Positions 1 to 64,000 of a DNA stretch of 64,000 bases are shown one piece after another. The first letter of the stretch is position 1. Each line of letters opens with the position of its first letter. Origin of the DNA: Candidatus Bathyarchaeota archaeon (GTDB taxonomy: Archaea; Thermoproteota; Bathyarchaeia; TCS64). The notes under the pieces were generated by a model, which did no database searches, was not told where the DNA came from, and saw only the letters and a list, made by a program, of their open reading frames with translations. The DNA lies in contig CP070784.1 in assembly GCA_020346605.1 (NCBI GenBank), forward strand, positions 511,804 to 575,803, read 5' to 3'. Both the position numbers and the translations under genes were made by a program.

Positions 1-2
1 AG

Positions 3-782
3 ATCTTGGATAGGAAGCCTTTGAAACTCACGAGCATCGCGAAGGAGCTTGGCATAACCAATCAGCAGTGCATACGGCATCTCAACAGGCTAGCCGAGAC
101 GGGGCTCATCAGCAAGAACGCAGAGGGGAATTACCGGTTGACGCCGTATGGAAGTATGATCTGGCGGCTGCATCCCGGACACGAGTTCATCACCAAGCAT
201 AGGGACTACTTCATCTCCCACACACTGTCGAAGTTGCCAGACGAGTTCCTGGCCCGCATCGGTGCCTTATCTAACAGCGAGCTCAAGTCCAACGTGATGG
301 AAGCCATCAGCGAGTTAGAGGCCATCATCAAGGAATCGGAGGAATACCTTTGGGTCGTCATCGACAAAAGAACCAGCAGCGTGAGGCCCTTCGTCGCAGG
401 AGCGGTGGAGCGGGGAGTCAGTGTCAGGAGCATCTCACCCAGAAGCTACGTCCCATCGCTGGACGTCAGACGCGACATCGTTGAAGGAGATGAGCTGACA
501 GTGATCAAAGCTGAGGCTGAGGGACGGGCCGAGGTGGCGGACGCGGAGGACTTTGACCTATATCTGTACATGTCCGAGAAGGCCGTTCTGATCGCGTTCC
601 CGCTGGAGGACGGAACATTCGACTACACCGGGTTCACATCATCGGATCAAAGGGCCATCAAGTACTGCCACGACCTGTTCGAATACCACTGGGACAGATC
701 TCAGATAGTGCCGAGATCCGAGATAGTGGAGCGCCACATAGAGTATCTAACCAAACATGGAATCCAAGTCAAATACCCTTAG
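3..782 (+). CDS. FilR1-type winged-helix transcriptional regulator, 5' end cut by the window
   Basis: About 258 residues are visible and the frame is open to the window edge, so the true start lies upstream. The N-terminal part (residues 1-50) reads as a winged helix with a recognition-helix-like segment around 'ITNQQCIRHLNRLAETGLI' and a wing near 'NAEGNYRLTPYG'. The remainder, with 'LWVVIDKRTSSVRPFVAGAV' and 'YHWDRSQIVPRSEI', resembles the FilR1 middle/C-terminal domain (PF08350) of archaeal regulators. That family controls transcription, in methanogens in connection with filament formation and methanogenesis; the ligand here is unknown. It is convergent with the membrane protein gene at 862-1332. 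Confidence 0.75.
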   Translation: MLDRKPLKLTSIAKELGITNQQCIRHLNRLAETGLISKNAEGNYRLTPYGSMIWRLHPGHEFITKHRDYFISHTLSKLPDEFLARIGALSNSELKSNVMEAISELEAIIKESEEYLWVVIDKRTSSVRPFVAGAVERGVSVRSISPRSYVPSLDVRRDIVEGDELTVIKAEAEGRAEVADAEDFDLYLYMSEKAVLIAFPLEDGTFDYTGFTSSDQRAIKYCHDLFEYHWDRSQIVPRSEIVERHIEYLTKHGIQVKYP

Positions 783-795
783 CATCACAGGGTAT

Positions 796-831
796 ATCTC
801 CGCGCGCGAATGTGAGTGCGTACACGGAGAT
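796..831 (+). terminator. Possible hairpin terminator between convergent genes
   Basis: ATCTCCG at 796-802 is the exact reverse complement of CGGAGAT at 825-831, and a short T run follows at 831-834. It sits between the 3' ends of the regulator and the convergent membrane-protein gene. The loop is long (22 bases) and the T run short, so this is tentative. Confidence 0.3.
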
Positions 832-861
832 TTTGGCTATAACAACTATAGTAAACCGATC

Positions 862-1332
862 CTACGCGGATTTCTTTCTCTTGTTGTACCTGTATTGATA
901 GTAGCCAAATGAGCCTATCATGACGAAGAAAGCGCCCACAAGCACAGATCCATGGAAATCCGACACCAAATATCCGTACCAGTTCAGGCCAATGCTCCCG
1001 ATGAAGAGGAGGATCGCATAAACAATGAGACCGACCGGCCAACGGTCCGGGTGGTGATGGGGCTTCTTCTGCGTGATCGCTCTGTACCAGAGATCGTAGA
1101 CCAGGTAGAGGATTATGGGCAGTCCCGCGATCAGGCGTCCAGAGTCGTTGCCGAAGAAAAAGTTCAGCACCCAGAGTATTGCGAAAGGGATTAAGAGGGC
1201 GCTGAACATGGGGCTCATCTTCCACTCCAGCTCCGTGAGCTCATAAGCGCGCAGCACATACACGATGACTAGGACGGCATAGTAGACCAGCGCGAAGAAA
1301 ATCACGAGATTGTCGATAAACGCTCCATCCAT
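862..1332 (-). CDS. Hypothetical multi-pass membrane protein
   Basis: 156 residues from the ATG at 1332, which has GGGAG a few bases upstream; the longer in-frame start at 1380 lacks such support. Hydrophobic stretches suggest four to five membrane helices: near residues 6-26, 40-58, 66-80, 101-118 and 126-143. There is a cytosolic-looking His-rich loop (KKPHHHPDR) between the third and fourth helices and a basic C-terminus (RYNKRKKSA). I do not recognise the family. The gene is monocistronic-looking and convergent with the regulator at the window start. Confidence 0.6.
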   Translation of the reverse strand: MDGAFIDNLVIFFALVYYAVLVIVYVLRAYELTELEWKMSPMFSALLIPFAILWVLNFFFGNDSGRLIAGLPIILYLVYDLWYRAITQKKPHHHPDRWPVGLIVYAILLFIGSIGLNWYGYLVSDFHGSVLVGAFFVMIGSFGYYQYRYNKRKKSA

Positions 1333-1420
1333 CAGTTGGCACTCCCACAACATCATTATACACGTGTGAAAATTTACCAAGTCAGCTCTAGTTCCTCCTC
1401 CCTGTAACGCGCGCGATCCC

Positions 1421-1618
1421 TTAGTAGGGCCTGTACCTCTCCCCGATCCCGTCTATGAAGAACTCGACCCGACCGCAGCGTGGGCAGACGTATATGTCGA
1501 ATCGCTCCCTGTTCACGAAGATCTCGCCGATGTTCCCAAGAACCCCCCATCGGGTCCCCTCGTGGAACATCCTCCTGCCCACGTAGTCGAGGCGGACGTC
1601 GCAGCGAGAACACAACAT
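1421..1618 (-). CDS. Small zinc-ribbon protein
   Basis: 65 residues starting MLCSRCDVRL. Two CxxC knuckles (residues 3-6 CSRC and about 45-48 CPRC) form a classic zinc ribbon, the second in the context 'DIYVCPRCGRVEFF'. Such small ribbons bind nucleic acid or act as protein adaptors; the role is not predictable from sequence alone. It lies immediately downstream of the ABC-2 permease gene on the opposite side of a 110-base gap. Confidence in a real gene is good because the metal-binding pattern is complete and protein-like. Confidence 0.65.
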   Translation of the reverse strand: MLCSRCDVRLDYVGRRMFHEGTRWGVLGNIGEIFVNRERFDIYVCPRCGRVEFFIDGIGERYRPY

Positions 1619-1730
1619 CGGGTCCCGCCCCTCATCCTCGGATTCTTTTCACCCAGCTCAGCTTACCTCCATTGCGCTTCTTTATCGAACAGATACGCCC
1701 CCCCTTTCAATTCATATATGGAGGAGACCC

Positions 1731-2498
1731 TCAGAACTCCTCTCTTTTAAACCTCCAGAGCGCGACCAGCGTGAACAGGGCTATCTGTATGCCGATAGCG
1801 AAGAAGGGGATCGGGGAGGGAACCGGCCTCCCCAGTGTTACCAGAGACGCCATCTCCTCGATCCTCTTCGGCTGCAACAGCTCGATCCCCGGGAGATAGA
1901 GCTTGCCCAGGCCCGTGATCAGGTCCTGGAAGGCGAGGAGGACTAAGGGGATCCCCAGAACGGGCCCCCTGCTCTTGAAGATGGCTCCTAGCATCAGCGA
2001 GAGGGCCAGCCAGTAGAGCAGGTGGTACCCGTGGACGAGGAGCCCCTTCATCAGCGAGGCAACGGAGACGACCTCCATACCGTAAGCCGTCAGGACCAGC
2101 TCGAACAGCACGCCCTGGAGCAGCACCAGCGTTCCGAAGATCCAGAGCATGTTGACGACCAGCTTGGAGAGGACGAAGGCCTCCCTGGAGAGGGGGGCGG
2201 AGAGCACCCACTCAGCCGTACCCGACTTCTTCTCCTCGACTATAGCCCCCTGTGTGAGGATCATCACGCCAAATGGGGTCATCCCCCCCATTAGGGCGTA
2301 GAAGAACGTGACACTCTCGAAGGGGACGCTCATCTGAATGGGGTCCTGGTTGCTTATGTGCAAGACCAAGGTGAAGAGCCCGTTCAGCAGGAGGGCCCAG
2401 ATCAGGCTCTGCGTCAGCCACCGCCTCGTGTCCCACCAGTGGCCGTTCTCCTTGCGGAGCATGTTCCAGAAGCCACTAAGCCGCCCGGATCCTTCCAT
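1731..2498 (-). CDS. ABC-2 type transporter permease
   Basis: About 255 residues from the ATG at 2498, just after the ATPase stop at 2515, with GAGGGT close upstream; the longer frame to 2570 overlaps the ATPase and is not needed. Six hydrophobic segments are visible (for example 'SLIWALLLNGLFTLVLH', 'LWIFGTLVLLQGVLFELVL', 'FFAIGIQIALFTLVALW'), typical of ABC-2 exporters. It pairs with the ATPase directly upstream to form an ATP-driven export system at the cytoplasmic membrane. The substrate is unknown; the neighbouring membrane-bound regulator and DUF4097 gene suggest an envelope-related or drug-efflux role, which is inference. Confidence 0.8.
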   Translation of the reverse strand: MEGSGRLSGFWNMLRKENGHWWDTRRWLTQSLIWALLLNGLFTLVLHISNQDPIQMSVPFESVTFFYALMGGMTPFGVMILTQGAIVEEKKSGTAEWVLSAPLSREAFVLSKLVVNMLWIFGTLVLLQGVLFELVLTAYGMEVVSVASLMKGLLVHGYHLLYWLALSLMLGAIFKSRGPVLGIPLVLLAFQDLITGLGKLYLPGIELLQPKRIEEMASLVTLGRPVPSPIPFFAIGIQIALFTLVALWRFKREEF

Positions 2499-2514
2499 GA
2501 CCCTCAGCGAGCCG

Positions 2515-3537
2515 TCACCTGCCGTTGTTGCTCCCCTCCACGATGTCCACGAAGACGTCCTCAAGCTCATACCTCTTCCGGCCGAACTCGGTCACGGTCG
2601 TGTCCCCGGCCCCGACAGTGAGCTTGAGCAGCCCGTCCTCCGCCGCCTCCTCGTCGGTGACGCCGATCTGAAGCGTGGTCCGGGCATCACCGTGGACGAC
2701 AGCGACACTAGAGACCCAGCTCTGGCCAGAGATCCTTGCGTAGGCCTCCGCGTGGTCGCCCTTGATGGCCATGTGGTAGACGGTACCTCCGGCGCCGGCG
2801 AGCAGCTCCTCTATAGGAGCCTGTGCGAGGAGCTCGCCGCGGTTGAGTATGGCGACGGTGTCGCTCACCCTCTGGACGTCGTCCAGTATGTGGGTGGAGT
2901 AGAACACAGTAGAGTACACCCTCAACTCCTCCATCAGGTCCAGTACCGAGCGGCGCCCCATGGGGTCCAGGTTCGCCGCCGGCTCGTCCAAGATGAGCAG
3001 GTCCGGTCTGTGGACCTGGGCCTGGGCGATGCCGAGGCGCTGCCTCTCGCCGCCGCTGAAGCCTTTGATGGGCCTGTCGGCCTTGTCTTCCAGCCCCACC
3101 ATCGACAGCGTCTCCTCCACCCGCTCCTCGATGGTCCCCCTCGGCCCCGAGTAGTAGAACCGGGCCTTGAAGCGCAGCGTCTCGCGCGCCGTCATGTGCA
3201 TGTAGTAGCTGGGAACCTGGGCCAGGTAGCCGATGCGCCTGCGCACCTCCACGCTGTTGTTGCTGATGTCCTCGCCGAACACGGTACCTCCGCCAGCGGT
3301 CGGCCGGATGAGGCCCAGCAGCAGCTTTATGGTCGTGGTCTTCCCCGCGCCGTTGGGCCCGAGGAAGCCGAAGATGGAGTTCCTGGGCACGCGTAGGTTC
3401 AGATCCCTGAGGGCTACGGTCTCCCCGAAGCTCTTGCTCAGGCCGTCGGTCTCTATCACGAACTCCCTGCGGGGATCCGAGTCCACCGTTCCCGCGCCCT
3501 GCAACTCGTTCCCTGCCACAACCGTTCCTCGATTCAA
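2515..3537 (-). CDS. ABC transporter ATP-binding protein
   Basis: 340 residues. It has Walker A GPNGAGKTT (about 58-66), Q-loop LAQVP, signature FSGGERQRLGIAQ, Walker B LLILDEP followed by the D-loop, and the switch histidine in 'YSTHILDDVQ'. A C-terminal domain of about 100 residues follows, as in DrrA/NatA-type export ATPases. It energises the ABC-2 permease encoded immediately downstream. The start is a TTG at 3537, with the AT-rich stretch ATATAAGG about 15-25 bases upstream, so it may be almost leaderless. The gene lies 25 bases after the stop of the membrane-anchored regulator and probably is co-transcribed with it. Confidence 0.88.
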   Translation of the reverse strand: MNRGTVVAGNELQGAGTVDSDPRREFVIETDGLSKSFGETVALRDLNLRVPRNSIFGFLGPNGAGKTTTIKLLLGLIRPTAGGGTVFGEDISNNSVEVRRRIGYLAQVPSYYMHMTARETLRFKARFYYSGPRGTIEERVEETLSMVGLEDKADRPIKGFSGGERQRLGIAQAQVHRPDLLILDEPAANLDPMGRRSVLDLMEELRVYSTVFYSTHILDDVQRVSDTVAILNRGELLAQAPIEELLAGAGGTVYHMAIKGDHAEAYARISGQSWVSSVAVVHGDARTTLQIGVTDEEAAEDGLLKLTVGAGDTTVTEFGRKRYELEDVFVDIVEGSNNGR

Positions 3538-3562
3538 CCCTGCAACTCAACACCTTATATCA

Positions 3563-4150
3563 TTACTGAGGTCGAGCCCGATAGTTGCCGAAAAGTTTCC
3601 ATTCGAGCCATTCCACCAGCCACAGGATCCGCTCTGGATCCCTGTTGCGGGACCGATTGACCAAGAACATCAGCCCAACCGAGAAAAGCACCCAGAAACC
3701 TGTGAACGCCCTCAAGACAGGATCGCCCTCCGCCTCAGCGATGGTCCCCATGACGCAGGTGACCCCCAGAAGGATGAGCCCGAGGAAGTAGAAGCCGTAG
3801 TCCATCCGCCTTCGTATCGACTTCAGCCTCTTGGACCTCTTGGTGTTGACCGTCTCCAGGAGGCCGGCGTCGACGTCTTCGCGGATGAAGGACAGCACGG
3901 ACACAGCCTTCTTCCCCAGCTCAGTCAGGCGGTAGCGCCGGTCCTCACCACTCTTCACGAAACCCGTGAGCTCCCCCAGATGGTAGTTCAGCCTGCCGGT
4001 TGACAACCCGGACTCCCCGAGGATGCCCGTGTAGCTGACCCCCTCGGCGTACGATGCCACGATCCGCAGAATGTTCCTCCTCTCCGGGCTGGAGAGGCCC
4101 TTTATCACCACGTCATCGAGATCGTCTGCCATTTTTTCAACCATTTTCAT
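3563..4150 (-). CDS. Membrane-anchored winged-helix transcriptional regulator
   Basis: 195 residues from the ATG at 4150. Residues about 10-90 form an ArsR/MarR-like winged helix: 'LSSPERRNILRIVASYAEG', then 'GLSTGRLNYHLGELTGFV' as recognition helix, and a wing 'EDRRYRLTELGKKAV'. Two hydrophobic segments follow (about 116-135 and 148-165), then an amphipathic tail, so the DNA-binding domain is tethered to the membrane. The start was chosen because a TATA-like GGTTAAAAC lies about 30 bases upstream, inside the longer frame that begins at 4207. A perfect palindrome at 4201-4220 lies just behind the promoter. It precedes the ABC exporter, which it likely controls as a one-component sensor. Confidence 0.72.
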   Translation of the reverse strand: MKMVEKMADDLDDVVIKGLSSPERRNILRIVASYAEGVSYTGILGESGLSTGRLNYHLGELTGFVKSGEDRRYRLTELGKKAVSVLSFIREDVDAGLLETVNTKRSKRLKSIRRRMDYGFYFLGLILLGVTCVMGTIAEAEGDPVLRAFTGFWVLFSVGLMFLVNRSRNRDPERILWLVEWLEWKLFGNYRARPQ

Positions 4151-4200
4151 CGCCCAAGCATACACGGCGCTACGTTTTAACCGTTTTTGAACCGCATTTC

Positions 4201-4220
4201 TTGACAAGAACTCTTGTCAA
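4201..4220. promoter_or_regulatory. Perfect 9+9 palindrome, candidate operator
   Basis: TTGACAAGA (4201-4209) and TCTTGTCAA (4212-4220) are exact reverse complements separated by AC. The site lies about 20 bases upstream of the TATA-like element that precedes the membrane-anchored winged-helix gene, and 40 bases after the stop of the preceding gene. No T run follows it on the minus strand, which argues against a terminator. Length and symmetry suit a dimeric winged-helix protein. Confidence 0.55.
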
Positions 4221-4259
4221 ACAACTGGGAGCCCCGCATCTGTCGCACAGTGTCATGGG

Positions 4260-4538
4260 TCACCCCTCCTCGGTGTCGTTTTGCGAAGTCTTGCCCAGCA
4301 CTTTCAGGAGTTCGCTCCGGGAGAGGTCCAGCATCAGTGTACCTTTGGCCCCCTCCACCCTGAGCACAGTCCCCTCCACTATGGCTAGCTTGACCAGTTC
4401 GCCCAAGACCCCCTCGAAGAGGACGGCCTCGTGGCCCTCGTTGGAGAGGGAGATGTTCCTGACGTGCCGCTTGGACTTGAGCTCCACGGAGAACCCGTGA
4501 TCATTGGAAGCCACCTCACAACACCGGGCCCCGCTCAT
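4260..4538 (-). CDS. Small hypothetical protein coupled to the DUF4097 gene
   Basis: 92 residues, acidic, with 'ISLSNEGHEAVLFEGVLGEL' and 'VEGTVLRVEGAKGTLMLDLS', which look like a small beta-rich fold. No signal peptide, membrane segment or metal motif is seen. Its ATG overlaps the stop of the DUF4097 gene (ATGA, 4535-4538), implying translational coupling, so it probably works with that protein. I do not recognise the family. Confidence 0.6.
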   Translation of the reverse strand: MSGARCCEVASNDHGFSVELKSKRHVRNISLSNEGHEAVLFEGVLGELVKLAIVEGTVLRVEGAKGTLMLDLSRSELLKVLGKTSQNDTEEG

Positions 4539-5605
4539 GGGCCCACCTTCACGCCGCCGTTGCTCGTCTCGATCTCGAGTGTGATCCTGACGTCTCTGTC
4601 CACGAATCCCTCCGTGCGCGCCTCCTTGCTGTTCTTCTGGTTCAGCGAGTAGACCAAGCCGTCCAAGTCGATCTCGACGTACGCGTTGCTCGTCGAAGCG
4701 TCCACGTCGTAGCCCACGCCTGACAAGTCCGGGACCGTGATGTCCACGGCGGCGTTGCTGGTTCTCAGGACGTACCTCCCCGAGACAGTGCAGGGGAGCC
4801 TCAGTTCTATCCCGCCGTTGCTCGTGTCCACGCGGGCATCTGGTGCGTCGAGCACCCCCTCGACATCGCCGTTGCTGGTGCTCACTTCGGCCCTGCCTGC
4901 GGTGACGTGGTCGAGGTCGACTCTGCCGTTGGAGGTCCTGAGGTCGACGGCGCCGCCTCGGATATCGGTCAGACTGATCGCTCCGTTGCTGGAGTCCAGG
5001 TCCAGGTCAACGGTCGCGCCGGTCGGGAGACGTGCCTCGACCTGAAGGGAGTACTTCGACGTCCAACTCTGAGGTGTGTTGTGTCCAAGGACAAGTCTGG
5101 TCCTGCCGCCGAGGGGGCCCTCATCGAGGTCGAGTTCGAACCTATCTAGGTTTTTCTCTGCATCCGCGTCGGTTACGCCCCTTGCCTTGACCAAGACGGT
5201 TATGCTGTACTCCTGTCTGTCCCACGTCGATACGGTGATAAGTCCGTTGAAGCTGTTGACGTCCAGGAGTACTCTGCCTGTGGTCAGCGCCCCGCTGAAA
5301 GACCTCGTCTCCTGGGCTCGATATGCGCCCAAGTCGGCGCTGAAGACGGGGCCCACGAAGTTGTTGTTCCCCGATGCGACGAGTAGGGACACCAAGAGGC
5401 CGATCATCAGGCCGTTGGAAAGACGCTTCACGTTTCTCGTCTCGCGCCCCCGAAAGAATAGGGTGGACAAGATCAAGACGGAGCCCGAGAGGATCATGAC
5501 CCACGAGAACAGGCCGCTCGTCACGTTGATCGCGTTGAAGATTATCCAGCCTAGGCCAAGCCCGACAAGCACTCCGCCGAACCCGAGCCTACCGTTGTCG
5601 CTCAT
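4535..5605 (-). CDS. DUF4097-type membrane protein with an extracellular beta-repeat domain
   Basis: 356 residues; GGAGGTGAGTAC directly before the ATG is a strong ribosome binding site. Three hydrophobic segments (about residues 8-28, 32-50 and 65-82) are followed by a long beta-strand domain (about 100-356). The domain repeats a Ser-Asn-Gly signature: DSSNGAIS, RTSNGRVD, STSNGDVE, DTSNGGIE and ETSNGGVK, with SFNGLIT, RTSNAAVD and STSNAYVE as variants. This is the hallmark of DUF4097 putative-adhesin proteins. In bacteria such domains occur in envelope-stress proteins of the LiaG type. It is the third gene of a minus-strand cluster with a DUF1624 protein upstream and a coupled small gene downstream. 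Confidence 0.75.
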   Translation of the reverse strand: MSDNGRLGFGGVLVGLGLGWIIFNAINVTSGLFSWVMILSGSVLILSTLFFRGRETRNVKRLSNGLMIGLLVSLLVASGNNNFVGPVFSADLGAYRAQETRSFSGALTTGRVLLDVNSFNGLITVSTWDRQEYSITVLVKARGVTDADAEKNLDRFELDLDEGPLGGRTRLVLGHNTPQSWTSKYSLQVEARLPTGATVDLDLDSSNGAISLTDIRGGAVDLRTSNGRVDLDHVTAGRAEVSTSNGDVEGVLDAPDARVDTSNGGIELRLPCTVSGRYVLRTSNAAVDITVPDLSGVGYDVDASTSNAYVEIDLDGLVYSLNQKNSKEARTEGFVDRDVRITLEIETSNGGVKVGP

Positions 5606-5716
5606 GTACTCACCTCCTGCGCCTCATCTGTAGACCGTGGATTTGTGGCGTGGATCCCGTCTGGGTCGTGATTTTCCTGATTTTCATCAATTTTCATCCT
5701 ATTCACCTTGTATCGA

Positions 5717-6349
5717 TCATCGTTGTGCGTGGCAGGTGAGTGAGTCGAGATGCCCCTGCCAGATCTGCTCCAGCTCCTCGGAGAGGTTCTCGGGATGGTC
5801 GAGATCTGGGATGTGGATCGCGTATAGAAACAGGAACTTACCCGACTCCTCGCAATGCCATGCCCCGATGATCCCAGGGATGACGAACCCCGATTCGAGA
5901 AGATCGAAGGTCTGGATGACGACTTCATGGCCGTCGTGGGTCCTAGTGCTCAGAGCGCCATCAACCGAGATCTGGGTCCCGCTCATCTCTATGATGGAGA
6001 AAAGGTAATCAAGGGCGTCCTCGGGCGTCCCATCCATGTAGGTGGGAAGGCCCTCCTGACTCACCCATATGACGCCGAACTGCTCCAAGCCTTCGGCCTG
6101 CCATGACGCTTGAACGTTACCCGCCGACTCGAAGGCCGGCCCTCCTCCCAGCCCCATCTCCATCAGGCGCATCCGCTGGCTGTAGTCGAAGCTGAGGCTG
6201 TATCCCACGTACCTCGCGTATCCGAGGGCCGGGTCCCCGCTGTGGAGCAAGAGATTTCCGCCAGTGACCGCGCCGATGAGGACAATCGCGGAGAGAAGTA
6301 CCCTCGCGCTGAGAAGGCGTGCACTCGTGTAGTTTTTTCTCAGTTCCAT
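5717..6349 (-). CDS. Secreted or membrane-anchored hypothetical protein
   Basis: 210 residues from the ATG at 6349, preceded by GAGGTGAGGTG, 12 bases after the DUF1624 stop. A basic N-terminus (ELRKNYTSARLLSARVLL) leads into one hydrophobic helix (about residues 14-36), typical of an uncleaved anchor or signal peptide. The mature part contains 'QEGLPTYMDGTPEDALDYLF' and 'IIGAWHCEESGKFLFLYAIH', mixed alpha/beta and acidic, presumably outside the membrane. I cannot assign a family. Position suggests co-transcription with the DUF1624 gene and possibly the DUF4097 gene. Confidence 0.6.
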   Translation of the reverse strand: MELRKNYTSARLLSARVLLSAIVLIGAVTGGNLLLHSGDPALGYARYVGYSLSFDYSQRMRLMEMGLGGGPAFESAGNVQASWQAEGLEQFGVIWVSQEGLPTYMDGTPEDALDYLFSIIEMSGTQISVDGALSTRTHDGHEVVIQTFDLLESGFVIPGIIGAWHCEESGKFLFLYAIHIPDLDHPENLSEELEQIWQGHLDSLTCHAQR

Positions 6350-6361
6350 TTGCACCTCACC

Positions 6362-7516
6362 TCATATGTACTGGAGGAACCGAGGGTGCCTTCTTTTGAG
6401 CCTTTCGTATCCGACGCAGAGCATCCATAGGACGACCAGGCCGACGGCCCAGAAGCCCAGAGTCTGAAGCAGATCCAAGTGGAAGGGCACCGGCGCGCCC
6501 GGGAGCCTAAGCCTGTAGAGCCAGAGGTGGGTGAGGTAGAAGAACAGCGGGGTCCTACCGAAGGTGTGGACCGCCCCGGAGACGTTAAGGTCCGACCAGC
6601 CCTTGTCCTCGATGAGCATGCCCAGCGCCATGAACAGGCACGTCCCTCCCAAAGCCCAGAGCAGGAAGGCGACGCTCGGTGGGTACTTGGAGAGGTAGAG
6701 CCAGTCCAGGAGGTCGTTGCTCCAGCGCCTCACCAAGTTGCCGTAGCCATTCATCCACCTCACCAGGAAGAATAGGGCTATTGAGGTCGCTCCGGTGGCC
6801 GCCAGGGGCAGTTTCAGACTGAATATCCTGTCCCTGTCAGTTCCGTGGAGGAAGGTGCCGAAGCCCCAGCCCAAACCCATTACCCCAATCCAGGGTATCA
6901 CCGGGTAGAGGGCGAAGTAGGGGGGCCAAGAGAACCCGGGCTCGTGGATTATCCTCCTCAGGTAGTGGCCCCAGACCACGTCCGCCGTGATGAAGGACAG
7001 ATCGAGCCACTGGTGGTTCAGGACTATAATCAGCGAGATCGCCAAGATTGCCGTCGTAGGCAACCGCCGGCCGACGCTGAAGATGATCAGGCCAACGCCG
7101 ATGACGGCGATGACGCCGAAGTAGAGGTACGGGAGGTCGAAAGCGGGGGAGACCAGAAGCGCCTCGAAGGCCAGCAGCAGGAACCCACGCTTGATGATGT
7201 GGAGGCTGACGTCCCTCTGGGAGTCTCCGCGGCCCAGCCTCTTGTTCACGGAGAGGGCGATGGAGACGCCGGAGAGGAAGACGAAGGTTGGGGCGCACCA
7301 GTGGCTGACGAACCTAGCCAGGAACAGCGTCAGGTCCAGGGCCTGGTTCCTGTAGGGGTAGATCCCCTCGAGGCCGCCGTGGACCTGCATCCAGAAGCCG
7401 GAGACGTGGTCCCAAGCCATGATCATCATCACCAGCCCCCTGGCGAAGTCGATGAACTGGTGCCTGCCACTGAGCCCGGCAGAGGCCTCTTCGATCTGCA
7501 CTGTTAGCTGCGCCAT
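6362..7516 (-). CDS. DUF1624 (HGSNAT-like) multi-pass membrane protein
   Basis: About 384 residues from the ATG at 7516; the track-length frame to 7645 lacks conserved features in its first 43 residues. After a short cytosolic start comes 'RHQFIDFARGLVMMIMAWDH', the characteristic first helix of DUF1624 proteins, related to heparan-alpha-glucosaminide N-acetyltransferase, then about ten hydrophobic segments, including 'CAPTFVFLSGVSIAL' and 'LFFYLTHLWLYRLRLPG'. The D and H in 'AWDH' and the late 'YLTHLWLYR' match the acyl-transfer core of that superfamily. It may acylate a surface glycan or lipid across the membrane (inference). It heads the envelope gene cluster. Confidence 0.78.
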   Translation of the reverse strand: MAQLTVQIEEASAGLSGRHQFIDFARGLVMMIMAWDHVSGFWMQVHGGLEGIYPYRNQALDLTLFLARFVSHWCAPTFVFLSGVSIALSVNKRLGRGDSQRDVSLHIIKRGFLLLAFEALLVSPAFDLPYLYFGVIAVIGVGLIIFSVGRRLPTTAILAISLIIVLNHQWLDLSFITADVVWGHYLRRIIHEPGFSWPPYFALYPVIPWIGVMGLGWGFGTFLHGTDRDRIFSLKLPLAATGATSIALFFLVRWMNGYGNLVRRWSNDLLDWLYLSKYPPSVAFLLWALGGTCLFMALGMLIEDKGWSDLNVSGAVHTFGRTPLFFYLTHLWLYRLRLPGAPVPFHLDLLQTLGFWAVGLVVLWMLCVGYERLKRRHPRFLQYI

Positions 7517-7664
7517 TTCTTTCAGGGCTACGAGTCCCCGGGTTTTTCTAATAAATGCATTCAAGCATCGATGATGGGTTCTAAACATCAATGTTACCTT
7601 GTCAAAACCTTTTCTCACAGGAGCGGCGGGCGTGTGGCGCCTCAACGCTGGGGGGAGTCAACGC

Positions 7665-8037
7665 TCATTCACCGTGCAAGTCCACGATCTCCTGCCACCT
7701 GAAGCAGCTGGTGAGGTGGTCGTTCACCATCCCAGCCGACTGCATGTAAGGCGTAGCAGATTGTGGGCCCCACGAAGCTGAACCCCATCTCCTTGAGGCT
7801 CCTGCTCATGGCTCTGGAGACCTCGGTCTCCGCGGGCACATCGCTCCACTCCCCGAACTCGTTCATTACGGAGCTCCCGCCGACGTAGCCCCAGATGTAC
7901 TCGTCGAAGCTGCCGTACTCCTCCACGACGCCCAGGAAAGCCCTGGCGTTGCGGATCGCGGACTCGACCTTCCGCCGGTTTCGGATGATGCCCGTGTCCT
8001 TATTGATCAGCAGCGGGGAGACCGTGTTCCTGAACAT
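7665..8037 (-). pseudogene. tag: DNA-3-methyladenine glycosylase I, 5'-truncated and frameshifted
   Basis: The frame holds the C-terminal two thirds of Tag: 'GIIRNRRKVESAIRNARAFL', 'EEYGSFDEYIWGYVGGSSV' and 'KEMGFSFVGPTICYA'. At about 7746-7749 (GCCTTACATG on the minus strand) one extra base shifts the frame. In the next frame the expected ending is intact: 'YMQSAGMVNDHLTSCFRWQE' to a TGA at 7665-7667, containing the zinc-ligand His region. The first 70-80 residues, including the N-terminal Cys/His and catalytic Glu region, are absent; upstream of about 8033 the sequence is unrelated. The plus strand there reads like a fragment of a beta-rich surface protein (IYIDGPGGGSGWQTVTSG). A non-functional relic is most likely. 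Confidence 0.75.
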
Positions 8038-8243
8038 CTACATCGACGGCCCCGGCGGAGGCTCCGGATGGCAGACAGTGACCTCAGGCACGACCGTGGA
8101 AGTGAAGCTGCGCAGCGCGAATGGGGTGGACTACCTCAGGCTGATTCACCTAGTATTATTCTGCCTCTAGCAGGAAGCGCAGTACGATTTACGAATTATA
8201 ATGAAAAAAGAGGAAAAGGGAATTTTTACCTCGCAAACTCGGT

Positions 8244-8393
8244 TTAGTTGTAGGGCACGAACCTGCGGTAGAACTCTAGGACGCGAGCCAGGACCTCGTC
8301 CAGGTTCGCCTCCATTTCTTCCTCGACGTTGACCACGCGCTGGATCTGATTGAGCTTCACGAAGTTCTCGTCCGAGATATCCATCTGCGCCAT
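8244..8393 (-). CDS. Small acidic 49-residue protein
   Basis: A short frame starts with ATG at 8393 (MAQMDISDENFVKLNQIQRV) and ends in TAA at 8244. The composition is acidic and helical, with a likely amphipathic helix in 'EEEMEANLDEVLARVLEF' and an aromatic-basic tail (YRRFVPYN). Codon choice matches neighbouring genes (GAG, CTC/CTG, CGC-rich third positions), unlike the overlapping frames. It could be a small regulatory or antitoxin-like protein, but I do not recognise a family. It is separated from the broken tag gene by about 200 bases. Confidence 0.5.
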   Translation of the reverse strand: MAQMDISDENFVKLNQIQRVVNVEEEMEANLDEVLARVLEFYRRFVPYN

Positions 8394-8586
8394 ATCTCTT
8401 ACACCGAGACCCCAAGACGATTCTGATGATTTAAGGGCGACTCACACTTGGTGGTCGCAGCACATGATCACATGAGGTAGTCACAACATGTGAGTGTAGA
8501 GATCTACTGTGTTGTGCGCAAGTGCCTTAAGGGACTGTGCCTGCTACCCACGGTTGCGCTAATATACCCTCTTCCGTATTCTCTCC

Positions 8587-9234
8587 ATGGAGTTGACAAT
8601 TACAAAGACCCGAGAACTCATTGGGGTCACGCTGCTCCTGCTGATGGTCAGCGCCGTCGGGGTGCTATACCTCGAGCCCGATGGTAGCTCGGTGCTACTG
8701 ATGGGGGTGGTTGGGAACCTATGCATCCCCGCGCTGATGGGGTTCGGCTGGATGCGCGTGTGGATGGAGAGGAGTGACCCGTCCAGGTTCCTGGCGGCCT
8801 GGAGCGCCGCGGATCTTGTGATCAGCCTCGCCGTGACTTTCACGAGCATCAAGAGCACGGCGTGGGGGCAGACTGGCCTGGCGATGGCCCTGCTCACGGG
8901 AACCCTCGTCGTTATCTATCTCTTGGGTTACAACGAGGGACGGAGGGGCAAGTGGTTGACCATCCTTCTGATGACGCTCAACACCTGCACCGCCTACTGG
9001 CTCATACTAAACAACCTCGACAGGCTCAACCCCTGGCTGCTGGACCCGTCCACGCCCACAAACAAGACCCTGCTAGGTATGCTGCTCACCGACGTCAGCA
9101 TCATGGGGACACTGGCCAGCCTGACGCCCCAGATCTTCCTGCATGATTACGTGAGAAAAAAGCAGGAGAAGGAGGCGATGGATGCCTTCATGACGCTGCT
9201 CGACGAGAGGGAGATGGACTCGAAAGCTCAATGA
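8587..9234 (+). CDS. Hypothetical six-helix membrane protein
   Basis: 215 residues with about six hydrophobic segments (near 12-28, 36-56, 72-88, 98-115, 121-138 and 160-180) and a charged cytosolic tail 'HDYVRKKQEKEAMDAF'. Glu/Lys-rich ends and short loops suggest a small integral membrane protein without an enzymatic signature. The ATG at 8587 follows 'attctctcc'; an AT-rich element (CTAATATACC, about 8559-8568) lies roughly 20-28 bases upstream, consistent with a near-leaderless transcript. The stop codon overlaps a C-box-like ATGATGA. Family not recognised. Confidence 0.65.
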   Translation: MELTITKTRELIGVTLLLLMVSAVGVLYLEPDGSSVLLMGVVGNLCIPALMGFGWMRVWMERSDPSRFLAAWSAADLVISLAVTFTSIKSTAWGQTGLAMALLTGTLVVIYLLGYNEGRRGKWLTILLMTLNTCTAYWLILNNLDRLNPWLLDPSTPTNKTLLGMLLTDVSIMGTLASLTPQIFLHDYVRKKQEKEAMDAFMTLLDEREMDSKAQ

Positions 9235-9297
9235 TGATGCAAGATTCGATTGAGATAACGTCGTTGAGAAAGGGCGGCTGAAATTAAGGAAGAGCCC

Positions 9298-9498
9298 TCA
9301 TAATTTTGCGCGCCGGGCTCTCTCTTCCAGCTCTTGCCTCAGGAAGCGAAGGTACTCCTCGTGGTCCTTTATCCTCTCGATGGAACCGAGTAGGCCTGAA
9401 GCCTCGCCGCCGCTCGCCTGCAAGACGTCCTTGGCTGTCATGGCGCAAAAGCATATACAGTTCTCGCAGACTTCGCAGGTGACAAGGGGTCGAGGCAT
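9298..9498 (-). CDS. Small cysteine-cluster protein
   Basis: 66 residues from the ATG at 9498 (MPRPLVTCEVCENCICFCAM). The first 18 residues carry five cysteines in the pattern CxxCxxCxCxC, a likely metal or Fe-S site; the rest is a charged helix (EEYLRFLRQELEERARRAKL). The upstream in-frame residues to 9585 look non-coding and overlap the promoter region of the divergent aminotransferase gene. No family is recognised. Confidence 0.5.
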   Translation of the reverse strand: MPRPLVTCEVCENCICFCAMTAKDVLQASGGEASGLLGSIERIKDHEEYLRFLRQELEERARRAKL

Positions 9499-9630
9499 CG
9501 TGATCAATCTGTGGTGATGAACCGTTGCGTATATATGTTGGGAAAAGGGCGCGAGGCGCTTTGGGCTCCCGCCACCGTTCAGCAAGTTATTAATGTCCAG
9601 ACAAATAGAGATGTTGCGCGGAGGGATTCT

Positions 9631-10566
9631 TTGTCAGGATTTCGCGGAGCGGAGTACTGCTGGATGAATGGCGAAGTGATGAAGACCGAGAGGGCGCTGG
9701 TCTCGGCCATGGAGCCCATCTACCTCGGCATCTTCGAGGGCATCAGGGCTTACGTGGAGGGAGACGTCCTGGGCGAGGGGGAGCTCAACATCTTCAGGTG
9801 GAAGGGCCACATAGACCGCCTCTGGAGGAGCGCCGAGGTCTGCGGCCTCAAGATCCCCTACACCAAGGAGGAGATGCTGGAGGGGACAAGGGAGTCCATC
9901 AGGGCGAACGGCTTCAGAACCACCACCTACATCCAGCCTAGGATCTGGCCCAGGGCCAGGGGGCCCGGGGGGAGCACAGCGGACGGCGAGGTGCACGTAG
10001 TGATACCCACGATGCTGCTCCAGACAAGACTCGGCGAGGAGGAGCTCACAAGGGAGCGCCGGCTCATGGTGAGCAGCTGGAGGCGCGTCGCCTCGGACGC
10101 CCTGCCCCCGCAGGCCAAGGCCTGGGCGAACTACGCCAACTCCGGCCAGGCGGGCCGCGAGGCGAGGAGGCTGGGCTTCGACGACGCCATCATGCTGGAC
10201 AACAGGGGCTTCGTCAGCGAGGCCACCGGGGCGTGCCTGATGACGGTGCGCGACGGCACGGTGATCACGCCGCCGGTGACGGCGTCCATACTGGAGTCGG
10301 TGACCCGTGACGCCCTGCTGAAGTACATCCCCGAGGACCTAGGCATCCCCGTCGATGTCAGAGACATCACCAGGGTCGAGCTCTACGCCTCGGACGAGGT
10401 CTTCCTCTGCGGCACGGGGGCCGAGGTGCGCCCGATAACCAGCGTCGACGACGTCCGTTTCGGGGAGGAGTACCCAGGACCCATCACCAAGGAGATCGCG
10501 AGATACCACTCCGAGATCCTCGCGTGCAACGTGGAGAAGCGCCGGGACTGGCTGACCCCAGTCTGA
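9631..10566 (+). CDS. Class IV PLP-dependent aminotransferase, branched-chain type
   Basis: 311 residues from the TTG at 9631, chosen because GGAGGG lies six bases upstream and the length then matches the family (about 300). The PLP lysine is in 'PQAKAWANYANSGQAGREA', equivalent to the AKxxGNYxNS motif; 'GFDDAIMLDNRGFVSEATGA' and 'PPVTASILESVTRDALL' match the second half of the fold. The N-terminal 'MNGEVMKTERALVSAMEPIY' and 'GIFEGIRAY' are typical of IlvE. The usual EGSGEN loop is replaced by EATGAC, so substrate preference may differ. It would catalyse the last step of valine, leucine and isoleucine synthesis, or their degradation, in the cytosol. A T6 run follows the stop. Confidence 0.87.
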   Translation: MSGFRGAEYCWMNGEVMKTERALVSAMEPIYLGIFEGIRAYVEGDVLGEGELNIFRWKGHIDRLWRSAEVCGLKIPYTKEEMLEGTRESIRANGFRTTTYIQPRIWPRARGPGGSTADGEVHVVIPTMLLQTRLGEEELTRERRLMVSSWRRVASDALPPQAKAWANYANSGQAGREARRLGFDDAIMLDNRGFVSEATGACLMTVRDGTVITPPVTASILESVTRDALLKYIPEDLGIPVDVRDITRVELYASDEVFLCGTGAEVRPITSVDDVRFGEEYPGPITKEIARYHSEILACNVEKRRDWLTPV

Positions 10567-10572
10567 CCCATC

Positions 10573-10578
10573 TTTTTT
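10573..10578 (+). terminator. Oligo-T terminator after the aminotransferase gene
   Basis: Six consecutive T residues begin six bases after the aminotransferase stop codon. Oligo-T stretches on the coding strand end archaeal transcripts without needing a hairpin. Confidence 0.4.
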
Positions 10579-10682
10579 ACGGGGAATTCAAGGATCCACT
10601 CGCCGCATCCAATGTCAGAGTGCACAACGGCCGTCGCAGTGGAAAGGACAGCATTAATAGATCTCAGGTCGTAGGTGGAGGT

Positions 10683-11330
10683 ATGTCCCGCTTCGAGACG
10701 TTGATCTTCGACTTCGACTACACGCTGGCGGACTCCTCCAGGGGTATCATCGAGTGCGTCAACCACGCCCTAGGGAAGCTGGGGCTACCCCGCGTCACGG
10801 AAGAGGCCACTCGCAGGACCGTAGGGCTGTCCCTCCCTGAGACCCTGGTTGCACTGGCGGGAAGGGAGCACGCCGACAAAGGGAGCGAGTTTACTCGGCT
10901 GTTCATCGAGCGGGCCGACGAGGTAATGGCTGACCTCACCGTGGTCTTCGACTTCGTCCCGCAGGTGATTGAGTGGCTGAAGAGGCGCGGCTACACCCTG
11001 GGCATAATCTCCACCAAGTACCGGTACAGGATCGAGGCCGTCCTGGGGAGAGAAGGGCTGCTCCACCTCTTCGACGTCATCGTCGGCGGCGAGGACGTGT
11101 CCAATCACAAGCCCGACCCCGAGAGCCTTCTCGCCGCGCTGGGCAAGCTGGGGTCGCCCAGTTCCTCCGTTCTCTACGTGGGGGACAGCGTCACGGACGC
11201 CAGGGCGGCTGAGAGCGCCGGGGTCGCCTTCGTCGCGGTGCTGAGCGGTGTGACGCAAAGGGAGGCGTTCTCGGGTTACCCGGTGCTCGCAGTCATCGAC
11301 TCCATCGTCGACCTTGAGGAAATCCTCTGA
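10683..11330 (+). CDS. HAD-superfamily hydrolase (phosphoglycolate phosphatase-like)
   Basis: 215 residues from the ATG at 10683, which follows GGTGGAGGT; the frame upstream is non-conserved. Motif I is 'LIFDFDYTLADSS' with the nucleophile D10 and D12, motif II the Ser/Thr in 'LGIISTKY', motif III the Lys in 'NHKPDPES', and motif IV 'YVGDSVTDARAAESAG'. A helical cap sits between motifs I and II (subfamily I), as in phosphoglycolate phosphatase and related sugar-phosphatases. The substrate cannot be fixed. It lies about 115 bases after the aminotransferase and 80 bases before the MFS gene. Confidence 0.85.
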   Translation: MSRFETLIFDFDYTLADSSRGIIECVNHALGKLGLPRVTEEATRRTVGLSLPETLVALAGREHADKGSEFTRLFIERADEVMADLTVVFDFVPQVIEWLKRRGYTLGIISTKYRYRIEAVLGREGLLHLFDVIVGGEDVSNHKPDPESLLAALGKLGSPSSSVLYVGDSVTDARAAESAGVAFVAVLSGVTQREAFSGYPVLAVIDSIVDLEEIL

Positions 11331-11409
11331 ACAGAAAGAAGCAGGATCAGTAGTACTTATTAGTCAGCCAGCCCATCTCCCGGGGTATCAACAACCGCGA
11401 GGGTACACC

Positions 11410-12642
11410 ATGCAACGCGTCAAGGAGAAGTTGAGCCTGCTCAGGGGCAACCTAGGGGTGATGCTGCTCAGCGCCGGCACCTGGAACCTCGCGGGGCAGA
11501 TGACGTGGCCCTTCTTCTCCCTTTACGTGCTGGGCCTGGGTGGGAACTACGTCGACATCGGCCTCATCTCGGCGATGAGCGCGGTCATAAGGGTCGTCCC
11601 CACCTTCCTCGGGGGCTACCTGGCCGACACCGTGGGCAGGAAGAGGATCATCTACGCCATGACCTTCCTCCTCGCCTTCAACGAGCTGGTGAACGCCTTC
11701 GCCCCCACTTACCAGATACTCTTCCTCTCGGCAGCGATAGGCGCCCTCTGCGGGGGGTTCAGGGACCCCGCGTTCCAGTCTCTGCTCGCCGACTCCACCA
11801 CACCGGAGAACCGGGCGCTCAGCTACGCCCTCTGGAACGTGGTCCCACCCCTCTTCGGGCTGCTCTCCCCCTACGCCATCGGGGTGCTGATGGACAAATA
11901 CGGGACCGTCGTGGCGATGAGATGGGCGTACATGTTCGTCTTCGGCATGGGCCTAGTCGCCGCCACCCTCAGGTACAAGTTCCTGCAGGAGACGCTGGAC
12001 ACGGACGGCGAGGTGGAGGTCAACCTCAGGGGAGCGGTGCGGGAGATCGTCGACGACTTCAGGCTGACTTTCCGGACGCTCCCCGGGCAACTCTGGGTGT
12101 TCTTCGGCATCGACATGGTCCTGAGTTTCGGCTGGTCGATGATCGACCCGTACAGCGTCCCCTACGCGAAGGAGGTGGTGGGGGTGTCCTCGGCCCAGTG
12201 GGGCTTCCAGCTGATGCTGTGGACCCTGGTCAACATAATCGTGAGGATGCCGTCCGCCAGCGCCTCGGACCTGTACGGTAGGCTCAAGTTCATCAGGCCC
12301 ACGGTGCTGCTATACCCGATCTTGATCTTCATGTTCACCAACGCTAAGAGCTTCAGGGACGTCCTCATGATCAGGATGGCCATCGCCGTGCTGGGGAGCA
12401 TCGACGGCCCCTCCTGGCAGGCGCTCTACGCCGACTACGCCCCCAAGGAGCACAGGGGCAGGTTCAACGCCCTGCTCAGCCTCTCCTGGACCGTGGTCTG
12501 GAGCACGGGGGGCGTCATAGGGGGCTACCTATACCAGGAGCACGCCAAGGGGACTCCCTTCATGCTCGGGTCCGGGCTGCTCCTCCTCGGCGCCGTCGCG
12601 TTCCTGCTCGCAGTCAGAGAGCCCGAGAGTCGGGAGACCTGA
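11410..12642 (+). CDS. Major facilitator superfamily transporter
   Basis: 410 residues with about 12 membrane helices. The MFS motif A is clear between helices 2 and 3: 'GGYLADTVGRKRIIYAM'. The second half has a related loop 'RMPSASASDLYGRLKFIRP'. The start at 11410 (MQRVKEKLSLLRGNLG) avoids overlap with the phosphatase gene. The N-terminal pattern, a short basic helix ending in RGN, is shared with the MFS gene at 22377-23660, so the two are probably paralogues. Substrate unknown; drug or metabolite export is typical. Confidence 0.83.
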   Translation: MQRVKEKLSLLRGNLGVMLLSAGTWNLAGQMTWPFFSLYVLGLGGNYVDIGLISAMSAVIRVVPTFLGGYLADTVGRKRIIYAMTFLLAFNELVNAFAPTYQILFLSAAIGALCGGFRDPAFQSLLADSTTPENRALSYALWNVVPPLFGLLSPYAIGVLMDKYGTVVAMRWAYMFVFGMGLVAATLRYKFLQETLDTDGEVEVNLRGAVREIVDDFRLTFRTLPGQLWVFFGIDMVLSFGWSMIDPYSVPYAKEVVGVSSAQWGFQLMLWTLVNIIVRMPSASASDLYGRLKFIRPTVLLYPILIFMFTNAKSFRDVLMIRMAIAVLGSIDGPSWQALYADYAPKEHRGRFNALLSLSWTVVWSTGGVIGGYLYQEHAKGTPFMLGSGLLLLGAVAFLLAVREPESRET

Positions 12643-12648
12643 CCCGGC

Positions 12649-13467
12649 CTAGCCGAGGGGCTGGCACCTGGGGCAGATGAAGCTGCTCGTGGAGCCGGTC
12701 CTGATCTTCTCGATGGGGGCTCCGCAGGCGGGGCAGGCCTCGCCGGGCCTGTAAGCCACTCTGTACTGCTCCTTCCCATACCCGCCGTTCCTCCCGTAGA
12801 AGTCCCTCTCGTACGTCAGGCCGCCGTGCGCTAGGCTCTCGGTGAGCACAGCCTTCATGGAATCGTAGAGGGCCTCGACGTCTGCATCAGTGAGCGTGGG
12901 TATCTTCCTCAAGGGGTGGACGCCGGCTCCGAAGAGGATGTCCTGGATGTAGACGTTCCCGATGCCGGCGACGTTCCTCTGGTTGGTGAGGAAAGACTTG
13001 ACGCCTCCCCTTCTTCCCCTCAGGAGGCCCCTGAAGTGGTCCAAGGTGAACCCATCTTCCAGAGGCGACGGCCCGAGATCTCTTGTCAGCTTGTGCCCGT
13101 CGAGGCCGTCCTCGGGGACGAGGTGGAGGTAGCAGAACCACCAGACGCGCACCGTGAAACCCGTGCCGTCGTCGAGAAGGAACTTGATGTGGTACTTCTC
13201 GGGGAGGCGGCTCTCGTCCTCGAAGTAGACGACGTCGGCGCCCATCCCCGTGTTGAACAGCAGGACGTGGCCCGGGTCCAGGCCGATGAAGACCCACTTC
13301 CCCCTCGGGCGAACGTATGAGATCTCCTTATCCAGCGCTCCGGCCCTGAACTCCTCCATGGGGACGTTGAGGCACTTGACGTTCTCCACGTCTACACGGA
13401 CCACGCGCTTGCCCACGAGCTCCTCTTCCATCTGCCCGGCGAGTATCATGATCTCAGGGAGTTCCAT
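12649..13467 (-). CDS. Fpg/Nei-like DNA glycosylase family protein without the N-terminal proline
   Basis: 272 residues, the normal Fpg length. The N-terminal domain is followed by the H2TH region 'FLTNQRNVAGIGNVYIQDIL' and a C-terminal zinc finger with CPAC and CPRC pairs (about 246-249 and 266-269). Fpg enzymes attack damaged bases through Pro1 after Met removal (MPELPEV); here the protein begins MELPEIMILAG, so the proline is missing while the following ELPE block is kept. The conserved lysine in 'RPRGKWVFI' is present. It may bind abasic or oxidised DNA with altered chemistry. The gene is convergent with the MFS gene, six bases apart. Confidence 0.85.
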   Translation of the reverse strand: MELPEIMILAGQMEEELVGKRVVRVDVENVKCLNVPMEEFRAGALDKEISYVRPRGKWVFIGLDPGHVLLFNTGMGADVVYFEDESRLPEKYHIKFLLDDGTGFTVRVWWFCYLHLVPEDGLDGHKLTRDLGPSPLEDGFTLDHFRGLLRGRRGGVKSFLTNQRNVAGIGNVYIQDILFGAGVHPLRKIPTLTDADVEALYDSMKAVLTESLAHGGLTYERDFYGRNGGYGKEQYRVAYRPGEACPACGAPIEKIRTGSTSSFICPRCQPLG

Positions 13468-13598
13468 GTGTCACAACTGGCAGGACTAATTTTTCACTTT
13501 AACTGTCAGCCCGGAAAGTTCCGACGACCTACTCTCACGTTGTGACTCTGATTTATATGCGGCGGGTACTTGGCTAGCCCCATTGGGAGCAGTTCCTG

Positions 13599-14819
13599 TT
13601 GGTTGACCTGAGGTCGTACGTGCCCGAGGAGATACCCAGGGGCGCCAAGTTCTTCATCCTCGCCTCGGCCATCAACGGGGTCGCCAACGGGATCTTCAAT
13701 GTCATCATCCAGCTCTACTACGTGGCCGTGGGCTTCGACAGCAGCGCCCTCGGCGACCTGTTCATGATGAACCCCCTCGGCGCGGCGATCTTCATCATCC
13801 CAGCCGGGATACTCGCCGACCGGTACGGGAAGAGGAGGGTGATGATGGTCGGCTGGGTCTTCTCCCTCACCGCGTTCTCCCTCGTCACAACGACCTACGA
13901 CCTGGCGCTTCTCCGCATCGCGTTCTTCCTGTTCGGCCTGAACAACGCGACCAGCGTCGTACTGGGTCCCATCTACTCGGGGTTCTACGAGAAAGGAGAG
14001 CTCGACAGGGCGTTCGGCATCCTCGGCTTCGTGAACATATTCATGATGTCGGTCGGCAGCCTCATGGGCCACATACCCCCGATGCTGGTGTCTGACTACG
14101 GCCTCACGAAGATCTCGGCTTACTGGTGGGTCCTCCTGACGGGGGTCACGCTCGCCATCGGTACGATGCCCGTCTGGTACCTGTCGACCAGGGGGATCCC
14201 TGAACCCAAGGCGGTCGACGGGTTCAAGATAGTGCTGAAGTCCAAAGGTCTCGTCGCGAAGTCGACGTTCTTCAACCTCGTGTCCGGGGTCGGCAGGGGC
14301 GTGTTCTTCAGCCTGTTCCCCTACTACGTGAATGTGAAGTACGGCGTCGAGTCCGACGCCCTGGGGAACATGTTCATGGTCGCCAACTTCGTCATCGCCG
14401 GAGCCCAGTTCGTGGCCCCAAGGATCAGCGAAAGGTTCGGGAACCTCAGGACCAGCTCCGCGGCCGTGCTGCTGGCGACGCCGATATACTTCATGTTCCC
14501 CTTCGCCCCAGACTTCCGCTGGATCTCCGCCCTCTACTTCTTCAGGTTCGGGGTCGCCAACGTCGCCTCCCCCCTCATGGGGGCGTTCTTCATGGGGAAC
14601 CTGGACGAGGAGGAGAAGTCGACGGCCAGCAGCATAACCGCGATGGGCTCGTATGCGGGGGGCTTCCTCTCCCCGTGGCTCGGCGGCAGGCTCATGAAGG
14701 TCTCACTGGGCCTCCCCATCTGGGTGGGAGCCTGCCTATACGCCTTCTTCGCGGCGACGTACTACCCGCTGATGAGGTCCGAGGAGAGGAAGAGGGAGAA
14801 GGTCACGGCGGTCGAATGA
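13599..14819 (+). CDS. Major facilitator superfamily transporter
   Basis: 406 residues beginning at a TTG (13599) with GGGAG about ten bases upstream. About 12 hydrophobic helices; motif A is 'GILADRYGKRRVMMVGW'. Other transporter-like features include 'LRIAFFLFGLNNATSVVLGP' and the C-terminal 'TASSITAMGSYAGGFLSPWL'. It is unlike the other two MFS genes in its N-terminus. Substrate unknown. Its 3' end lies five bases from that of the convergent GDPD gene. Confidence 0.82.
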   Translation: MVDLRSYVPEEIPRGAKFFILASAINGVANGIFNVIIQLYYVAVGFDSSALGDLFMMNPLGAAIFIIPAGILADRYGKRRVMMVGWVFSLTAFSLVTTTYDLALLRIAFFLFGLNNATSVVLGPIYSGFYEKGELDRAFGILGFVNIFMMSVGSLMGHIPPMLVSDYGLTKISAYWWVLLTGVTLAIGTMPVWYLSTRGIPEPKAVDGFKIVLKSKGLVAKSTFFNLVSGVGRGVFFSLFPYYVNVKYGVESDALGNMFMVANFVIAGAQFVAPRISERFGNLRTSSAAVLLATPIYFMFPFAPDFRWISALYFFRFGVANVASPLMGAFFMGNLDEEEKSTASSITAMGSYAGGFLSPWLGGRLMKVSLGLPIWVGACLYAFFAATYYPLMRSEERKREKVTAVE

Positions 14820-14823
14820 AGGA

Positions 14824-15504
14824 TCATATCCTGTCCGGGTAGTCGGAGATTATCCCGTCCACCCCGAGGGACTTCATTTCGCCGATGTCAGCGGGGTCGT
14901 TCACGGTCCAAACGAAGGTCCTGAGCCCTCTATCACGGGCTTCCCCTATGAACTCGGAGTCGACGTTGCCGAAGTACGGGTGGATGGAGTATGCCTTGTT
15001 CAGCTCTGCGAACTCCAGGATCCCTCCACGGTCCCTAGCGAGCAACACACCCGTCCTAACCTGGTCCGAGAGCTCCCTGATGGCGGCCAGCTCCCCCAGA
15101 TGAAACGAGGAGACGATGAACCCGTCCCTGCTCCACCCCTTCTCCGATATCGCACCCTCTATGACCTCGTGGACGGGTCCGGCTGTTCCCAGGCCCTTCA
15201 GCTCGACGTTGACGCCGATCTCCCTGTCTGCGACGTCGATCACCTCGTCAAGAGTGGGGATCCTCTCGCCTAGGCCCGCGTCCAGCCTGCTCAGCTCCTC
15301 AAAGGTCAGCTCGCTAACGGCGCCGGTACCATTCGTCGTCCTGTCCACGGTGTCGTCGTGGATGACGACCAGCTCCCCTGAGCCGCAGAGGTGGACGTCG
15401 AGCTCGACCATGTCGGCTCCAAGCTCCACGGCCCTCCTGAAGCCCCTCAGGGTGTTCTCGGGCTCATGCCCCGCCGCTCCCCTGTGGCCCACCTTGACGA
15501 CCAT
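14824..15504 (-). CDS. Glycerophosphodiester phosphodiesterase
   Basis: 226 residues with the full GDPD signature: catalytic 'GHRGAAGHEPENTLRGF' (His and Arg near residues 7-8, Glu-Asn), 'MVELDVHLCGSGELVVIHDD' with a metal-binding Glu/Asp and the second catalytic His, and 'GVNVELKG'. The TIM-barrel ends in 'TVNDPADIGEMKSLGVDGII'. It hydrolyses glycerophosphodiesters to glycerol phosphate and an alcohol. There is no signal peptide, so it is cytosolic. In an archaeon the natural substrate may be a glycerol-1-phosphate diester from ether-lipid turnover, which is inference. Confidence 0.9.
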   Translation of the reverse strand: MVVKVGHRGAAGHEPENTLRGFRRAVELGADMVELDVHLCGSGELVVIHDDTVDRTTNGTGAVSELTFEELSRLDAGLGERIPTLDEVIDVADREIGVNVELKGLGTAGPVHEVIEGAISEKGWSRDGFIVSSFHLGELAAIRELSDQVRTGVLLARDRGGILEFAELNKAYSIHPYFGNVDSEFIGEARDRGLRTFVWTVNDPADIGEMKSLGVDGIISDYPDRI

Positions 15505-15549
15505 GGTTGGTGGTAACTCAGTTCTGAATAAAAGGGTGGCTCCGCGCCC

Positions 15550-16620
15550 TCAGAGTATGTCGTAGCCCTCCAGGCCCAGCTCGTCCCGTATCTGGGCGAG
15601 CTCCCTCCTCAGGCTCTCGTTTATGGGTGCCCCCTCCCTCTCAAGACGGGTGAGGTGCTCCTTCTCGCCGGGCGTGTAGATCCTCACGCGACCGGGCAGT
15701 CTCTTGGACGCTCTGAGGGCTCTCATGATTTCTCCGGCCGTCCTCCTAAAATCCTTGGGTTCGGTGAAGGCGGCGATGTCCACGGCCATAAAGAAGTGGC
15801 CGACGTTGACGCCGGTCACGGCCGTGAGGAAGGCTCCGCCCTGGAGGGCAGATGAGAGGACCTCCACGACGGTGGAGTAGCCGTACCCCTTGTGCCCCCC
15901 TGTCTCCTCGCTCAGGCCGCCCAGGGGGAGCAGCGAGGCCTCACCGCTGAGCAGTTTGAGGAGTATCTCGTCGGGGTCGGTCATGTACTCGCCGTCGTGG
16001 TCGATGACCAGCCCCTCGGGGACCGGCTCCCCCTTCCTCGCTTTGACCTCGATCTTACCCCTCTGGGTTATCGACGTGGCGCAGTCCAGTAGGAAGGGGA
16101 ACCCCTCGTCTGTGGGGAAGGCGACGGTGAGGGGGTTGGTCCCCAGCATGTTCTCTACGCCGAAGGTGGGGGCGACGGAGGGCCTGGCGTTGGTGCCCGT
16201 GATCCCGACCATGTCCGCCTCCGCGGCCATCAAGGCGTAGTAGCCCGCTATGCCGTAGTGCGTGGAGTTCCTGACGGCGACCAGCCCCATGCCGTACTCA
16301 CGGGCCTTGTCGATGCAGAGCCCCATCGCCCTCCTGGCGATGACGTGGCCCATCCCGTGGTGCCCGTCGACGACGGCGGTCGTGGGGCCCTCCCTTACCA
16401 CCTCGAACCGGGTGACCGGCGACTGGAACCCCGCCCGGATCCTGTCGTAGTAGGTGGGCTTCAGCCTGTTCACCCCGTGGGAGTCTATGCCCATCCTGTC
16501 CGCCGCCACGAGCACCTCGGCGCAGATCCTAGCGTCTTCCTCCCGCACCCCGAGGCCCGTGAAGGCGTCGACGATGAACCGCTCCAGGGTCTCGAAGTCT
16601 AGGACAAGAGCATCTCCCAT
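15550..16620 (-). CDS. Ldh2-family malate/L-lactate/ureidoglycolate-type dehydrogenase
   Basis: 356 residues, usual for the family. Diagnostic segments are 'AADRMGIDSHGVNRLKPTYY' (active-site His), 'GLVAVRNSTHYGIAGYYALM', 'TGTNARPSVAPTFGVENMLG' and 'GGLSEETGGHKGYGYSTVVE'. These NAD(P)H-dependent enzymes reduce 2-oxoacids such as oxaloacetate, or act on ureidoglycolate or sulfolactate, in the cytosol. The sequence does not separate these activities. The gene is monocistronic-looking, 45 bases upstream of the GDPD start. Confidence 0.87.
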   Translation of the reverse strand: MGDALVLDFETLERFIVDAFTGLGVREEDARICAEVLVAADRMGIDSHGVNRLKPTYYDRIRAGFQSPVTRFEVVREGPTTAVVDGHHGMGHVIARRAMGLCIDKAREYGMGLVAVRNSTHYGIAGYYALMAAEADMVGITGTNARPSVAPTFGVENMLGTNPLTVAFPTDEGFPFLLDCATSITQRGKIEVKARKGEPVPEGLVIDHDGEYMTDPDEILLKLLSGEASLLPLGGLSEETGGHKGYGYSTVVEVLSSALQGGAFLTAVTGVNVGHFFMAVDIAAFTEPKDFRRTAGEIMRALRASKRLPGRVRIYTPGEKEHLTRLEREGAPINESLRRELAQIRDELGLEGYDIL

Positions 16621-16736
16621 GTCTGACCACTGTATTTACTCAGGTCCTTCTGATATAACTGGATTCCACCAACAGCGTGGCCAGTTTCGCTGTTCTTGGA
16701 TCTCTCGTCGCACATATGCGCGTGGGGTGGGCGCCT

Positions 16737-17549
16737 CTAGCTCCGTGAATTCCAGTGCTCTGCGACTTCCCTGGCAGTGGCGAACCAGACCTCCGGGTAC
16801 TTCTCGATGTAATCGAGCAGCCTCTCGAGGAGTATCATGTTCCCCGGCTTACCGATGATCTGCGGGTGGAACATCGTCGTGTAGCAGAGGCCGTACCTGT
16901 AGTAGCCGTCGAAGGCGGTGGTCCAGATCTGGTATCCGGTCTCCGGGCTCAGCATCCTGGCGTGGTACGGGGCGACTCCCGGGTAGTCGGCGAAGAGGTG
17001 GAAGTCGTCCATCTCGTAGTAGGAGGGGACTATGACAAGCCCGTTCTCAAGCGTGTAGGGGAGGTCGCTCCCCCTCATGCTCGAGTCGTAGATCCATCCG
17101 TTCTCCGCCAGGATGTTGTGGGTGTGGGGGCTCAGCTCCCCTCCGGCGGTCCTGTTCCCCACAGGCCTGTACCCGCTTGCGTCATCGATGGCGTCCCTCG
17201 TCTGGAGCAGCCTGTAGGTCTCCTCCTCCCTGCCGACGTCCTCTATCTTCTCGTGCTTCCAGCCGTGGGTCGCTAGGTCGTGGCCCCTGTAGGCGATATC
17301 CTGTATCACGTCGGGGTGGTTAACGGCGTTCATCCCCACGACGAAGAAAGTCGATTTTACCTCGTGGGCGTCCAGCAGATCCAGCATCCTGGGGATGACA
17401 CCAGCCCTCCAGACGTACTCTCCCTGGGAGAACTTGCGGGGCATCTCGGCCACCCCCGGGTCGTTCCCCATGAACACCCACTCCGCATCCAGGTCAAAGG
17501 TGAGACACACGCAGCACCGCGCACCCCCCGGCCACAAGCCCTCAGACAA
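16737..17549 (-). CDS. Polysaccharide deacetylase family protein
   Basis: 270 residues. The NodB-type core shows 'CLTFDLDAEW' with D19 and D21, the metal-site 'ATHGWKHEKIE' (HxxxH), and 'TTMFHPQIIGKPGNMILLER'. Insertions resemble the HpPgdA/PuuE subgroup that deacetylates small or unusual substrates rather than polymers. No signal peptide, so probably cytosolic; an N-acetyl sugar or ureide substrate is possible. The neighbouring class II amidotransferase and M55 D-aminopeptidase suggest turnover of amino sugar or peptide compounds, but the gene is divergent from them. Confidence 0.82.
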   Translation of the reverse strand: MSEGLWPGGARCCVCLTFDLDAEWVFMGNDPGVAEMPRKFSQGEYVWRAGVIPRMLDLLDAHEVKSTFFVVGMNAVNHPDVIQDIAYRGHDLATHGWKHEKIEDVGREEETYRLLQTRDAIDDASGYRPVGNRTAGGELSPHTHNILAENGWIYDSSMRGSDLPYTLENGLVIVPSYYEMDDFHLFADYPGVAPYHARMLSPETGYQIWTTAFDGYYRYGLCYTTMFHPQIIGKPGNMILLERLLDYIEKYPEVWFATAREVAEHWNSRS

Positions 17550-17700
17550 ACAGAATCACCCTCAAAACAATCGGACTAGCTCTCTCCGATACATTACATA
17601 TAATTTCCTCTTCCTGCGTGACAGAATTTTTCCCGACCTGAGTTCGCATTGGCACCGGATCTGCGCGCGCATCGCGCGTGATATATTGCACATCCAATAT

Positions 17701-17740
17701 TTTTATATAAGCCAGAAACCGATTATTGGATGCCCAATAA
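17701..17740 (+). promoter_or_regulatory. TATA box and palindromic operator of the amidotransferase gene
   Basis: TTTTATATAA (17701-17710) is a strong archaeal TATA box. About 13 bases downstream, across the expected transcription start, TTATTGG (17723-17729) and CCAATAA (17734-17740) form a perfect inverted repeat with a four-base spacer. A further CCAATA half-site lies just before the TATA box. A repressor bound here would block initiation. Confidence 0.55.
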
Positions 17741-17755
17741 AATGGTGTCCGAATC

Positions 17756-18796
17756 ATGTGCCAGCTCGCAGCCTATGTAGGAGACAGACCCATCGCCCCG
17801 CTCCTCCTCGGCGCCCTGGAGCACCAAGAGTCCTACCTCGGAGCAAGCGCCACGGGCATGGCGGTCCTTAAAGGCGATGGAATCTCATTGATGAAGAGCA
17901 CTGGATACGTGGCCCACGTCAAGGCCACAACGGGCATCCAAGAACTCACGGGGACCTGCGCCATCGCCCACAGCAGGCTAGCCTTTGCGCCCGAGCACAA
18001 CACCGCAGAGAAGTCCCACCCGTTCCTCTCTGACGACGGGAGGCTCGCCCTCATGCACAACGGCGTCATCAAGAACCACAGGGAGCTCTGGGAGGGGCTC
18101 AGGCAGACCCACACCTTCCGCAGCTACAGCCCCGACGCGGACGTCATCACTGACAGCGAGGTCGCCGTACACATGCTCAGTGACGCGGTGGCAGCAGGAA
18201 AGAGCGTCCCCGGGGCCCTGAGGTGGATGGCGCCCAGGATCATAGGCTCGTTCCTCCTCGGGGTCATAGGCGTCGGGGAGCCCGATACCGTGTACATCGC
18301 CAACTGGCACCAGCCCTGCTATCTGGCTCTGGGGGACGACGAGGTGATGTTCGTGAGCAGCAAGGCCGGCCTCAAAGAGGTAAAGGACGAGATGACCAAC
18401 ATCTTCCAGCCCCCCAAGAACAGCCTTATGAAGCTCACACGGGGCAAGGTCGAGATCACGAAGCTGGACCCCGCGCGAAAGGCGCCCGACCTGCGCCTGG
18501 ACCTGAAGTTCATGGGCGACAGGTTCGTGGAGGTGCTTGAGGAGAAGGGCCCCAGGACCTTCCTCCAGATGCGGCGCGAGATGCATCCGGACGACCTGGC
18601 CCAAGGCTACGGCATCACCACCCGGGAGTGGGAGGCCCTGAGGGACTCCGGCGTCTTCATGGTGAATCAGTTCATCGACGTGGTGGAGGCGCTGAAACGT
18701 GAGGACCGTATAGTCGAGTACGTCGATCGCCATACTGAGTTGGGGATAGAGGGGACTCCCAGGTTCATGTACACTCTGCGCGCACGCGACAACTGA
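17756..18796 (+). CDS. Class II glutamine amidotransferase domain protein
   Basis: 346 residues. The protein begins MCQLAAYVGD, placing Cys2 as the N-terminal nucleophile of class II (Ntn) amidotransferases, and contains 'IAHSRLAFAPEHNTAEKSHP' and 'LALMHNGVIKNHRELWEGL', the glutamine-binding core shared with the GlmS N-terminus. No SIS or synthetase domain follows; instead about 130 C-terminal residues include 'GPRTFLQMRREMHPDDLAQG', similar to the GlmS linker. It could hydrolyse glutamine to supply ammonia to an unlinked partner or act as a gamma-glutamyl hydrolase. Expression is from the TATA box at 17701 with a short leader. Confidence 0.8.
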   Translation: MCQLAAYVGDRPIAPLLLGALEHQESYLGASATGMAVLKGDGISLMKSTGYVAHVKATTGIQELTGTCAIAHSRLAFAPEHNTAEKSHPFLSDDGRLALMHNGVIKNHRELWEGLRQTHTFRSYSPDADVITDSEVAVHMLSDAVAAGKSVPGALRWMAPRIIGSFLLGVIGVGEPDTVYIANWHQPCYLALGDDEVMFVSSKAGLKEVKDEMTNIFQPPKNSLMKLTRGKVEITKLDPARKAPDLRLDLKFMGDRFVEVLEEKGPRTFLQMRREMHPDDLAQGYGITTREWEALRDSGVFMVNQFIDVVEALKREDRIVEYVDRHTELGIEGTPRFMYTLRARDN

Positions 18797-18862
18797 TCAG
18801 CTCAAACACGAAAGATTGACATCGAAAAGTTACCAAAGTTTATACCAGAGATAAAAAACGGC

Positions 18863-18997
18863 ATGAGTTCAAACCAATGTCGATATAACTCAATAATACA
18901 TGATGAAAATGGAAAAGAATTTGAAAATAACCCCCAAATTGGGAATGACCAAAAATTCATCCTTCAAAGGGAACTTTTAGAAGAATGGAAAACATAA
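18863..18997 (+). CDS. Candidate 44-residue leaderless small protein in an AT-rich patch
   Basis: ATG at 18863 opens a 44-codon frame (MSSNQCRYNSIIHDENGKEF...) ending in TAA at 18997. A TATA-like TTTATACC at 18839-18846 puts the expected transcription start at the ATG, as in archaeal leaderless genes. Base composition is far lower in GC than that of neighbours, and the product is polar with an acidic-aromatic C-terminus (RELLEEWKT). It may be coding, or the promoter may serve the downstream M55 gene with this stretch as leader. Confidence 0.35.
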   Translation: MSSNQCRYNSIIHDENGKEFENNPQIGNDQKFILQRELLEEWKT

Positions 18998-19012
18998 CAG
19001 CACAGAATCATC

Positions 19013-19798
19013 ATGAAGATACATGTGAGCTGCGACATGGAGGGCACCGCAGGCGTTGTCAACCAAGAGCTCCAGTGCCTGCTGAAAGGAGAATACTACA
19101 AGCAGGCCAGACGCCTCGCAACCCTCGAACTAAACGCACTGGCAGAGGGCGCCCTAGAAGCAGGCGCTACCAGGATCATCGCGTGGAACGGCCACTGCGA
19201 ATTTCCGGGAGGCCTCGACCCCGAGCTGATCCACACCGAGGTGGAGCTGAACATGGGGTCGGGCGAAGGCGGCCCCGTCCACCTGGACGGTTCGTACGAC
19301 GCACTCCTCCAGGTCGGTCTGCACGCGATGGATCACACTCCAGGCGCCATCGTCGCTCATGGCCTATGGACGCTCAACGGCCTGAGGCTGGGCGAGATCG
19401 GGATGACCTCCCAGATCGCGGGGATGCACGGCGTCTCATGTGTCTTCGTCTCAGGCGACAGAGCCGTCGCCGCGGAGGCAGAGACCCTCATACCGAACAT
19501 CACCACCGTCGCGGTGAAGGAGGCCCTCTTCAGCGACTTCAGGGGTAAGGACGAAGCGCCCATACTCACCGTTTCCCCGGAGAGGGCACGCTCTCTGATC
19601 AAGGAGAAGGCAATCGAGGCTTTGAGCAGGATCGACGAGGTGAGACCGTTCAAGATCGAGCCCCCATACGTGCTCCAGTGTCATTTCAGGGATAAATCCC
19701 ACGGAGACTGGATCCTGGACAGCCACCCCGACGCAAGGTGGGTAGACGAGACGGCGCTAGAGGTGTCGAGAGAAGATTTCTGGGACCTACCCATCTAG
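19013..19798 (+). CDS. M55-family D-aminopeptidase-like protein
   Basis: 261 residues. The start 'MKIHVSCDMEGTAGV' carries the zinc ligands D8 and E10 of DppA. The later 'VGLHAMDHTPGAIVAHGLW' and 'GEIGMTSQIAGMHGVSCVFV' match the conserved His and substrate region. The family's DSHG motif appears as 'AWNGHCEFPGG', an altered active-site loop. DppA is a self-compartmentalised zinc peptidase releasing D-amino acids from D-Ala-containing peptides; archaea lack murein, so scavenged bacterial wall peptides are a plausible substrate. It follows a 215-base AT-rich gap. Confidence 0.85.
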   Translation: MKIHVSCDMEGTAGVVNQELQCLLKGEYYKQARRLATLELNALAEGALEAGATRIIAWNGHCEFPGGLDPELIHTEVELNMGSGEGGPVHLDGSYDALLQVGLHAMDHTPGAIVAHGLWTLNGLRLGEIGMTSQIAGMHGVSCVFVSGDRAVAAEAETLIPNITTVAVKEALFSDFRGKDEAPILTVSPERARSLIKEKAIEALSRIDEVRPFKIEPPYVLQCHFRDKSHGDWILDSHPDARWVDETALEVSREDFWDLPI

Positions 19799-19977
19799 GC
19801 CCGTGAGGAACAACAGAAAAGGCATCACCGCTTAAAACTTACGAACGAACTTGAGATTCCTTTCTTCTTACACAGTTCCTCCCGCCTTTTCCTATATCGC
19901 GCGAGACGCGATGGGCTGCGGAAAGATTAAGAACCCCAGGAAATTTTAGGGAAAGTGACAGGCGAGGTGAAGAGGGG

Positions 19978-20418
19978 ATGAAGTACGTGCATACCAACAT
20001 CGTCGCCGAAGACTGGAGGAGGCTGGCCGGCTTCTACAGGGAGGTTTTCGGATGCACACCGGTCCCCCCGGAGAGGGATCTATCGGGGCGGTGGCTGGAT
20101 AGGGCAACGGGGATCGAGGGCGCGAGGATAAGGGGCGTCCACCTACGGCTGCCAGGTCACAGTGAAAACGGTCCGACTATCGAGATATTCCAGTACAACG
20201 ACCAGCCGGAGCGCCCAGAGACGTTCCCGAACAGGCCGGGGCTCGGTCACCTGGCCTTCGCCGTCGAGGACATCGAAGCCGTGAAAGAGGCGGTCCTCGA
20301 GGCCGGTGGAGGGATGGTGGGCGAAGTGGTGAGTGTCGAGATCCACGGAGTCGGTAGCATCGAGTTTGCTTACCTAACGGATCCTGAGGGGAACATCTTA
20401 GAGGTTCAGCGTACTTGA
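19978..20418 (+). CDS. VOC-family (glyoxalase/epimerase-like) protein
   Basis: 146 residues in two beta-alpha-beta-beta-beta modules. Putative metal ligands are H5 (KYVHTNIVA), Glu in 'TIEIFQY', His in 'GLGHLAFAVEDIE' and Glu in 'GNILEVQRT'. The layout is that of methylmalonyl-CoA epimerase, glyoxalase I and small resistance proteins. The gene stands alone with an A-rich region upstream. Substrate not assigned. Confidence 0.8.
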   Translation: MKYVHTNIVAEDWRRLAGFYREVFGCTPVPPERDLSGRWLDRATGIEGARIRGVHLRLPGHSENGPTIEIFQYNDQPERPETFPNRPGLGHLAFAVEDIEAVKEAVLEAGGGMVGEVVSVEIHGVGSIEFAYLTDPEGNILEVQRT

Positions 20419-20460
20419 CAGAGCTTGCATCAACGCTCAAAGTTTACAAGTACTATCTCT

Positions 20461-20841
20461 TTACGCCATTTTCTCGGAATCCTCTTTCTTAACGAAGATC
20501 GCCCAGGAAACCCCGTACAGGTGCTCCCTATCGTTTAGCGGGACAAATCCCATGTCTCTGACACTCATGTTCCTCCTCTCTGCTCTCTGCTCCAGGAGCC
20601 TGGGGGTCAGATCCCTAATGTGGTCCAGCTTCTCCTGGAGCCCTCCCTCGCCCTTTGGAGGGAACCCCTTGCCCGCGATGCAGCCGTCACACCAGCCTTC
20701 GAGCCAGAGGGTTCTGTCGTTGTCAGAGATCTCGTAAATGATCTCGCTCGGTTTGGGCTCGTCGGGTACAAGTCTCGACAGCAGAACGATGAGCTCTCGG
20801 ACGCTGATGGGCTCTTGCCGTGGGGTTTTATCACGATCCAT
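20461..20841 (-). CDS. Hypothetical protein
   Basis: 126 residues from the ATG at 20841, with AGGTGAG upstream. It is hydrophilic, with 'EIIYEISDNDRTLWLEGWCD' and 'GVSWAIFVKKEDSEKMA'. One Cys pair (CDGC) occurs near residue 50. No membrane segment or known motif; codon use fits the genome. The family is not recognised, and the gene is isolated between the VOC gene and ccdA. Confidence 0.55.
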   Translation of the reverse strand: MDRDKTPRQEPISVRELIVLLSRLVPDEPKPSEIIYEISDNDRTLWLEGWCDGCIAGKGFPPKGEGGLQEKLDHIRDLTPRLLEQRAERRNMSVRDMGFVPLNDREHLYGVSWAIFVKKEDSEKMA

Positions 20842-21041
20842 CTTTGTGTTCTCACCTATTCCAGGTCCAGCGCTAGTAAGCGCTGGCATTGTATGGTGCG
20901 CATCACCTCTTAATATTTACTGGAAAGAAAAAGATGCGCGCGCCTGGTGTCGATCATCGGTCCAGTCGTTGCGCGCTTACAGATGCTGAGAACTGAGATT
21001 ATAGCGTCTGATTTAGGTTAGAACAGGTTACCGCTCAGCGC

Positions 21042-21701
21042 TCATGTGGGGAAGTACGTCACGTAGTAGGTGTAGAACAGGTACAGGCCCACCAGGATCA
21101 GCACCGTCCCGCCGAGTTTGTGCAGCCTCTCCGTGGCCCCCGAGATCCGGCGGATGAGGATGTCCTTCGCCTCGGCCACCAGGACGCTGGTGATAACCAA
21201 GGGCACTCCCATACCGAAGGCATAGACCGTGAAGGTCAAGACCCCGTTGATCCAGCTCTCCGAGACGGCGAAGAAGAGGACCGATAGGAAGACTGGGGCC
21301 GAGCAGCCCACGCCGGCGATGCCGTACACCAGACCGAACATGTAGAGTCCTGCCAGCCCCCTCCTCGTGGTCGGCCTCACGTTCAGCTGGAGGTATGGAA
21401 TGTTCGTCTGACGGAGCATGGCGACGCCGAAGACCATCAAGATCACCGCGGCCAGGATGTCGAGAAGTGGAATCAACTGGGGCATCAAGGCTCCCAGTGA
21501 AGAGGCGAGGGCCCCGACGACCGAGAACACCGTGACAAGCCCCAGGGTGCAGGCCAGCCCACCGACGACCGCCCTCACGAGAGAGAGGTCCGAGCCCAGG
21601 TAGTAGGAGACGTACCCCGGGAGGAGGGCGTAGCCGCAGGGAGAGAAGATCGACAGCATCCCGGCCGTGAAGGCGAAGGCCAGCCCAGTAAGATCCACCA
21701 T
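21042..21701 (-). CDS. ccdA: CcdA/DsbD-type cytochrome c biogenesis membrane protein
   Basis: 219 residues with six membrane helices. The redox cysteines of the family are present in helix 1, 'MLSIFSPCGYALLPGYVSYY', and helix 4, 'GIAGVGCSAPVFLSVLFF'. CcdA moves electrons from cytosolic thioredoxin to the outside, supporting cytochrome c maturation or extracytoplasmic disulfide reduction. No thioredoxin-like partner is adjacent, so the acceptor is encoded elsewhere. Confidence 0.86.
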   Translation of the reverse strand: MVDLTGLAFAFTAGMLSIFSPCGYALLPGYVSYYLGSDLSLVRAVVGGLACTLGLVTVFSVVGALASSLGALMPQLIPLLDILAAVILMVFGVAMLRQTNIPYLQLNVRPTTRRGLAGLYMFGLVYGIAGVGCSAPVFLSVLFFAVSESWINGVLTFTVYAFGMGVPLVITSVLVAEAKDILIRRISGATERLHKLGGTVLILVGLYLFYTYYVTYFPT

Positions 21702-21775
21702 TTATTACCCATCGTTCTACTCTGGGCGGGCGTTGAAATCTCTTTCTGAGACTCGCTCAACACGCATCAAGTCAG

Positions 21776-21782
21776 AAAAAAA
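21776..21782 (-). terminator. Oligo-T terminator downstream of the HTH gene remnant
   Basis: Seven A residues on the plus strand read as T7 on the minus strand, about 70 bases after the minus-strand HTH stop at 21850 and before the ccdA start at 21701. Confidence 0.35.
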
Positions 21783-21849
21783 CGTAAACCTCAAACGAAT
21801 CTCGCAACGTTTGGCTCTGCTCGAATAACGTCTGACTCAGTTACAACTC

Positions 21850-22065
21850 CTAGATCGTCTCGTTTCCTGGATCATCCTCGAAGATGAATAGCTCGTCGAT
21901 GGAGGTCTTCAGTGCCACGGCGACGTCGTGGGCGAGCTTGAGGGAGGGGTTGTACGTCCCCTTCTCAAGGTAGACGATGGTCTCCCTCCTCACCCCCACC
22001 CTATTGGCGAGCTCCGCCTGGGTCAGGTCGTACCGGGCCCTGAGCTAATTGATCCTGGTCCTCAT
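21850..22065 (-). pseudogene. Small Xre/Cro-type HTH regulator interrupted by an amber codon
   Basis: From the ATG at 22065 the frame reads MRTRIN, then TAG at 22045-22047, then '[20 protein letters not shown]' and '[20 protein letters not shown]', ending in TAG at 21850. The post-stop part is a complete Cro/C1 helix-turn-helix of a common archaeal 66-71 residue family, in which the interrupted position is normally Glu (GAG to TAG is one change). No start codon lies between the stop and the HTH. The gene begins nine bases after a membrane-protein gene, the usual pairing with DUF2178-like proteins. Confidence 0.7.
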
Positions 22066-22074
22066 GGCGGCTCA

Positions 22075-22315
22075 CTACATAAGGTCTTCCTTGCCCCCGT
22101 AGTACCTCTGCAGGCCCAAATAGGTCAGTTTCATCACTATGATCGTCGAGTTCAACGCCGGCAGAGAGCCGAACTCCTGCCAGCCCAGGAACTTGATGAC
22201 GAACATGTTGTAGAACAGGAGCAGGATCATGAAGTAGTTGCCCACCATGATCGCGTAGCTGCGCGCGCGCTCGTCCTTCGGGGGGGATGCCCTCCTTCCT
22301 CTCCTTGATGGTCAC
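22075..22315 (-). pseudogene. Small DUF2178-like membrane protein, frameshifted in a C7 run
   Basis: A GTG at 22315 with GGAGG upstream starts 'TIKERKEGIPP'; after a run of seven C (22280-22286 on the complement) the frame must shift by one to continue as 'KDERARSYAIMVGNYFMILL' and 'IIVMKLTYLGLQRYYGG', ending in TAG at 22075. Two membrane helices and the basic 'KDERAR' entry match DUF2178-like partners of small HTH regulators. Without the shift the frame gives unrelated Arg-rich sequence. One base too many in a homopolymer could be biological or a sequencing error. Confidence 0.6.
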
Positions 22316-22376
22316 CCATATCCTCCAGGCGCGCGCTCGCCCGCTCCTGACCAAGTCTCCTGAGAGTCTGGCTCGC

Positions 22377-23660
22377 TCATTCCCTGCTGATCGTGTCACG
22401 TATAAACAGTACGACCAGGATCACCTGGACCAGAGTCGCAACCAGGACGCACAGCCAGGGGTAGGCCGGGTTAATCGTGTAGAGGACGCCCCCTGAGATC
22501 GACGCGGCCATCACCGGTATGATGAACAGGTACCCCATCCCCGGACCGCCGGTGCCGCCCCCGGTCGCCCCGATCATGTAGCTCCCCCTCCCAATCGCTG
22601 CCATCACCCTGCCCCTCAGCTCGCGGGGGACGTGATCCGCCATCAGCGCGGTGCTCGCAGGCATGAACAGGACGTTGGCAACTGAGGAGGCCAACCTTAT
22701 CAGGAGCACATCGAAGAAGCCCCTCGCGAGGACGTATGAAGGAAGGGAGACCATCGTCACCACGAGGGCAAAGAGGATGCTGCGGGTCCTGCCGTACCTG
22801 TCCGCTATCGCCCCTGCTGGGATGGCGAGGACCATCATTGAGATGGTCTCCAGCAACAGGATTAGGCCCCAGTCGACGTTGGACAGCCCTATCTCCTCGA
22901 CGGCGTACACGACCCAGAAGGGGCTAGCGATGGCGTTGGCCAGGAACCCCGTGGCGACCGCTGCTCCCAGAGCCTTCACGCTCCGGGGCATCTGCCTGAA
23001 CAGGGCGGGCAGGGCTCCGTAGGTGCCCCTCAATATCTCCACCAAACTGGGCATCTCATCGGTGCTGACGCTGGTCGTTGTGTCGCGAAGCCATCTCTGG
23101 ACGATGATCGCGTTCAGGACCTGGGAGGCCAAGAGAACGCCGTAGAGGACCCTCATGCCGAAGTTGGTCCCGTAGAACTCCAGAATCAAGCCAGCGATGT
23201 AGGGGCTGAAAAGTCCGAATGCGGCCGCCAACGAGCTCATCGTCGAAATACCCATGCCCCTGTTCTCGGGCTCCAAACTGTCTGCGAGGATCGCGGAGGA
23301 CGGCGGGAACTGGAAGACCATGAAACCCTGGATCAGCGCCCCCAGCGCCAACCACTCCCAGCTCTGGGCCAGCACGTAGAGGAGCATTGTGGCAGCGGAG
23401 AGGTAGCCGGCCATTGCGATCAACCTCACCCTACCCCTCCTGTCCGTAAGGTACCCCGAGAGGGGGAACATCACCAGACCGGCCAGGGGGCGGAGGCTGT
23501 TGATGACGCCGATCTGGGAGGACTCCCCGCCCACCGCCAGGACGTACAGGCTGGCGTAGGGCATCACCATCCTCCTGCTGAAGTTGCCCAGGATCTGCCT
23601 GACGGTGAGGACGAGCATGTTCCCCCTCATGAAGGAGAAGCGTTCCCTAATGCCCTGCAT
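22377..23660 (-). CDS. Major facilitator superfamily transporter
   Basis: 427 residues, about 12 helices. Motif A is 'GYLTDRRGRVRLIAMAGYL' and its half-two counterpart is 'AGAIADRYGRTRSILFAL'. The N-terminus (MQGIRERFSFMRGN) parallels the MFS gene at 11410-12642 in spacing and the RGN sequence, suggesting paralogy. 'DHVPRELRGRVMAAIGRG' resembles the conserved loop after helix 10. Substrate unknown. Confidence 0.83.
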   Translation of the reverse strand: MQGIRERFSFMRGNMLVLTVRQILGNFSRRMVMPYASLYVLAVGGESSQIGVINSLRPLAGLVMFPLSGYLTDRRGRVRLIAMAGYLSAATMLLYVLAQSWEWLALGALIQGFMVFQFPPSSAILADSLEPENRGMGISTMSSLAAAFGLFSPYIAGLILEFYGTNFGMRVLYGVLLASQVLNAIIVQRWLRDTTTSVSTDEMPSLVEILRGTYGALPALFRQMPRSVKALGAAVATGFLANAIASPFWVVYAVEEIGLSNVDWGLILLLETISMMVLAIPAGAIADRYGRTRSILFALVVTMVSLPSYVLARGFFDVLLIRLASSVANVLFMPASTALMADHVPRELRGRVMAAIGRGSYMIGATGGGTGGPGMGYLFIIPVMAASISGGVLYTINPAYPWLCVLVATLVQVILVVLFIRDTISRE

Positions 23661-23739
23661 CAATATTTACTCACCGTGTGTCCGCCCGTTTCCCGTTGAC
23701 TGCATGGAAACTGCTATTTAGCCTTCTCGTGCTCCACCG

Positions 23740-25392
23740 CTACTCCTTGCTCCAGTACATCCAAGGATTCAGCCCGAGGTCCTCGGGGGAGTCTGGCGGC
23801 GGCACCAGGGCGTTGTAGACCTGACTCGCCAGCGCCTGGCACCTCGTGTAGGCCCTGATCGCCCTCCCCCAGTGGAAGACGGACTCGTTCCCCGCCGTCT
23901 CAAGCGCGTGGGTCTTGTAGAACTCCCCCTTCTGCCACTCAACGGCGGCCTCGTCGAAGATCTTGTCCAACCGGACGTATGGAGGGTCCCAGTAATCGAG
24001 CTGCCTGAGCTCCACGTTCGCGTAGTACTGGTCCAGCTGGGCCTGACGCCTGGCCGCCTCTGTCACCTTCCTGGGGCTGGAGGCGAGTTTGAGCTTGAAG
24101 AAGGAGTACGTGGGGGCCACACGATAGTAGTGGCCGCCGGGAACCAAGGGGGAGGTAAACCTCGCTGGGCTCCCATGGGACACGTAGTAGTCGCCGTCGT
24201 CCCCGTTGTCGGGCTTTAGTACCCCCACCATGGCGTTCTCCAGAGTGCTGATCTTCTGGTGCCAGCCGGCCCCCTTGGTCGGGTAGTAGGCCTCCTCGGC
24301 CTCCTCAAGGGTCGGGTAGGACGGCTGCTCTCCCGGGAAGCGGAACATCATCTTGGCGAACTCGACATCCACCTCGCCGTGGTAGTGGTGGAGCATGTTC
24401 CAGAGCTGGAGGTTCCGGGCCACGGCGCTGACGGTCTTGCCTGTCCCCAGCCAACCGGCGTGGGGCACGAAGACGTTCCCTTCGGGTGGCGGCCTTTGCG
24501 CGTGGCTGAGCTCCTCGGAGAACAGGTTGTTGGTGGAGTAGATGAAGTCAACCTCGGCGTGGTCCCCGGGCCTCCTGATGCACCGCGGGTTCTCCCTGTT
24601 CTCTATGTCGAAGGCGTACCCGTTGACATCGGCCCAGATGCCGCCCAGGCCCCCGATGTCGTTGCTCATCGAGAGCATGACCTCCATCGCCCCCTTTGCG
24701 CTGTCAGCCCAACGCAGGGTGTGCAGGTATCCAAGGAGCTTGGGCACCCCGTAGCCCCATTCCCTGTCCTCGGGCTCCGACTCCGCGCCCAGGTACCCTG
24801 TGCAGCCGTGGTGCACAAATGCGACCCCTCTGTTGTTCATCCCGGGGTGGCAGGCTCCGCCGGTCGGCGGTGAGCAGATGAAGTTGTTCCCCGTCTCAGG
24901 GAAGTGGATGATCGTGTACTCGGGCCTGTAGTTCTTCAACAGGTCGTGGTCGCCGGATCCGCCGCAGACGAGGCTACCATCCTTGGTGGCGCTCCCCCAA
25001 GCCGCGAATCCGCTGCAATCGGACTCCAGCGCCTCCTCCTCGCTTCCCTCCGGGGCCTCCGGGAAGATCCTGTTCCCAGTGAGGTCAGCCAGAACGTCGT
25101 TGTACGAGAGTGGGACCCCGGCGTCCCTGGCGCCTGCGGCCATACCTTTGATGTAGTCGATCAGTTCGGGCGTGTACCTCCGGAGGTGCCACTGGTACGC
25201 CTTGAGGGCTTCCCTCTGCTCCTCAGAGTACTCCTCCTGGATGATGCGGCGCAAGAAGAAGGGGCCGAACACTTGCACTATCTGGTGGTAGTGCAGGTAG
25301 CCCATGTCGAAGTCCGAGCCGGCGACGACCAACACGGGCCTCACGTTGGGGACGATAGGGACCTCGCCCACGTAGGGGATCTCGGGTGCCAT
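23740..25392 (-). CDS. C45-family (acyl-CoA:6-APA acyltransferase-like) Ntn hydrolase
   Basis: 550 residues. The presumed autocatalytic nucleophile is C126 in 'ALESDCSGFAAWGSATKDGS', followed by 'LVCGGSGDHD', equivalent to the 'GxNxD' loop of isopenicillin N acyltransferase-type proteins. Further matches are 'PPTGGACHPGMNNRGVAFVH' and 'DIGGLGGIWADVNGYAFDIE'. Members cleave or transfer acyl groups on amide bonds after self-processing before the Cys. No signal peptide, so cytosolic. The length exceeds the usual 350-400, with a long insertion or C-terminal extension after about residue 330. It lies upstream of nothing obvious but is near the DUF917 gene, both on the minus strand. Confidence 0.75.
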   Translation of the reverse strand: MAPEIPYVGEVPIVPNVRPVLVVAGSDFDMGYLHYHQIVQVFGPFFLRRIIQEEYSEEQREALKAYQWHLRRYTPELIDYIKGMAAGARDAGVPLSYNDVLADLTGNRIFPEAPEGSEEEALESDCSGFAAWGSATKDGSLVCGGSGDHDLLKNYRPEYTIIHFPETGNNFICSPPTGGACHPGMNNRGVAFVHHGCTGYLGAESEPEDREWGYGVPKLLGYLHTLRWADSAKGAMEVMLSMSNDIGGLGGIWADVNGYAFDIENRENPRCIRRPGDHAEVDFIYSTNNLFSEELSHAQRPPPEGNVFVPHAGWLGTGKTVSAVARNLQLWNMLHHYHGEVDVEFAKMMFRFPGEQPSYPTLEEAEEAYYPTKGAGWHQKISTLENAMVGVLKPDNGDDGDYYVSHGSPARFTSPLVPGGHYYRVAPTYSFFKLKLASSPRKVTEAARRQAQLDQYYANVELRQLDYWDPPYVRLDKIFDEAAVEWQKGEFYKTHALETAGNESVFHWGRAIRAYTRCQALASQVYNALVPPPDSPEDLGLNPWMYWSKE

Positions 25393-25461
25393 GAATGAAG
25401 ACCAGATTAACTGTGTGAAGCATTATTATTGTTTATGCTGCCGGAGGATCCGGGGACGGAT

Positions 25462-26517
25462 TTAGTTCTTCATGTACTCCCTGATGTATCCGATCAGGGG
25501 CATCTTCAACGCCCTCTCTATCGGCTCGATGTTCTCGGTGTACCTGTTGCCGTCTCCGACGAGTATCTTCGACTTGTCCACGGAGATCAGGTAAACCGTG
25601 TCCCTCTCCTCCAGCTGGGTGCTGGTGGCCGGGAGCCCTTCCCCGTCGAAGGTGGCCACCAAGTCCGGGAAGGTCGCCAGCCTCCTTTCACCCGACTCCA
25701 AGGCCATGTACTCGTTCACGAAGCTCAGGTCGAAGACCTCGTCCCCGGCCTTGATCTTGAAGCGTCCGACGTCGAAGCCCCCTTCCGCCGCAATGTACTT
25801 CTCTGTGATCCTGCCCTTGCAAACGAACTCCCCGTCCAGGAATTCGACAACGGAGTCCACCCTGGCCTCCGGATCGCCTGCATCGGCTCCGAGGAACACT
25901 TCCCCCAGCTCCATCGCCTGCCCTATCCCGCCCGGCGCCCCGTGCTCCTTGGTGTATGCCACCTTGACGGGGTCCCTGGCCATCGCCACGAGGGCTTTCA
26001 TGTCCCGCGCCTGGGCCCTGACAACGTTGCTGGTGCTCTGCAGGCTGCCCCACGCGACGACTTCGGAGCCCTCGGTGCACCCCGCCTTTACGGAACTGTA
26101 CTCGGTCCGGTGGAGCCCCATGCTGCCCATCATCGCCGTCGGGTGGGCCCTACCGTCCCCGGGGGTGTCCACGACGGGGAGCCCAAGAGCCGCGGCAGGG
26201 ATCCATCCGCCGAAGCTATTGTGGCCGCCGTTCTCCGCCGCTATCAGGCCGTCGAACTCGACGCCGACCTCTCTTAAGAGCTGCACAGCCCGGATGAAGT
26301 GGCGTGGCCTCGTAACCCCCCTCTGCGACGGCGCACCCAGCGCAGCGCAGGTGATCACCGTCCAGTCCTCGGGGGCCTCGTCGGCGCCCCAGAGCTCCAC
26401 ATCTCCTATCTCCAGCGCCAGCAGCCCCTCCTGGCGCCCCGTCTCGGCCCAACCGCCCCCGCCGCCGCCGAGTATGGCGCCACCAACGGCTAGGGCCTCA
26501 ACGTCTTGTCTTGTCAT
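25462..26517 (-). CDS. DUF917 (S-methyl thiohydantoin desulfurase-like) protein
   Basis: 351 residues from the ATG at 26517; four residues upstream a TTG is also possible. The N-terminal 'LAVGGAILGGGGGGW' and 'GLIAAENGGHNSFGGWIPAA', with 'LGLPVVDTPGDGRAHPTAMM', are the glycine-rich signature of DUF917 (PF06032), related to hydantoinase/oxoprolinase regions. Homologues sit in hydantoin and amino-acid-derivative catabolic operons. The exact reaction in archaea is not established. It is transcribed toward the C45 gene, 70 bases away, so the two may form an operon. Confidence 0.8.
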   Translation of the reverse strand: MTRQDVEALAVGGAILGGGGGGWAETGRQEGLLALEIGDVELWGADEAPEDWTVITCAALGAPSQRGVTRPRHFIRAVQLLREVGVEFDGLIAAENGGHNSFGGWIPAAALGLPVVDTPGDGRAHPTAMMGSMGLHRTEYSSVKAGCTEGSEVVAWGSLQSTSNVVRAQARDMKALVAMARDPVKVAYTKEHGAPGGIGQAMELGEVFLGADAGDPEARVDSVVEFLDGEFVCKGRITEKYIAAEGGFDVGRFKIKAGDEVFDLSFVNEYMALESGERRLATFPDLVATFDGEGLPATSTQLEERDTVYLISVDKSKILVGDGNRYTENIEPIERALKMPLIGYIREYMKN

Positions 26518-26792
26518 AAATCGAGGCAACTTGACCGAGAATACTCTTTTTCACACAGTTAAAACATGTACGCGCGAGCTCGACCGGACACGCGTGAGCT
26601 ATGATCTTCAGGCTGTGCAATCAATGCGCGCTCTGATGTCAATTTTGTCGATTATCATCGTGGCAAGTCTCTTAGTCCACTACAGTGAACATATGGGGAT
26701 GACCGGAGGCCTCGGCTGCGCAGATGTCCTATCTTGGTTAGACTGGAGTGCTACAAATTCCCCGTGTGTACGTTATCCAGCGGGGGGAGCCC

Positions 26793-27494
26793 CTACATCG
26801 TCTTTCTCCCCCGGAGATACAGCAAGATCGAGTGAAGGTCCAAGTGCTCCGCATCTCTGTCATACTTCCCCAGCCTGAAGGCAAGGTCGACCGCGTACCC
26901 AACCAGCATAGCGCTCACCACGGTGCCCACCCCCACCGGCCCCCCGAGCAGGTATCCGACGGCGAGGACCGACAGCTCGAGCCCCGTGCGGACATGCGAG
27001 ACGGGCCGGCCCAGCCTCCGGATGAGACCCATCATGAGGCTGTCGCGGGGCCCTGCTCCCATCCTGGGGTTGACGTAGAAATATGTGCCCGCGCCGAAGA
27101 GCGCTATCCCAGCCATCAGGAGCGCGCATCGCACGGCGATGTCCGCCGACTGGGGGACGAGACCGAGGATGAGAACGGCGTCGACGAACCAGCCCATCGA
27201 GTAGACGCTGATCACGGTGGCGAACCCCGGGGGGAAGCCGAGGCCCCAGCCCAACAGGAGGGCCGCCAGCCCCGTCAGCTGGGTCGACTGCCCCAGGGTC
27301 AGGCAAGTGTGCTCCACGATGCCGACGTCGAGCACGGCCCAGGTGTTCATCCCCAGGTCTGCGTGGAGGAACGAGGCGATTCCCAGCGCAAAGAAGGCGT
27401 TCCCGAGCAGGATGGAGAGCGTCCTGAGCAGGAACTGCGCCCAGTTGTGGACGAGTCGGGTCCTCCTGTCCGACGCCCCATAATTGAATATCAT
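26793..27494 (-). CDS. YczE-family membrane protein
   Basis: 233 residues with five to six helices: 'LLGNAFFALGIASFLHADLG', 'NTWAVLDVGIVEHTCLTLGQ', 'FATVISVYSMGWFVDAVLIL', and 'RMGAGPRDSLMMGLIRR', the sequence block typical of YczE/YitT-like proteins. The function of the family is unknown, with roles in surfactin-type systems suggested for YczE. It is divergent from a TetR regulator, sharing a 65-base control region with several TTGAA boxes, and is probably its main target. The 3' side holds a 260-base gap with no convincing gene. Confidence 0.8.
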   Translation of the reverse strand: MIFNYGASDRRTRLVHNWAQFLLRTLSILLGNAFFALGIASFLHADLGMNTWAVLDVGIVEHTCLTLGQSTQLTGLAALLLGWGLGFPPGFATVISVYSMGWFVDAVLILGLVPQSADIAVRCALLMAGIALFGAGTYFYVNPRMGAGPRDSLMMGLIRRLGRPVSHVRTGLELSVLAVGYLLGGPVGVGTVVSAMLVGYAVDLAFRLGKYDRDAEHLDLHSILLYLRGRKTM

Positions 27495-27547
27495 TCAATT
27501 ACTTGTTGAATGTCTCTCAAATAAAAAGGTTATTGAAGGACCTTCAA
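27482..27547. promoter_or_regulatory. Divergent promoter region with two perfect operators for the TetR regulator
   Basis: AATTGAAT/ATTCAATT (27482-27489 and 27493-27500, spacer 3) overlaps the yczE-side start. TTGAAGG/CCTTCAA (27533-27539 and 27541-27547, spacer 1) lies just ahead of the TetR start. A further TTGTTGAATG half-site lies between them. The AT-rich segment around 27518-27530 offers TATA boxes in both directions, about 25 bases from each start. Confidence 0.6.
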
Positions 27548-27559
27548 CAATGATACACC

Positions 27560-28141
27560 ATGCCGAAGCGCTTCAGGAGAGACAAGGACGAGAAGATCAG
27601 GAAGATCTACGGGGTCTTCTCCGAGCTCGTCGAAGCCATCGGATACGAGAGGGTCACAACTTCCAGGATAGCTGAGGGGGCGGGAATCAGCGTGGGGATC
27701 GTCTACCACTACTTCCCAGAGGGGAAGCCAGCCATCGCAGCCGGCCTCTACGAGAGGAACTTCATGAGGGTGATGAACCTGGAGGCCTTCGATGGCTCGG
27801 ATCCGGGGAGACTGGAGACCCAGATTAGAGACCACATCAGGATCCACCGAGAGAACATGGAGCTCTACCGTGCTTTCGACCACGCCATCCTCACGAACCG
27901 CGACCTGTTCCAGAGTCTGAAGCGAGAACGGAGAGAGATGGTCGAGGCCCGGATGGAGCAGCTAGGGGGACAAGGAGCGTCGGAAGAGAGGATCGAGGCG
28001 TACCTCACGGCGTACAACGTGGTGGACGCAGTCATCCACAGGCACCTTTTCGTAGACCCCGTCTTTCAAACAGATGAAGAGCTGGTTGCGTTTCTCACCA
28101 AGTTGATCAAATCTGCGCATGCTCAGGACTTTATAAGATGA
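27560..28141 (+). CDS. TetR-family transcriptional regulator
   Basis: 193 residues. The N-terminal HTH is 'GYERVTTSRIAEGAGISVGI' followed by 'VYHYFPEGKPAIAAGL', the signature TetR recognition helix region. The remaining helical domain, with 'DPGRLETQIRDHIRIHRENM' and 'MEQLGGQGASEERIEAYL', would bind a ligand. It likely represses itself and the divergent YczE gene through the TTGAA boxes between them. The inducer is unknown. Confidence 0.88.
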   Translation: MPKRFRRDKDEKIRKIYGVFSELVEAIGYERVTTSRIAEGAGISVGIVYHYFPEGKPAIAAGLYERNFMRVMNLEAFDGSDPGRLETQIRDHIRIHRENMELYRAFDHAILTNRDLFQSLKRERREMVEARMEQLGGQGASEERIEAYLTAYNVVDAVIHRHLFVDPVFQTDEELVAFLTKLIKSAHAQDFIR

Positions 28142-28270
28142 GAAGCATATCCTGATCCAGGAGTCAGGGACAATTACTGGCGGGACTGGAAGAAATTTGA
28201 CAGGCGCGCGGGGATTATATTAAAATAAAATTGAGCACAGTAAGGGATCATCAGAGCATGTTTTCACCAT

Positions 28271-28282
28271 AAAAAAGAAAAA
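28271..28282 (-). terminator. T-rich terminator of the tRNA-Trp gene
   Basis: On the minus strand TTTTTCTTTTTT occurs about 37 bases beyond the tRNA 3' end, as expected for an archaeal oligo-T terminator. Confidence 0.45.
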
Positions 28283-28318
28283 CCCATTTTTCGAGTCTAA
28301 CACCTTTTCAAACAGAGG

Positions 28319-28450
28319 TGGTGGGGCCGGAAGGATTTGAACCCTCGACATTTGGGTTTCCGCTCCAAAAACTCTTCATCCCCTCACGGGTCAGCATCCA
28401 ACTTCATATTTTCTGGAGCCCAACGTCATGCCAGGCTAGACCACGGCCCC
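28319..28450 (-). tRNA. tRNA-Trp (CCA anticodon) with a 55-base intron
   Basis: On the minus strand the acceptor stem GGGGCCG pairs with CGGCCCC, followed by A and an encoded CCA (28319-28321). The D arm is GTC...GAC, the anticodon stem TTGGG/CCCAA, the T arm GAGGG-TTCAAAT-CCTTC. The anticodon CCA occupies 28414-28416. An intron at 28358-28412, between positions 37 and 38, interrupts the loop; exon GCTCCA pairs with intron TGGAGC near its 3' end, giving a helix consistent with a bulge-helix-bulge splice site. The intron contains CTGA and GATGAAG, reminiscent of C/D boxes, as in the guide-RNA introns of euryarchaeal tRNA-Trp. A TATA-like TTTATTTAG lies upstream near 28485. Confidence 0.9.
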
Positions 28451-28592
28451 CAACGCCAAACACGGCTAACCCCCTCTATCTAAATAAAGATTATCTTCCA
28501 TGGGCTTCACGTATTTTCCCGCGATTATAACCAGATACACCATCAACCCCTCTACGGCACACTAAACCACCGTGAGAGCCTCAAAGTCAAGC

Positions 28593-28909
28593 ATGACCCT
28601 CCTCTTCAAGAAACCGTACATAGGGAAGATCCTAAGGGGGGAGAAGACCACCACCCGACGCAGATCCAGGCCCATGGTGAAGGCCGGCGGGGTCTACAAT
28701 ATCAGGGTCGACTTCTTCAACTACCTCCCCGATAGGATCAGGATCGAGAGGCTCTACGAGCAGCGCCTCGGGGAGATGGACGACGAGGACGCCGCACGTG
28801 AGGGTGCTGCCTCCTGCGAGGAGTACCGCTTGAGTGGGAGGAGCTCTACGGGGCCTGGGACGACGACAGCTACGTCTGGGTCGTGGAGTTCGAGTACATG
28901 GGCACTTGA
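28593..28909 (+). pseudogene. ASCH-domain protein gene with a one-base frameshift
   Basis: The ATG at 28593 starts 'TLLFKKPYIGKILRGEKTTT', the ASCH-domain start (RNA-binding, PUA-like fold), continuing through 'DDEDAAREGAASCEEYR'. At about 28828-28832 (CGCTTGAG) one base is missing: the proper ending is in another frame, 'EWEELYGAWDDDSYVWVVEF' to TGA at 28907-28909. That segment is the conserved C-terminal strand of archaeal ASCH proteins. The gene is therefore inactive or the assembly has a deletion error. It overlaps nothing and faces the sulfatase-like gene convergently. Confidence 0.7.
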
Positions 28910-28915
28910 CCGGGG

Positions 28916-30337
28916 CTACTCCAGGTATCCCAGCGCCCTCAGACGCTGCTGGATCACCCTCTCCTCCTCTTCAGTGTACTCGGACTTCTCCGCCGTCTTG
29001 ACTCCGAGCACTGCGAGCTCCTCCTCCCTAAACCTCGCGTTCTCCTTCCTCCATCCGTCCAGCAGGCTCTTCAGGCGACTCCTCTGCTCGGAGTACTCTG
29101 CGCCGAGGTCGTTCTCCTCATCGACGCTGCACCTGTAAAGCCTGTCCCCTGCCAGAATTCGATCCACCACGAATTTACGCGGGTTCTTCCAGATGCTGGA
29201 GAGGGTCAGTTTCGGAGGATACACCCTGACGTACTTGTACTCGTCGTTCCTGGCGCAAGTCATCAGAGCGTTCCAGTCGAAGGGTTTCGTCGAGCAGTAG
29301 ACGACCCGCCCCCCCTCGGGATCGCGCTCAGCCGAGGTGAGGACTCTGCCCTGCGCGCGATGTTCACGACCGCTCTCGTCTACGCGCTCCATTATCGTTG
29401 GAAAGAGATCGATGAGCTCAACGTTCCCATGATGTACGCCTCTCGGCTCACCGCCCTGGAACTTGATGACGAGTGGGACGCGTATTACCTCGTCGTACGG
29501 TATCACTCCCAAGTGTCCGAGGTACTCCTTCTCCCTTATCTTGCCCTTCAGGCCGGGGAGATTGGACAGGAGTCCGCCGACCCTCGACCCCTCCAGGAGG
29601 CGATGCTCGTCGAAGAGGTCGCCGTGGTCGGACGTGACGATGATCATCGTCTCTTCGAAGAGCCCTCTCTCCTTCAGCCTGGCCAAGATCGCTCCCACAT
29701 TCTGGTCGACGTGCACCAGGGCGCTGTCGTAGCGATCGACCTTGGCGTTGCCTGAATCGTCTGGGGGATACCTCTCCCCGCCCGGGATCTGGACGCCACC
29801 GAAGGAGGCGTGGAGGTCGAAGAACCAGATCAGGGAGAAGAAGGGTTCCCTGATGTCGTCGAGGTATCTGGCGAAGCTCGCGCTTATCCTGTCGCATGTC
29901 CGCTTCTCCGTCTCCCCCCCTTCCTTTACGTCCATGATCTCGACTCTCTGGAAGCCAACGTCGTCCAGCCCCCAGGGCGGGGAGAAGAAGCCCATCCCGG
30001 GGAAGCATGACGTGTTGTAGCCAAGCGACTGGAGGAGCAGGGGGAGCGTGGGAAAATTCTCGGGCAGACGGTCGTGAAACGTCAACACATTATGTGTCTC
30101 GGGGTAAAGGCCGGTGAGAATGGATGCGGCTGAGGACAGTGTAAATGTGCCCTGAGTATAAGCATTCTCAAAAAATAGACTGTTCTCAGACAGATTATCT
30201 ATGTTGGGAGTAGTGTGCCTCCCATATCCGTAATGTGAAACATGATCAGCTCTCAGACAGTCAATAACTATCATGAGTATATTGAACATATTTTTGTAAA
30301 GGTAAGAGGTACGGCTTAAATCGTTTTTCATGTTCAT
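28916..30337 (-). CDS. Sulfatase-like hydrolase with a threonine nucleophile
   Basis: 473 residues from the ATG at 30337; the ATG at 30289 is the alternative. Metal-binding D26 is in 'ILMIVIDCLRADHVSHYGYG', and 'DEYKYVRVY' and 'IVTSDHGDLFDEH' (Asp-His pair) complete the alkaline-phosphatase-superfamily metal site. The nucleophile segment is 'GTFTLSSAASILTGLYPETH': the Cys of FGly sulfatases (CxPxR) is replaced by Thr, as in the 'WTLPSHAS' subgroup and LtaS. A phosphate- or sulfate-ester transferase or hydrolase acting on polysaccharides or lipids is likely. No signal peptide, so cytosolic. Confidence 0.83.
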   Translation of the reverse strand: MNMKNDLSRTSYLYKNMFNILMIVIDCLRADHVSHYGYGRHTTPNIDNLSENSLFFENAYTQGTFTLSSAASILTGLYPETHNVLTFHDRLPENFPTLPLLLQSLGYNTSCFPGMGFFSPPWGLDDVGFQRVEIMDVKEGGETEKRTCDRISASFARYLDDIREPFFSLIWFFDLHASFGGVQIPGGERYPPDDSGNAKVDRYDSALVHVDQNVGAILARLKERGLFEETMIIVTSDHGDLFDEHRLLEGSRVGGLLSNLPGLKGKIREKEYLGHLGVIPYDEVIRVPLVIKFQGGEPRGVHHGNVELIDLFPTIMERVDESGREHRAQGRVLTSAERDPEGGRVVYCSTKPFDWNALMTCARNDEYKYVRVYPPKLTLSSIWKNPRKFVVDRILAGDRLYRCSVDEENDLGAEYSEQRSRLKSLLDGWRKENARFREEELAVLGVKTAEKSEYTEEEERVIQQRLRALGYLE

Positions 30338-30404
30338 GGCATCGAGGACCTCGTGGCATTGCGGATTCTGTGGCGCCTGCCATCTGCACCCTCTGACCGA
30401 AATG

Positions 30405-30411
30405 TTTAAAG
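30405..30411 (+). promoter_or_regulatory. TATA box of the 5S rRNA gene
   Basis: TTTAAAG centred about 25 bases upstream of the 5S 5' end. The gene is alone, so it needs its own promoter, and this is the only TATA-like element at the right distance. Confidence 0.5.
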
Positions 30412-30432
30412 AAAAGCCCAAGCGCAAAGACT

Positions 30433-30563
30433 ATGGGTTACCGGCCATAGGGCGTGGGACCCACCCGAACCCATTCCGAACTCGGAAGTTAAACCACGCT
30501 CCGTTCGCGGCTGTAGTGTTGTCTTCGGCTACGCGAACCCGCGGAAGCTGGTGGCCCACCCAT
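30433..30563 (+). rRNA. rrf: 5S ribosomal RNA, unlinked
   Basis: About 131 bases with conserved 5S blocks: 'CCCGAACCCATTCCGAACTC' loop and 'GAAGTTAAACCACG' in the first arm, then 'GCGGCTGTAGTG' and 'ACGCGAACCCGCGGAAG' in the second. Helix I is closed by ATGGGT (30433-30438) pairing with ACCCAT (30558-30563). No 16S or 23S gene is adjacent, and the neighbours are protein genes, so 5S is transcribed separately in this organism, as in several archaeal groups. Ends are estimated from helix I. Confidence 0.9.
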
Positions 30564-30709
30564 TCTAATTAGGCAAATATTTAACGCCTTTAGACGCAGA
30601 GGAGCTCAAAAAACAAAGGGGCACGGGCCATTCCGGAAGCCTAAGTATATCGGAGGCGGAAACAAGTCTAGGATAAGTACAGGGACTACACAGCGGGCCT
30701 TCAAGCCTA

Positions 30710-31594
30710 TTAATGGACTACGCCCAGCCGGTGAAGCTCCTCCACGAGGACGTCGCGTGTCCCCTTCAGTCTGGTCTGCTGCTGCGCAAAGTCGTCCCCC
30801 GTCATCTCGCCGTTCCTGAACCTCGCGTCGAGGCCTATCAGCTGCGAGTCGATCTCCGAGATCCGGCTCTTCAGCAGGTCTGCGTAGGAGACGTGCCCGC
30901 CCACCTCCTCGCCAGCCGGCGCCACGTCGGCAACGATCTGACCATCCTGGATCCTGAGGATGCGGTCCGCGGCCCTGGAGACGGCGGGGTCGTGGGTCAC
31001 CATGAGAATGGTCTTCCCCATCTCCCTGTTCACCCTGGTGAGGTAGTCGACCACGATCCGAGCGTTGGCGGTGTCCAGCTCCCCCGTGGGCTCATCGGCG
31101 AGCACTACCGGTGGATCGTTAGCGAGGGCCGCTGCGAGGGCCACCCTCTGCTGCTCTCCTCCGCTCAGCTCGCCGGGCTTGTGCTCCCTCCTCGGTGTCA
31201 GGCCCACGACGTCGACGAGCTCCTTCACCCTCTCCCTCCTGCTCTCCTTGGGCATCCCAAGGGCCACCATTGGAAGCTCAATGTTCTCCGCCGCAGTCAG
31301 CGTCGGGATCAGGTTCATGGTCTGGAAGACGTGGCCCACGGTGTCCCGGCGGTACTTGACGAGTTGCTGGGCGTTGAGCTTGGTGAGCTCGACGTCGAAG
31401 ACTCTGACGCTGCCGGCGGAGGCCCTGTCTAGCCCCCCGATGATGTTTAGGAGGGTGGTCTTGCCAGAGCCCGAGGGCCCGATTAGTGACACCATCTCCC
31501 CCTTCTCGATGGTCAGGTTAAGACCCCTCAGTGCCTGGACTTCGAGGGCTCCTAGGGTGTATATCTTGACCAGATCCTTGACGAGTATTGTCAT
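30710..31594 (-). CDS. MacB/LolD-type ABC transporter ATP-binding protein
   Basis: 294 residues. Walker A 'LIGPSGSGKTTLLNIIGGLD', signature 'LSGGEQQRVALAAAL', Walker B 'VVLADEPTGELD' and switch 'ILMVTHDP' all match the MacB/FtsE/LolD class. About 55 residues follow the usual end ('VSYADLLKSRISEIDSQLIG' onward), a predicted coiled helix not seen in typical LolD. It pairs with the FtsX-type permease encoded 19 bases upstream, in one operon, as a mechanotransmission or lipoprotein-type transporter at the membrane. Confidence 0.9.
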   Translation of the reverse strand: MTILVKDLVKIYTLGALEVQALRGLNLTIEKGEMVSLIGPSGSGKTTLLNIIGGLDRASAGSVRVFDVELTKLNAQQLVKYRRDTVGHVFQTMNLIPTLTAAENIELPMVALGMPKESRRERVKELVDVVGLTPRREHKPGELSGGEQQRVALAAALANDPPVVLADEPTGELDTANARIVVDYLTRVNREMGKTILMVTHDPAVSRAADRILRIQDGQIVADVAPAGEEVGGHVSYADLLKSRISEIDSQLIGLDARFRNGEMTGDDFAQQQTRLKGTRDVLVEELHRLGVVH

Positions 31595-31613
31595 CTTGAT
31601 TTCATCACATCCA

Positions 31614-34379
31614 TCACTCGTGCGTCCTCCATGTCGGGTTGTTGGAGGCGTTCCGCACGGCCAACAGAATGGGCGCCACCGTCGAGGCTATCAGCAGGCC
31701 TACCACGGCTACCAGCGCCAGCTGTGCGGACGGTGGGAACATCGTGTTGCGGGGCAGCACCGATGGGACAGTGGCGTTGATCACCGCGGTCTCTCCTCCC
31801 ATCATGATGAAGCCGACCCCCACGCCGACGACGATGGAGATCAACGTCACCCCCAGTTGCTCCACGAGGAGGGTGAGAGCGAGCTGGCGGTTTGAGAATC
31901 CCCTGATCGCCATCACGGTTATCTCCTTCCAGCGGGCCCTCATCGCCGTCGAAATGATGATCAGTATGCCGACAGAGGAGACGATCGCGGCGAAGTAGAC
32001 GCCCAGCTCCCCCACCTTGCTGGGGCCGACGATGAAGATGTTGCTGGAGGCAGCCCTCAGCAGGTCCTCAGCTACATCCACGCTCTCGATATCGGGGTCT
32101 GCAGCTGAGATCCTGTCGCCGATCCCGGCGAGGTCGGCATCCTCCTCGAACCTGATAAGTATACGGGTCATCTTCACGAACTTGTCCTTGAGGTAGAAGG
32201 CGTCGCTGACATACAGTGTGGGGTTCTGGAGGGCCCAGCTCGGCCCGGGATCGCGGCCAAATAAGCCGGTCACGAAGAAGGTGTGCACAGTGTTCCCCAG
32301 CCTGATGGGGTAGCCTCCCCCCATGGGCACTTGCAGAATGTACGCGATTCCCTTCTCCATGACGGCGTTGTACTTCGTGCCGTTCATGAAGCGGAAGACG
32401 TTCTCGCCGGTCAGCCAGCCATCCTCCATGTACGCTATTTCTGCGAACTCTAGGGGCTGGATCTGCCTGCACGGAATCTCACCGACGTTGCTCTCGGCCT
32501 CGAACCACTTCTCCACCGTGGCCGCGGCCACTCCTTCGACATTCAGAATCCTGTCCCTGACTTCGTCGGCGTCCTCGCCCGTAAAGAGCCATGCCGACGC
32601 GTCCGCACCGACGGTGAGCCTCGTTAGCCTCTCAGAGTAATCGACCGCTCCGGCGAGACCGCCTATCACCGCTACGCCGTATCCGAGAATCAGCGCCGCC
32701 ATGAAAGCCGAGGCCACGGTGCGCTTCACGTTCCTCCTGGCGCTCAGCGTGGAGAACAGGGTAATGTCCCCCACGTAGGCACCCGCCAGACGTCCCAGGG
32801 CGGCGTTATACCACGGGATGTACTGTATGAAGAGCGTGGTGAAGCCCCAGAAGAGGAGGATGGGGGCGATGTACGATAGGATGAAGTCGACGCCCCACCA
32901 CGTGGAGTAAAGGACCCCAACGATGAGGTCCGGCGACTCCGGCCTGAACTGCTCAACGGAAAGGTGCATCAGAAGCATTGCGATCCTGTAGAGCCCTAGA
33001 AACAGCGCAAGCGCGGGCTCGTGCCAGGAGCCGATTCCCTCCGCCTCCTCGCTCTGGTACTCCCTGAGGGCGTCGACTATGTTCAGCTTGATAGCCTTCT
33101 GGGCCGGTGTGTAGACCGCCATGAGGGATATGGCGCAGGTGAAGACGAAGGTGGCGATCAGGGTCACGGGTGAGATGGAGGCTACGACCTGAATGATCTC
33201 CAGCCCCGGTATCACCAGCGGAAGGATCGCCGCGCCTAAAACTATGCCCGACAGTCCAGCCAGGACGCTCACTATGAAGGCCTCGAAGAGGAAGATGTAG
33301 AAGACCTGCCTGTGGGTCATTCCCCTGGTGAAGAGGAGTGCGATCTCCCTGCGCCTCGAGCTCAGCGATATCCCTGAGACGGTCTGACCCAGGTACCACG
33401 CGGTGAAGAAGACCGGCGTTGCGATGAGGATCGTGGTCATCCTCATGTCGTTGGAGAGGGTTTCCACCGAGTCGAGGATGTACCCGAGGTAGTTCACGGG
33501 GACGTACCAGAAGCTGCCGCCGATGCCGTTCACACGATCGAAGACCACTTCGATTCGGTCGGCTGACTCGGAGATGCTCCAAGGATTGAGAAGCCTCTGC
33601 CTGTCAAGCCGGATGACCGTCTCCGCCATGATCACTCTGGTGTGCCGCCGCCACTCGCCGTAGATGTCCTGCATCCAGTCGAGGAAGGTCTCCTCGCTAA
33701 TGAAGATCAGTTGGTGCGGCTGCCTCTTACCTATCGTGGATCCCCCCGTAATGATCGATCTCAAGTACCGCGAGTACTGACCCATGGCGATGGAGAAGAG
33801 CCTGTCATTGACCTCAACCACATCTCCAACACTGTAATCGTGGTACCGTCTCTCGAGGAGGATGATGCTGGCGCCGGGGATGTAGGTACCGACAGATAGT
33901 GATATTCGGTTTCCAACTTGAAACTGAGAGGCGTTGACAGAGCCTTGATCCACGTAGACCTTGCCGTACTCGAGGTAGTCGACGCCAAGGATTCCATTGA
34001 TGAGGGTTGAGTTTTCCGATATCGCGACGATGGTGAAAGGCATCGAGGCGTTCACAGTGTTTGTGACGTTGGCCTCCATCCCCTCCCCGGGCCCCATCTG
34101 GACGCTCCTGAAGAGATGCTCAACGCTCACAACGTCCGGCAAGACTGACATGGCCTCTTTCACCTCCGCGAGCGCTACCCTAGTCAGGTTCCGTTCCTCT
34201 GCCGAGGAGACGATGTCGACATCGGTGGCCGCTAGCGCATTGTTCAGCATCGAGGCACCGACGGTGTTAGCGGCCTGTAGTATCCCTGAGAACAGGGTTC
34301 CCGCTAAGACTACGCTCATGAAAAGGGGCAGGAAGAGTGATCTTCCCCTGACTAGGCGCTTAAGAGCGTAGCGGAACAT
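31614..34379 (-). CDS. FtsX/MacB-type ABC permease with two core domains
   Basis: 921 residues from the ATG at 34379, about ten helices in two FtsX-like blocks: an N-terminal helix, an extracellular MacB_PCD-like region (about 25-310), helices near 310-430, then 'RRNVKRTVASAFMAALILGY', a second extracellular region and a final block 'VYFAAIVSSVGILIIISTAM' and 'LTLLVEQLGVTLISIVVGVG'. Co-transcribed with the ATPase downstream. Such large double-block permeases are common in archaea, with unknown cargo. Confidence 0.85.
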   Translation of the reverse strand: MFRYALKRLVRGRSLFLPLFMSVVLAGTLFSGILQAANTVGASMLNNALAATDVDIVSSAEERNLTRVALAEVKEAMSVLPDVVSVEHLFRSVQMGPGEGMEANVTNTVNASMPFTIVAISENSTLINGILGVDYLEYGKVYVDQGSVNASQFQVGNRISLSVGTYIPGASIILLERRYHDYSVGDVVEVNDRLFSIAMGQYSRYLRSIITGGSTIGKRQPHQLIFISEETFLDWMQDIYGEWRRHTRVIMAETVIRLDRQRLLNPWSISESADRIEVVFDRVNGIGGSFWYVPVNYLGYILDSVETLSNDMRMTTILIATPVFFTAWYLGQTVSGISLSSRRREIALLFTRGMTHRQVFYIFLFEAFIVSVLAGLSGIVLGAAILPLVIPGLEIIQVVASISPVTLIATFVFTCAISLMAVYTPAQKAIKLNIVDALREYQSEEAEGIGSWHEPALALFLGLYRIAMLLMHLSVEQFRPESPDLIVGVLYSTWWGVDFILSYIAPILLFWGFTTLFIQYIPWYNAALGRLAGAYVGDITLFSTLSARRNVKRTVASAFMAALILGYGVAVIGGLAGAVDYSERLTRLTVGADASAWLFTGEDADEVRDRILNVEGVAAATVEKWFEAESNVGEIPCRQIQPLEFAEIAYMEDGWLTGENVFRFMNGTKYNAVMEKGIAYILQVPMGGGYPIRLGNTVHTFFVTGLFGRDPGPSWALQNPTLYVSDAFYLKDKFVKMTRILIRFEEDADLAGIGDRISAADPDIESVDVAEDLLRAASSNIFIVGPSKVGELGVYFAAIVSSVGILIIISTAMRARWKEITVMAIRGFSNRQLALTLLVEQLGVTLISIVVGVGVGFIMMGGETAVINATVPSVLPRNTMFPPSAQLALVAVVGLLIASTVAPILLAVRNASNNPTWRTHE

Positions 34380-34490
34380 CAAGATAAGACACCGGGATCG
34401 GCCAGATTAAAGTTTTTTCGAAACGAGTTGAAGAAATGGTTTTAGGGGGTCAGTGAGGCCCAGAGAACCGTTTTCGAACGGCCACATGAA

Positions 34491-34499
34491 TATTTATAA
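34491..34499 (+). promoter_or_regulatory. TATA box inside the longer DUF1512 reading frame
   Basis: TATTTATAA lies 23-40 bases ahead of in-frame GTG (34522) and ATG (34531) codons. Because it sits downstream of the ATG at 34486, transcription from it would favour the later starts. Confidence 0.5.
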
Positions 34500-34530
34500 C
34501 AAAGTACAGGTCTCAACTGCAGTGATCGGA

Positions 34531-35655
34531 ATGTTCCTCCAGGTTGCACAGCTCTTCGGACAGGACAACTCTGACATTGGCATGATTTTGCAGACTCTGT
34601 TCAGCCTTAGCTTCGTCATCTACCTCTTCTACGCGCAGCGAATCCAGGCAATGACGATGCTCAGGCAGGTCGAGGGGACGCTGATGAAGGTGAAGCACAT
34701 CAAGGACGAGGGACGGCGTATATCCATCGAGACGGTGAAGGAGATCGGAAAGCCGGAGGCGGACCCGACGCCCTTCATCGACCGCTTCATAGAGTTCTTC
34801 GTGGTCAGCCCCGTCAGCCTCGATCCCGCGGGGATAATCGGGAAGCTCGACCACCTGCTGAAAATGAGCGACGACACGATGAAGGCCGAGGTGAAGAAGA
34901 TGGCCCCCGAAGCCTCCGAGTCAGAGCTCAACAACCTGGAGAACCTGCTGGGCGCGACCCACGCGCTGAACGCCTACTACAAGGTGATCCGCCACTTCTA
35001 CCTCCTAGGGAAGAAGACGATGAACATCTACGTCATAATGCAGATCCACATGGTGCTGCCCCTTATCGTGAAGGAGATAGAGGCGACCTCCTCCGCGGTG
35101 CAGGCGTTCAAGGACGGGATACCCATCGGGGACAGCGTCGGTCCCCTCGTCATCGCGCAGATGATGCGAGGACACGAGTGGAAGGATGTGGCCAAGGAGA
35201 TGGTCGCAGCAGAGGTGCCCTACGAGGGGAGGAAGCTTATCCTGACGAAGGCAAAGGGGCCCGGGGGGACCGTCGGCAAGCCGGGGGACGCCATAGAGAA
35301 CATCATCAACGGTGCGGAGAAGGAGAAGGTCAAGGCCGTGATCATGATCGATGCTGCGATGAAGCTGGAGGGGGAGACCACGGGAGCCGTCCACGAGGGG
35401 ATCGGCGCCGTCATAGGGGGCATCGGCGTCGAGAAGTACAAGATAGAGGAGATCGCCAACAAGTACGGCCTGCCCCTCTACGGCCTCGCCATCAGACAGG
35501 ACATCAGTCAGGCCATCGGTCCTATGGTCGAGGAGCTCCACAAAGCCGCGGAAGTCGCCGTGGAGGTCGTGAAGAGGATCATCGTGGAGCGGACGCAGGT
35601 GGGGGACATCGTCCTGGTCGCGGGCATCGGCAACACGATCGGGGTGGGCCAGTAG
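34531..35655 (+). CDS. DUF1512 family archaeal protein
   Basis: About 374 residues; starts at 34486, 34522 (GTG) and 34531 (ATG) are possible. 34531 was chosen because a TATA box lies at 34491-34499 and the protein then begins 'MFLQVAQLFGQDNSDIGMIL', as expected for the family. One N-terminal helix ('FSLSFVIYLFYAQRIQAMTM') anchors it. The rest is cytosolic, ending in glycine-rich segments 'AVHEGIGAVIGGIGVEKYKI' and 'VGDIVLVAGIGNTIGVGQ', reminiscent of nucleotide-binding or channel regions. Function unknown. It is followed ten bases later by a zinc-ribbon membrane protein, likely its partner. Confidence 0.85.
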   Translation: MFLQVAQLFGQDNSDIGMILQTLFSLSFVIYLFYAQRIQAMTMLRQVEGTLMKVKHIKDEGRRISIETVKEIGKPEADPTPFIDRFIEFFVVSPVSLDPAGIIGKLDHLLKMSDDTMKAEVKKMAPEASESELNNLENLLGATHALNAYYKVIRHFYLLGKKTMNIYVIMQIHMVLPLIVKEIEATSSAVQAFKDGIPIGDSVGPLVIAQMMRGHEWKDVAKEMVAAEVPYEGRKLILTKAKGPGGTVGKPGDAIENIINGAEKEKVKAVIMIDAAMKLEGETTGAVHEGIGAVIGGIGVEKYKIEEIANKYGLPLYGLAIRQDISQAIGPMVEELHKAAEVAVEVVKRIIVERTQVGDIVLVAGIGNTIGVGQ

Positions 35656-35664
35656 GTGAGACTG

Positions 35665-36069
35665 ATGGCAGACCAGAACACCAGCATCCCGAGCATGAGC
35701 CTCAGCTGGGTTACGCTGGCGGTGATCGCGGTTATCGGGGGCTTCTCCCTCTGGAGCATGTACTCGGGCTTCCAGGCCTTGAACTCTGAGGACTCCGAGT
35801 TCGCTATGGCGTACCTCCTCATCGGTGCCGCAGGCTTCGCTGCGATAGGTTACATGCTGTTCAGCACGAGGAGCTCCGTGCCTAGGAAGCCGACCGTGCC
35901 CAAGGTTAACGTCGTCACGACGCTGGAGTGCCCCGACTGCAACCTCAAGAGGGTGCGGGACTTCAAGCGTGGTGACTACATCAATAAAGACGACGAGTCC
36001 TGCACCCGCTGCGAGGGAAAAATGGTGATCACCGGGATCCACAAGCGGGCCGAGCCGAAGAAAGGTTAA
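35665..36069 (+). CDS. Membrane protein with a zinc-ribbon tail
   Basis: 134 residues from the ATG at 35665, with GGTGAG upstream; the GTG at 35656 is an alternative. Two helices ('LAVIAVIGGFSLWSMYSGFQ' and 'AYLLIGAAGFAAIGYMLFST') are followed by a cytosolic zinc ribbon with CPDC and CTRC pairs: 'LECPDCNLKRVRDF' and 'DESCTRCEGKM'. Found with DUF1512 in archaeal genomes by my recollection; its role is unknown. Its stop overlaps that of the convergent MetAP gene in a TTAA sequence. Confidence 0.75.
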   Translation: MADQNTSIPSMSLSWVTLAVIAVIGGFSLWSMYSGFQALNSEDSEFAMAYLLIGAAGFAAIGYMLFSTRSSVPRKPTVPKVNVVTTLECPDCNLKRVRDFKRGDYINKDDESCTRCEGKMVITGIHKRAEPKKG

Positions 36070-36959
36070 GCCGTCGTCACTACGCATCCGTCACCTGTAA
36101 CAATGACGGTGTGCTCCGCCTGTGCCACGGGGGCGTGACTTCTCTCCACAAGTTGAGGGTAGGAGTAGATGCACTTGGAGCCCAAAAGCTCAGAGAACGC
36201 CTCGCTCCCCCCGGACCCCGGGAACTTACAGAGGACCCAGCGGGACGCGAAGGGCAGCGTCCTGTAACTGGACTGGATGAACTTCAGCATGCGCTTGGCG
36301 GCGTCCCCCCTGACATTCCTCTTCTTTCTGAACTGGTAGATGTTGCTCGGGGCCCCGTCCGTGACGTTCCCCGCCGCGTCCTGGGGGACGGCGAAAGGCT
36401 CTATGGCGTAGACCTCTCCCTCCATGAGCGCCTGGCCTCTGGTTCCGGAGATGTTGGGGATCGACTGGCCCGCGTGAACAAGGTATCGGGTCATCATGTG
36501 GCCGGTAAGGTTCCTGATCGGGATGGCCCCCCTCCCCCGGATAGCTCTCTCGATGGTCGCCCCTATATCGGAGGCTCGAGCCCCCGTCCTCACATTGCTG
36601 ATTGCGGCGTCGAGCCCCGCCTCGGCTGCCTCAACCAGCCCCATCCGGCTTGGTTCGAAGCAGACGGTTACTGCAGTGTCCGCGATGTAGCCGTCCACGT
36701 GGACGCCGATGTCGACCTTGACCAGTGAGCCCTGCGGGATGATCGTGGTATCACCGGCGGGAGAGGTGTAGTGCGCGGCGACGCTGTCAATGTCCACGTT
36801 GCACGGGAAGGCCGGCTCTCCGCCGAGTCGCTTAATGGTCTCTTCGACGAAGTCGCAGATCTCGATGACCGGCTTCCCCACGTCGACAAATGAACGCGCC
36901 TCCTCCCTGGCCTTGGCCGCTATCCTGCCGGCCTCCATCAGGGGCTTCGTAGCCTCCAT
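36066..36959 (-). CDS. map: Methionine aminopeptidase, type II
   Basis: 297 residues from the ATG at 36959; upstream residues to 37088 are not conserved. Catalytic residues are in place: His in 'DIDSVAAHYTS', metal Asp pair in 'VKVDIGVHVDGYIADTA', His in 'NLTGHMMTRYLVHAGQ', Glu in 'EGEVYAIEPFA' and Glu in 'QAEHTVIVT'. The roughly 60-residue insertion typical of type II (archaeal/eukaryotic) enzymes is present. It removes initiator Met from nascent proteins in the cytosol. Confidence 0.92.
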   Translation of the reverse strand: MEATKPLMEAGRIAAKAREEARSFVDVGKPVIEICDFVEETIKRLGGEPAFPCNVDIDSVAAHYTSPAGDTTIIPQGSLVKVDIGVHVDGYIADTAVTVCFEPSRMGLVEAAEAGLDAAISNVRTGARASDIGATIERAIRGRGAIPIRNLTGHMMTRYLVHAGQSIPNISGTRGQALMEGEVYAIEPFAVPQDAAGNVTDGAPSNIYQFRKKRNVRGDAAKRMLKFIQSSYRTLPFASRWVLCKFPGSGGSEAFSELLGSKCIYSYPQLVERSHAPVAQAEHTVIVTGDGCVVTTA

Positions 36960-37018
36960 CTTAGCACTAACTAACCGTAGTAAGGTTGAACGGAAAAAAG
37001 GATTGCGCCGGAGGGGGT

Positions 37019-37486
37019 CTACTTCACTATGAGAATCGGCTTGGTGCAGGAGTCGACGACCCTGCGGCTCGTGCTCCCCAAGATCCATCCCGTGATGCCG
37101 CCGACGCCACGGCTGCCCATCACTATAAGGTCGATCTCGCCCTCTTCGGCCGTCTCGACAATCGTCGCCGAGGGCCTCCCCTCCTTGAGCACCGTCTCCA
37201 GCTCGATCCCGGGGTGCTCCTTCGAGACCTCTTCTCGTGCATCCTTCAGCACGTTCTCGTAGATCTCCTTCATCTTGTCCTGGTACCGGGCCATGTCCTT
37301 TGCGGCGGTGACAGGGGCGGTGCCGAACCCCTCGTCCGGGAAGACGGGCAGCACGACCCTGGGGACCACCGCCAGGAGCGTGACTTTGGACTTGTATTTC
37401 TCTGCGATGCTGAGGGCGTGCTCCAGCGCGTGGTTCGAGGGCTCTGAGCCGTCGAGTGGGACAAGTATCTTCTCGTACATCGCCAT
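37019..37486 (-). CDS. Universal stress protein (UspA) domain protein
   Basis: 155 residues from the ATG at 37486. It starts 'MYEKILVPLDGSEPSNHALE' and ends 'LIVMGSRGVGGITGWILGST', with the GxxG-x9-G(S/T) ATP-binding motif. 'RRVVDSCTKPILIVK' closes the fold. ATP-binding UspA proteins respond to stress. Spacing to MetAP suggests separate transcription. Confidence 0.9.
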   Translation of the reverse strand: MAMYEKILVPLDGSEPSNHALEHALSIAEKYKSKVTLLAVVPRVVLPVFPDEGFGTAPVTAAKDMARYQDKMKEIYENVLKDAREEVSKEHPGIELETVLKEGRPSATIVETAEEGEIDLIVMGSRGVGGITGWILGSTSRRVVDSCTKPILIVK

Positions 37487-37573
37487 CAAATGAATGATCG
37501 TGATATAGTTAATAAATGTCAGCCTGCGTCCTCTTTCCCAACCCTGGTGGATTAGATCCTCGATGGGAGTTCT

Positions 37574-38149
37574 CTAGGAGTGCCGTTGACGGTAGAGCCC
37601 CTTGTCGACGACCGACACCATCTGATCGACATCAAGAGTCCCACCAAGGAAGTCATTGACCTTCTCCGAGTTCTCTCTCGGCTTCTCCAGCGTGTCGTTG
37701 TAGCTGACGTAGAGTACGGCGAAATTGGGCTGATCTTCGAGCCATTCTCTCATCTGCCTCAGGTGCTTATGGAACAGCGTCCTCATCTCGTCGTCGCCGA
37801 CGGCGTCCGTGGGCTCTCCCCGCCTTACGAGCATCTGCATTTGTGACGCGAGCACCTCGTCGATGTTTCTCTCCATGAAGACGACCTTGTAGTGATGGCT
37901 GGAGGGTAGCTTGTCAAGGAGTGCGGAGATCATCTTTATGACCTTCCCCCGGGCGCCAGGCAGCCAGGACCTGTCCTCTTTCACCTGCTTCACCCTCTCG
38001 AACTCGAAGTATCCCCCGGGGTTGTCCTCGTCGGCCTTCCTGATCTCGTCGGTGAGCACCTCCATGCCACCGGCCTGGAGCATGGCCATCATCATCGACG
38101 TGCCGGATCGGGGCAGCCCCGAGACGATCGTGACGTAGTTCCCGTCCAT
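37574..38149 (-). CDS. Sulfotransferase-family P-loop protein
   Basis: 191 residues. The P-loop-like 5'-PSB motif 'VSGLPRSGTSMMMAMLQAGG' binds the PAPS 5'-phosphosulfate; the 3'-PB region may be 'VVFMERNIDEVLASQMQ'. Length is short but matches archaeal members. The acceptor is unknown; sulfated glycans or lipids are possible. The gene is isolated. Confidence 0.75.
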   Translation of the reverse strand: MDGNYVTIVSGLPRSGTSMMMAMLQAGGMEVLTDEIRKADEDNPGGYFEFERVKQVKEDRSWLPGARGKVIKMISALLDKLPSSHHYKVVFMERNIDEVLASQMQMLVRRGEPTDAVGDDEMRTLFHKHLRQMREWLEDQPNFAVLYVSYNDTLEKPRENSEKVNDFLGGTLDVDQMVSVVDKGLYRQRHS

Positions 38150-38202
38150 CGCGCTCTACTCCTAGTCTCCACCGTGGTAATCTATAAGTTCTGAGATACC
38201 TC

Positions 38203-39138
38203 TCAGGGCTCGCTTCCCCTCGTCTGCAGGATCTTGAAGGGGCCGTAGCGCTTCATTATGAGACCCCACTGCTCCTCGTCGTAGAAGCTGCAGAGCCCCT
38301 TGCTGTGGGCCTTCGCTACCTCGAGGACGAACCGTGATGCCTCCTCGATGTCCGAAACGTGGCTGGCCCCCGTGGCGCAGCCGGGGACCGGGACCTCGGC
38401 GGTGATGGCGACGCCTACGACTGGGGCGTCCGTGGCGGTGCAGGGCTGCATTATACTGTTTATGTGGTCGATACCGGTTCCATAGGGGGTGATGTCCTGG
38501 GTGGTGATAGGACAGACCCTGGGGAGGCGACCCGTCGTGAACTCCATTATGTCGAGGAGATCGTCGCTCACCTTGAGCACCCAGCCCTCCTTCACCGTCG
38601 GCGTGATGGCGAAGCCCCTCCACTTGACGATGCGGTTCCCCTTCGTCGTGTCGATGGAGAGCACTACATCCATGCTCCCGTCCACTTCCTCCCTGTTCAT
38701 CACGCCGATCCCAACAGGAGACCCCATGAAGGGCACCGGCTCGTGAGGCGAGATGGGCGCGTCGGGGCAGACGTGGGTCCCAATGACGACGTCGCCCTTG
38801 AGCACGTCGCCCTTGACCGACATGTCTGCCAGCTTGAGGGCTACCGAGAGGGCGGTCACAGCGCCGTCGGCGTCGGAGACTATGCCCACCATCTCCGGTC
38901 GGGCGCCTACGCCACCGAGCCTACCGACGACCCCGAGCGTGGGAGCGCCACCACCCCCCATCTTGCCCTGTGAGCCGTGGACCCTGATCTTAACGAAGTC
39001 GGTCTGCCCCCGCGAGCCCTCTATGGTCTTCACCGAGACGTCCGCGAGGCCTCTCGCCCTCAGTAGGTCAGCCACTTCGGCCCCGGAGGCGCTAGGGCTG
39101 TCAAGGAGCTCGTAAATCTCGAGGACCTGCTTCAACAT
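38203..39138 (-). CDS. DUF1177 family protein
   Basis: 311 residues. 'MGGGGAPTLGVVGRLGGVGA', 'GTHVCPDAPISPHEPVPFMG' and 'VPVPGCATGASHVSDIEEAS' are hallmarks of DUF1177 (PF06675), a family found with DUF917, hydantoin and amino-acid catabolism genes in bacteria. Conserved His and Cys residues suggest a metal site. Function is not established. It is on the same strand as the MBL-fold gene upstream (80-base gap). Confidence 0.82.
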   Translation of the reverse strand: MLKQVLEIYELLDSPSASGAEVADLLRARGLADVSVKTIEGSRGQTDFVKIRVHGSQGKMGGGGAPTLGVVGRLGGVGARPEMVGIVSDADGAVTALSVALKLADMSVKGDVLKGDVVIGTHVCPDAPISPHEPVPFMGSPVGIGVMNREEVDGSMDVVLSIDTTKGNRIVKWRGFAITPTVKEGWVLKVSDDLLDIMEFTTGRLPRVCPITTQDITPYGTGIDHINSIMQPCTATDAPVVGVAITAEVPVPGCATGASHVSDIEEASRFVLEVAKAHSKGLCSFYDEEQWGLIMKRYGPFKILQTRGSEP

Positions 39139-39219
39139 GGTTAGGAGTACCCCAGATTAGTTTAAGAAACTGATCGACGTCGTGAAAAGTTTTGGATCCA
39201 ATGAGAATGTGGTGGAGGG

Positions 39220-40122
39220 TCAGGGAGCCCTCACTATTATGGCGAATCCTTCCCTGTCGTACCTGTGGATCACGGTGCCCCTCCGGTCCTGCTCCCTGTA
39301 CTCGCCTCCTTCGCCAGCCCTGATGTCCTCGGCGGTCTTGAACACCCTCGCCAGCACCTCCTTGTCGACGTAGGTCTCATTGTGGCCAGGGAGCAGCCAG
39401 TTATAGTGCCGTGAGAGAGCCACCATCTTCCTGTAGCTCTCTATGAAGTCATCGAGATCGGCGGTGGCCCCGTAGACATAGAGGGGGGCGTTGTAGAAGA
39501 TGTCGCCCGTCCAGAAAAGCCGCGCCTCCCTATCAAGCAGGCAGATCGAGTCGGGACTGTGTCCCGGAGTGTGGTGTACCTCCAGGGTCCTGCCGCCGAG
39601 GTCGACTGTGTCGCCGTCGTGGAGCCACCTGGTCACCCTAAACGGGGGGATGTACCACATGTCGGCGTTGAAGCCCTCAGGGAGGGGCTTCCACACCATC
39701 CCCTCGGAGAGGGACCTTTTAACGCTCTCGTGGTCGCGCCCTGTCACGGCGTTCTCGCGGGCGAAGGGGTGGTCGAAGACCGCGACGTCGTCGAAGAGGT
39801 TGTTCTCGGCGACGTGGTCGACGTGGGTGTGGGTGTTGACCACTGTGATTGGGAGGTCGGTGAGCTCGTCGACGAGGCCCCTCATGTCCCCCATTCCAAA
39901 GCCGGTGTCAACGAGACACGCCCTTTCCCCTCCTAGAACCAGGTAAGAGATAACCTCCTGGAACTGCCCTGGCTCGTAGAGTGCGTAAACGTCCGTAGTC
40001 ACCCTGTAGACCTCGAACCAGCTGTGCCCTGTCCCCACACGCTCGAACTGCTTCCATGATTCCCTCGGGAGGGCGTCGTGCCACTTCCTCGGAACGATCA
40101 GATCTTCCTGTGAGTCTGACAT
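39220..40122 (-). CDS. Metallo-beta-lactamase-fold hydrolase
   Basis: 300 residues from the ATG at 40122, preceded by GGAGGAGAT. The zinc motif is 'VVNTHTHVDHVAENNLFDDV' (HxHxDH), then His in 'HHTPGHSPDSICLL', Asp in 'FWTGDIFY' and His in 'LLPGHNETYV'. The glyoxalase-II-like layout suggests a thioester or lactone hydrolase. It is divergent from the FAD oxidoreductase gene, sharing a 97-base control region. Confidence 0.86.
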   Translation of the reverse strand: MSDSQEDLIVPRKWHDALPRESWKQFERVGTGHSWFEVYRVTTDVYALYEPGQFQEVISYLVLGGERACLVDTGFGMGDMRGLVDELTDLPITVVNTHTHVDHVAENNLFDDVAVFDHPFARENAVTGRDHESVKRSLSEGMVWKPLPEGFNADMWYIPPFRVTRWLHDGDTVDLGGRTLEVHHTPGHSPDSICLLDREARLFWTGDIFYNAPLYVYGATADLDDFIESYRKMVALSRHYNWLLPGHNETYVDKEVLARVFKTAEDIRAGEGGEYREQDRRGTVIHRYDREGFAIIVRAP

Positions 40123-40219
40123 TTCACAATCTCCTCCAAGCTGCCACATAAGAGCATATCGGCGTCGCTGACGTCACGGTGGATGATATAACGTTAAAAG
40201 TCAGTTGCCTCCCCATTCA

Positions 40220-41509
40220 ATGATCCAAATGGAGTGCGATATCCTCGTCGTGGGGGCAGGGGTCCTCGGCCTCAGCTCCGCCTATTACCTGAAGAAGGGA
40301 AACCCGGAGAAGAGCGTGGTCGTCGTAGACAGGCTCGGGGGACCTGGCCAAGGTAACAGCGCCAAGAGCGAGGGGGGGTACAGGAACCTGTTCACGTCGG
40401 AAAGCAACTACCTCCTCGCAGACTCTACAATCGACTTCATGCACCACATGGAGGATGATATGGGCCATGACTTGAAGCTGTCTGAGATGGGGTACCTGTT
40501 CCTTTACAGCGAGGAGCAGTACGCCAGGTATAGGGGGGCCCTGAAGAGGATCGAGGAGAGGGGCTCGGAGACGAGGATCATCGGGAAGGAGGAGCTGAAG
40601 GGCATGATCCCGGGGCTGGTCACCGATTTTGAAGGCGACGAGGAGGCTGAGCTTCTGGGGCTGGAGCCCGTGGACATGGGGGTCTTCGGGGCGAAGTGCG
40701 GCGGTGTCGATGCCGACGCCCTTGTAAGGGCGTACGAGTCCGAGTTCCTGAAGGCAGGCGGAGAGACGAGGTACGGGACAGAGGTGGAAGAGCTCATCAT
40801 TAAGCCTGTCGAGGAGCTGGAGATCCCCGGGGAGCCCTTCGTCTGGCAGGACGTCCACATCACCGGGGTGAAGACCAGCAAGGGAGACATCGAGGCGGAG
40901 ACTACCGTTGTTGCAACCGGCGTCTGGTCGGAGAAGCTCCTGGACCCCGTGGGGCTCGACTCCTACATGAGGCCGAAGAAGAGGCAGATCTTCGCCTTCA
41001 AGGACTCCAGGCTCAGCAGCCTGCTCGAAGTGAAAGGCTTCAACAGCTACGGCGCCATTCCGCTGACGATACTGCCAAAGGCCGCCATCCTGTTCAGGCC
41101 CGAGTTCTCGGAGGGGACCTTCTGGCTGGCGTGCGCGGACGACCTGGGGAGGGCCTTCGGCCTCGAGGACGAACCCGAGGCGGAGGAGGACTACTACACC
41201 AACAACGTCTACCACGTTCTGGTGAAGTACTTCCCGTGCTTCGAGGACGTGAGGCCCGTGAACATGTGGGCGGGGCAGTACGCCATCAACAGCTTCGACA
41301 GCCTCCCCGTCGTCACAGGCGAGGAGGGGCTGATCTACGTGGGCGCCGCCAGCGGGAGCGGCATAATGAAGTGCGACGCCATCGGGCGGATCGTTGCCGC
41401 CAAGTACGCGGGCGAGGAGGGGGCGGAGCTTTACGGAGGGCGGCGGTTCAAGGTCGCCGACCTGGGCATCAGCGAGCGGAACGTCGAGAGGGAGACCCTA
41501 ATCATCTAG
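40220..41509 (+). CDS. FAD-dependent oxidoreductase, DAO family
   Basis: 429 residues from the ATG at 40220. The dinucleotide-binding fold is 'CDILVVGAGVLGLSSAYYLK', and the C-terminal 'PVVTGEEGLIYVGAASGSGI' is the FAD pyrophosphate loop of the D-amino-acid oxidase/sarcosine oxidase family. A TATA-like GATATAACG lies about 30 bases upstream. Likely oxidises an amino acid or N-methylated amino acid. It is divergent from the MBL-fold gene and tail-to-tail with the arginase-like gene, overlapping by 12 bases. Confidence 0.85.
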   Translation: MIQMECDILVVGAGVLGLSSAYYLKKGNPEKSVVVVDRLGGPGQGNSAKSEGGYRNLFTSESNYLLADSTIDFMHHMEDDMGHDLKLSEMGYLFLYSEEQYARYRGALKRIEERGSETRIIGKEELKGMIPGLVTDFEGDEEAELLGLEPVDMGVFGAKCGGVDADALVRAYESEFLKAGGETRYGTEVEELIIKPVEELEIPGEPFVWQDVHITGVKTSKGDIEAETTVVATGVWSEKLLDPVGLDSYMRPKKRQIFAFKDSRLSSLLEVKGFNSYGAIPLTILPKAAILFRPEFSEGTFWLACADDLGRAFGLEDEPEAEEDYYTNNVYHVLVKYFPCFEDVRPVNMWAGQYAINSFDSLPVVTGEEGLIYVGAASGSGIMKCDAIGRIVAAKYAGEEGAELYGGRRFKVADLGISERNVERETLII

Positions 41510-42418
41510 GGTCTTTCTGTTCTTCAGCCCTCTGACGACGCCTTCCACCATGGTGTAGACCGCCTTCAGCGACCTCTTGTCCGGGTCGTTTCTCCACGGG
41601 TAGGACGCTACGCCGAACGCCGCGGCCTTGGGGTGCTCGAACATAATCTCCAGAGCGTCCGCCATCTCCTTGCTCGTAGGGCCGTCCTCCACGGTGAGGC
41701 CGTGGCCCGGGACCTCCTCTGGGGTCAGGGCGTCCATGTCGATGTGGACGTAGATAAGGTCTGTGAGTATCCCGAGGCGCTCCATCTCCAGGTCGATAGC
41801 CGGTGAGAGGCGCCTGATCTGGTCGACTGTTATGTGCTCGATGTCCGAACGGTCGATAATCTCCTGCTCAAGGGGGTCGGCGTCCCTAACGCCCACCATC
41901 GTGACGTAGCGCGTAGGCAGCGCCGGGTCGAGGCCGCACTCCATCCTGAGCCTGTGGAGGCAGAGCCCGGTTGAGACAGCCACCGGCATCCCACCGAGCA
42001 TGCCGCTCAAAGTCGTCTCTGGGGTGTTGATGTCACCGTGAGCGTCGATCCAGACCAGGCCCACCTTCAGTGGTTTCCAGCTTGGACCTGAGTGCTGGAG
42101 CCCGGCGAGCATCCCCATGAGGCCGTTGCAGTTGGCCAGGAGCCCCAGGGTGAAGAGGCCGCTGCGCCGCTGGTCTGCGACGATGTCCGTGAGGTGGCGT
42201 GAGGCCAGCCCGAGCCGGTGCCACGCCCCGTAGTGCTTCTCCTCCTCGGGGGTCAGCACGGCGGACCTGGAGTCCTTCACCGAGCAGCCCGCGCCCTCGA
42301 GGAGATCCATCAGCCCTCCGCTCTCCATCAGATCCGGACCGCTTGAGGCCTCGGTTCCGCCTCTAGATCCCGAGATGGGGAGCTTCGCTATGCCTATCCC
42401 AGTCTTCTCTCCTTCCAT
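41498..42418 (-). CDS. Arginase/agmatinase-superfamily protein with altered first metal motif
   Basis: 306 residues from the ATG at 42418, nine bases after a TATA-derived predicted start. Metal motifs: 'VWIDAHGDINTPET' is the DAHxD motif, and 'YVHIDMDALTPEEVPGHGLT' is the SxDxDxxDPxxxPG motif with TP for DP. The first motif, normally GGDHS, reads 'LGLLANCNGLMG', so the metal-binding His is replaced by Asn or Cys. The fold is clear; the reaction may be guanidino or formimino hydrolysis with altered metals, or none. Confidence 0.82.
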   Translation of the reverse strand: MEGEKTGIGIAKLPISGSRGGTEASSGPDLMESGGLMDLLEGAGCSVKDSRSAVLTPEEEKHYGAWHRLGLASRHLTDIVADQRRSGLFTLGLLANCNGLMGMLAGLQHSGPSWKPLKVGLVWIDAHGDINTPETTLSGMLGGMPVAVSTGLCLHRLRMECGLDPALPTRYVTMVGVRDADPLEQEIIDRSDIEHITVDQIRRLSPAIDLEMERLGILTDLIYVHIDMDALTPEEVPGHGLTVEDGPTSKEMADALEIMFEHPKAAAFGVASYPWRNDPDKRSLKAVYTMVEGVVRGLKNRKTLDD

Positions 42419-42479
42419 TGATATCACCCGATATGCAACCTCCGATGCTTAAATGCTGATGGGTTCCAAAGCGCCCCGA

Positions 42480-42630
42480 TTATTGAGAACACCAAGACCT
42501 TCCACGAGGACATAAGCCGGGTTTCGTCGTGTCTTTCTGGTCCGTCGAGATCAGGTTTTCGACTGTACTCTACAACACTGAGGATGAGGTGGAGAAGCTC
42601 CTCGAAATTGTCGGGACCTCGCTCCACTGA
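42480..42630 (+). pseudogene. 3' remnant of a class V aminotransferase (cysteine desulfurase-like) gene
   Basis: Between the arginase-like and the flavoprotein genes, one plus-strand frame ends 'EIRFSTVLYNTEDEVEKLLE' then 'IVGTSLH' and TGA at 42628-42630. The 'YNTEDEVEKLLE' segment is the typical C-terminus of class V aminotransferases (vRxSxxxYNTxeEvdrL). No catalytic domain precedes it, and the upstream reading frame is interrupted near 42530. It looks like the last quarter of a deleted gene. Confidence 0.45.
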
Positions 42631-42684
42631 GCTTTCTCTTCAGCGAAGACCTTTATTGTCCTCTCCTCCCTCTTAGCATTCGAT

Positions 42685-43296
42685 ATGTCCAAGGTCAAGG
42701 TGCTGGGGATCTCGGGGTCTCCCAGAAAGGGGAGGAACACGGAGACGCTCCTGGCCCAAGCTCTGGAAGCCGCGGAGGCTGCAGGGGCCGAGACCGAGGC
42801 CCTCAGCGTCGCTGAGCTGAGCATCGAGCCCTGCACAGGCTGCAGCACCTGCGTCAGTGAGAAGAGGTGCCCCCAGGACGAGGGGGACGACATGGGCTCG
42901 GTCAAGGAGAAGCTGCTGGAGGCCGACGCGTTCATCTTCGCAGCGCCCAGCTACTTCGGCGCCGTCCCAGGCACGATGAAGAACCTGATGGACAGGAGCA
43001 GGTCCCTCAAGATGGATGGGCACAGGCTGGAGGGTAAGGTGGCCTCGGCGCTCTCCCTCTCGGGCCTCCGGTACGGCGGGGCCGAGCAGGTGGCAGAATC
43101 ACTGGTCCGCTTCGGCCTGATGCACGGCATGGTGGTGGTCGGAGGATCCGGAGACCCCCTCTCATCGGGATACTTCGGCATCGCCTCGCTCCAAGGGGAC
43201 GAGGGCTGGAGGCGCGCCGTGGGGGACTCCGTGGCGGTTGAGAACGCCAGGGGCGTAGGCAGGCGGGTCGCCGAGGTCGCAGAAGCTCTGAAGTAG
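42685..43296 (+). CDS. NADPH-dependent FMN reductase / iron-sulfur flavoprotein-like
   Basis: 203 residues with a flavodoxin-like fold. FMN-binding 'KVLGISGSPRKGRNTETLLA' and 'FAAPSYFGAVPGTMKNLMDR' are clear. 'CTGCSTCVSEKRC' provides a compact cysteine motif like that of iron-sulfur flavoproteins (Isf). It probably reduces flavin or quinone in the cytosol. It is followed nine bases later by cgi121. Confidence 0.87.
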   Translation: MSKVKVLGISGSPRKGRNTETLLAQALEAAEAAGAETEALSVAELSIEPCTGCSTCVSEKRCPQDEGDDMGSVKEKLLEADAFIFAAPSYFGAVPGTMKNLMDRSRSLKMDGHRLEGKVASALSLSGLRYGGAEQVAESLVRFGLMHGMVVVGGSGDPLSSGYFGIASLQGDEGWRRAVGDSVAVENARGVGRRVAEVAEALK

Positions 43297-43305
43297 GGAG
43301 GCTCC

Positions 43306-43866
43306 ATGGTCCACGTCGCTGAAATCAAGGGCTCGGACTGGTCCGTTGCGATAGGCGGGTTCAGGGACGCGCCGGTCAGCGACGTGGACGAGCTCCTCTC
43401 CAAAGTCGGTGAGGCAGCGGGTCAATCCGTCTTCCAGCTCTTCGACGCCGATAAAGTTGCAGGATGGAGGCACCTGTTCTTCGCCGCCGTAAACGCCGTG
43501 AAGGCTTTCGAGGCCGGTACTACCGTCTCACGGGGGTTGGCTATGGAGGTGCTGCTCTACGCCTCCTGCGTCGACCAGATATCACAGGCCCTCGACGTGA
43601 CGGGAGTCTCGTCCTCGACGGAGAGGGTAGCCATCCTTGTCATGTCAGAGAACCGTGGGGGCTTATTAGAAGCCTTCAAACAGGTCTCGGGGGTCCTCGG
43701 GAGAGCCGACGACGACGTCCTGCGTGTGGACGGCGTGAAGCTAGAGGCCCTGAAAGGAGTTTTCGGAATCTCGGATCGGGAGATTGAGGCGGTCGGGAGT
43801 CCGGTTGAGGACGCGTTGACGTGGCTCATCGTGGAGAGGGGAGCCCTACTGCCTCTCCGCAAGTAG
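43306..43866 (+). CDS. KEOPS complex subunit Cgi121
   Basis: 186 residues. The diagnostic stretch 'SVFQLFDADKVAGWRHLFFA' followed by 'AVNAVKAFEAGTTVSRGLAM' and 'EVLLYASCVDQISQALDVTG' matches Cgi121/TPRKB. The KEOPS complex transfers threonylcarbamoyl to A37 of ANN-decoding tRNAs (t6A). Cgi121 binds Bud32 and the tRNA 3' end. Sua5/TsaC, which makes the substrate, lies 1.5 kb downstream on the other strand. Confidence 0.88.
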   Translation: MVHVAEIKGSDWSVAIGGFRDAPVSDVDELLSKVGEAAGQSVFQLFDADKVAGWRHLFFAAVNAVKAFEAGTTVSRGLAMEVLLYASCVDQISQALDVTGVSSSTERVAILVMSENRGGLLEAFKQVSGVLGRADDDVLRVDGVKLEALKGVFGISDREIEAVGSPVEDALTWLIVERGALLPLRK

Positions 43867-44388
43867 CCGGTACCTCTCCTTCTGGACGTTCAGGATCCCG
43901 TCCGGCTTTATCAGCGACAGCCCAGTGACTCTGCCGACGATCTCGACTAGGACCACCCAGTCGGGGCTCTCCAAGTCCACCTTCCTGTCGATCCCCTCGG
44001 CGACGGCGTCGATTATCGTCCTGCTGCGGAGGTGTGTCCTCCTCTTCTCTAGGGTCACCCTGAAGGACTCGTCGTCGCCGATCTCGGTCGCCATGGCGGC
44101 GGCGGTCCCGGCGATCTCTCCCACTTCCGTGGCCACCCTCCTCTGGACGGGGATGACTCGCAGTAGGGACTTGAAGTGGTCAGGGTTCTCCCGGAGCCGC
44201 TCCCTGAGCTTCGCCACCGCCTGGACGGGGTCGAAGCTGGTCCTCGCAGTGACTAGGCCCCGGGCGGGGCTGCGGTCGACCGCCGGTGCTTCGTCCCCCG
44301 CGGCCCTCAGGAGCATCCAGAGCTCGCTGGACGCAGCGCTCTGGGTCAGCGTCTCCGAGGTGGCGAGGAGGTTGAAATCCCTGATCAT
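43846..44388 (-). CDS. THUMP-domain protein (TAN1-like, tRNA ac4C pathway)
   Basis: 180 residues from the ATG at 44388, with GAGGGGA upstream and a TATA box inside the longer frame. The THUMP fold is seen in 'FDPVQAVAKLRERL', 'SLLRVIPVQRRVATEVGEIA' and 'DLESPDWVVLVEIVGRVTGL'. TAN1 assists Kre33/TmcA-type N4-acetylcytidine formation at tRNA position 12. Here it overlaps cgi121 tail-to-tail by 21 bases and is divergent from the DUF89 gene. Confidence 0.85.
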   Translation of the reverse strand: MIRDFNLLATSETLTQSAASSELWMLLRAAGDEAPAVDRSPARGLVTARTSFDPVQAVAKLRERLRENPDHFKSLLRVIPVQRRVATEVGEIAGTAAAMATEIGDDESFRVTLEKRRTHLRSRTIIDAVAEGIDRKVDLESPDWVVLVEIVGRVTGLSLIKPDGILNVQKERYRLLAERQ

Positions 44389-44416
44389 CGTCCCCTCGAA
44401 TAGGGCTACCCCATGC

Positions 44417-44424
44417 TTTTTATA
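44417..44424. promoter_or_regulatory. Shared bidirectional TATA box
   Basis: TTTTTATA reads as a TATA box in both directions. It lies about 30 bases before the THUMP start (minus) and 35 bases before the DUF89 start (plus) in a 68-base gap, so the two genes share or compete for it. Confidence 0.5.
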
Positions 44425-44456
44425 CCCTCGGCTCATGGTGCGTCTGAGGTTCGTCT

Positions 44457-45344
44457 TTGAAAGTGGGCTCTCGCTGCGGCTTCTGCCTGCTCCACAGGGG
44501 GTATCAGCAGATTCTCAGAGCTACGGAGGACGAGAGTGTGAGGCTAGAGGCGGTGAGGCAGCTCTTGGCCCTCCTTGGAGAGGGGTTCGGGCCCGAGGCG
44601 ATCCCGTCGGTAATCGGCTCGGACAGGGACAGGATCATCCGCAGGGTGACGGGCTGCCCGGACACCTACGCGGAGATGAAGCACACCGCCAACGAGCAGG
44701 CCCTCGCGTTCCTACCAGTGATAGAGGAGTACTTGCAGGGGCAGCCGGCCGCGGACTGGCTCCGGACGGCGTGCAAGATCGCCTGCATCGCTAACGTGAT
44801 AGAGTACGACGTTCCCGGCCACTCGCCGGACTTCGACGAGGTGATCTCCCGCGTCGGTGAGGAGGGCTTCTACATCGACGATATAATCGAGTTCAAGGGG
44901 CTGCTGGGGCCCGGCGTGAGGGTGCTCTTCCTCACGGACAACGCCGGCGAGATAGCCTTTGACAGGCTCGTGGTGAGGGAGCTCCGGCGGAGGGGCTGCT
45001 TGGTCACCGTGGCGGTGAAGGGAGGGCCGTCTCTGAACGACGCGCTGATGGTGGACGCCGAGGCCGTGGGGATGTTGGAGGAAACGGACCAGATGATCAC
45101 CACGGGGACCGACGCCGTGGGAGTGAACTTGTCGGAGACCTCGGAGGAGTACAACAGGGTCCATCAAGGCGCCGACGTGATACTGGCTAAGGGAATGGCG
45201 AACTGGGAGACGTTGACCGAATACCCCGCACCGTGTCCGACGATGTTCCTTTTCAGAGCGAAATGCGAGCCCGTGGCGACCGTCGTTGGGGCCCCGCTGC
45301 AGTCGAACGTGGCGAAGCTCGTGCCCGAAGGCTGGCTCCTCTAG
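44457..45344 (+). CDS. DUF89/ARMT1-like metal-dependent phosphatase
   Basis: 295 residues from a TTG with GAGGT five bases upstream. The N-terminal 'SRCGFCLLHRGYQQILRATE' is the archaeal DUF89 start with a cysteine pair. The active-site region 'GVRVLFLTDNAGEIAFDRLV' (Asp-Asn) and 'VILAKGMANWETL' match the metal-binding site. DUF89 enzymes dephosphorylate damaged sugar phosphates (house-cleaning). Confidence 0.84.
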   Translation: MKVGSRCGFCLLHRGYQQILRATEDESVRLEAVRQLLALLGEGFGPEAIPSVIGSDRDRIIRRVTGCPDTYAEMKHTANEQALAFLPVIEEYLQGQPAADWLRTACKIACIANVIEYDVPGHSPDFDEVISRVGEEGFYIDDIIEFKGLLGPGVRVLFLTDNAGEIAFDRLVVRELRRRGCLVTVAVKGGPSLNDALMVDAEAVGMLEETDQMITTGTDAVGVNLSETSEEYNRVHQGADVILAKGMANWETLTEYPAPCPTMFLFRAKCEPVATVVGAPLQSNVAKLVPEGWLL

Positions 45345-45952
45345 GGCATCAGGACCTCTTTAATCTGGTCGACCGTGATGGGGCCCTTCCGGAGGACCCA
45401 GGGGCTGGTCCCGCTGAGGTCGATGATCGTCGAGGCGATGCCGCCGGGCGACCTGCCGCCGTCCAGTATGATGTCGACGCCGTCGCCGAGGACCTCCGCT
45501 GCCTCCGAGGCCGTTGTCGTCGGAGGTTCGCCCGACTTATTGGCGCTGGTGCTGACGATGACGCCTCCGGAGAGCCTTGCGAGCTCGCGTGAGACTTCGT
45601 GGTCGGGGACCCGGACTCCCAGCGTGCTGGCGCCGTGTGTTACCCAGATCGAGTAGTCCACTTTCGACTGTAGTACGAGCATCAGCGGGCCTGGCCAGAA
45701 CCGCTCGGCTAGCCTCTCCGCTGCGGGGTTAAACTCGACGACACGACGAGCCTCCTCGACATCCGAGCAGGCGAGGGGGAGGTGTTTGTCAGCTCGGCCC
45801 TTAAGGTAGCAGATACGCTTGGCAGCCTCAGGGATCTTGGGAGCGCAGCCGATGCCGTAGACTGTCTCGGTGGGGTAGACGACGATGTTCCCTAGCTTGA
45901 TGAGGGCGGCTGCCCTGCGGATGTTCTCCTCTGTGGCGGGTACTACCTTCAT
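45341..45952 (-). CDS. Threonylcarbamoyl-AMP synthase (Sua5/YrdC)
   Basis: 203 residues from the ATG at 45952. 'NIVVYPTETVYGIGCAPKIP', 'YLKGRADKHLPLACSDVEEA' (KxRxxxKPL region), 'AERFWPGPLMLVL' and 'IVSTSANKSGEPP' are the conserved TsaC/Sua5 blocks. It lacks the Sua5 C-terminal domain, so it is a YrdC-only form. It makes L-threonylcarbamoyladenylate for KEOPS. Stop codon shared with the DUF89 gene in CTAG. Confidence 0.92.
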   Translation of the reverse strand: MKVVPATEENIRRAAALIKLGNIVVYPTETVYGIGCAPKIPEAAKRICYLKGRADKHLPLACSDVEEARRVVEFNPAAERLAERFWPGPLMLVLQSKVDYSIWVTHGASTLGVRVPDHEVSRELARLSGGVIVSTSANKSGEPPTTTASEAAEVLGDGVDIILDGGRSPGGIASTIIDLSGTSPWVLRKGPITVDQIKEVLMP

Positions 45953-46182
45953 CTTCAATTTATGAAACCGCGACGGGATTTAAGGGTGGTGGGATGTACT
46001 GCCTTGAGTTTTGTGGAGTTATAGAGTTTTACTATCTTTTAACCGACCAAAATTTGAATGTTCCATAGGTATGGAGCATGAAAATGTGAAGCGCACCCAT
46101 AGGTTGTGCCAATTCCGAACTCAGTAAACAAGCTTCCTGAAAAGATAATTAAGCCGACAGCGAGGAGTATCCTTGTGAAGCC

Positions 46183-47547
46183 ATGCCCGACTTCAACGAG
46201 GTCCTGGACAAGGTGCCCGACAGGAAGAGGTACTACTCCGTTGACGAGCTGCACGAGAGCTCGGCCAAGCTGGTGAACGAGTGCCCCGAGGGTGAGCTTA
46301 TCGAGCTGGGCAGATCGACCGAGGGGGAGATGATCGAATGCGTTAAGATCGGTGTAGGTAGGTACAACGCCCTGATCCACGGTTTCCCTAACTGCGAGGA
46401 GCCCTTCGGGGGAAACCTGCTGGATTACCTGTCGTGGGCCCTCGCCGGGGACGAGGAGCTCAGGGAGGAACTGGACTACACCTGGTACCTCGTCAAGTGT
46501 AGCGACCCCGACGGGGCCAGGAGGAACGAGGGGTTCCACGGCGGCCCCCACACGCCGATGAATTTCTCGCTCAACTACTACCGCACGCCGAACAGACTCA
46601 CTCCGGAGAGCTGCTTCCCCTATAGGTACGGGCCTCTGGACCTCGACGACCCCGTCCCCGAGACGAGTGCGCTGATGACGCTCCTGGACAGTGTCCCCTT
46701 CCACTTCATGAGCAGCCTCCACATGATGAAGTGGGGCGGCATCACCTATGAGGTCCCAGAGCCCTGCCCGGAGCTCTACCCGCCCCTCTGGGATGTCACT
46801 AGGAGGTTCGACGTCTTCCCGAGGAAGCGCCCCGGGACCACGATCGCCCCAGCCGTCCAGCTGGCGGCGTACATGACCCCCGCCAGGAGCTGGGTGGAGC
46901 AGTGGGCGCGGGGGAACACCAACATCGAGCCCATCAGGGGCTGCTACATCTACGAGTACGGGCTCATGAGGAACCCCAAGCTCTTCATGATGATCCCCGA
47001 GTGCTGCCTATGGTACGACCCTAGGATGTGGAACGACGAGCCCAGCGACACCACCGTGGGCGATGCCCTGCGACGAGCCAGGCAGACCACGGACAAGCAC
47101 AACAGGTTCCTCCTCGAGGCGTGGCAGGAGTCCGAGCCCCACCTCAAGGAGCGGACGCCATTCAGGGCCATGATGGAGGAGTGGATGGAGCCCATCGCCA
47201 GGCGGTACACCAACGTCTCCAACCCCCCGTTCACCTTCGACGAGAAGACCCACGCGAGGAGGGCAACAGTCGCCGAGAAGATAGGCATAATGGGCCGCGA
47301 GGACCTCTACAGGATGTTCTACGTAGGCGGCATGATCAGGACCCTCGACGCCGAGCTTGAGAGTGGAGGGGGAGGGGGGCTTGTAGCGATCAGGGAGAAC
47401 TTGGAGGGCAGGCTACAGGCGTACGACGACCACCTCCACGAGGAGTACACCATCATGGCGCACCCCATCCGGAACCTCGTAGGGATGAGCCTGGGGAGCA
47501 TACTCCACTCGGCCATGTACGTGAAGTCAAAGCAGCTCTGGTACTAG
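46183..47547 (+). CDS. M14-like zinc carboxypeptidase-superfamily protein
   Basis: 454 residues from the ATG at 46183, with TATA-like GATAATTAAG about 30 bases upstream. The N-terminal strand pattern 'LIELGRSTEGEMIECVKIGV' and 'VKCSDPDGARRNEGFHGG', with 'HFMSSLHMMKWGGITYEV', fits M14-type proteins. The first zinc motif should be HxxE (HPNEPxG-like) but reads 'IHGFPNCEEPFGGN', which changes His spacing. It may be an altered peptidase or amidohydrolase. No signal peptide. Confidence 0.72.
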   Translation: MPDFNEVLDKVPDRKRYYSVDELHESSAKLVNECPEGELIELGRSTEGEMIECVKIGVGRYNALIHGFPNCEEPFGGNLLDYLSWALAGDEELREELDYTWYLVKCSDPDGARRNEGFHGGPHTPMNFSLNYYRTPNRLTPESCFPYRYGPLDLDDPVPETSALMTLLDSVPFHFMSSLHMMKWGGITYEVPEPCPELYPPLWDVTRRFDVFPRKRPGTTIAPAVQLAAYMTPARSWVEQWARGNTNIEPIRGCYIYEYGLMRNPKLFMMIPECCLWYDPRMWNDEPSDTTVGDALRRARQTTDKHNRFLLEAWQESEPHLKERTPFRAMMEEWMEPIARRYTNVSNPPFTFDEKTHARRATVAEKIGIMGREDLYRMFYVGGMIRTLDAELESGGGGGLVAIRENLEGRLQAYDDHLHEEYTIMAHPIRNLVGMSLGSILHSAMYVKSKQLWY

Positions 47548-47571
47548 CGAGCGCATGCAGCTGATCCGCAG

Positions 47572-48309
47572 TCAGCAGCATCCAGCCGCAGGGATGGCTC
47601 TGATGCATATGAAGCTAGGGCGCTTCGAGACCGTCTCGTACCCCTCGGGGTCGGCCTCCCTGTACTGCTGGGTCGGCCTGGCCTCGATGAGCCTCTCGAT
47701 GAGGAAGCCAGCCTCGTGCAGTGACTCGGTCATGTACTGGATGGGGCGCCTGAAAGAGGACATCACGATGGGCTCCCCGAAGCCCGTCCACGTCATCTCC
47801 ACCTTCTCCACGGCGAAGTAGTCGTCGATCCCCGTCTTGAGGACATAGTCGATGGCGGGGTGGCCGACGCTGAAGACGAGGGCGCCCCCGTCCCCCAGCA
47901 CCCGCCTGAACTCGAGGAAAACGGGGACCCAGTCCTCGATGTAGTCCAGCACCAAAGGGGCGAGGACGAGGACGACCGAGCCGTCCCCCAGGAAGTCCAG
48001 CGGTTCCCGGAGGTCGTGGAGCCTCACCTCGACCCTATCGCCGAGCCTCTCCCTGGCGTGCATCACCATCTTGGGGCTGGCGTCGACGGCGACCACCTCA
48101 GCCCCCTGCTCCACCAGCCTCTCCGCGTAGGCTCCGGGCCCGCACCCAGCATCCAAGACCCTCTTGCCTTCAACGTCAGGAAGAAGCGACATCGTCGCAG
48201 GCCTCTCAAGGTAGGCGTTGTGGGGCTTTGTGTCCACCATATCAGCGTAGGCGTCGGCCAGCTTCTCGTAGGCGTCGTACGCGATAAACCTCTTCCTTGG
48301 GGAATCCAT
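47572..48309 (-). CDS. Class I SAM-dependent methyltransferase
   Basis: 245 residues from the ATG at 48309, with GAGG upstream. Motif I is 'GKRVLDAGCGPGAYAERLVE', motif II 'AEVVAVDASPKMVMHARERL', motif III 'SVVLVLAPLVLDYIEDWVPV' and the post-I acidic loop 'RRVLGDGGALVFSVGHPAID'. Ubiquinone/menaquinone-methylase-like; substrate unknown. It lies 25 bases from the M14-like gene, convergent. Confidence 0.87.
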   Translation of the reverse strand: MDSPRKRFIAYDAYEKLADAYADMVDTKPHNAYLERPATMSLLPDVEGKRVLDAGCGPGAYAERLVEQGAEVVAVDASPKMVMHARERLGDRVEVRLHDLREPLDFLGDGSVVLVLAPLVLDYIEDWVPVFLEFRRVLGDGGALVFSVGHPAIDYVLKTGIDDYFAVEKVEMTWTGFGEPIVMSSFRRPIQYMTESLHEAGFLIERLIEARPTQQYREADPEGYETVSKRPSFICIRAIPAAGCC

Positions 48310-48461
48310 TGTGTCCTCATACTGCACGGCGGTCAGTTAAATTATGTTTTGGTACAGTAGAGACCTCGCCCCAAGAATTGCTGGTTTGAATATACTCCGA
48401 CCCCGTTCTGGTGTTCCGTTTTTCGTGTGAAAATATTAACTGGTTCTACCATTAAACAAAC

Positions 48462-48839
48462 ATGTCAGTAAAGAAGTACCCCATCGCCTACAGGACGGTC
48501 TACTTCCAGCTGAAGGCCGACGACTTGGAGCGGGCCAAAGACTTCTACGAAAAAGTCTTCGGGCTCGACGTCACCTTCTACGAGTCCCCTGAGGTCGGGT
48601 GGTGCGAGCTGCAGCTGCCGGGCGGAAGCCCGAGGCTGGGGCTGAATGCCGGCGGCTCGGGCGGGACGCTGACCTTCGACGTCGAGGATCTGGAGGCGAC
48701 CAGGGCCTACTTCGAGGGGAAGGGGCTGGAGGTTAGCGAGATCACGGATATCCCCGACATGGTCTCCTACTTCAACGTCAAGGACACCGAGGGGAACCTT
48801 ATCCAGATCGTCTCCGATCCCAGGGTCACTTCTGAGTAA
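48462..48839 (+). CDS. VOC-family protein
   Basis: 125 residues: 'RTVYFQLKADDLERAKDFYE', 'GWCELQLPGGSPRLGLNAGG' and 'FNVKDTEGNLIQIVSDPR' form the paired glyoxalase fold. Metal-ligand His are not obvious in strand 1, so it may be non-catalytic or bind a different ligand. A TATA-like AAAATATTAAC lies about 20-30 bases upstream, giving a near-leaderless start. Confidence 0.82.
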   Translation: MSVKKYPIAYRTVYFQLKADDLERAKDFYEKVFGLDVTFYESPEVGWCELQLPGGSPRLGLNAGGSGGTLTFDVEDLEATRAYFEGKGLEVSEITDIPDMVSYFNVKDTEGNLIQIVSDPRVTSE

Positions 48840-48857
48840 ACTCGGGCACATCGGGGG

Positions 48858-49325
48858 CTAGGACGATTCGAAGACGGTGTTGGGAGAGGAGATCAGGTCT
48901 CCGGGGGGCTCGGTGGGCCAGAACCTGCTCATCTCCAGGTACCTTTGCTGCCTGTCGCCTGGCCAGTCGTCCATCCTGGTGAGGTTGCTGAGGCGGTCCG
49001 CGAACTTTATGATGACGGCCTTCTTCGATGCCAGGTTCGGGAAGTAGTACCCCGTCCCCCGGTCCCCCCGGTGAGTCATCTCCAAGACTAGATCTGCTAT
49101 TGCCTTGTTGAACTCGTGGACCAGGTCCTCATACGTCATCTCGGTGTCCTCGATAATGTCGTGGAGGATGCCCGCGCAGAGGGTCTCCTCGTCGTCGGTT
49201 ACGTCCTTCAGTAGGCTGTAGACCTGGACTATGTGCGCGAAGAAGTAGGGCCTCCCCTGGTCGTCCAGCTGCCCCTTGTGCTTGTCGCTGGCGTACTCCA
49301 GAGCCTTGTCGATGAGCCTGCTCAT
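48858..49325 (-). CDS. HD-domain hydrolase (SpoT/MESH1-like)
   Basis: 155 residues. 'RPYFFAHIVQVYSLLKDV' (metal His), 'LCAGILHDIIEDTEMTYEDL' (HD and ED) and 'AVIIKFADRLSNLTRMDDWP' (Asp) form the ppGpp-hydrolase HD core. No synthetase or TGS domain. In bacteria and animals such enzymes hydrolyse (p)ppGpp or NADPH; the role in archaea is open. Confidence 0.84.
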   Translation of the reverse strand: MSRLIDKALEYASDKHKGQLDDQGRPYFFAHIVQVYSLLKDVTDDEETLCAGILHDIIEDTEMTYEDLVHEFNKAIADLVLEMTHRGDRGTGYYFPNLASKKAVIIKFADRLSNLTRMDDWPGDRQQRYLEMSRFWPTEPPGDLISSPNTVFESS

Positions 49326-49431
49326 TGAGATCAGGGTAGAAATAAAAACCGTCCTTCAAGTACCTTACCTTCTGCTCTTGCGAGCTGCTGCAGCTGATGG
49401 TATGGCCCGAATGCGATGCGCCTCTTTGCAT

Positions 49432-49446
49432 AAAATTAAAAAAAAA
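49432..49446 (-). terminator. T-rich terminator of the collagen-like protein gene
   Basis: On the minus strand T9 (49438-49446) followed by AATTTTA begins ten bases after the stop at 49456. Confidence 0.5.
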
Positions 49447-49455
49447 TGGGGCTAG

Positions 49456-50145
49456 CTACTGACCTCTCGAGACGATTATCGTCATGGTTGCATATTGGAT
49501 GTTCCAGGACCAGTCCTGAGTGGGGTCCCTGATGTTGTGGTACCACTCCAGTTGGAATTCATAATCGCCTGCTTCGGTCAGCTCGACAACGGCGTGGAAA
49601 TTGAACTGCCGTGTACCTCTGTTCCCCTCCTCGATGTAGTGTCTGAACCTGGTCCAGTCCGTTTTCCCCTCCTTCCTGTACTTTAGACTCACGTCCTTGG
49701 TGCCCCGTGACTGGAGGGAGATATTGCTTGGCGGGACCACCTGCGCTGTGTAGACGATCACAACGTCCGTGGGTTGAGCGACGGAGATTTGGAGGCCGAT
49801 ATGCGGTATGTCGGAGGGCAGATACGAAGACGTCAACTGCGGATAGAAGTGGTGGCTGTCGGTGACAATCTCTGTGATTCCCGACTCGCCCTGAGGCCCC
49901 TGCTCTCCAGGTTCTCCAGGCGGACCCGGAATATATTCGATCTCGTCGATCTGAGTCTTGAGACCCGATACCTGCTGCCACAGCAGATTGATCTGTTCTG
50001 TGAGGAACTGGATCGCTTCTTCGATTAGGGGTAATCTGCCCTTCGGCTCTTCCTGCGCGGCAAATGCCGGGGCTGACATGAGTACCAAGGCCAGTGTCAT
50101 GGCCACGAATAAAGTCGTTCGGGTTATGTTGTGTTTGTCATTCAA
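49456..50145 (-). CDS. Secreted protein with coiled coil and a collagen-like linker
   Basis: 229 residues from a TTG at 50145 (no ATG in frame at a suitable place); a TATA-like TTTAAATATTATTTAAC lies about 45 bases upstream. A basic N-terminus and hydrophobic core 'TTLFVAMTLALVLMSAPAFA' form a signal peptide with cleavage after AFA. Residues about 35-65 are a heptad-like helix ('IEEAIQFLTEQINLLWQQVS'), then five collagen-like Gly-X-Y triplets (GPPGEPGEQGPQGESG), then a beta-rich domain ('LSLKYRKEGK'-type strands, 'DYEFQLEWYHNIRDPTQDWS'). A trimeric surface protein is suggested. Confidence 0.7.
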   Translation of the reverse strand: MNDKHNITRTTLFVAMTLALVLMSAPAFAAQEEPKGRLPLIEEAIQFLTEQINLLWQQVSGLKTQIDEIEYIPGPPGEPGEQGPQGESGITEIVTDSHHFYPQLTSSYLPSDIPHIGLQISVAQPTDVVIVYTAQVVPPSNISLQSRGTKDVSLKYRKEGKTDWTRFRHYIEEGNRGTRQFNFHAVVELTEAGDYEFQLEWYHNIRDPTQDWSWNIQYATMTIIVSRGQ

Positions 50146-50284
50146 ATCAATCCTATTTCGAACGTAGATGATGGGAATTCTAGTTAAATAATATTTAAAA
50201 TGAATGACATGGGCCCTGTCTCTGCGTTGAACGGAAGTTCCCACTTGAGTAAAGGTTATCAATGACAGCCCGGTTTGAACCCCT

Positions 50285-50587
50285 TGGTCGGTGAGCCGGT
50301 GGGCGGCTGCCGGGCCGCAAGGCCTGAGGAAACTCCATCCACCGCGCAGGACCGCGGCGCCGCGAGGCGCAGGGGGAGACCCCTGGCAACGGACAGAAAC
50401 GACACCTCCCGTGGCACGCAGTGACGCCTTGGAGGCCGAGGACGCCACGGGCCCGGGTGAGACGACCGCCCCAGCGGGGTGAAAGGGCGAATAGGGGTCC
50501 GACGACCACCTGCGGGAGGACCCGGGTAGCCCGCTTAGCTAAATGCCGCCACGAACAGGAGATGGGTTACGGCCGGCACACCGACCA
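50285..50587 (+). ncRNA. rnpB: RNase P RNA, archaeal type A
   Basis: P1 is a perfect helix, TGGTCGGTG (50285-50293) with CACCGACCA (50579-50587). Conserved regions: CR-I-like 'GCCTGAGGAAACTCC', CR-V-like 'GGACAGAAACGACACC', 'GAAAGGGCGAATAGG', and the 3' block 'GCCCGCTTAGCTAAATGCCG' and 'GAACAGGAGATGGGTTACGG'. Together they form the catalytic core of tRNA 5' maturation. Length about 303. Confidence 0.93.
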
Positions 50588-50666
50588 GCTGTATTAGCGT
50601 ATGATCAAGCAACTTCACACGTGTTCGAAGAGTTTATTATCCCCGTGCTCTACGAAGAGGATCACA

Positions 50667-50930
50667 TTGGAAGAGAGCGCAGTCAACGCCTTCAGGATAC
50701 TTGTTCTCAGCGTGTTCATGGCGATGATGGGCCTCGGGATCATATCCCCGATGCGCGCGCGCGCCGGGTCGACCGTGGGCGTGTTTAACACAGCCATGAG
50801 CTTGGGCCAGATAGTTGGCCCCGTCTTCACAGGATTCCTCCTGGACAACTACGGCATGGGAGCCGTTTTCAACTTCGCCGGCGCCATAGGAGTTGTCAGC
50901 TTGGCGGCGTTCTACCTCATGTCCAGATAA
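50667..50930 (+). pseudogene. MFS transporter remnant with an internal deletion
   Basis: From a TTG at 50667, 'NAFRILVLSVFMAMMGLGII' is the start of a first MFS helix, then at the alternating CG stretch 50753-50765 the frame continues directly as 'GSTVGVFNTAMSLGQIVGPV' and 'FTGFLLDNYGMGAVFNFAGA', which is the helix 11-12 end of an MFS protein. About 300 residues in between are missing. Translation would give an 87-residue fragment. Confidence 0.7.
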
Positions 50931-51003
50931 CCGCTCGACCCACGTGGCCCCACTTTTCTTAAGTACAAAAATACACCATCATGGATGGGTTGATGAGACG
51001 GTT

Positions 51004-53913
51004 TTGAGAGGCAAGTGGCTGCTGCTCCTGTACCTCCTCGTATTCGCCAACACGGTCATGCGAACCCCACTAGTGAATGGTGACTCAGACATCCACCTAG
51101 AAGGGTTCGTGTTGGGCTCGGACGGATCCCCCCTCCAGGGCGCAACGATCCTGCTGTGGGGGCTCCACCTCGAGGGTGATGCGACTTCAGACCAGAGCGG
51201 TTATTTCTCCCTGAAGGCTTCGACGGACGAGGAGACATGCATGATGTATGCATACCTCGATGACCCAGCGACGCCGGGGGTCGATATGATGCCGGCGGTC
51301 CGTTCCATCGCCACAACGGGGGATTTAGCTGAGCAGGTGAACTTCACGCTGGTCCACGCGGCCACCGTCCACGTGCGCGGGCAGCTGCGGTACATTGAGT
51401 CGACCAACGTCATCACGAAATACGCCTTCGAGGTGATGGATCCCACCACGGGGGCGGTGATGCGGGTCGACGACCATGCTCTCATCTACGGGGCGGACAG
51501 GGAGGCACTGAACAGCATCCTCGACATAGATCCGGGCCTGGTCATCGTCCCCGCCGGAGTCCCCGTGAAGATAGAGGTCTCGTACTCCTACATGTACGAG
51601 AAGACCAGGAGGGGGCTGATCGGCTGGTCCATCTCGATCCAGAGGGTGCTGGAGGCCTTCGGAAGGTTCGAGATCTCCGACGGCGATGACTTCGTGCTTG
51701 GGGCAGGTGAGGTCGTCGACCTGGACATCAGGAAGTACAGCCTCGCCTCGGACCTGGTCATGCTTGAGAAGCTGAGGGTCGACGTGGAACAGAACCTAAC
51801 CAGGATGGAGTCGGCGGGGTTCTACACGGCCTCACAGCGGCATCAGCTCCGAGGCTCGGACGAACTGGTCCAAAGTGGAACGTCTCACCTCGAGGCAGGA
51901 AACTACGATGCGTCCTATGTGGAACTCCGCCAGGCCTACCTGAAGCTCGATGGCGTCAAGGACTGGCTGGAGACGGTGGCGGTAGAGGCCTCGCTCTCGG
52001 TGAGCATGCTGATCGCCTTCGTCTCCCTCACCTCGGTCGCCGCTGCCTCGCTGCTCACGGACAGTGCCCCCAGGAAGCTTCTGGTCGCGTCAGCCCTGTA
52101 CGTGCCGATGCTGCTGTTCCTGCATCGAGTCTATCCGGGAAGCGGAGCAGTCACCGCCGAAGGCTTCCTCGGGACAAGCCTCTTCTCGCTGTCCGTTGCG
52201 CTGTTCATCGAGGGGGCTGTTCCCCGGATCCTCGGCCAGCGGGAAGGCAGAGGAGGTCTGTCCCGTCTCGCTGCCATCCCGGTCATCTTCGCCATGGCCA
52301 AGAGGAACCTGAGGAAGAGGAGGCTCAGGACCTCCTTCACCTTCTCGACCCTCCTCACGCTGACCATGAGCTTCGTCGCCCTGACCTCCCTTTCGACAGG
52401 CTACGGTCTGACCTACAACCCGATCACTTCGCACGAGCCAGGGGCGGAGGGGATCCTAGTAAGGCTGCAAGAGTACCAGCCACGGATCACTTGGGAGGAG
52501 GGCTGGTTCTACCCGGTGGTCCAGTCGGTGATCGACTGGGCTGCGGGGGTGGATGGCGTGGCGAACGTCGCCCTCAAGGCCGAAAACACTCCCACGCTGG
52601 GGCCCTATGCGCGGGTGGGGGACGCCCCTATCTTCGGAATCCTCGGGGTCCAGCCCGACAGGGAGCCCATGATGGACACCATAGACGACGCGGTAGTTGT
52701 GGGGGATCCCCTCAGGGAGGACGGCAGGTGCCTGCTCGAGGAGTCCCTGCTTAAGACCAACGAGGTGGCGCTGGGGGGGTCCATCGTTGTCAGGGGGATC
52801 CGTATGAGAGTGGTGGGCTTCTTCTCCCGCGACGTCCGTTTGGTTATGGACTTGGACGGTGAGGCCATCCTCCCGAAGTATCAGATCAATTACGAGCCCG
52901 GCTCGGACATCCCTCTGATCGACGCGGTCACCTGCGACCCAGTGATGGTAGCCATCACCACGGTCGACACTGCGTTGAGGATTCGCGGCGTCGACGTCTC
53001 CCGCATTGGCCTGGAGCTCGAGAAGGGGGTGGATGCCGAAGTCCTGGGGAAGAGCATGGCCCTCACGAGGGAGTACCGGTTCTGGGTCTCCTCCGGCGGG
53101 GTGGTCCGCCTCGCCCAGATGGAGGACCTGCTCGGAGGCAAGGGGCTTCCCCTGCTCGTCCCCTGGACGATCGTGGTGCTGAACGTGGTCGCCACCATGA
53201 TGAACACCATGTACGAGCGTCGCCGGGAGATCGGCATCCTCTCAAGCGTCGGATTGAACCCCGCCCACGTCTCCGGGATATTCCTCGCCGAGGCGTCGAT
53301 AATAGGTGTCACTGCAGGCGGCTTCGGCTACCTGCTGGGGCTCGGCTGGTATCCCCTGATGGCGCGGTTATCCTTCGCCCCGGTCGTCCAGCAGAAGATC
53401 TCGGTGGTCTGGAGTGTCACGGCCTTAGGCATATCCCTCGCCGCGGTGGCCACGGGCTCAGCCCTCGCGCTCCGGAACTCAGTCGCCCTCACCCCCTCGC
53501 TGAGGAGGAGGTGGAGCATAAGTGATGCGTCGTCGATCGGCGGAGGCGTCATCGAGCTCTCGATGCCCATGAAGATCGAGGCCGGGCTCATCGACGATTT
53601 CATCAGATTCATTAAGGATTCTATGGACGGATACGGCGATCCCATGGCGTCATCCTTTGTCTCAGGTCTGAAGGAGAAGACTGGGGATGAGGTACGGACC
53701 CGGGAGCTCAGCTTCACCTATGGTGAGGGACAGCCGAGCCTGGGAGGGATCCGCACATTCAACACACTGAAGCTGGAGAAAAAGAAGGACGACGTAGTCT
53801 ACACCCTCGTGCTCAGGTCCAAAGGAGACAAGCAATCGACCCACAGGACGGGGTCCTTCATCAGGAAGTTGCTGATGACGTGGACCACGAGCCGCGGAAG
53901 AGGCGCAGATTGA
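51004..53913 (+). CDS. Large FtsX-type permease with N-terminal carboxypeptidase-regulatory-like domain
   Basis: About 969 residues from a TTG at 51004 (MRGKWLLLLYLLVFANTVMR), a signal anchor. Residues about 35-125 are a carboxypeptidase-regulatory-like beta-sandwich ('EGFVLGSDGSPLQGATILLW'), then an extracellular helical segment, three to four helices near 345-450, a MacB_PCD-like periplasmic block, and the FtsX core 'LLVPWTIVVLNVVATMMNTM', 'ERRREIGILSSVGLNPAHVS' and the final helices. No ATPase is adjacent; the nearest is that of the 30.7-34.4 kb operon. Confidence 0.83.
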   Translation: MRGKWLLLLYLLVFANTVMRTPLVNGDSDIHLEGFVLGSDGSPLQGATILLWGLHLEGDATSDQSGYFSLKASTDEETCMMYAYLDDPATPGVDMMPAVRSIATTGDLAEQVNFTLVHAATVHVRGQLRYIESTNVITKYAFEVMDPTTGAVMRVDDHALIYGADREALNSILDIDPGLVIVPAGVPVKIEVSYSYMYEKTRRGLIGWSISIQRVLEAFGRFEISDGDDFVLGAGEVVDLDIRKYSLASDLVMLEKLRVDVEQNLTRMESAGFYTASQRHQLRGSDELVQSGTSHLEAGNYDASYVELRQAYLKLDGVKDWLETVAVEASLSVSMLIAFVSLTSVAAASLLTDSAPRKLLVASALYVPMLLFLHRVYPGSGAVTAEGFLGTSLFSLSVALFIEGAVPRILGQREGRGGLSRLAAIPVIFAMAKRNLRKRRLRTSFTFSTLLTLTMSFVALTSLSTGYGLTYNPITSHEPGAEGILVRLQEYQPRITWEEGWFYPVVQSVIDWAAGVDGVANVALKAENTPTLGPYARVGDAPIFGILGVQPDREPMMDTIDDAVVVGDPLREDGRCLLEESLLKTNEVALGGSIVVRGIRMRVVGFFSRDVRLVMDLDGEAILPKYQINYEPGSDIPLIDAVTCDPVMVAITTVDTALRIRGVDVSRIGLELEKGVDAEVLGKSMALTREYRFWVSSGGVVRLAQMEDLLGGKGLPLLVPWTIVVLNVVATMMNTMYERRREIGILSSVGLNPAHVSGIFLAEASIIGVTAGGFGYLLGLGWYPLMARLSFAPVVQQKISVVWSVTALGISLAAVATGSALALRNSVALTPSLRRRWSISDASSIGGGVIELSMPMKIEAGLIDDFIRFIKDSMDGYGDPMASSFVSGLKEKTGDEVRTRELSFTYGEGQPSLGGIRTFNTLKLEKKKDDVVYTLVLRSKGDKQSTHRTGSFIRKLLMTWTTSRGRGAD

Positions 53914-53997
53914 GGCATCAGGCCAGGGTGCAGGTAGCCGATCCAGGTGAAAGCCATGTCCTTCAGGGCTACGGAGATCACGCGGGCTCCGGAACAG

Positions 53998-54309
53998 TTA
54001 CTTTGTGGTTATCGTGTACATGCAGCCTGTGAAGGCTAGGGTCTCATCGATGTGCCTTATCAGGCTCCTCACCTGCTCGACCGTAGGAGGCTGCTCCCAT
54101 TCTATGACGTAGTCGTACTCCCCCACGCTCTCCCTCCCTCCCCGGATCAGGCTACCGGTCATTAGGTCGAGAGACGGATCGACCTGGCTGATAATGTGTG
54201 AGACCATCTCACCGTACTGGTACCTCTTCTTCAGGTCCTTGAGAAGGCCATCCATGGCCTCGAGCCCTCTGAATATCGACGGCCCATAGAGTTTTACGTG
54301 GCTTTTCAA
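53998..54309 (-). CDS. Hypothetical 103-residue protein
   Basis: Soluble, mixed alpha/beta: 'MKSHVKLYGPSIFRGLEAMD', 'GGRESVGEYDYVIEWEQPPT', 'IRHIDETLAFTGCMYTITTK'. No motif recognised. Upstream sequence is AT-rich ('TGTGTCTTATAAAG'), consistent with a promoter. Codon use is genomic. Confidence 0.6.
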   Translation of the reverse strand: MKSHVKLYGPSIFRGLEAMDGLLKDLKKRYQYGEMVSHIISQVDPSLDLMTGSLIRGGRESVGEYDYVIEWEQPPTVEQVRSLIRHIDETLAFTGCMYTITTK

Positions 54310-54425
54310 TTCGAACCGCAGTTAGATCCACATATTGTGTCTTATAAAGATTCTAACGAGAGCCGTCCCAATCGGGAACCCAAACCTTCAATCCGATAGC
54401 GAGTCGCGCGATAGGGCAGCAGTTC

Positions 54426-54433
54426 TATAAATA
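54426..54433 (+). promoter_or_regulatory. TATA box of the kinase gene
   Basis: TATAAATA ends 30 bases upstream of the ATG at 54464, with GAGGG at about 54453-54457 as the ribosome binding site. Confidence 0.6.
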
Positions 54434-54463
54434 CGCGGGAGTACGGTACATCGAGGGTTGGGA

Positions 54464-55084
54464 ATGTCCGGCAGGATATTCGTCTTCGAGGGGCTCCCGG
54501 GATGCGGAAAGTCGACGGTTGCCAGAGAGGTCGCCGACAGGATGCAGAACTGCGTGATCATGCCCGAGGTGAGCGAGTCGGCTGCGTCGAGGGGGTTCGA
54601 GGTTGCGGACAGGACGTCCATCGGGACCGAGAGCTGGTTCCTCACGCAGTACTACACGAGGGACACAGAGGCCATGAGGCTCAGAGACGAGGGAAAGACC
54701 GTCATCGAGGACCGCAATTACGTTAGCAGCCTCGCGTTCGGCTTCGCGAACTTCGTCGCCAGCAACAACCCGAGCTTCTTCATGCACTTCCCCAGCTACG
54801 TCGTGAACAAGTCCATGGGCACCCTGGTGAGGCCGGACGCCTACATCTTCTTCGAGATCCCTGTTTCCGAGTCGGTGAAGCGTCAGGGCTCCAGAGAGGA
54901 ACTCACCGAGGAGCTGAGAACACGGAACATCAAAGTCCTCGAGGACTGCGAAAAGTTCTACCGTGCGTTCTTCGCTATACTGGAGCCCGACATCCCCCTG
55001 TACGAGGTGGACGCCACGCAGCCGATGGAGTCAGTGCTTGAAGACGTCCTAGGCATCCTCGATATGTTGACCAAGGAGAGATGA
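54464..55084 (+). CDS. Deoxynucleoside/thymidylate kinase-like P-loop protein
   Basis: 206 residues. Walker A 'FVFEGLPGCGKSTVAREVAD' and the 'TVIEDRNYVSSLAFG' motif (ERS-like, here EDR) are typical of the dNK/TMPK fold. The LID region 'QGSREELTEELRTRNIKVLE' has arginines. Substrate: deoxynucleoside or nucleotide, not determined. It is next to the nucleoside ABC operon, which supports nucleoside salvage (inference). Confidence 0.78.
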   Translation: MSGRIFVFEGLPGCGKSTVAREVADRMQNCVIMPEVSESAASRGFEVADRTSIGTESWFLTQYYTRDTEAMRLRDEGKTVIEDRNYVSSLAFGFANFVASNNPSFFMHFPSYVVNKSMGTLVRPDAYIFFEIPVSESVKRQGSREELTEELRTRNIKVLEDCEKFYRAFFAILEPDIPLYEVDATQPMESVLEDVLGILDMLTKER

Positions 55085-55109
55085 CCGCAAGACTCCTCAA
55101 ACGGCGGGT

Positions 55110-56036
55110 TCACTCCTTTTTATGGGGTTTGTAGTCGCTAGGAGGAGTGGCCCTCCCGACGACCCCTGCCAGGACCGCCACCGTGAGCAGGTACGGGATG
55201 GTCAGTATTATCTGTGAGGGCAGCAGCCCCAACGCCTGCAGCCTCATCTGCAGTGCGTCCGCAAGGCCGAAAAGCAGGCTTGCGCCGAAGGCCCCGAAGG
55301 GCATCCACTTGCCGAAGATCATCGCCGCCATGGCTATGAAGCCGCGCCCCCCGGTCATCCCCCGGGCGAACAAGTTGAGGTGGCCCAGGGAGAGGAACGC
55401 CCCTCCGAGGCCCGCGAGCATCCCGCTGACGGTGACGCAGATGTACTTGATCCTGAAGACGTCGATCCCCGCGGTCTCCGCCGCTGTAGGGTGCTCCCCC
55501 ACGGCCCGTATCCTGAGCCCCAGCGGGGTCCTGAACAAGACGACGTAAGAGAGGATGGTCACGAGCACCATGACGTAAACGAGGGGGGAGTGGGTGCCGA
55601 TAATCTCTCCTAAGACAGGGACGTCCACCAGCAGCGGTATCGAGACGTCCTCGATCCCAGAGACACTGTCGGAAGCCCCCCTGGAGCCCCAGATCACCTG
55701 GCTCATGTAGGCGGTGAAGCCCATCGCGAAGATGTTTATGCCGGTGCCGCTCACGATCTGGTCCCCGGCGAACTTCACCGTCAGGACTGCGTGGAACAGC
55801 GCCATCAGGCCCCCCGTGATCACCGCTGCCAGGACCCCGAGCCAAGGGTTGGAGGTGTAGTAGCTCACAGTCACCCCGGTAAACGCGCTGGCGAGCATCA
55901 TCCCCTCGAGGCCGATGTTGATAATGCCCGCCCTCTCGGAGAAGATGCCTCCAAGGGAGGCGTAGACAATGGGAGTGGCCATCCTTACAGCCGCCGCGAA
56001 CAGCCCCACGTTAATGACGCCTAGAAGGTCTACCAT
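55110..56036 (-). CDS. BMP-type nucleoside ABC transporter permease (second permease)
   Basis: 308 residues, about eight to nine helices. 'GIFSERAGIINIGLEGMMLA' and 'GLRIRAVGEHPTAAETAGID' are the hallmarks of BPD_transp_2/YufQ-like permeases. It starts one base after the stop of the first permease and ends the operon. Nucleoside or purine uptake is the family role. Confidence 0.9.
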   Translation of the reverse strand: MVDLLGVINVGLFAAAVRMATPIVYASLGGIFSERAGIINIGLEGMMLASAFTGVTVSYYTSNPWLGVLAAVITGGLMALFHAVLTVKFAGDQIVSGTGINIFAMGFTAYMSQVIWGSRGASDSVSGIEDVSIPLLVDVPVLGEIIGTHSPLVYVMVLVTILSYVVLFRTPLGLRIRAVGEHPTAAETAGIDVFRIKYICVTVSGMLAGLGGAFLSLGHLNLFARGMTGGRGFIAMAAMIFGKWMPFGAFGASLLFGLADALQMRLQALGLLPSQIILTIPYLLTVAVLAGVVGRATPPSDYKPHKKE

Positions 56037-56037
56037 C

Positions 56038-57135
56038 TCAGTCCCCCCTCCAGAGTAGGCTCCTTATGAACGTGGGCGCTGCGACGAAGAGGATCACCAG
56101 CGCCTGCAAGAGGAATACAATGTCTAGAGGCACTCCTGTGGCTCTGGTCATCACCATGCCCCCACTCCTCAGTGCTCCGAACAGTACTGCGGCGAGGAGC
56201 ACACCGACGGGGTTGAGCCCACCCACCAGGGCCACCGCCAGGCCGTCCCACCCGTAGCCAGGGGAGAAGCCCTCGATGAAGCGCTTGTGGACACCCATGA
56301 TCTCCCCCGAGCCGCCAAGTCCCGCTATCGCACCGCTGATCACCATCGCCAGGATCATGCCCCTGTTGATGTTTATCCCAGCGTTCTCGGCCGCCGTCGG
56401 GTTCAGCCCCGTCGCCCTGATCTCGTAGCCGAGGGTCGTCTTCTGGAGCAGATAGTAGGTTACACCTGCCAGAGCGACCGCTATGTAAATGGAGGCGGAG
56501 AGCTGCGTGGGCTTGAGGATGCGCGGAAGCTCCGAGGACGGGGCGATGTTCACCGTCTGGGCCACCCACCCCGGGGCCTTGAAGGGGTAGTTTACCATGT
56601 ACCCGGTCAGGTAGAAGGCGACGTAGCTTAGCATCATCGTCGTGATCACCTCGTGGGCACCGAACCTAGCCTTCAGCAGCGCAGGGACGAAGCCCCAGAG
56701 GCTCCCGGCGACGGCCCCCGCGATCAGGGCCAGGGGTATGTGGATGAAGGCGGGCAGGCCGCTGAAAGAAATACCGACCACCGCGGAGGCGAACGCACCG
56801 ACCAGGAACTGCCCCTCGGCCCCTATGTTGAACAGACCGCTCTTGAAAGAGAAGAGGAACGCCAGCGCCGTGAAGATGATCGGCGTCGCCTGCGTCAACG
56901 TCTGCCCTATCCCGTAGACGTCGCCGAATGCTCCCGTGAAAAGTGCGCTGTATGCATCAACGGGGGAGTAGCCAGTCACCTGGAGCACCGCAGCCCCTGT
57001 GACGAACGCCAGGATCACCGCCACGACCTGTATCAGCACCCCATGGGCAATCGACCTCAGCCTCGATAAGGACTCAAGGGTCGAGACCCTTCCACGGGAA
57101 TTCACTATGCGTCTTTTCTCATCCAAGCCTTCCAC
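56038..57135 (-). CDS. BMP-type nucleoside ABC transporter permease (first permease)
   Basis: 365 residues from a GTG at 57135 that overlaps the ATPase end by 17 bases; other starts are possible. 'SFKSGLFNIGAEGQFLVGAF' and 'GYEIRATGLNPTAAENAGIN' match YufP-type permeases, longer than the partner by an N-terminal extension. About ten helices. Works as a heterodimer with the downstream permease. Confidence 0.9.
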   Translation of the reverse strand: MEGLDEKRRIVNSRGRVSTLESLSRLRSIAHGVLIQVVAVILAFVTGAAVLQVTGYSPVDAYSALFTGAFGDVYGIGQTLTQATPIIFTALAFLFSFKSGLFNIGAEGQFLVGAFASAVVGISFSGLPAFIHIPLALIAGAVAGSLWGFVPALLKARFGAHEVITTMMLSYVAFYLTGYMVNYPFKAPGWVAQTVNIAPSSELPRILKPTQLSASIYIAVALAGVTYYLLQKTTLGYEIRATGLNPTAAENAGININRGMILAMVISGAIAGLGGSGEIMGVHKRFIEGFSPGYGWDGLAVALVGGLNPVGVLLAAVLFGALRSGGMVMTRATGVPLDIVFLLQALVILFVAAPTFIRSLLWRGD

Positions 57136-58633
57136 CCGCCATGAGCAGCCCCAGCTCCTGTTCGCTTGTATCCTCAGGATCTCTGAATGCCACGATCTCC
57201 CCCTCGTACATCACCGCGATTCTGTCGCTCAGCGCTCTTATCTCGTCCAGATCCGCGGAGACAAGCAGGACGGCGCTCCCACGATCCCTCATCTCCACCA
57301 GCTTCCCGCGGACGTACTCGGTGGCACCAACGTCGAGGCCGCGGGTAGGCTGGGCGGCGATGATGAGCTTCGGTCCTCTGCTGAACTCCCTTGCCACGAT
57401 TACCCTCTGCTGTGTGCCGCCCGAGAGGTTCCTCGCCAGCGCGTCAACGCTAGGGGTCTGGATGGAGTAGTCCTCTACTAGCTCCCTAGAGAAGCTCGAG
57501 GCCCGCTCGAAGTCGAGGCTGAACCCCCACCTAGTGAACTCGGGCCCCCTGTGGCTCCCTAGGATCAGGTTCTCCAGCACAGAGAAGTCTGGAACCAGCC
57601 CCCTCTTGTGCCTGTCCTCCGGCACGTGGGAGACCCCAGACCTGATCCTCTCTTCAGGGGTCGCCCGTGTGATGTCGACATCGCTCAGGACCACCTTCCC
57701 CTCGGTGGTCCTCCTGAGCCCCATGAGGGCCTCGACCAGTTCCGTCTGCCCGTTCCCCTCGACGCCGGCGATTCCCAGGATCTCCGTTGAGTGGACCTCG
57801 AAGCTTACGCCCTTGAGCGCAGCGAGCCCCCTGTCGTCCAGCGCCCTGAGAGACTCGACCGTCAGGACAGCTCCCCGAGTCTTGGCCAGCTTCTTGAAGG
57901 TGGAGACGACCTGCCTGCCGACCATCATCTCCGCGAGCTCGTCGATGTTCGTCCTAGCAGTCTCGACTGTCCCAGCCACCCTCCCCCTCTTGAGGACCGT
58001 GATCCTGTCGCAGATGGCGAGGACCTCCTTCAGCTTGTGGGAGATAAAGATGACCGTCTTCCCCTCCTCCTTCAGCGCCCTCATCGCCCTGAACAGATCC
58101 TCCACCTCCTTGGGGGTGAGCACCGCGGTGGGCTCGTCGAGGACGAGGACCTGCGCCCCCCTATAGAGGGCCTTGAGGATCTCGACCCTCTGCTGAACCC
58201 CGACAGAGAGGCTGTGGACTGGGGCCTCGAGTTCGACGTCGATCCTATATATGTGGCAGCATTCGTCGACGTCCTTCAGCATCCTCGCCCTGTCCAGTAT
58301 TACGCCGTTGATCGTCGGCTCCCTACCCAAGATTATGTTCTCCGCTACTGTTAGGCTGGGGACGAGCATGAAGTGCTGATGGACCATCCCGATGCCGTAC
58401 CTCATCGCGGTGGCGGGGCTGTCTATCTCCACGACGTTGCCGTCTACGAGGATCTTCCCCTCGTCTGGATGGTAAAGCCCGAAGAGGATACTCATGAGCA
58501 CCGTCTTCCCCGCTCCGTTCTCCCCGAGGAGCCCGTGGATCTCCGCCTTCTCCACCGAGAAGTCTATGTGATCGTTCGCTAGAACGCCTGGAAAGGTCTT
58601 GGTGATGCCTCGCAGTTCCACAGCTGGAGTCAT
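57119..58633 (-). CDS. BMP-type nucleoside ABC transporter ATPase, two-domain
   Basis: 504 residues from the ATG at 58633 (MTPAVELRGITKTFPGVLAN). Two ABC domains: Walker A 'HGLLGENGAGKTVLMSILFG' in the first, 'LSVGVQQRVEILKALYRGAQ' signature and 'LVLDEPTAVLTP' Walker B; the second has 'GIAGVEGNGQTELVEALMGL' and 'LSGGTQQRVIVAREFSRGPK'. This duplicated layout is that of sugar/nucleoside (RbsA/YufO-like) ATPases. It powers the two permeases. Confidence 0.93.
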   Translation of the reverse strand: MTPAVELRGITKTFPGVLANDHIDFSVEKAEIHGLLGENGAGKTVLMSILFGLYHPDEGKILVDGNVVEIDSPATAMRYGIGMVHQHFMLVPSLTVAENIILGREPTINGVILDRARMLKDVDECCHIYRIDVELEAPVHSLSVGVQQRVEILKALYRGAQVLVLDEPTAVLTPKEVEDLFRAMRALKEEGKTVIFISHKLKEVLAICDRITVLKRGRVAGTVETARTNIDELAEMMVGRQVVSTFKKLAKTRGAVLTVESLRALDDRGLAALKGVSFEVHSTEILGIAGVEGNGQTELVEALMGLRRTTEGKVVLSDVDITRATPEERIRSGVSHVPEDRHKRGLVPDFSVLENLILGSHRGPEFTRWGFSLDFERASSFSRELVEDYSIQTPSVDALARNLSGGTQQRVIVAREFSRGPKLIIAAQPTRGLDVGATEYVRGKLVEMRDRGSAVLLVSADLDEIRALSDRIAVMYEGEIVAFRDPEDTSEQELGLLMAGGRLG

Positions 58634-58679
58634 GGGGTTGCAAAAAAGAGGTTGGAGGACTAGATATAATTGTTTAGCC

Positions 58680-59885
58680 TTAGCCAGTCGGTATAGTGAT
58701 ATCCCCGGACAGGATGCCATCCCGGGCTTCCTTCACCTTGGCCAGAACATCGGCTGGGAGCGGGTCGTGCTCGAATTCGAACAGCTCTTCCCAGAGGCCT
58801 TCCTCCTCCGGAAGCCTGCACATCCCGATCCATCCCTCGCTGATACCACCGCTGTAGAAACCTCCCTGGAACTTACCGACTAGGGCGTCCAGTATCATCT
58901 CGAACACGGCAATGTCAACCCTCTTTGTCATGCTGGCTACCATCTCAGGGTACAGGTAGTCCTGACAGAGGTCGACTCCGAAGGCCATTACGCCATCGTC
59001 GTGGGCAGCCTCCAAGGCGCCCAGCCCACTCTTGCCTGCTGCTGAGTAGATACCATCGTTTCCTTGCTCGATCAGAGTCGTGGCCAGCTCTTTGCCCTTC
59101 GTTGGATCAGCCCAGCCTCCGACGTAGACGGGCTCCGAAACTGTGACAGCGGGGTTCGCCCACATGGCGCCTGCCTTGTAGCCGTAGTAGAACTCATTGA
59201 TGAGGGGGATGTCCATCCCGCCTACGAAGCCTATCGATCCCGTCTCGGTCATCATCCCAGCGACGACGCCCACCAAGTAGGACCCTTCTCCCGCCCTGAA
59301 GGTTAGGGATGCGACGTTGGGATCGTCGACGACCATGTCCACGAGAGCGAAGTTCTGGTCGGGATACTCTTCGGCAACGACGTCGAGCGCCAGCGACTGG
59401 TCGAATCCGATGCAGACGATGAGTATGTACTCACCGGCTTTAGCAAAGTCCCTAATGTAGCCCTCGTACTCAGCTATCGCCGTAGGCTCGACGTAGTCGA
59501 AGTCCACCCCGAGCTCGTCCTTAGCCATCTGGCATCCGGAGTACGAGATGTCGTTGAAGGACTTGTCACCGAGCCCGCCGGTGGCCATGATTAGGCCCAC
59601 CTTCTTGGGCATGGTCAGTTCCGCAATCTCCGCCTCTGCCGCCTCTAGGTCGGACTCGGCCTTGGCTAGGGCTGCGTTGGCTACTGCGAGGTCTCCTTCT
59701 ACGTCATCGAGTTCTGCCTCCAAGTTGTCGTGAAGATTCTGCAGTGCGTTGTATGACTCCTCGGTCACGTATCCCTCAAGGGTCGGGGGTGGGTTCATCG
59801 ATGGGTATGCGAACCAGCCGACCGCCGCACCGATGATTAGAGCGACAACCACTCCTGCGATCAGTGTGTTTTGATTCTGAGACAT
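58680..59885 (-). CDS. BMP-family nucleoside-binding protein, membrane-anchored
   Basis: 401 residues. One N-terminal helix ('LIAGVVVALIIGAAVGWFAY') anchors it; no lipobox is seen. A coiled-coil stalk of about 45 residues ('LDDVEGDLAVANAALAKAES') leads to the BMP domain (PF02608): 'MPKKVGLIMATGGLGDKSFN', 'GDHDP'-type loops replaced by 'FVGGMDIPLINEFYYGYKAG', and 'AGKSGLGALEAAHDDGVMAF'. It captures nucleosides for the ABC core. It is first in the operon, with a palindromic TATA region upstream. Confidence 0.9.
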   Translation of the reverse strand: MSQNQNTLIAGVVVALIIGAAVGWFAYPSMNPPPTLEGYVTEESYNALQNLHDNLEAELDDVEGDLAVANAALAKAESDLEAAEAEIAELTMPKKVGLIMATGGLGDKSFNDISYSGCQMAKDELGVDFDYVEPTAIAEYEGYIRDFAKAGEYILIVCIGFDQSLALDVVAEEYPDQNFALVDMVVDDPNVASLTFRAGEGSYLVGVVAGMMTETGSIGFVGGMDIPLINEFYYGYKAGAMWANPAVTVSEPVYVGGWADPTKGKELATTLIEQGNDGIYSAAGKSGLGALEAAHDDGVMAFGVDLCQDYLYPEMVASMTKRVDIAVFEMILDALVGKFQGGFYSGGISEGWIGMCRLPEEEGLWEELFEFEHDPLPADVLAKVKEARDGILSGDITIPTG

Positions 59886-59919
59886 GTTTTCACCTTGATG
59901 CGGTCTTATTGTTACTGTT

Positions 59920-59934
59920 AATCTTTAAAAGATT
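59920..59934. promoter_or_regulatory. Palindrome over the BMP operon TATA box
   Basis: AATCTTT (59920-59926) and AAAGATT (59928-59934) are exact reverse complements around one A and contain the TATA-like TTTTAAAG on the minus strand, about 35-50 bases before the BMP start. A repressor binding it would occlude TBP. Confidence 0.45.
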
Positions 59935-59957
59935 CGCGAGTGCGGCTTGGAGAGGGC

Positions 59958-60842
59958 CTACAGGGCCCTCCTTATCTCGTACCTGATCACTTCCGGCTCT
60001 TCCCCTATCGCCTCGAACTGAACCTTGTCGATGGGGTATCTCCTGTCACCAATGTGGAAGTCTAATTCGGTGTACCCCTCGCTGACGGCGTACTCGACCG
60101 AGAACCTGTAGAGCCCCCGTATCAGCTCCCTGTCGTTCTGGTCACCCAGCTCGAAGGCCCTGAGCCAAATCAGGTGTGAGAGGGGCTCGTGGGTGCTGGG
60201 CATCATCCTCACCAGCGCCCTGAAATCGCCATCATCGATCGCGATCCAAACGCGGTCAGTCCTAAAGAACCTGTCCGACATCAGCCTCCTCGCCTCCTTC
60301 CTGTCGCCACTTTTTCCCATGAAGTGCCGTGTCAGGTCTTCACCGTGTGCTTCCTCGTCGAACTTGACGAGGCTCGGTGGCTCAGGGTATCCCGAGAGGT
60401 CCACTTGGGACGGGTTTGTGGCCACAGAGTAGACCCAGTCCATCGTCCTTTTGAAGCCGTACCTCTCAGGGAAGCCCTGGAGGTTGTCCCACTCTGTACC
60501 CATGTTGGAGACTATCTCGGTCACGCCTCTCCTCTCGTACTCAGCAAAGGCGTGCTTGAAGAGCTCGTCCTGGGCCATCTCCACCCCGTACCTCACGATC
60601 GTCATGTACATGTCAGCGATCTTCGTTCCCGACTCGTTCTCCGTGACGGCACTCGTGATGAAGCCGACCATCTCGCCGTCCTTGAAGGCGTATAAGTTCG
60701 TCGACGGGTCGAATCCTGCCTGCGAGCTTCTTTCCCTGAGCTCCTCGGGAGACGACCTGATGAAGTGGGCCTAGGGCTTTTCCTTGTAGATCTCCGACTG
60801 GGCTTCCTCGAAGCCCCTCTCGTAGGTTCTTATGTTGTACAT
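59958..60842 (-). pseudogene. GNAT-like acetyltransferase gene with an in-frame amber codon
   Basis: From the ATG at 60842 (with GGAGGT upstream) the frame reads 'MYNIRTYERGFEEAQSEIYK' to 'EKP', then TAG at 60771-60773, then 'AHFIRSSPEELRERSSQAGF' and 'LYAFKDGEMVGFITSAVTEN' through to TAG at 59958. Without the amber the product has 294 residues, with N-terminal acetyltransferase-like features ('GEMVGFITSAV'). The gene would restart at ATG 60671 only as a truncated form (237 residues). 31 bases separate it from the aldo/keto reductase gene. Confidence 0.68.
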
Positions 60843-60873
60843 GCCCGCCGAAACCTCCGTCTGGTCCGGGAGG

Positions 60874-61692
60874 CTAGCCCCCCAGAACCTCCCCGAAGAG
60901 GATGATGTTCCTTTCCACGTCCCCGGTGTCGTACATCCCGATGTTCCAGGCGTCTAGGAACCCGTGGAACTGGAGGGCGTACCTGATCGCCGACTCCGCC
61001 TCGTCCCTGAGCCGCCCTCCGTAGAGCAGTTTGATGACGTAGACCCCCTTCCCCGCCTCCTTGAGGGCCCTGAGGGCCGCCAGGCGCTCATCAATGGAGC
61101 CGTCCTCGACGTAGCCCCCGACCTTGTTTAGCGTAGTGCAGACGACCTCGATCTCCGGCACCTCCAGGGCCTCCCTGAGAACGAGGGTGCTGTGGGTGGT
61201 GAGACCCGTCGCCTTCACCTCGCCGGTTTCCCTGGCCTCGTGGAACGCATGTAGCGCCCCCATCCTGTCAGCGAGGCTCCCCGACTCGTACGGCCGACCC
61301 ATCGAGTCCCTCCTACTGATCGTCCGTGGTGGAACGTTGTGGAGAAGCATTAGGTCGACGTAGTCGGTCCCGAGGTCTGTCAGGCAGAGTTCAATTGCAT
61401 CACTGCCCTCCTCGAAGGTCCTGGCATTGGACTTGTCGGCGACGACCACTTCACTGCGATCCACCAGCCCGAGGCCGACCCTGACGTGGGGGCGGGTCCC
61501 GTAGTCGTCCGAGGTGTCCCAGAAGTTGACGCCCAGGGTCAGCGCGTCCCTCAGGACCCCTCCGCCCTCATCGGGGGATAGGTCCCCCTGGCACTTCATC
61601 CCGTCGGGTCCCTTCTTGATGGCGAAGGGCTCGGTCCCGAAGCAGAGCCTGGAGATATCGAGCTGCGTAGGCCCGAGACGGATCTTCTTCAA
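60874..61692 (-). CDS. Aldo/keto reductase family protein
   Basis: 272 residues from a TTG at 61692, which follows GGGGAG by a short spacer; the TTG at 61704 is an alternative. Catalytic Asp and Tyr are in 'GVNFWDTSDDYGTRPHVRVG', Lys in 'EVVVADKSNARTFEEG' and His in 'DLMLLHNVPPRTIS'. Shorter than typical AKRs (300-330), with a missing C-terminal loop. NADPH-dependent carbonyl reduction in the cytosol. Confidence 0.86.
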   Translation of the reverse strand: MKKIRLGPTQLDISRLCFGTEPFAIKKGPDGMKCQGDLSPDEGGGVLRDALTLGVNFWDTSDDYGTRPHVRVGLGLVDRSEVVVADKSNARTFEEGSDAIELCLTDLGTDYVDLMLLHNVPPRTISRRDSMGRPYESGSLADRMGALHAFHEARETGEVKATGLTTHSTLVLREALEVPEIEVVCTTLNKVGGYVEDGSIDERLAALRALKEAGKGVYVIKLLYGGRLRDEAESAIRYALQFHGFLDAWNIGMYDTGDVERNIILFGEVLGG

Positions 61693-61766
61693 ACAGCTCC
61701 CCAAGAGCAGAGGGCTTACCGCTACCTAAATAATGTTTGACCTTGACGATCCACTGCGTTATTGGA

Positions 61767-62954
61767 TCAACGTTCCTTGCTGGCGATGTGGTCCGCTATC
61801 TCACGGAGATCCCTAGTCGCCCTCGAGAGGAATGCGATCCTCTGCTCGATCTTCTGCTTGCGCACTACCAACAGGGCTTTGTACTGCGGCACTGCGTCCC
61901 TGACTACCTTCACGAGGAGGTCGCGGTTCTCTGGCTCGGTCAGGTTCACGGTCTCCATCGTCCCGTCGCTCATCAGCAGGACCAGCACGCCCCTCGGCAC
62001 GACGCTCGCCCTTTCGATATCGCCCATCTCCGTGGGAAGTAGTAAGGCGTCGACGGGCAGCGCCAGCGACAGCGGGGAGGTGGCCCCCATGAGGGCGCGC
62101 GAGAATTCGCCGACCACTTCCTCCTCGTTCCTGGACAGAACCTGTATGCGCTCGACGTCCTCTCTGAGCCCCCTCATGAAGCCCACGACGTTATCAGGGG
62201 TATAGGCGGTCGCACTCTCCGTCACAGCTCCAGCTGAGGACGAGGTTATCGCCTGCTCAACGAACTTGTAGGGTTCTTCCTGGGCTTCCGGTTCCTCTCC
62301 CTGCATATCCGGCCCGGGCTCGGGTTCTTGGACGTCGATCTGAGCCTCGGATGTCTCCAGTTCGGGGCTCTCCTCAGCATCCTTGGATTCAAGTGTAGGT
62401 TCCTGCTGGACAGATGGGATCTCGGTGGACTCCCTCACCACCTCGGGCTCCTCCGTCGATTCTTCGATGACCTCGGCCCCGCCCACCGGGACCGTATGGT
62501 TCAAGACGTCAGCCCTGTAGAAGGCGTTGAAGTGCTTTTCACACTGCTCGCAGCTGAAGGATTTACCGTCGAACACGCCGAACTTGAAGGCTCTGCCTGT
62601 GGCCTGGGCTAATCCGCCACACCTCGGACATGTGATGCTGTGAGTCTCACCACCTTGGGCCGCAATTGTGACCTCGGTGGACTCCGCCCTATCTGACGCC
62701 GCCCCAGTCTGCTCTTTGGTCATCTCCCTCAGATCAACATGGGCTTGTGGGACCGTGTGGCTGAATACCCCGTCCCTGTAGAAGGCGTTGAAGTACTTGC
62801 CGCAGCCCTCGCAGAGGTACGAGCTGCCATGGAATACGCCGAACCGGAAGGACCTCCCAGACGGCTCGCACCAATCCCTGCACCTGGGGCAGGTGACGGC
62901 CTTCAGCCACTCCCATCTCCCTTGCGGCGTCGGCTCTAGGCTCGCCACTGGCAC
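61767..62954 (-). CDS. Protein with two zinc-ribbon repeats and an acidic linker
   Basis: About 395 residues; the start is uncertain (GTG at 62954 or 62948 used; the frame is open to 63128). Two near-identical ribbon repeats: 'VTCPRCRDWCEPSGRSFRFG' ... 'YLCEGCGKYFNAFYRDGVFS' and 'ITCPRCGGLAQATGRAFKFG' ... 'FSCEQCEKHFNAFYRADVLN'. A Glu/Pro-rich linker (about 130 residues) follows, then a conserved C-terminal domain ('GVLVLLMSDGTMETVNLTEP', 'RIAFLSRATRDLREIADHIA'). No signal peptide. Unknown function. Confidence 0.72.
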   Translation of the reverse strand: MPVASLEPTPQGRWEWLKAVTCPRCRDWCEPSGRSFRFGVFHGSSYLCEGCGKYFNAFYRDGVFSHTVPQAHVDLREMTKEQTGAASDRAESTEVTIAAQGGETHSITCPRCGGLAQATGRAFKFGVFDGKSFSCEQCEKHFNAFYRADVLNHTVPVGGAEVIEESTEEPEVVRESTEIPSVQQEPTLESKDAEESPELETSEAQIDVQEPEPGPDMQGEEPEAQEEPYKFVEQAITSSSAGAVTESATAYTPDNVVGFMRGLREDVERIQVLSRNEEEVVGEFSRALMGATSPLSLALPVDALLLPTEMGDIERASVVPRGVLVLLMSDGTMETVNLTEPENRDLLVKVVRDAVPQYKALLVVRKQKIEQRIAFLSRATRDLREIADHIASKER

Positions 62955-63138
62955 CTCGACGGCTGCATTCGACAGGCTTCTCCCTCCTGCTCCTAGGTGA
63001 CCTGGGGACGGACGTCTCCCCTCGGACGGTACTCGGTGAGCAGGTGCCACGATAAGTCTTTGTGTGTAGAGGCTAGCAACTCCTTCAATTTGAGAAGGGT
63101 CTCGCCGGTGTAGGGAGGCTCGGATCACCCAAGAATAT

Positions 63139-63147
63139 CTTAATACT
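63139..63147 (+). promoter_or_regulatory. TATA-like element between divergent genes
   Basis: CTTAATACT fits a TATA box about 25-30 bases before the TTG starts at 63161 and 63173. Its complement, in the context GTATTAAGATATT, could serve the double zinc-ribbon gene on the other strand. Confidence 0.4.
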
Positions 63148-63160
63148 CGAACGCATCCAG

Positions 63161-64000
63161 TTGAGCATCAAATTGGTCTTTCCGAGCCCGAGGAGAACAT
63201 ACGGTCTCCTGCTGTTGCTTGCTGTGGCTGTCTCCTCTTCGACCGTTCTCCAGGGTGCATACGGCGTTGTCCCCTACCGTGAGAGGTGGGGTATCTACGA
63301 GCTGGTCTCCGACTCAGGAGATGTGAGGCTCCTGTACGCGACCCCTTGGAGGATCACAGTCCTACGGCTGAACGGAGCTGGAGACACGTTTGTCTTCGCG
63401 CTGCGCATCGGCGGAGAGGTTGACGAATATGATGAGATCTGCACAGTCGGCGTGGACGGTACAGGGCTCAAGAGGTTGACGGAGAATGGATACATGGACA
63501 CTTACCCGTGCTGGTCGCCCGACTCCGATAGGGTCGCGTTCCTTTCGTGGAAGGGCGAGACCTTAGACATCCAAGTCATCGGCTCCGACGGGAGCTGCGA
63601 GGAGCTACTCTACGACTTGGGGCACCACGACGCCGACGTCCACTGGGTCGGCGACAAGATTGTCTTCACCAGCAACTTCGCCATCTGGATCATGGACGAC
63701 GACGGCACGGGAGTCCTCCAGCTGACCGAGCACCCCAACGCCGGCGAGTGGGGGAACGCGCCGCTGCCCCTCGGGGACTTCGACCCCCGTATCAGCCCCG
63801 ACGGGAGCAGGATCGTCTTCGAGCGGATGGTGGACGACTCATCACCGCACGGCGACTACGATCTCTACATCGTGGGCGTCGACGGCACCGGCCTCGTTGC
63901 CATCACGGACAACGGGTGGACCCAGGGGATGGCCTCCTGGTCGGGCTCGGGCGACGAGCTCGTCTACCTCGTGGGTGCCGTGGGCTCCGAGGGGAGATAC
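63161..64000 (+). CDS. PD40/TolB-type beta-propeller protein, 3' end cut by the window
   Basis: The frame is open from a TTG at 63161 (another TTG at 63173) to the window end, 280 codons. An N-terminal 'RRTYGLLLLLAVAVSSSTVL' is a signal peptide. PD40 repeats follow: 'DGTGLKRLTENGYMDTYPCW' with 'SPDSDRVAF', 'DDDGTGVLQLTEHPNAGEWG' with 'ISPDGSRIVFERM', and 'VDGTGLVAITDNGW'. These 'W/ISPDGxxIvf' blades are typical of TolB-like secreted propellers. It is divergent from the double zinc-ribbon gene. Confidence 0.75.
   Translation, partial: MSIKLVFPSPRRTYGLLLLLAVAVSSSTVLQGAYGVVPYRERWGIYELVSDSGDVRLLYATPWRITVLRLNGAGDTFVFALRIGGEVDEYDEICTVGVDGTGLKRLTENGYMDTYPCWSPDSDRVAFLSWKGETLDIQVIGSDGSCEELLYDLGHHDADVHWVGDKIVFTSNFAIWIMDDDGTGVLQLTEHPNAGEWGNAPLPLGDFDPRISPDGSRIVFERMVDDSSPHGDYDLYIVGVDGTGLVAITDNGWTQGMASWSGSGDELVYLVGAVGSEGRY

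Follow-up and report, generated by a model that had tools for sequence, protein, structure and literature searches.

A small secreted archaeal protein with a five-triplet collagen-like segment and a predicted TNF/C1q-like head

Introduction

The C1q-domain assemblies of complement are animal heterotrimers in which collagen is combined with a trimeric jelly-roll head, and the domains of the lectins PLTL and BC2L-C (its N-domain) that have been solved are not known to be carried on a collagen stalk. In spore proteins of the BclA type, collagen is paired with a C-terminal C1q-like head that is presumed to be adhesive (PMC11952670). TNF-like proteins are usually trimers, and sugar-binding lectins of the PLTL type form trimers or hexamers, as stated in PMC12914763. 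Streptococcal proteins of the Scl type carry a non-collagenous trimerising segment beside their Gly-X-Y repeats (PMC8968730). A survey of proteomes from 2014, with 18 archaea in its sample, described collagen segments as practically confined to Metazoa (PMC5302728), and in 2015 the archaeal share of Pfam's collagen family was counted as 14 entries (PMC4565658). In 2026, the proteome of an archaeon that oxidises ammonia was reported to include a collagen-like adhesin (PMC13037477). In the literature outside subscription journals, we found no paper on archaeal C1q/TNF-like heads on collagen stalks.

The gene described here lies on the minus strand at 49456..50145 of the window, by which we mean the whole stretch of 64,000 nucleotides of Candidatus Bathyarchaeota archaeon DNA that was analysed (contig CP070784.1, positions 511,804 to 575,803). 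Its product of 229 residues resembles BclA and F-BclA of Bacillus in having a collagen-like stalk followed by a predicted C1q/TNF-like head at the C-terminus; however, the spore proteins have long stalks and spore-specific N-termini, whereas the archaeal protein starts with a putative signal peptide and has only five triplets behind a coiled coil. The likeness to Scl-type proteins lies in the probable trimerising segment that adjoins the Gly-X-Y repeats without being collagenous, but the Scl-type proteins have 50-79 triplets and a cell-wall anchor. With complement C1q the archaeal protein would share the combination of collagen and trimeric jelly-roll head, provided that it forms the trimer proposed below.

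Results

The reading frame begins with a TTG codon at 50145 and ends with a TAG codon that is included in the coordinates, and its GC content by codon position (0.54/0.39/0.69) shows the pattern of coding DNA. A TATA-like element, TTTAAATATTATTTAA (50184..50199, minus strand), is located 39-54 nt upstream of the start codon, where it may function as part of the promoter. The third-position GC of 0.69 is lower than that of five neighbouring genes (0.81-0.89), which suggests that the gene is young or acquired. An archaeal RNase P RNA (50291-50581, 180.7 bits) adjoins the gene on the opposite strand and supports the archaeal origin that had been assumed in the original prediction. Beyond the RNase P RNA is an FtsX-type permease gene, and the genes on the other flank are of the HD-domain and glyoxalase-like types; nothing virus-like, virion genes included, was found among the genes surrounding 49456-50145. 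A 109-residue ORF downstream of the RNase P RNA (50601-50930, plus strand), which by eye resembles the C-terminus of MFS transporters, is perhaps a gene remnant. The genome itself is a single contig of 2.30 Mb with an estimated completeness of 92.8% and 6% contamination. Archaeal ammonia monooxygenase was present in four of six genomes tested in the phylum, all four in two other families, and was absent from this genome; its occurrence identifies the phylum as Thermoproteota in the GTDB taxonomy.

The N-terminal half of the protein consists of three segments, all given in minus-strand coordinates. Read by eye, the translation shows a likely signal peptide at residues 1-29 (50059..50145) with the site AFA|A. 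After a short spacer, residues 41-69 (49939..50025) form a putative coiled coil, in which hydrophobic residues at positions 41, 45, 48, 52, 55, 59, 62, 66, and 69 (I I L I L V L I I) follow an unbroken 4-3 spacing. The longest hydrophobic run with this spacing in the mature protein comprises 10 positions, a length reached by 0.025% of 20,000 shuffles when I, L, V, M, and F were counted and by 0.145% of 20,000 when A and W were counted as well. The collagen-like segment, residues 74-89 (49879..49926, GPPGEPGEQGPQGESG), is made up of the five triplets GPP, GEP, GEQ, GPQ, and GES and a closing glycine. When the mature protein was shuffled 100,000 times, six glycines at a period of three never recurred. 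The window contains 501 stop-to-stop frames with 60 or more codons, and the segment is the only run of five or more glycines at that period in any of them. The Pfam Collagen model PF01391 gave 13.3 bits on these residues, below its cut-off of 27.2, because five triplets are very few, and PHROG tail-fibre families matched the stretch weakly (best E 0.017). The segment stands directly N-terminal to the head, which starts at residue 90, and this is the layout of BclA- and C1q-type proteins. Thus, the signal peptide, the coiled coil, and the five triplets that had been claimed for this protein were all recovered, and the claimed beta domain reappeared as eight strands in both of the head models described below.

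The C-terminal head (residues 90-229, 49459..49878, minus strand) was modelled with AlphaFold2 as 140 residues, from its own sequence only, with neither the collagen segment nor homologues in the input. The resulting model is an eight-stranded jelly roll (pLDDT 65.5, pTM 0.62) that in fold searches (Foldseek, VIA-align 2) aligned with BC2L-CN (Z 10.3, 123 residues, rmsd 3.1), with PLTL (Z 10.3, 124 residues, rmsd 3.0), and with the birnavirus capsid protein IBDV VP2 (Z 11.3). A second AlphaFold2 model was built from an alignment of the head with eight viral fibre-like heads, reached via an archaeal head family (see below) and only 7-18% identical to the query; its scores were higher than those of the head alone (pLDDT 78.1, pTM 0.73). 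Against this model the TNF-like fucose-binding lectins BC2L-CN and PLTL gave Z scores of 12.1-12.7, as exemplified by PLTL 9ib7_C (Z 12.7, rmsd 2.7, 124 aligned of 133) and the BC2L-C N-domain 2wq4_C (Z 12.4, rmsd 2.7, 123 of 131), which makes these lectins the closest solved folds over the whole predicted head. Further matches were Chlamydia Pgp3 (Z 11.3), the capsid jelly roll of IBDV VP2 (Z 11.1), BxpB (Z 10.4), a BclA-type spore glycoprotein of B. anthracis (3twi_A, Z 9.9, 110 of 136), C1q (1pk6_B, Z 9.6, 112 of 132), and the tip of F-BclA (9h38_M, Z 9.4, 106 of 135), and TNF was also matched, ranking after the lectins. Models that lack a clear match typically peak at Z 7-8 in such searches, and the rows for the head exceed that value. 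Phage fibre and tail proteins were likewise among the fold matches, and viral predicted structures bearing collagen-like names were among the best of them.

As predicted, then, the head is an eight-stranded jelly roll, in agreement with the eight or more strands over about 120-150 residues that we took to define a TNF/C1q-like domain. The matches of the model to TNF/C1q-type proteins, BclA included, and to phage fibre and tail proteins agree with the likeness to bacterial collagen-like and phage trimer proteins that had been proposed for this gene. Because IBDV VP2 scores nearly as high, the fold alone does not give the function. In the fold lists, enzyme folds never outranked the TNF/C1q and viral jelly-roll matches, an observation that does not prove their absence. 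In searches of curated families, no C1q, TNF, or BclA_C match was obtained with the whole protein at E<=10 or with the head at E<=1, and no curated family of any kind matched the head. The talin and malic-enzyme rows of a sequence search of the PDB were set aside (E 0.22 or worse).

When the whole protein was used as a query against 101 genomes (its own and 100 of its kin), the only match at E<=1e-3 was in its own genome. In the class as a whole, matches at E<=1 occurred in 18 genomes out of 256, all weak except that of the genome itself and several of them to other collagen segments; no orthologue was found in the 255 other genomes. Of these class matches, L060, L061, L062, L063, and L067 look like chance hits on inspection. 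The two further genomes of the genus (58% and 74% complete) likewise gave no match. In 84,980 species genomes, a pattern scan detected no true relative, and its single match, in Acidobacteria (L002), was rejected as a shared KEGKTDWT stretch inside an unrelated protein of 134 residues, which we take to be EVE-like. The same type of scan found zero relatives on viral contigs. In a synteny check, RNase P was matched in 19 of 27 family genomes; no positional homologue was seen beside it, and the adjoining gene varies between genera among the neighbours listed.

The closest stalk was found in the same genome, in a collagen-like paralogue (L003:1138-1725, minus strand) with a coiled coil, a long collagen segment, and a C-terminal domain. 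The two proteins match at 50% over 36 residues across the junction of coiled coil and collagen, where they have in common an IPGPxGPPGEPG-like sequence that in the paralogue leads into the long collagen segment. A TGA codon interrupts the frame of the paralogue, for which no start codon in frame is convincing; either the gene has decayed or the assembly is in error. Another protein, L058, has a coiled coil and collagen similar to those of the collagen-head protein.

A weak match of the head to a second archaeal protein, L065 (26% over 90 residues), opened the way to the archaeal head family mentioned above, which we call A3. The L065 head as a query matched 29 of 256 class genomes at E<=0.1. 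A profile of 14 A3 members, from which both L065 and the collagen-head protein were left out, matched 102 of the 256 at E<=1 and, by a hand count among the matches listed, at least 31 genomes at E<=1e-3, 13 of which had supplied rows of the profile. No convincing relative of A3 was found in the PDB or Pfam. Among 32 distinct proteins with A3-type heads, the stalk, judged by pattern and by eye, was collagen of 6-17 triplets in 12, 'KIA'-type repeats in 10, and a coiled coil in three, the remaining seven being fragments or unassignable. The 'KIADGAIT/SAKILDGT' repeat stalks were observed under the A3 heads of L065, L076, L077, L080, L081, and others, and PHROGs of phage tail fibres match such repeats (for L065 with E 5.1e-27). 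In L079, L085, and L086, the A3 heads are on coiled coils preceded by a stretch such as DTNDDGIINYQD, which is presumably dockerin-like.

The A3 proteins (L065, L059, L082, L134, and others) are like the collagen-head protein in belonging to the same archaeal class, in having a C-terminal head after a trimer-type stalk, and in their recurrent use of collagen; in contrast to it, many members have N-terminal membrane segments by eye, and proteins of the L057, L059, and L065 type keep an N-terminal hydrophobic segment, also by eye. Against a profile that included L065, the head of the collagen-head protein scored 9.4 bits, compared with 5.1 for the best of 300 shuffles. The A3 profile failed to recover the protein in its own genome at E<=1, and hhalign of the head with A3 gave a probability of 1.1% (P 0.048); on these two results membership in the family was rejected, and our claim is of a shared fold, not of membership. 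We also observed collagen segments together with the same type of head in L110:4545-6191 (plus strand) and L111:4221-6974 (plus strand), on viral contigs of 240 and 436 kb.

Collagen-like segments had been described as rare in archaea in the original prediction. This is wrong for the phylum under study: of the 398 genomes searched, 91 had a PF01391 match at E<=0.01, and in 83 the score passed the cut-off. Within the family, 11 of 27 genomes had a match at E<=0.1 and seven had one over the cut-off, and the genome itself matched at four other places, one of them weakly and probably spuriously. The occurrence of several collagen-stalked proteins in the lineage implies that such stalks are less rare in archaea than had been claimed, and the phylum sample holds many more archaeal collagen segments than the published counts cited above.

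Discussion

The explanation that we favour, and hold to be reasonably probable, is that the product is secreted and assembles into a small homotrimer of C1q/BclA type, whose heads probably bind a glycan or a surface ligand. The segments are seen in the sequence and the head fold is predicted; from these we infer that three chains associate, that their triplets form a triple helix, where the protein is located once secreted, and that it binds a ligand. The signal peptide would export the chain, after which residues 41-69 of three chains, with I, L, or V at every listed core position, could zip into a parallel coiled-coil trimer; this would bring the five triplets of each chain into register for a short collagen triple helix. 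This helix would hold three TNF/C1q-like jelly-roll heads together at its far end, and the head trimer would in turn close the helix there; clamped at both ends, five triplets may suffice. With three equal sites, the head trimer might act as a multivalent, lectin- or adhesin-like module for an extracellular glycan or surface ligand, and this type of target appears the likeliest because the closest folds are sugar-binding lectins. As to the trimeric stalk at the cell surface that had been suggested, the trimeric stalk is a sound deduction from the coiled coil, the triplets, and the head, but attachment to the surface does not follow, as the signal peptide looks cleavable and no membrane anchor is seen in the protein. 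Since no anchor is seen, it may be freely released, or partners may retain it.

What speaks against this explanation is that five triplets alone may not form a stable triple helix, that the head matches no curated family and is close to A3 only weakly by sequence, and that the better of the two head models depends on an alignment of low identity. The coiled coil could by itself hold a trimer of jelly rolls, the Gly-Pro stretch being a short flexible or polyproline-type linker with no working triple helix. The small number of triplets and the PF01391 score far under the cut-off are in keeping with such a linker, as is the fact that class proteins of similar build carry 6-17 triplets while many A3 heads use altogether different stalks; we nevertheless consider it unlikely, given a strict glycine at every third residue, P or E at X and P, Q, or S at Y, a position between two segments that are both likely to form trimers, and a similar junction in the paralogue L003 that leads into long collagen.

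The occurrence of the same head type on viral tail and fibre-like proteins, together with the weak PHROG matches of the collagen stretch, raises the question of whether the gene is a phage tail-fibre or virion gene that was left behind or domesticated. This origin, already weakened, is highly improbable in our judgment: the gene has its own signal peptide and TATA-like element, its neighbours (the HD-domain gene, the RNase P RNA, and the FtsX-type permease gene) are not those of a phage, and the pattern scan yielded no relative on any viral contig. An intact frame that encodes a signal peptide, an unbroken array of heptads, and, by prediction, a foldable head is likewise not what one would expect of a lineage-specific gene that has no kept function and is decaying like its paralogue. 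To that extent decay is improbable, even though it would account for the lack of a match in the two incomplete genomes of the genus, for a third-position GC under that of the neighbours, and for the in-frame TGA and missing start of the paralogue.

If the secreted-homotrimer explanation is correct, the collagen-plus-jelly-roll design of complement C1q and of Bacillus spores would also exist in archaea, in several stalk versions, and a natural collagen of five triplets clamped by two trimerising domains would offer a convenient minimal system for the study of triple helices. More tentatively, and with doubt outweighing confidence, one could envisage that short collagen helices are a general extracellular mounting device of the lineage, in which trimeric C1q/TNF-like heads and, within the same family, multihaem cytochromes are placed on swapped collagen, 'KIA', or coiled-coil stalks; the collagen-head protein would then be a minimal released form, a soluble C1q-like lectin. 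The cytochromes in question are multihaem c-type proteins in which an N-terminal hydrophobic segment is followed by 9-13 Gly-X-Y triplets (L155:7030-9243, minus strand; L156:7044-8084, plus strand; L145, L146, L147, L149, and L154). Two are encoded in the same genome as the collagen-head gene, and the other five come from four further genomes of its family; the stretches read contain at least 3-8 CxxCH motifs. The protein L004 weakly matches the MtrC/MtrF domain model. Cytochromes on a collagen-type stalk may be trimeric electron conduits at the cell surface, and our literature search found no paper on collagen-stalked multihaem cytochromes. Hydrophobic N-terminal segments also occur in short proteins of the same family (L141, L143, L144, and L151), which have 18-25 triplets and different domains at the C-terminus.
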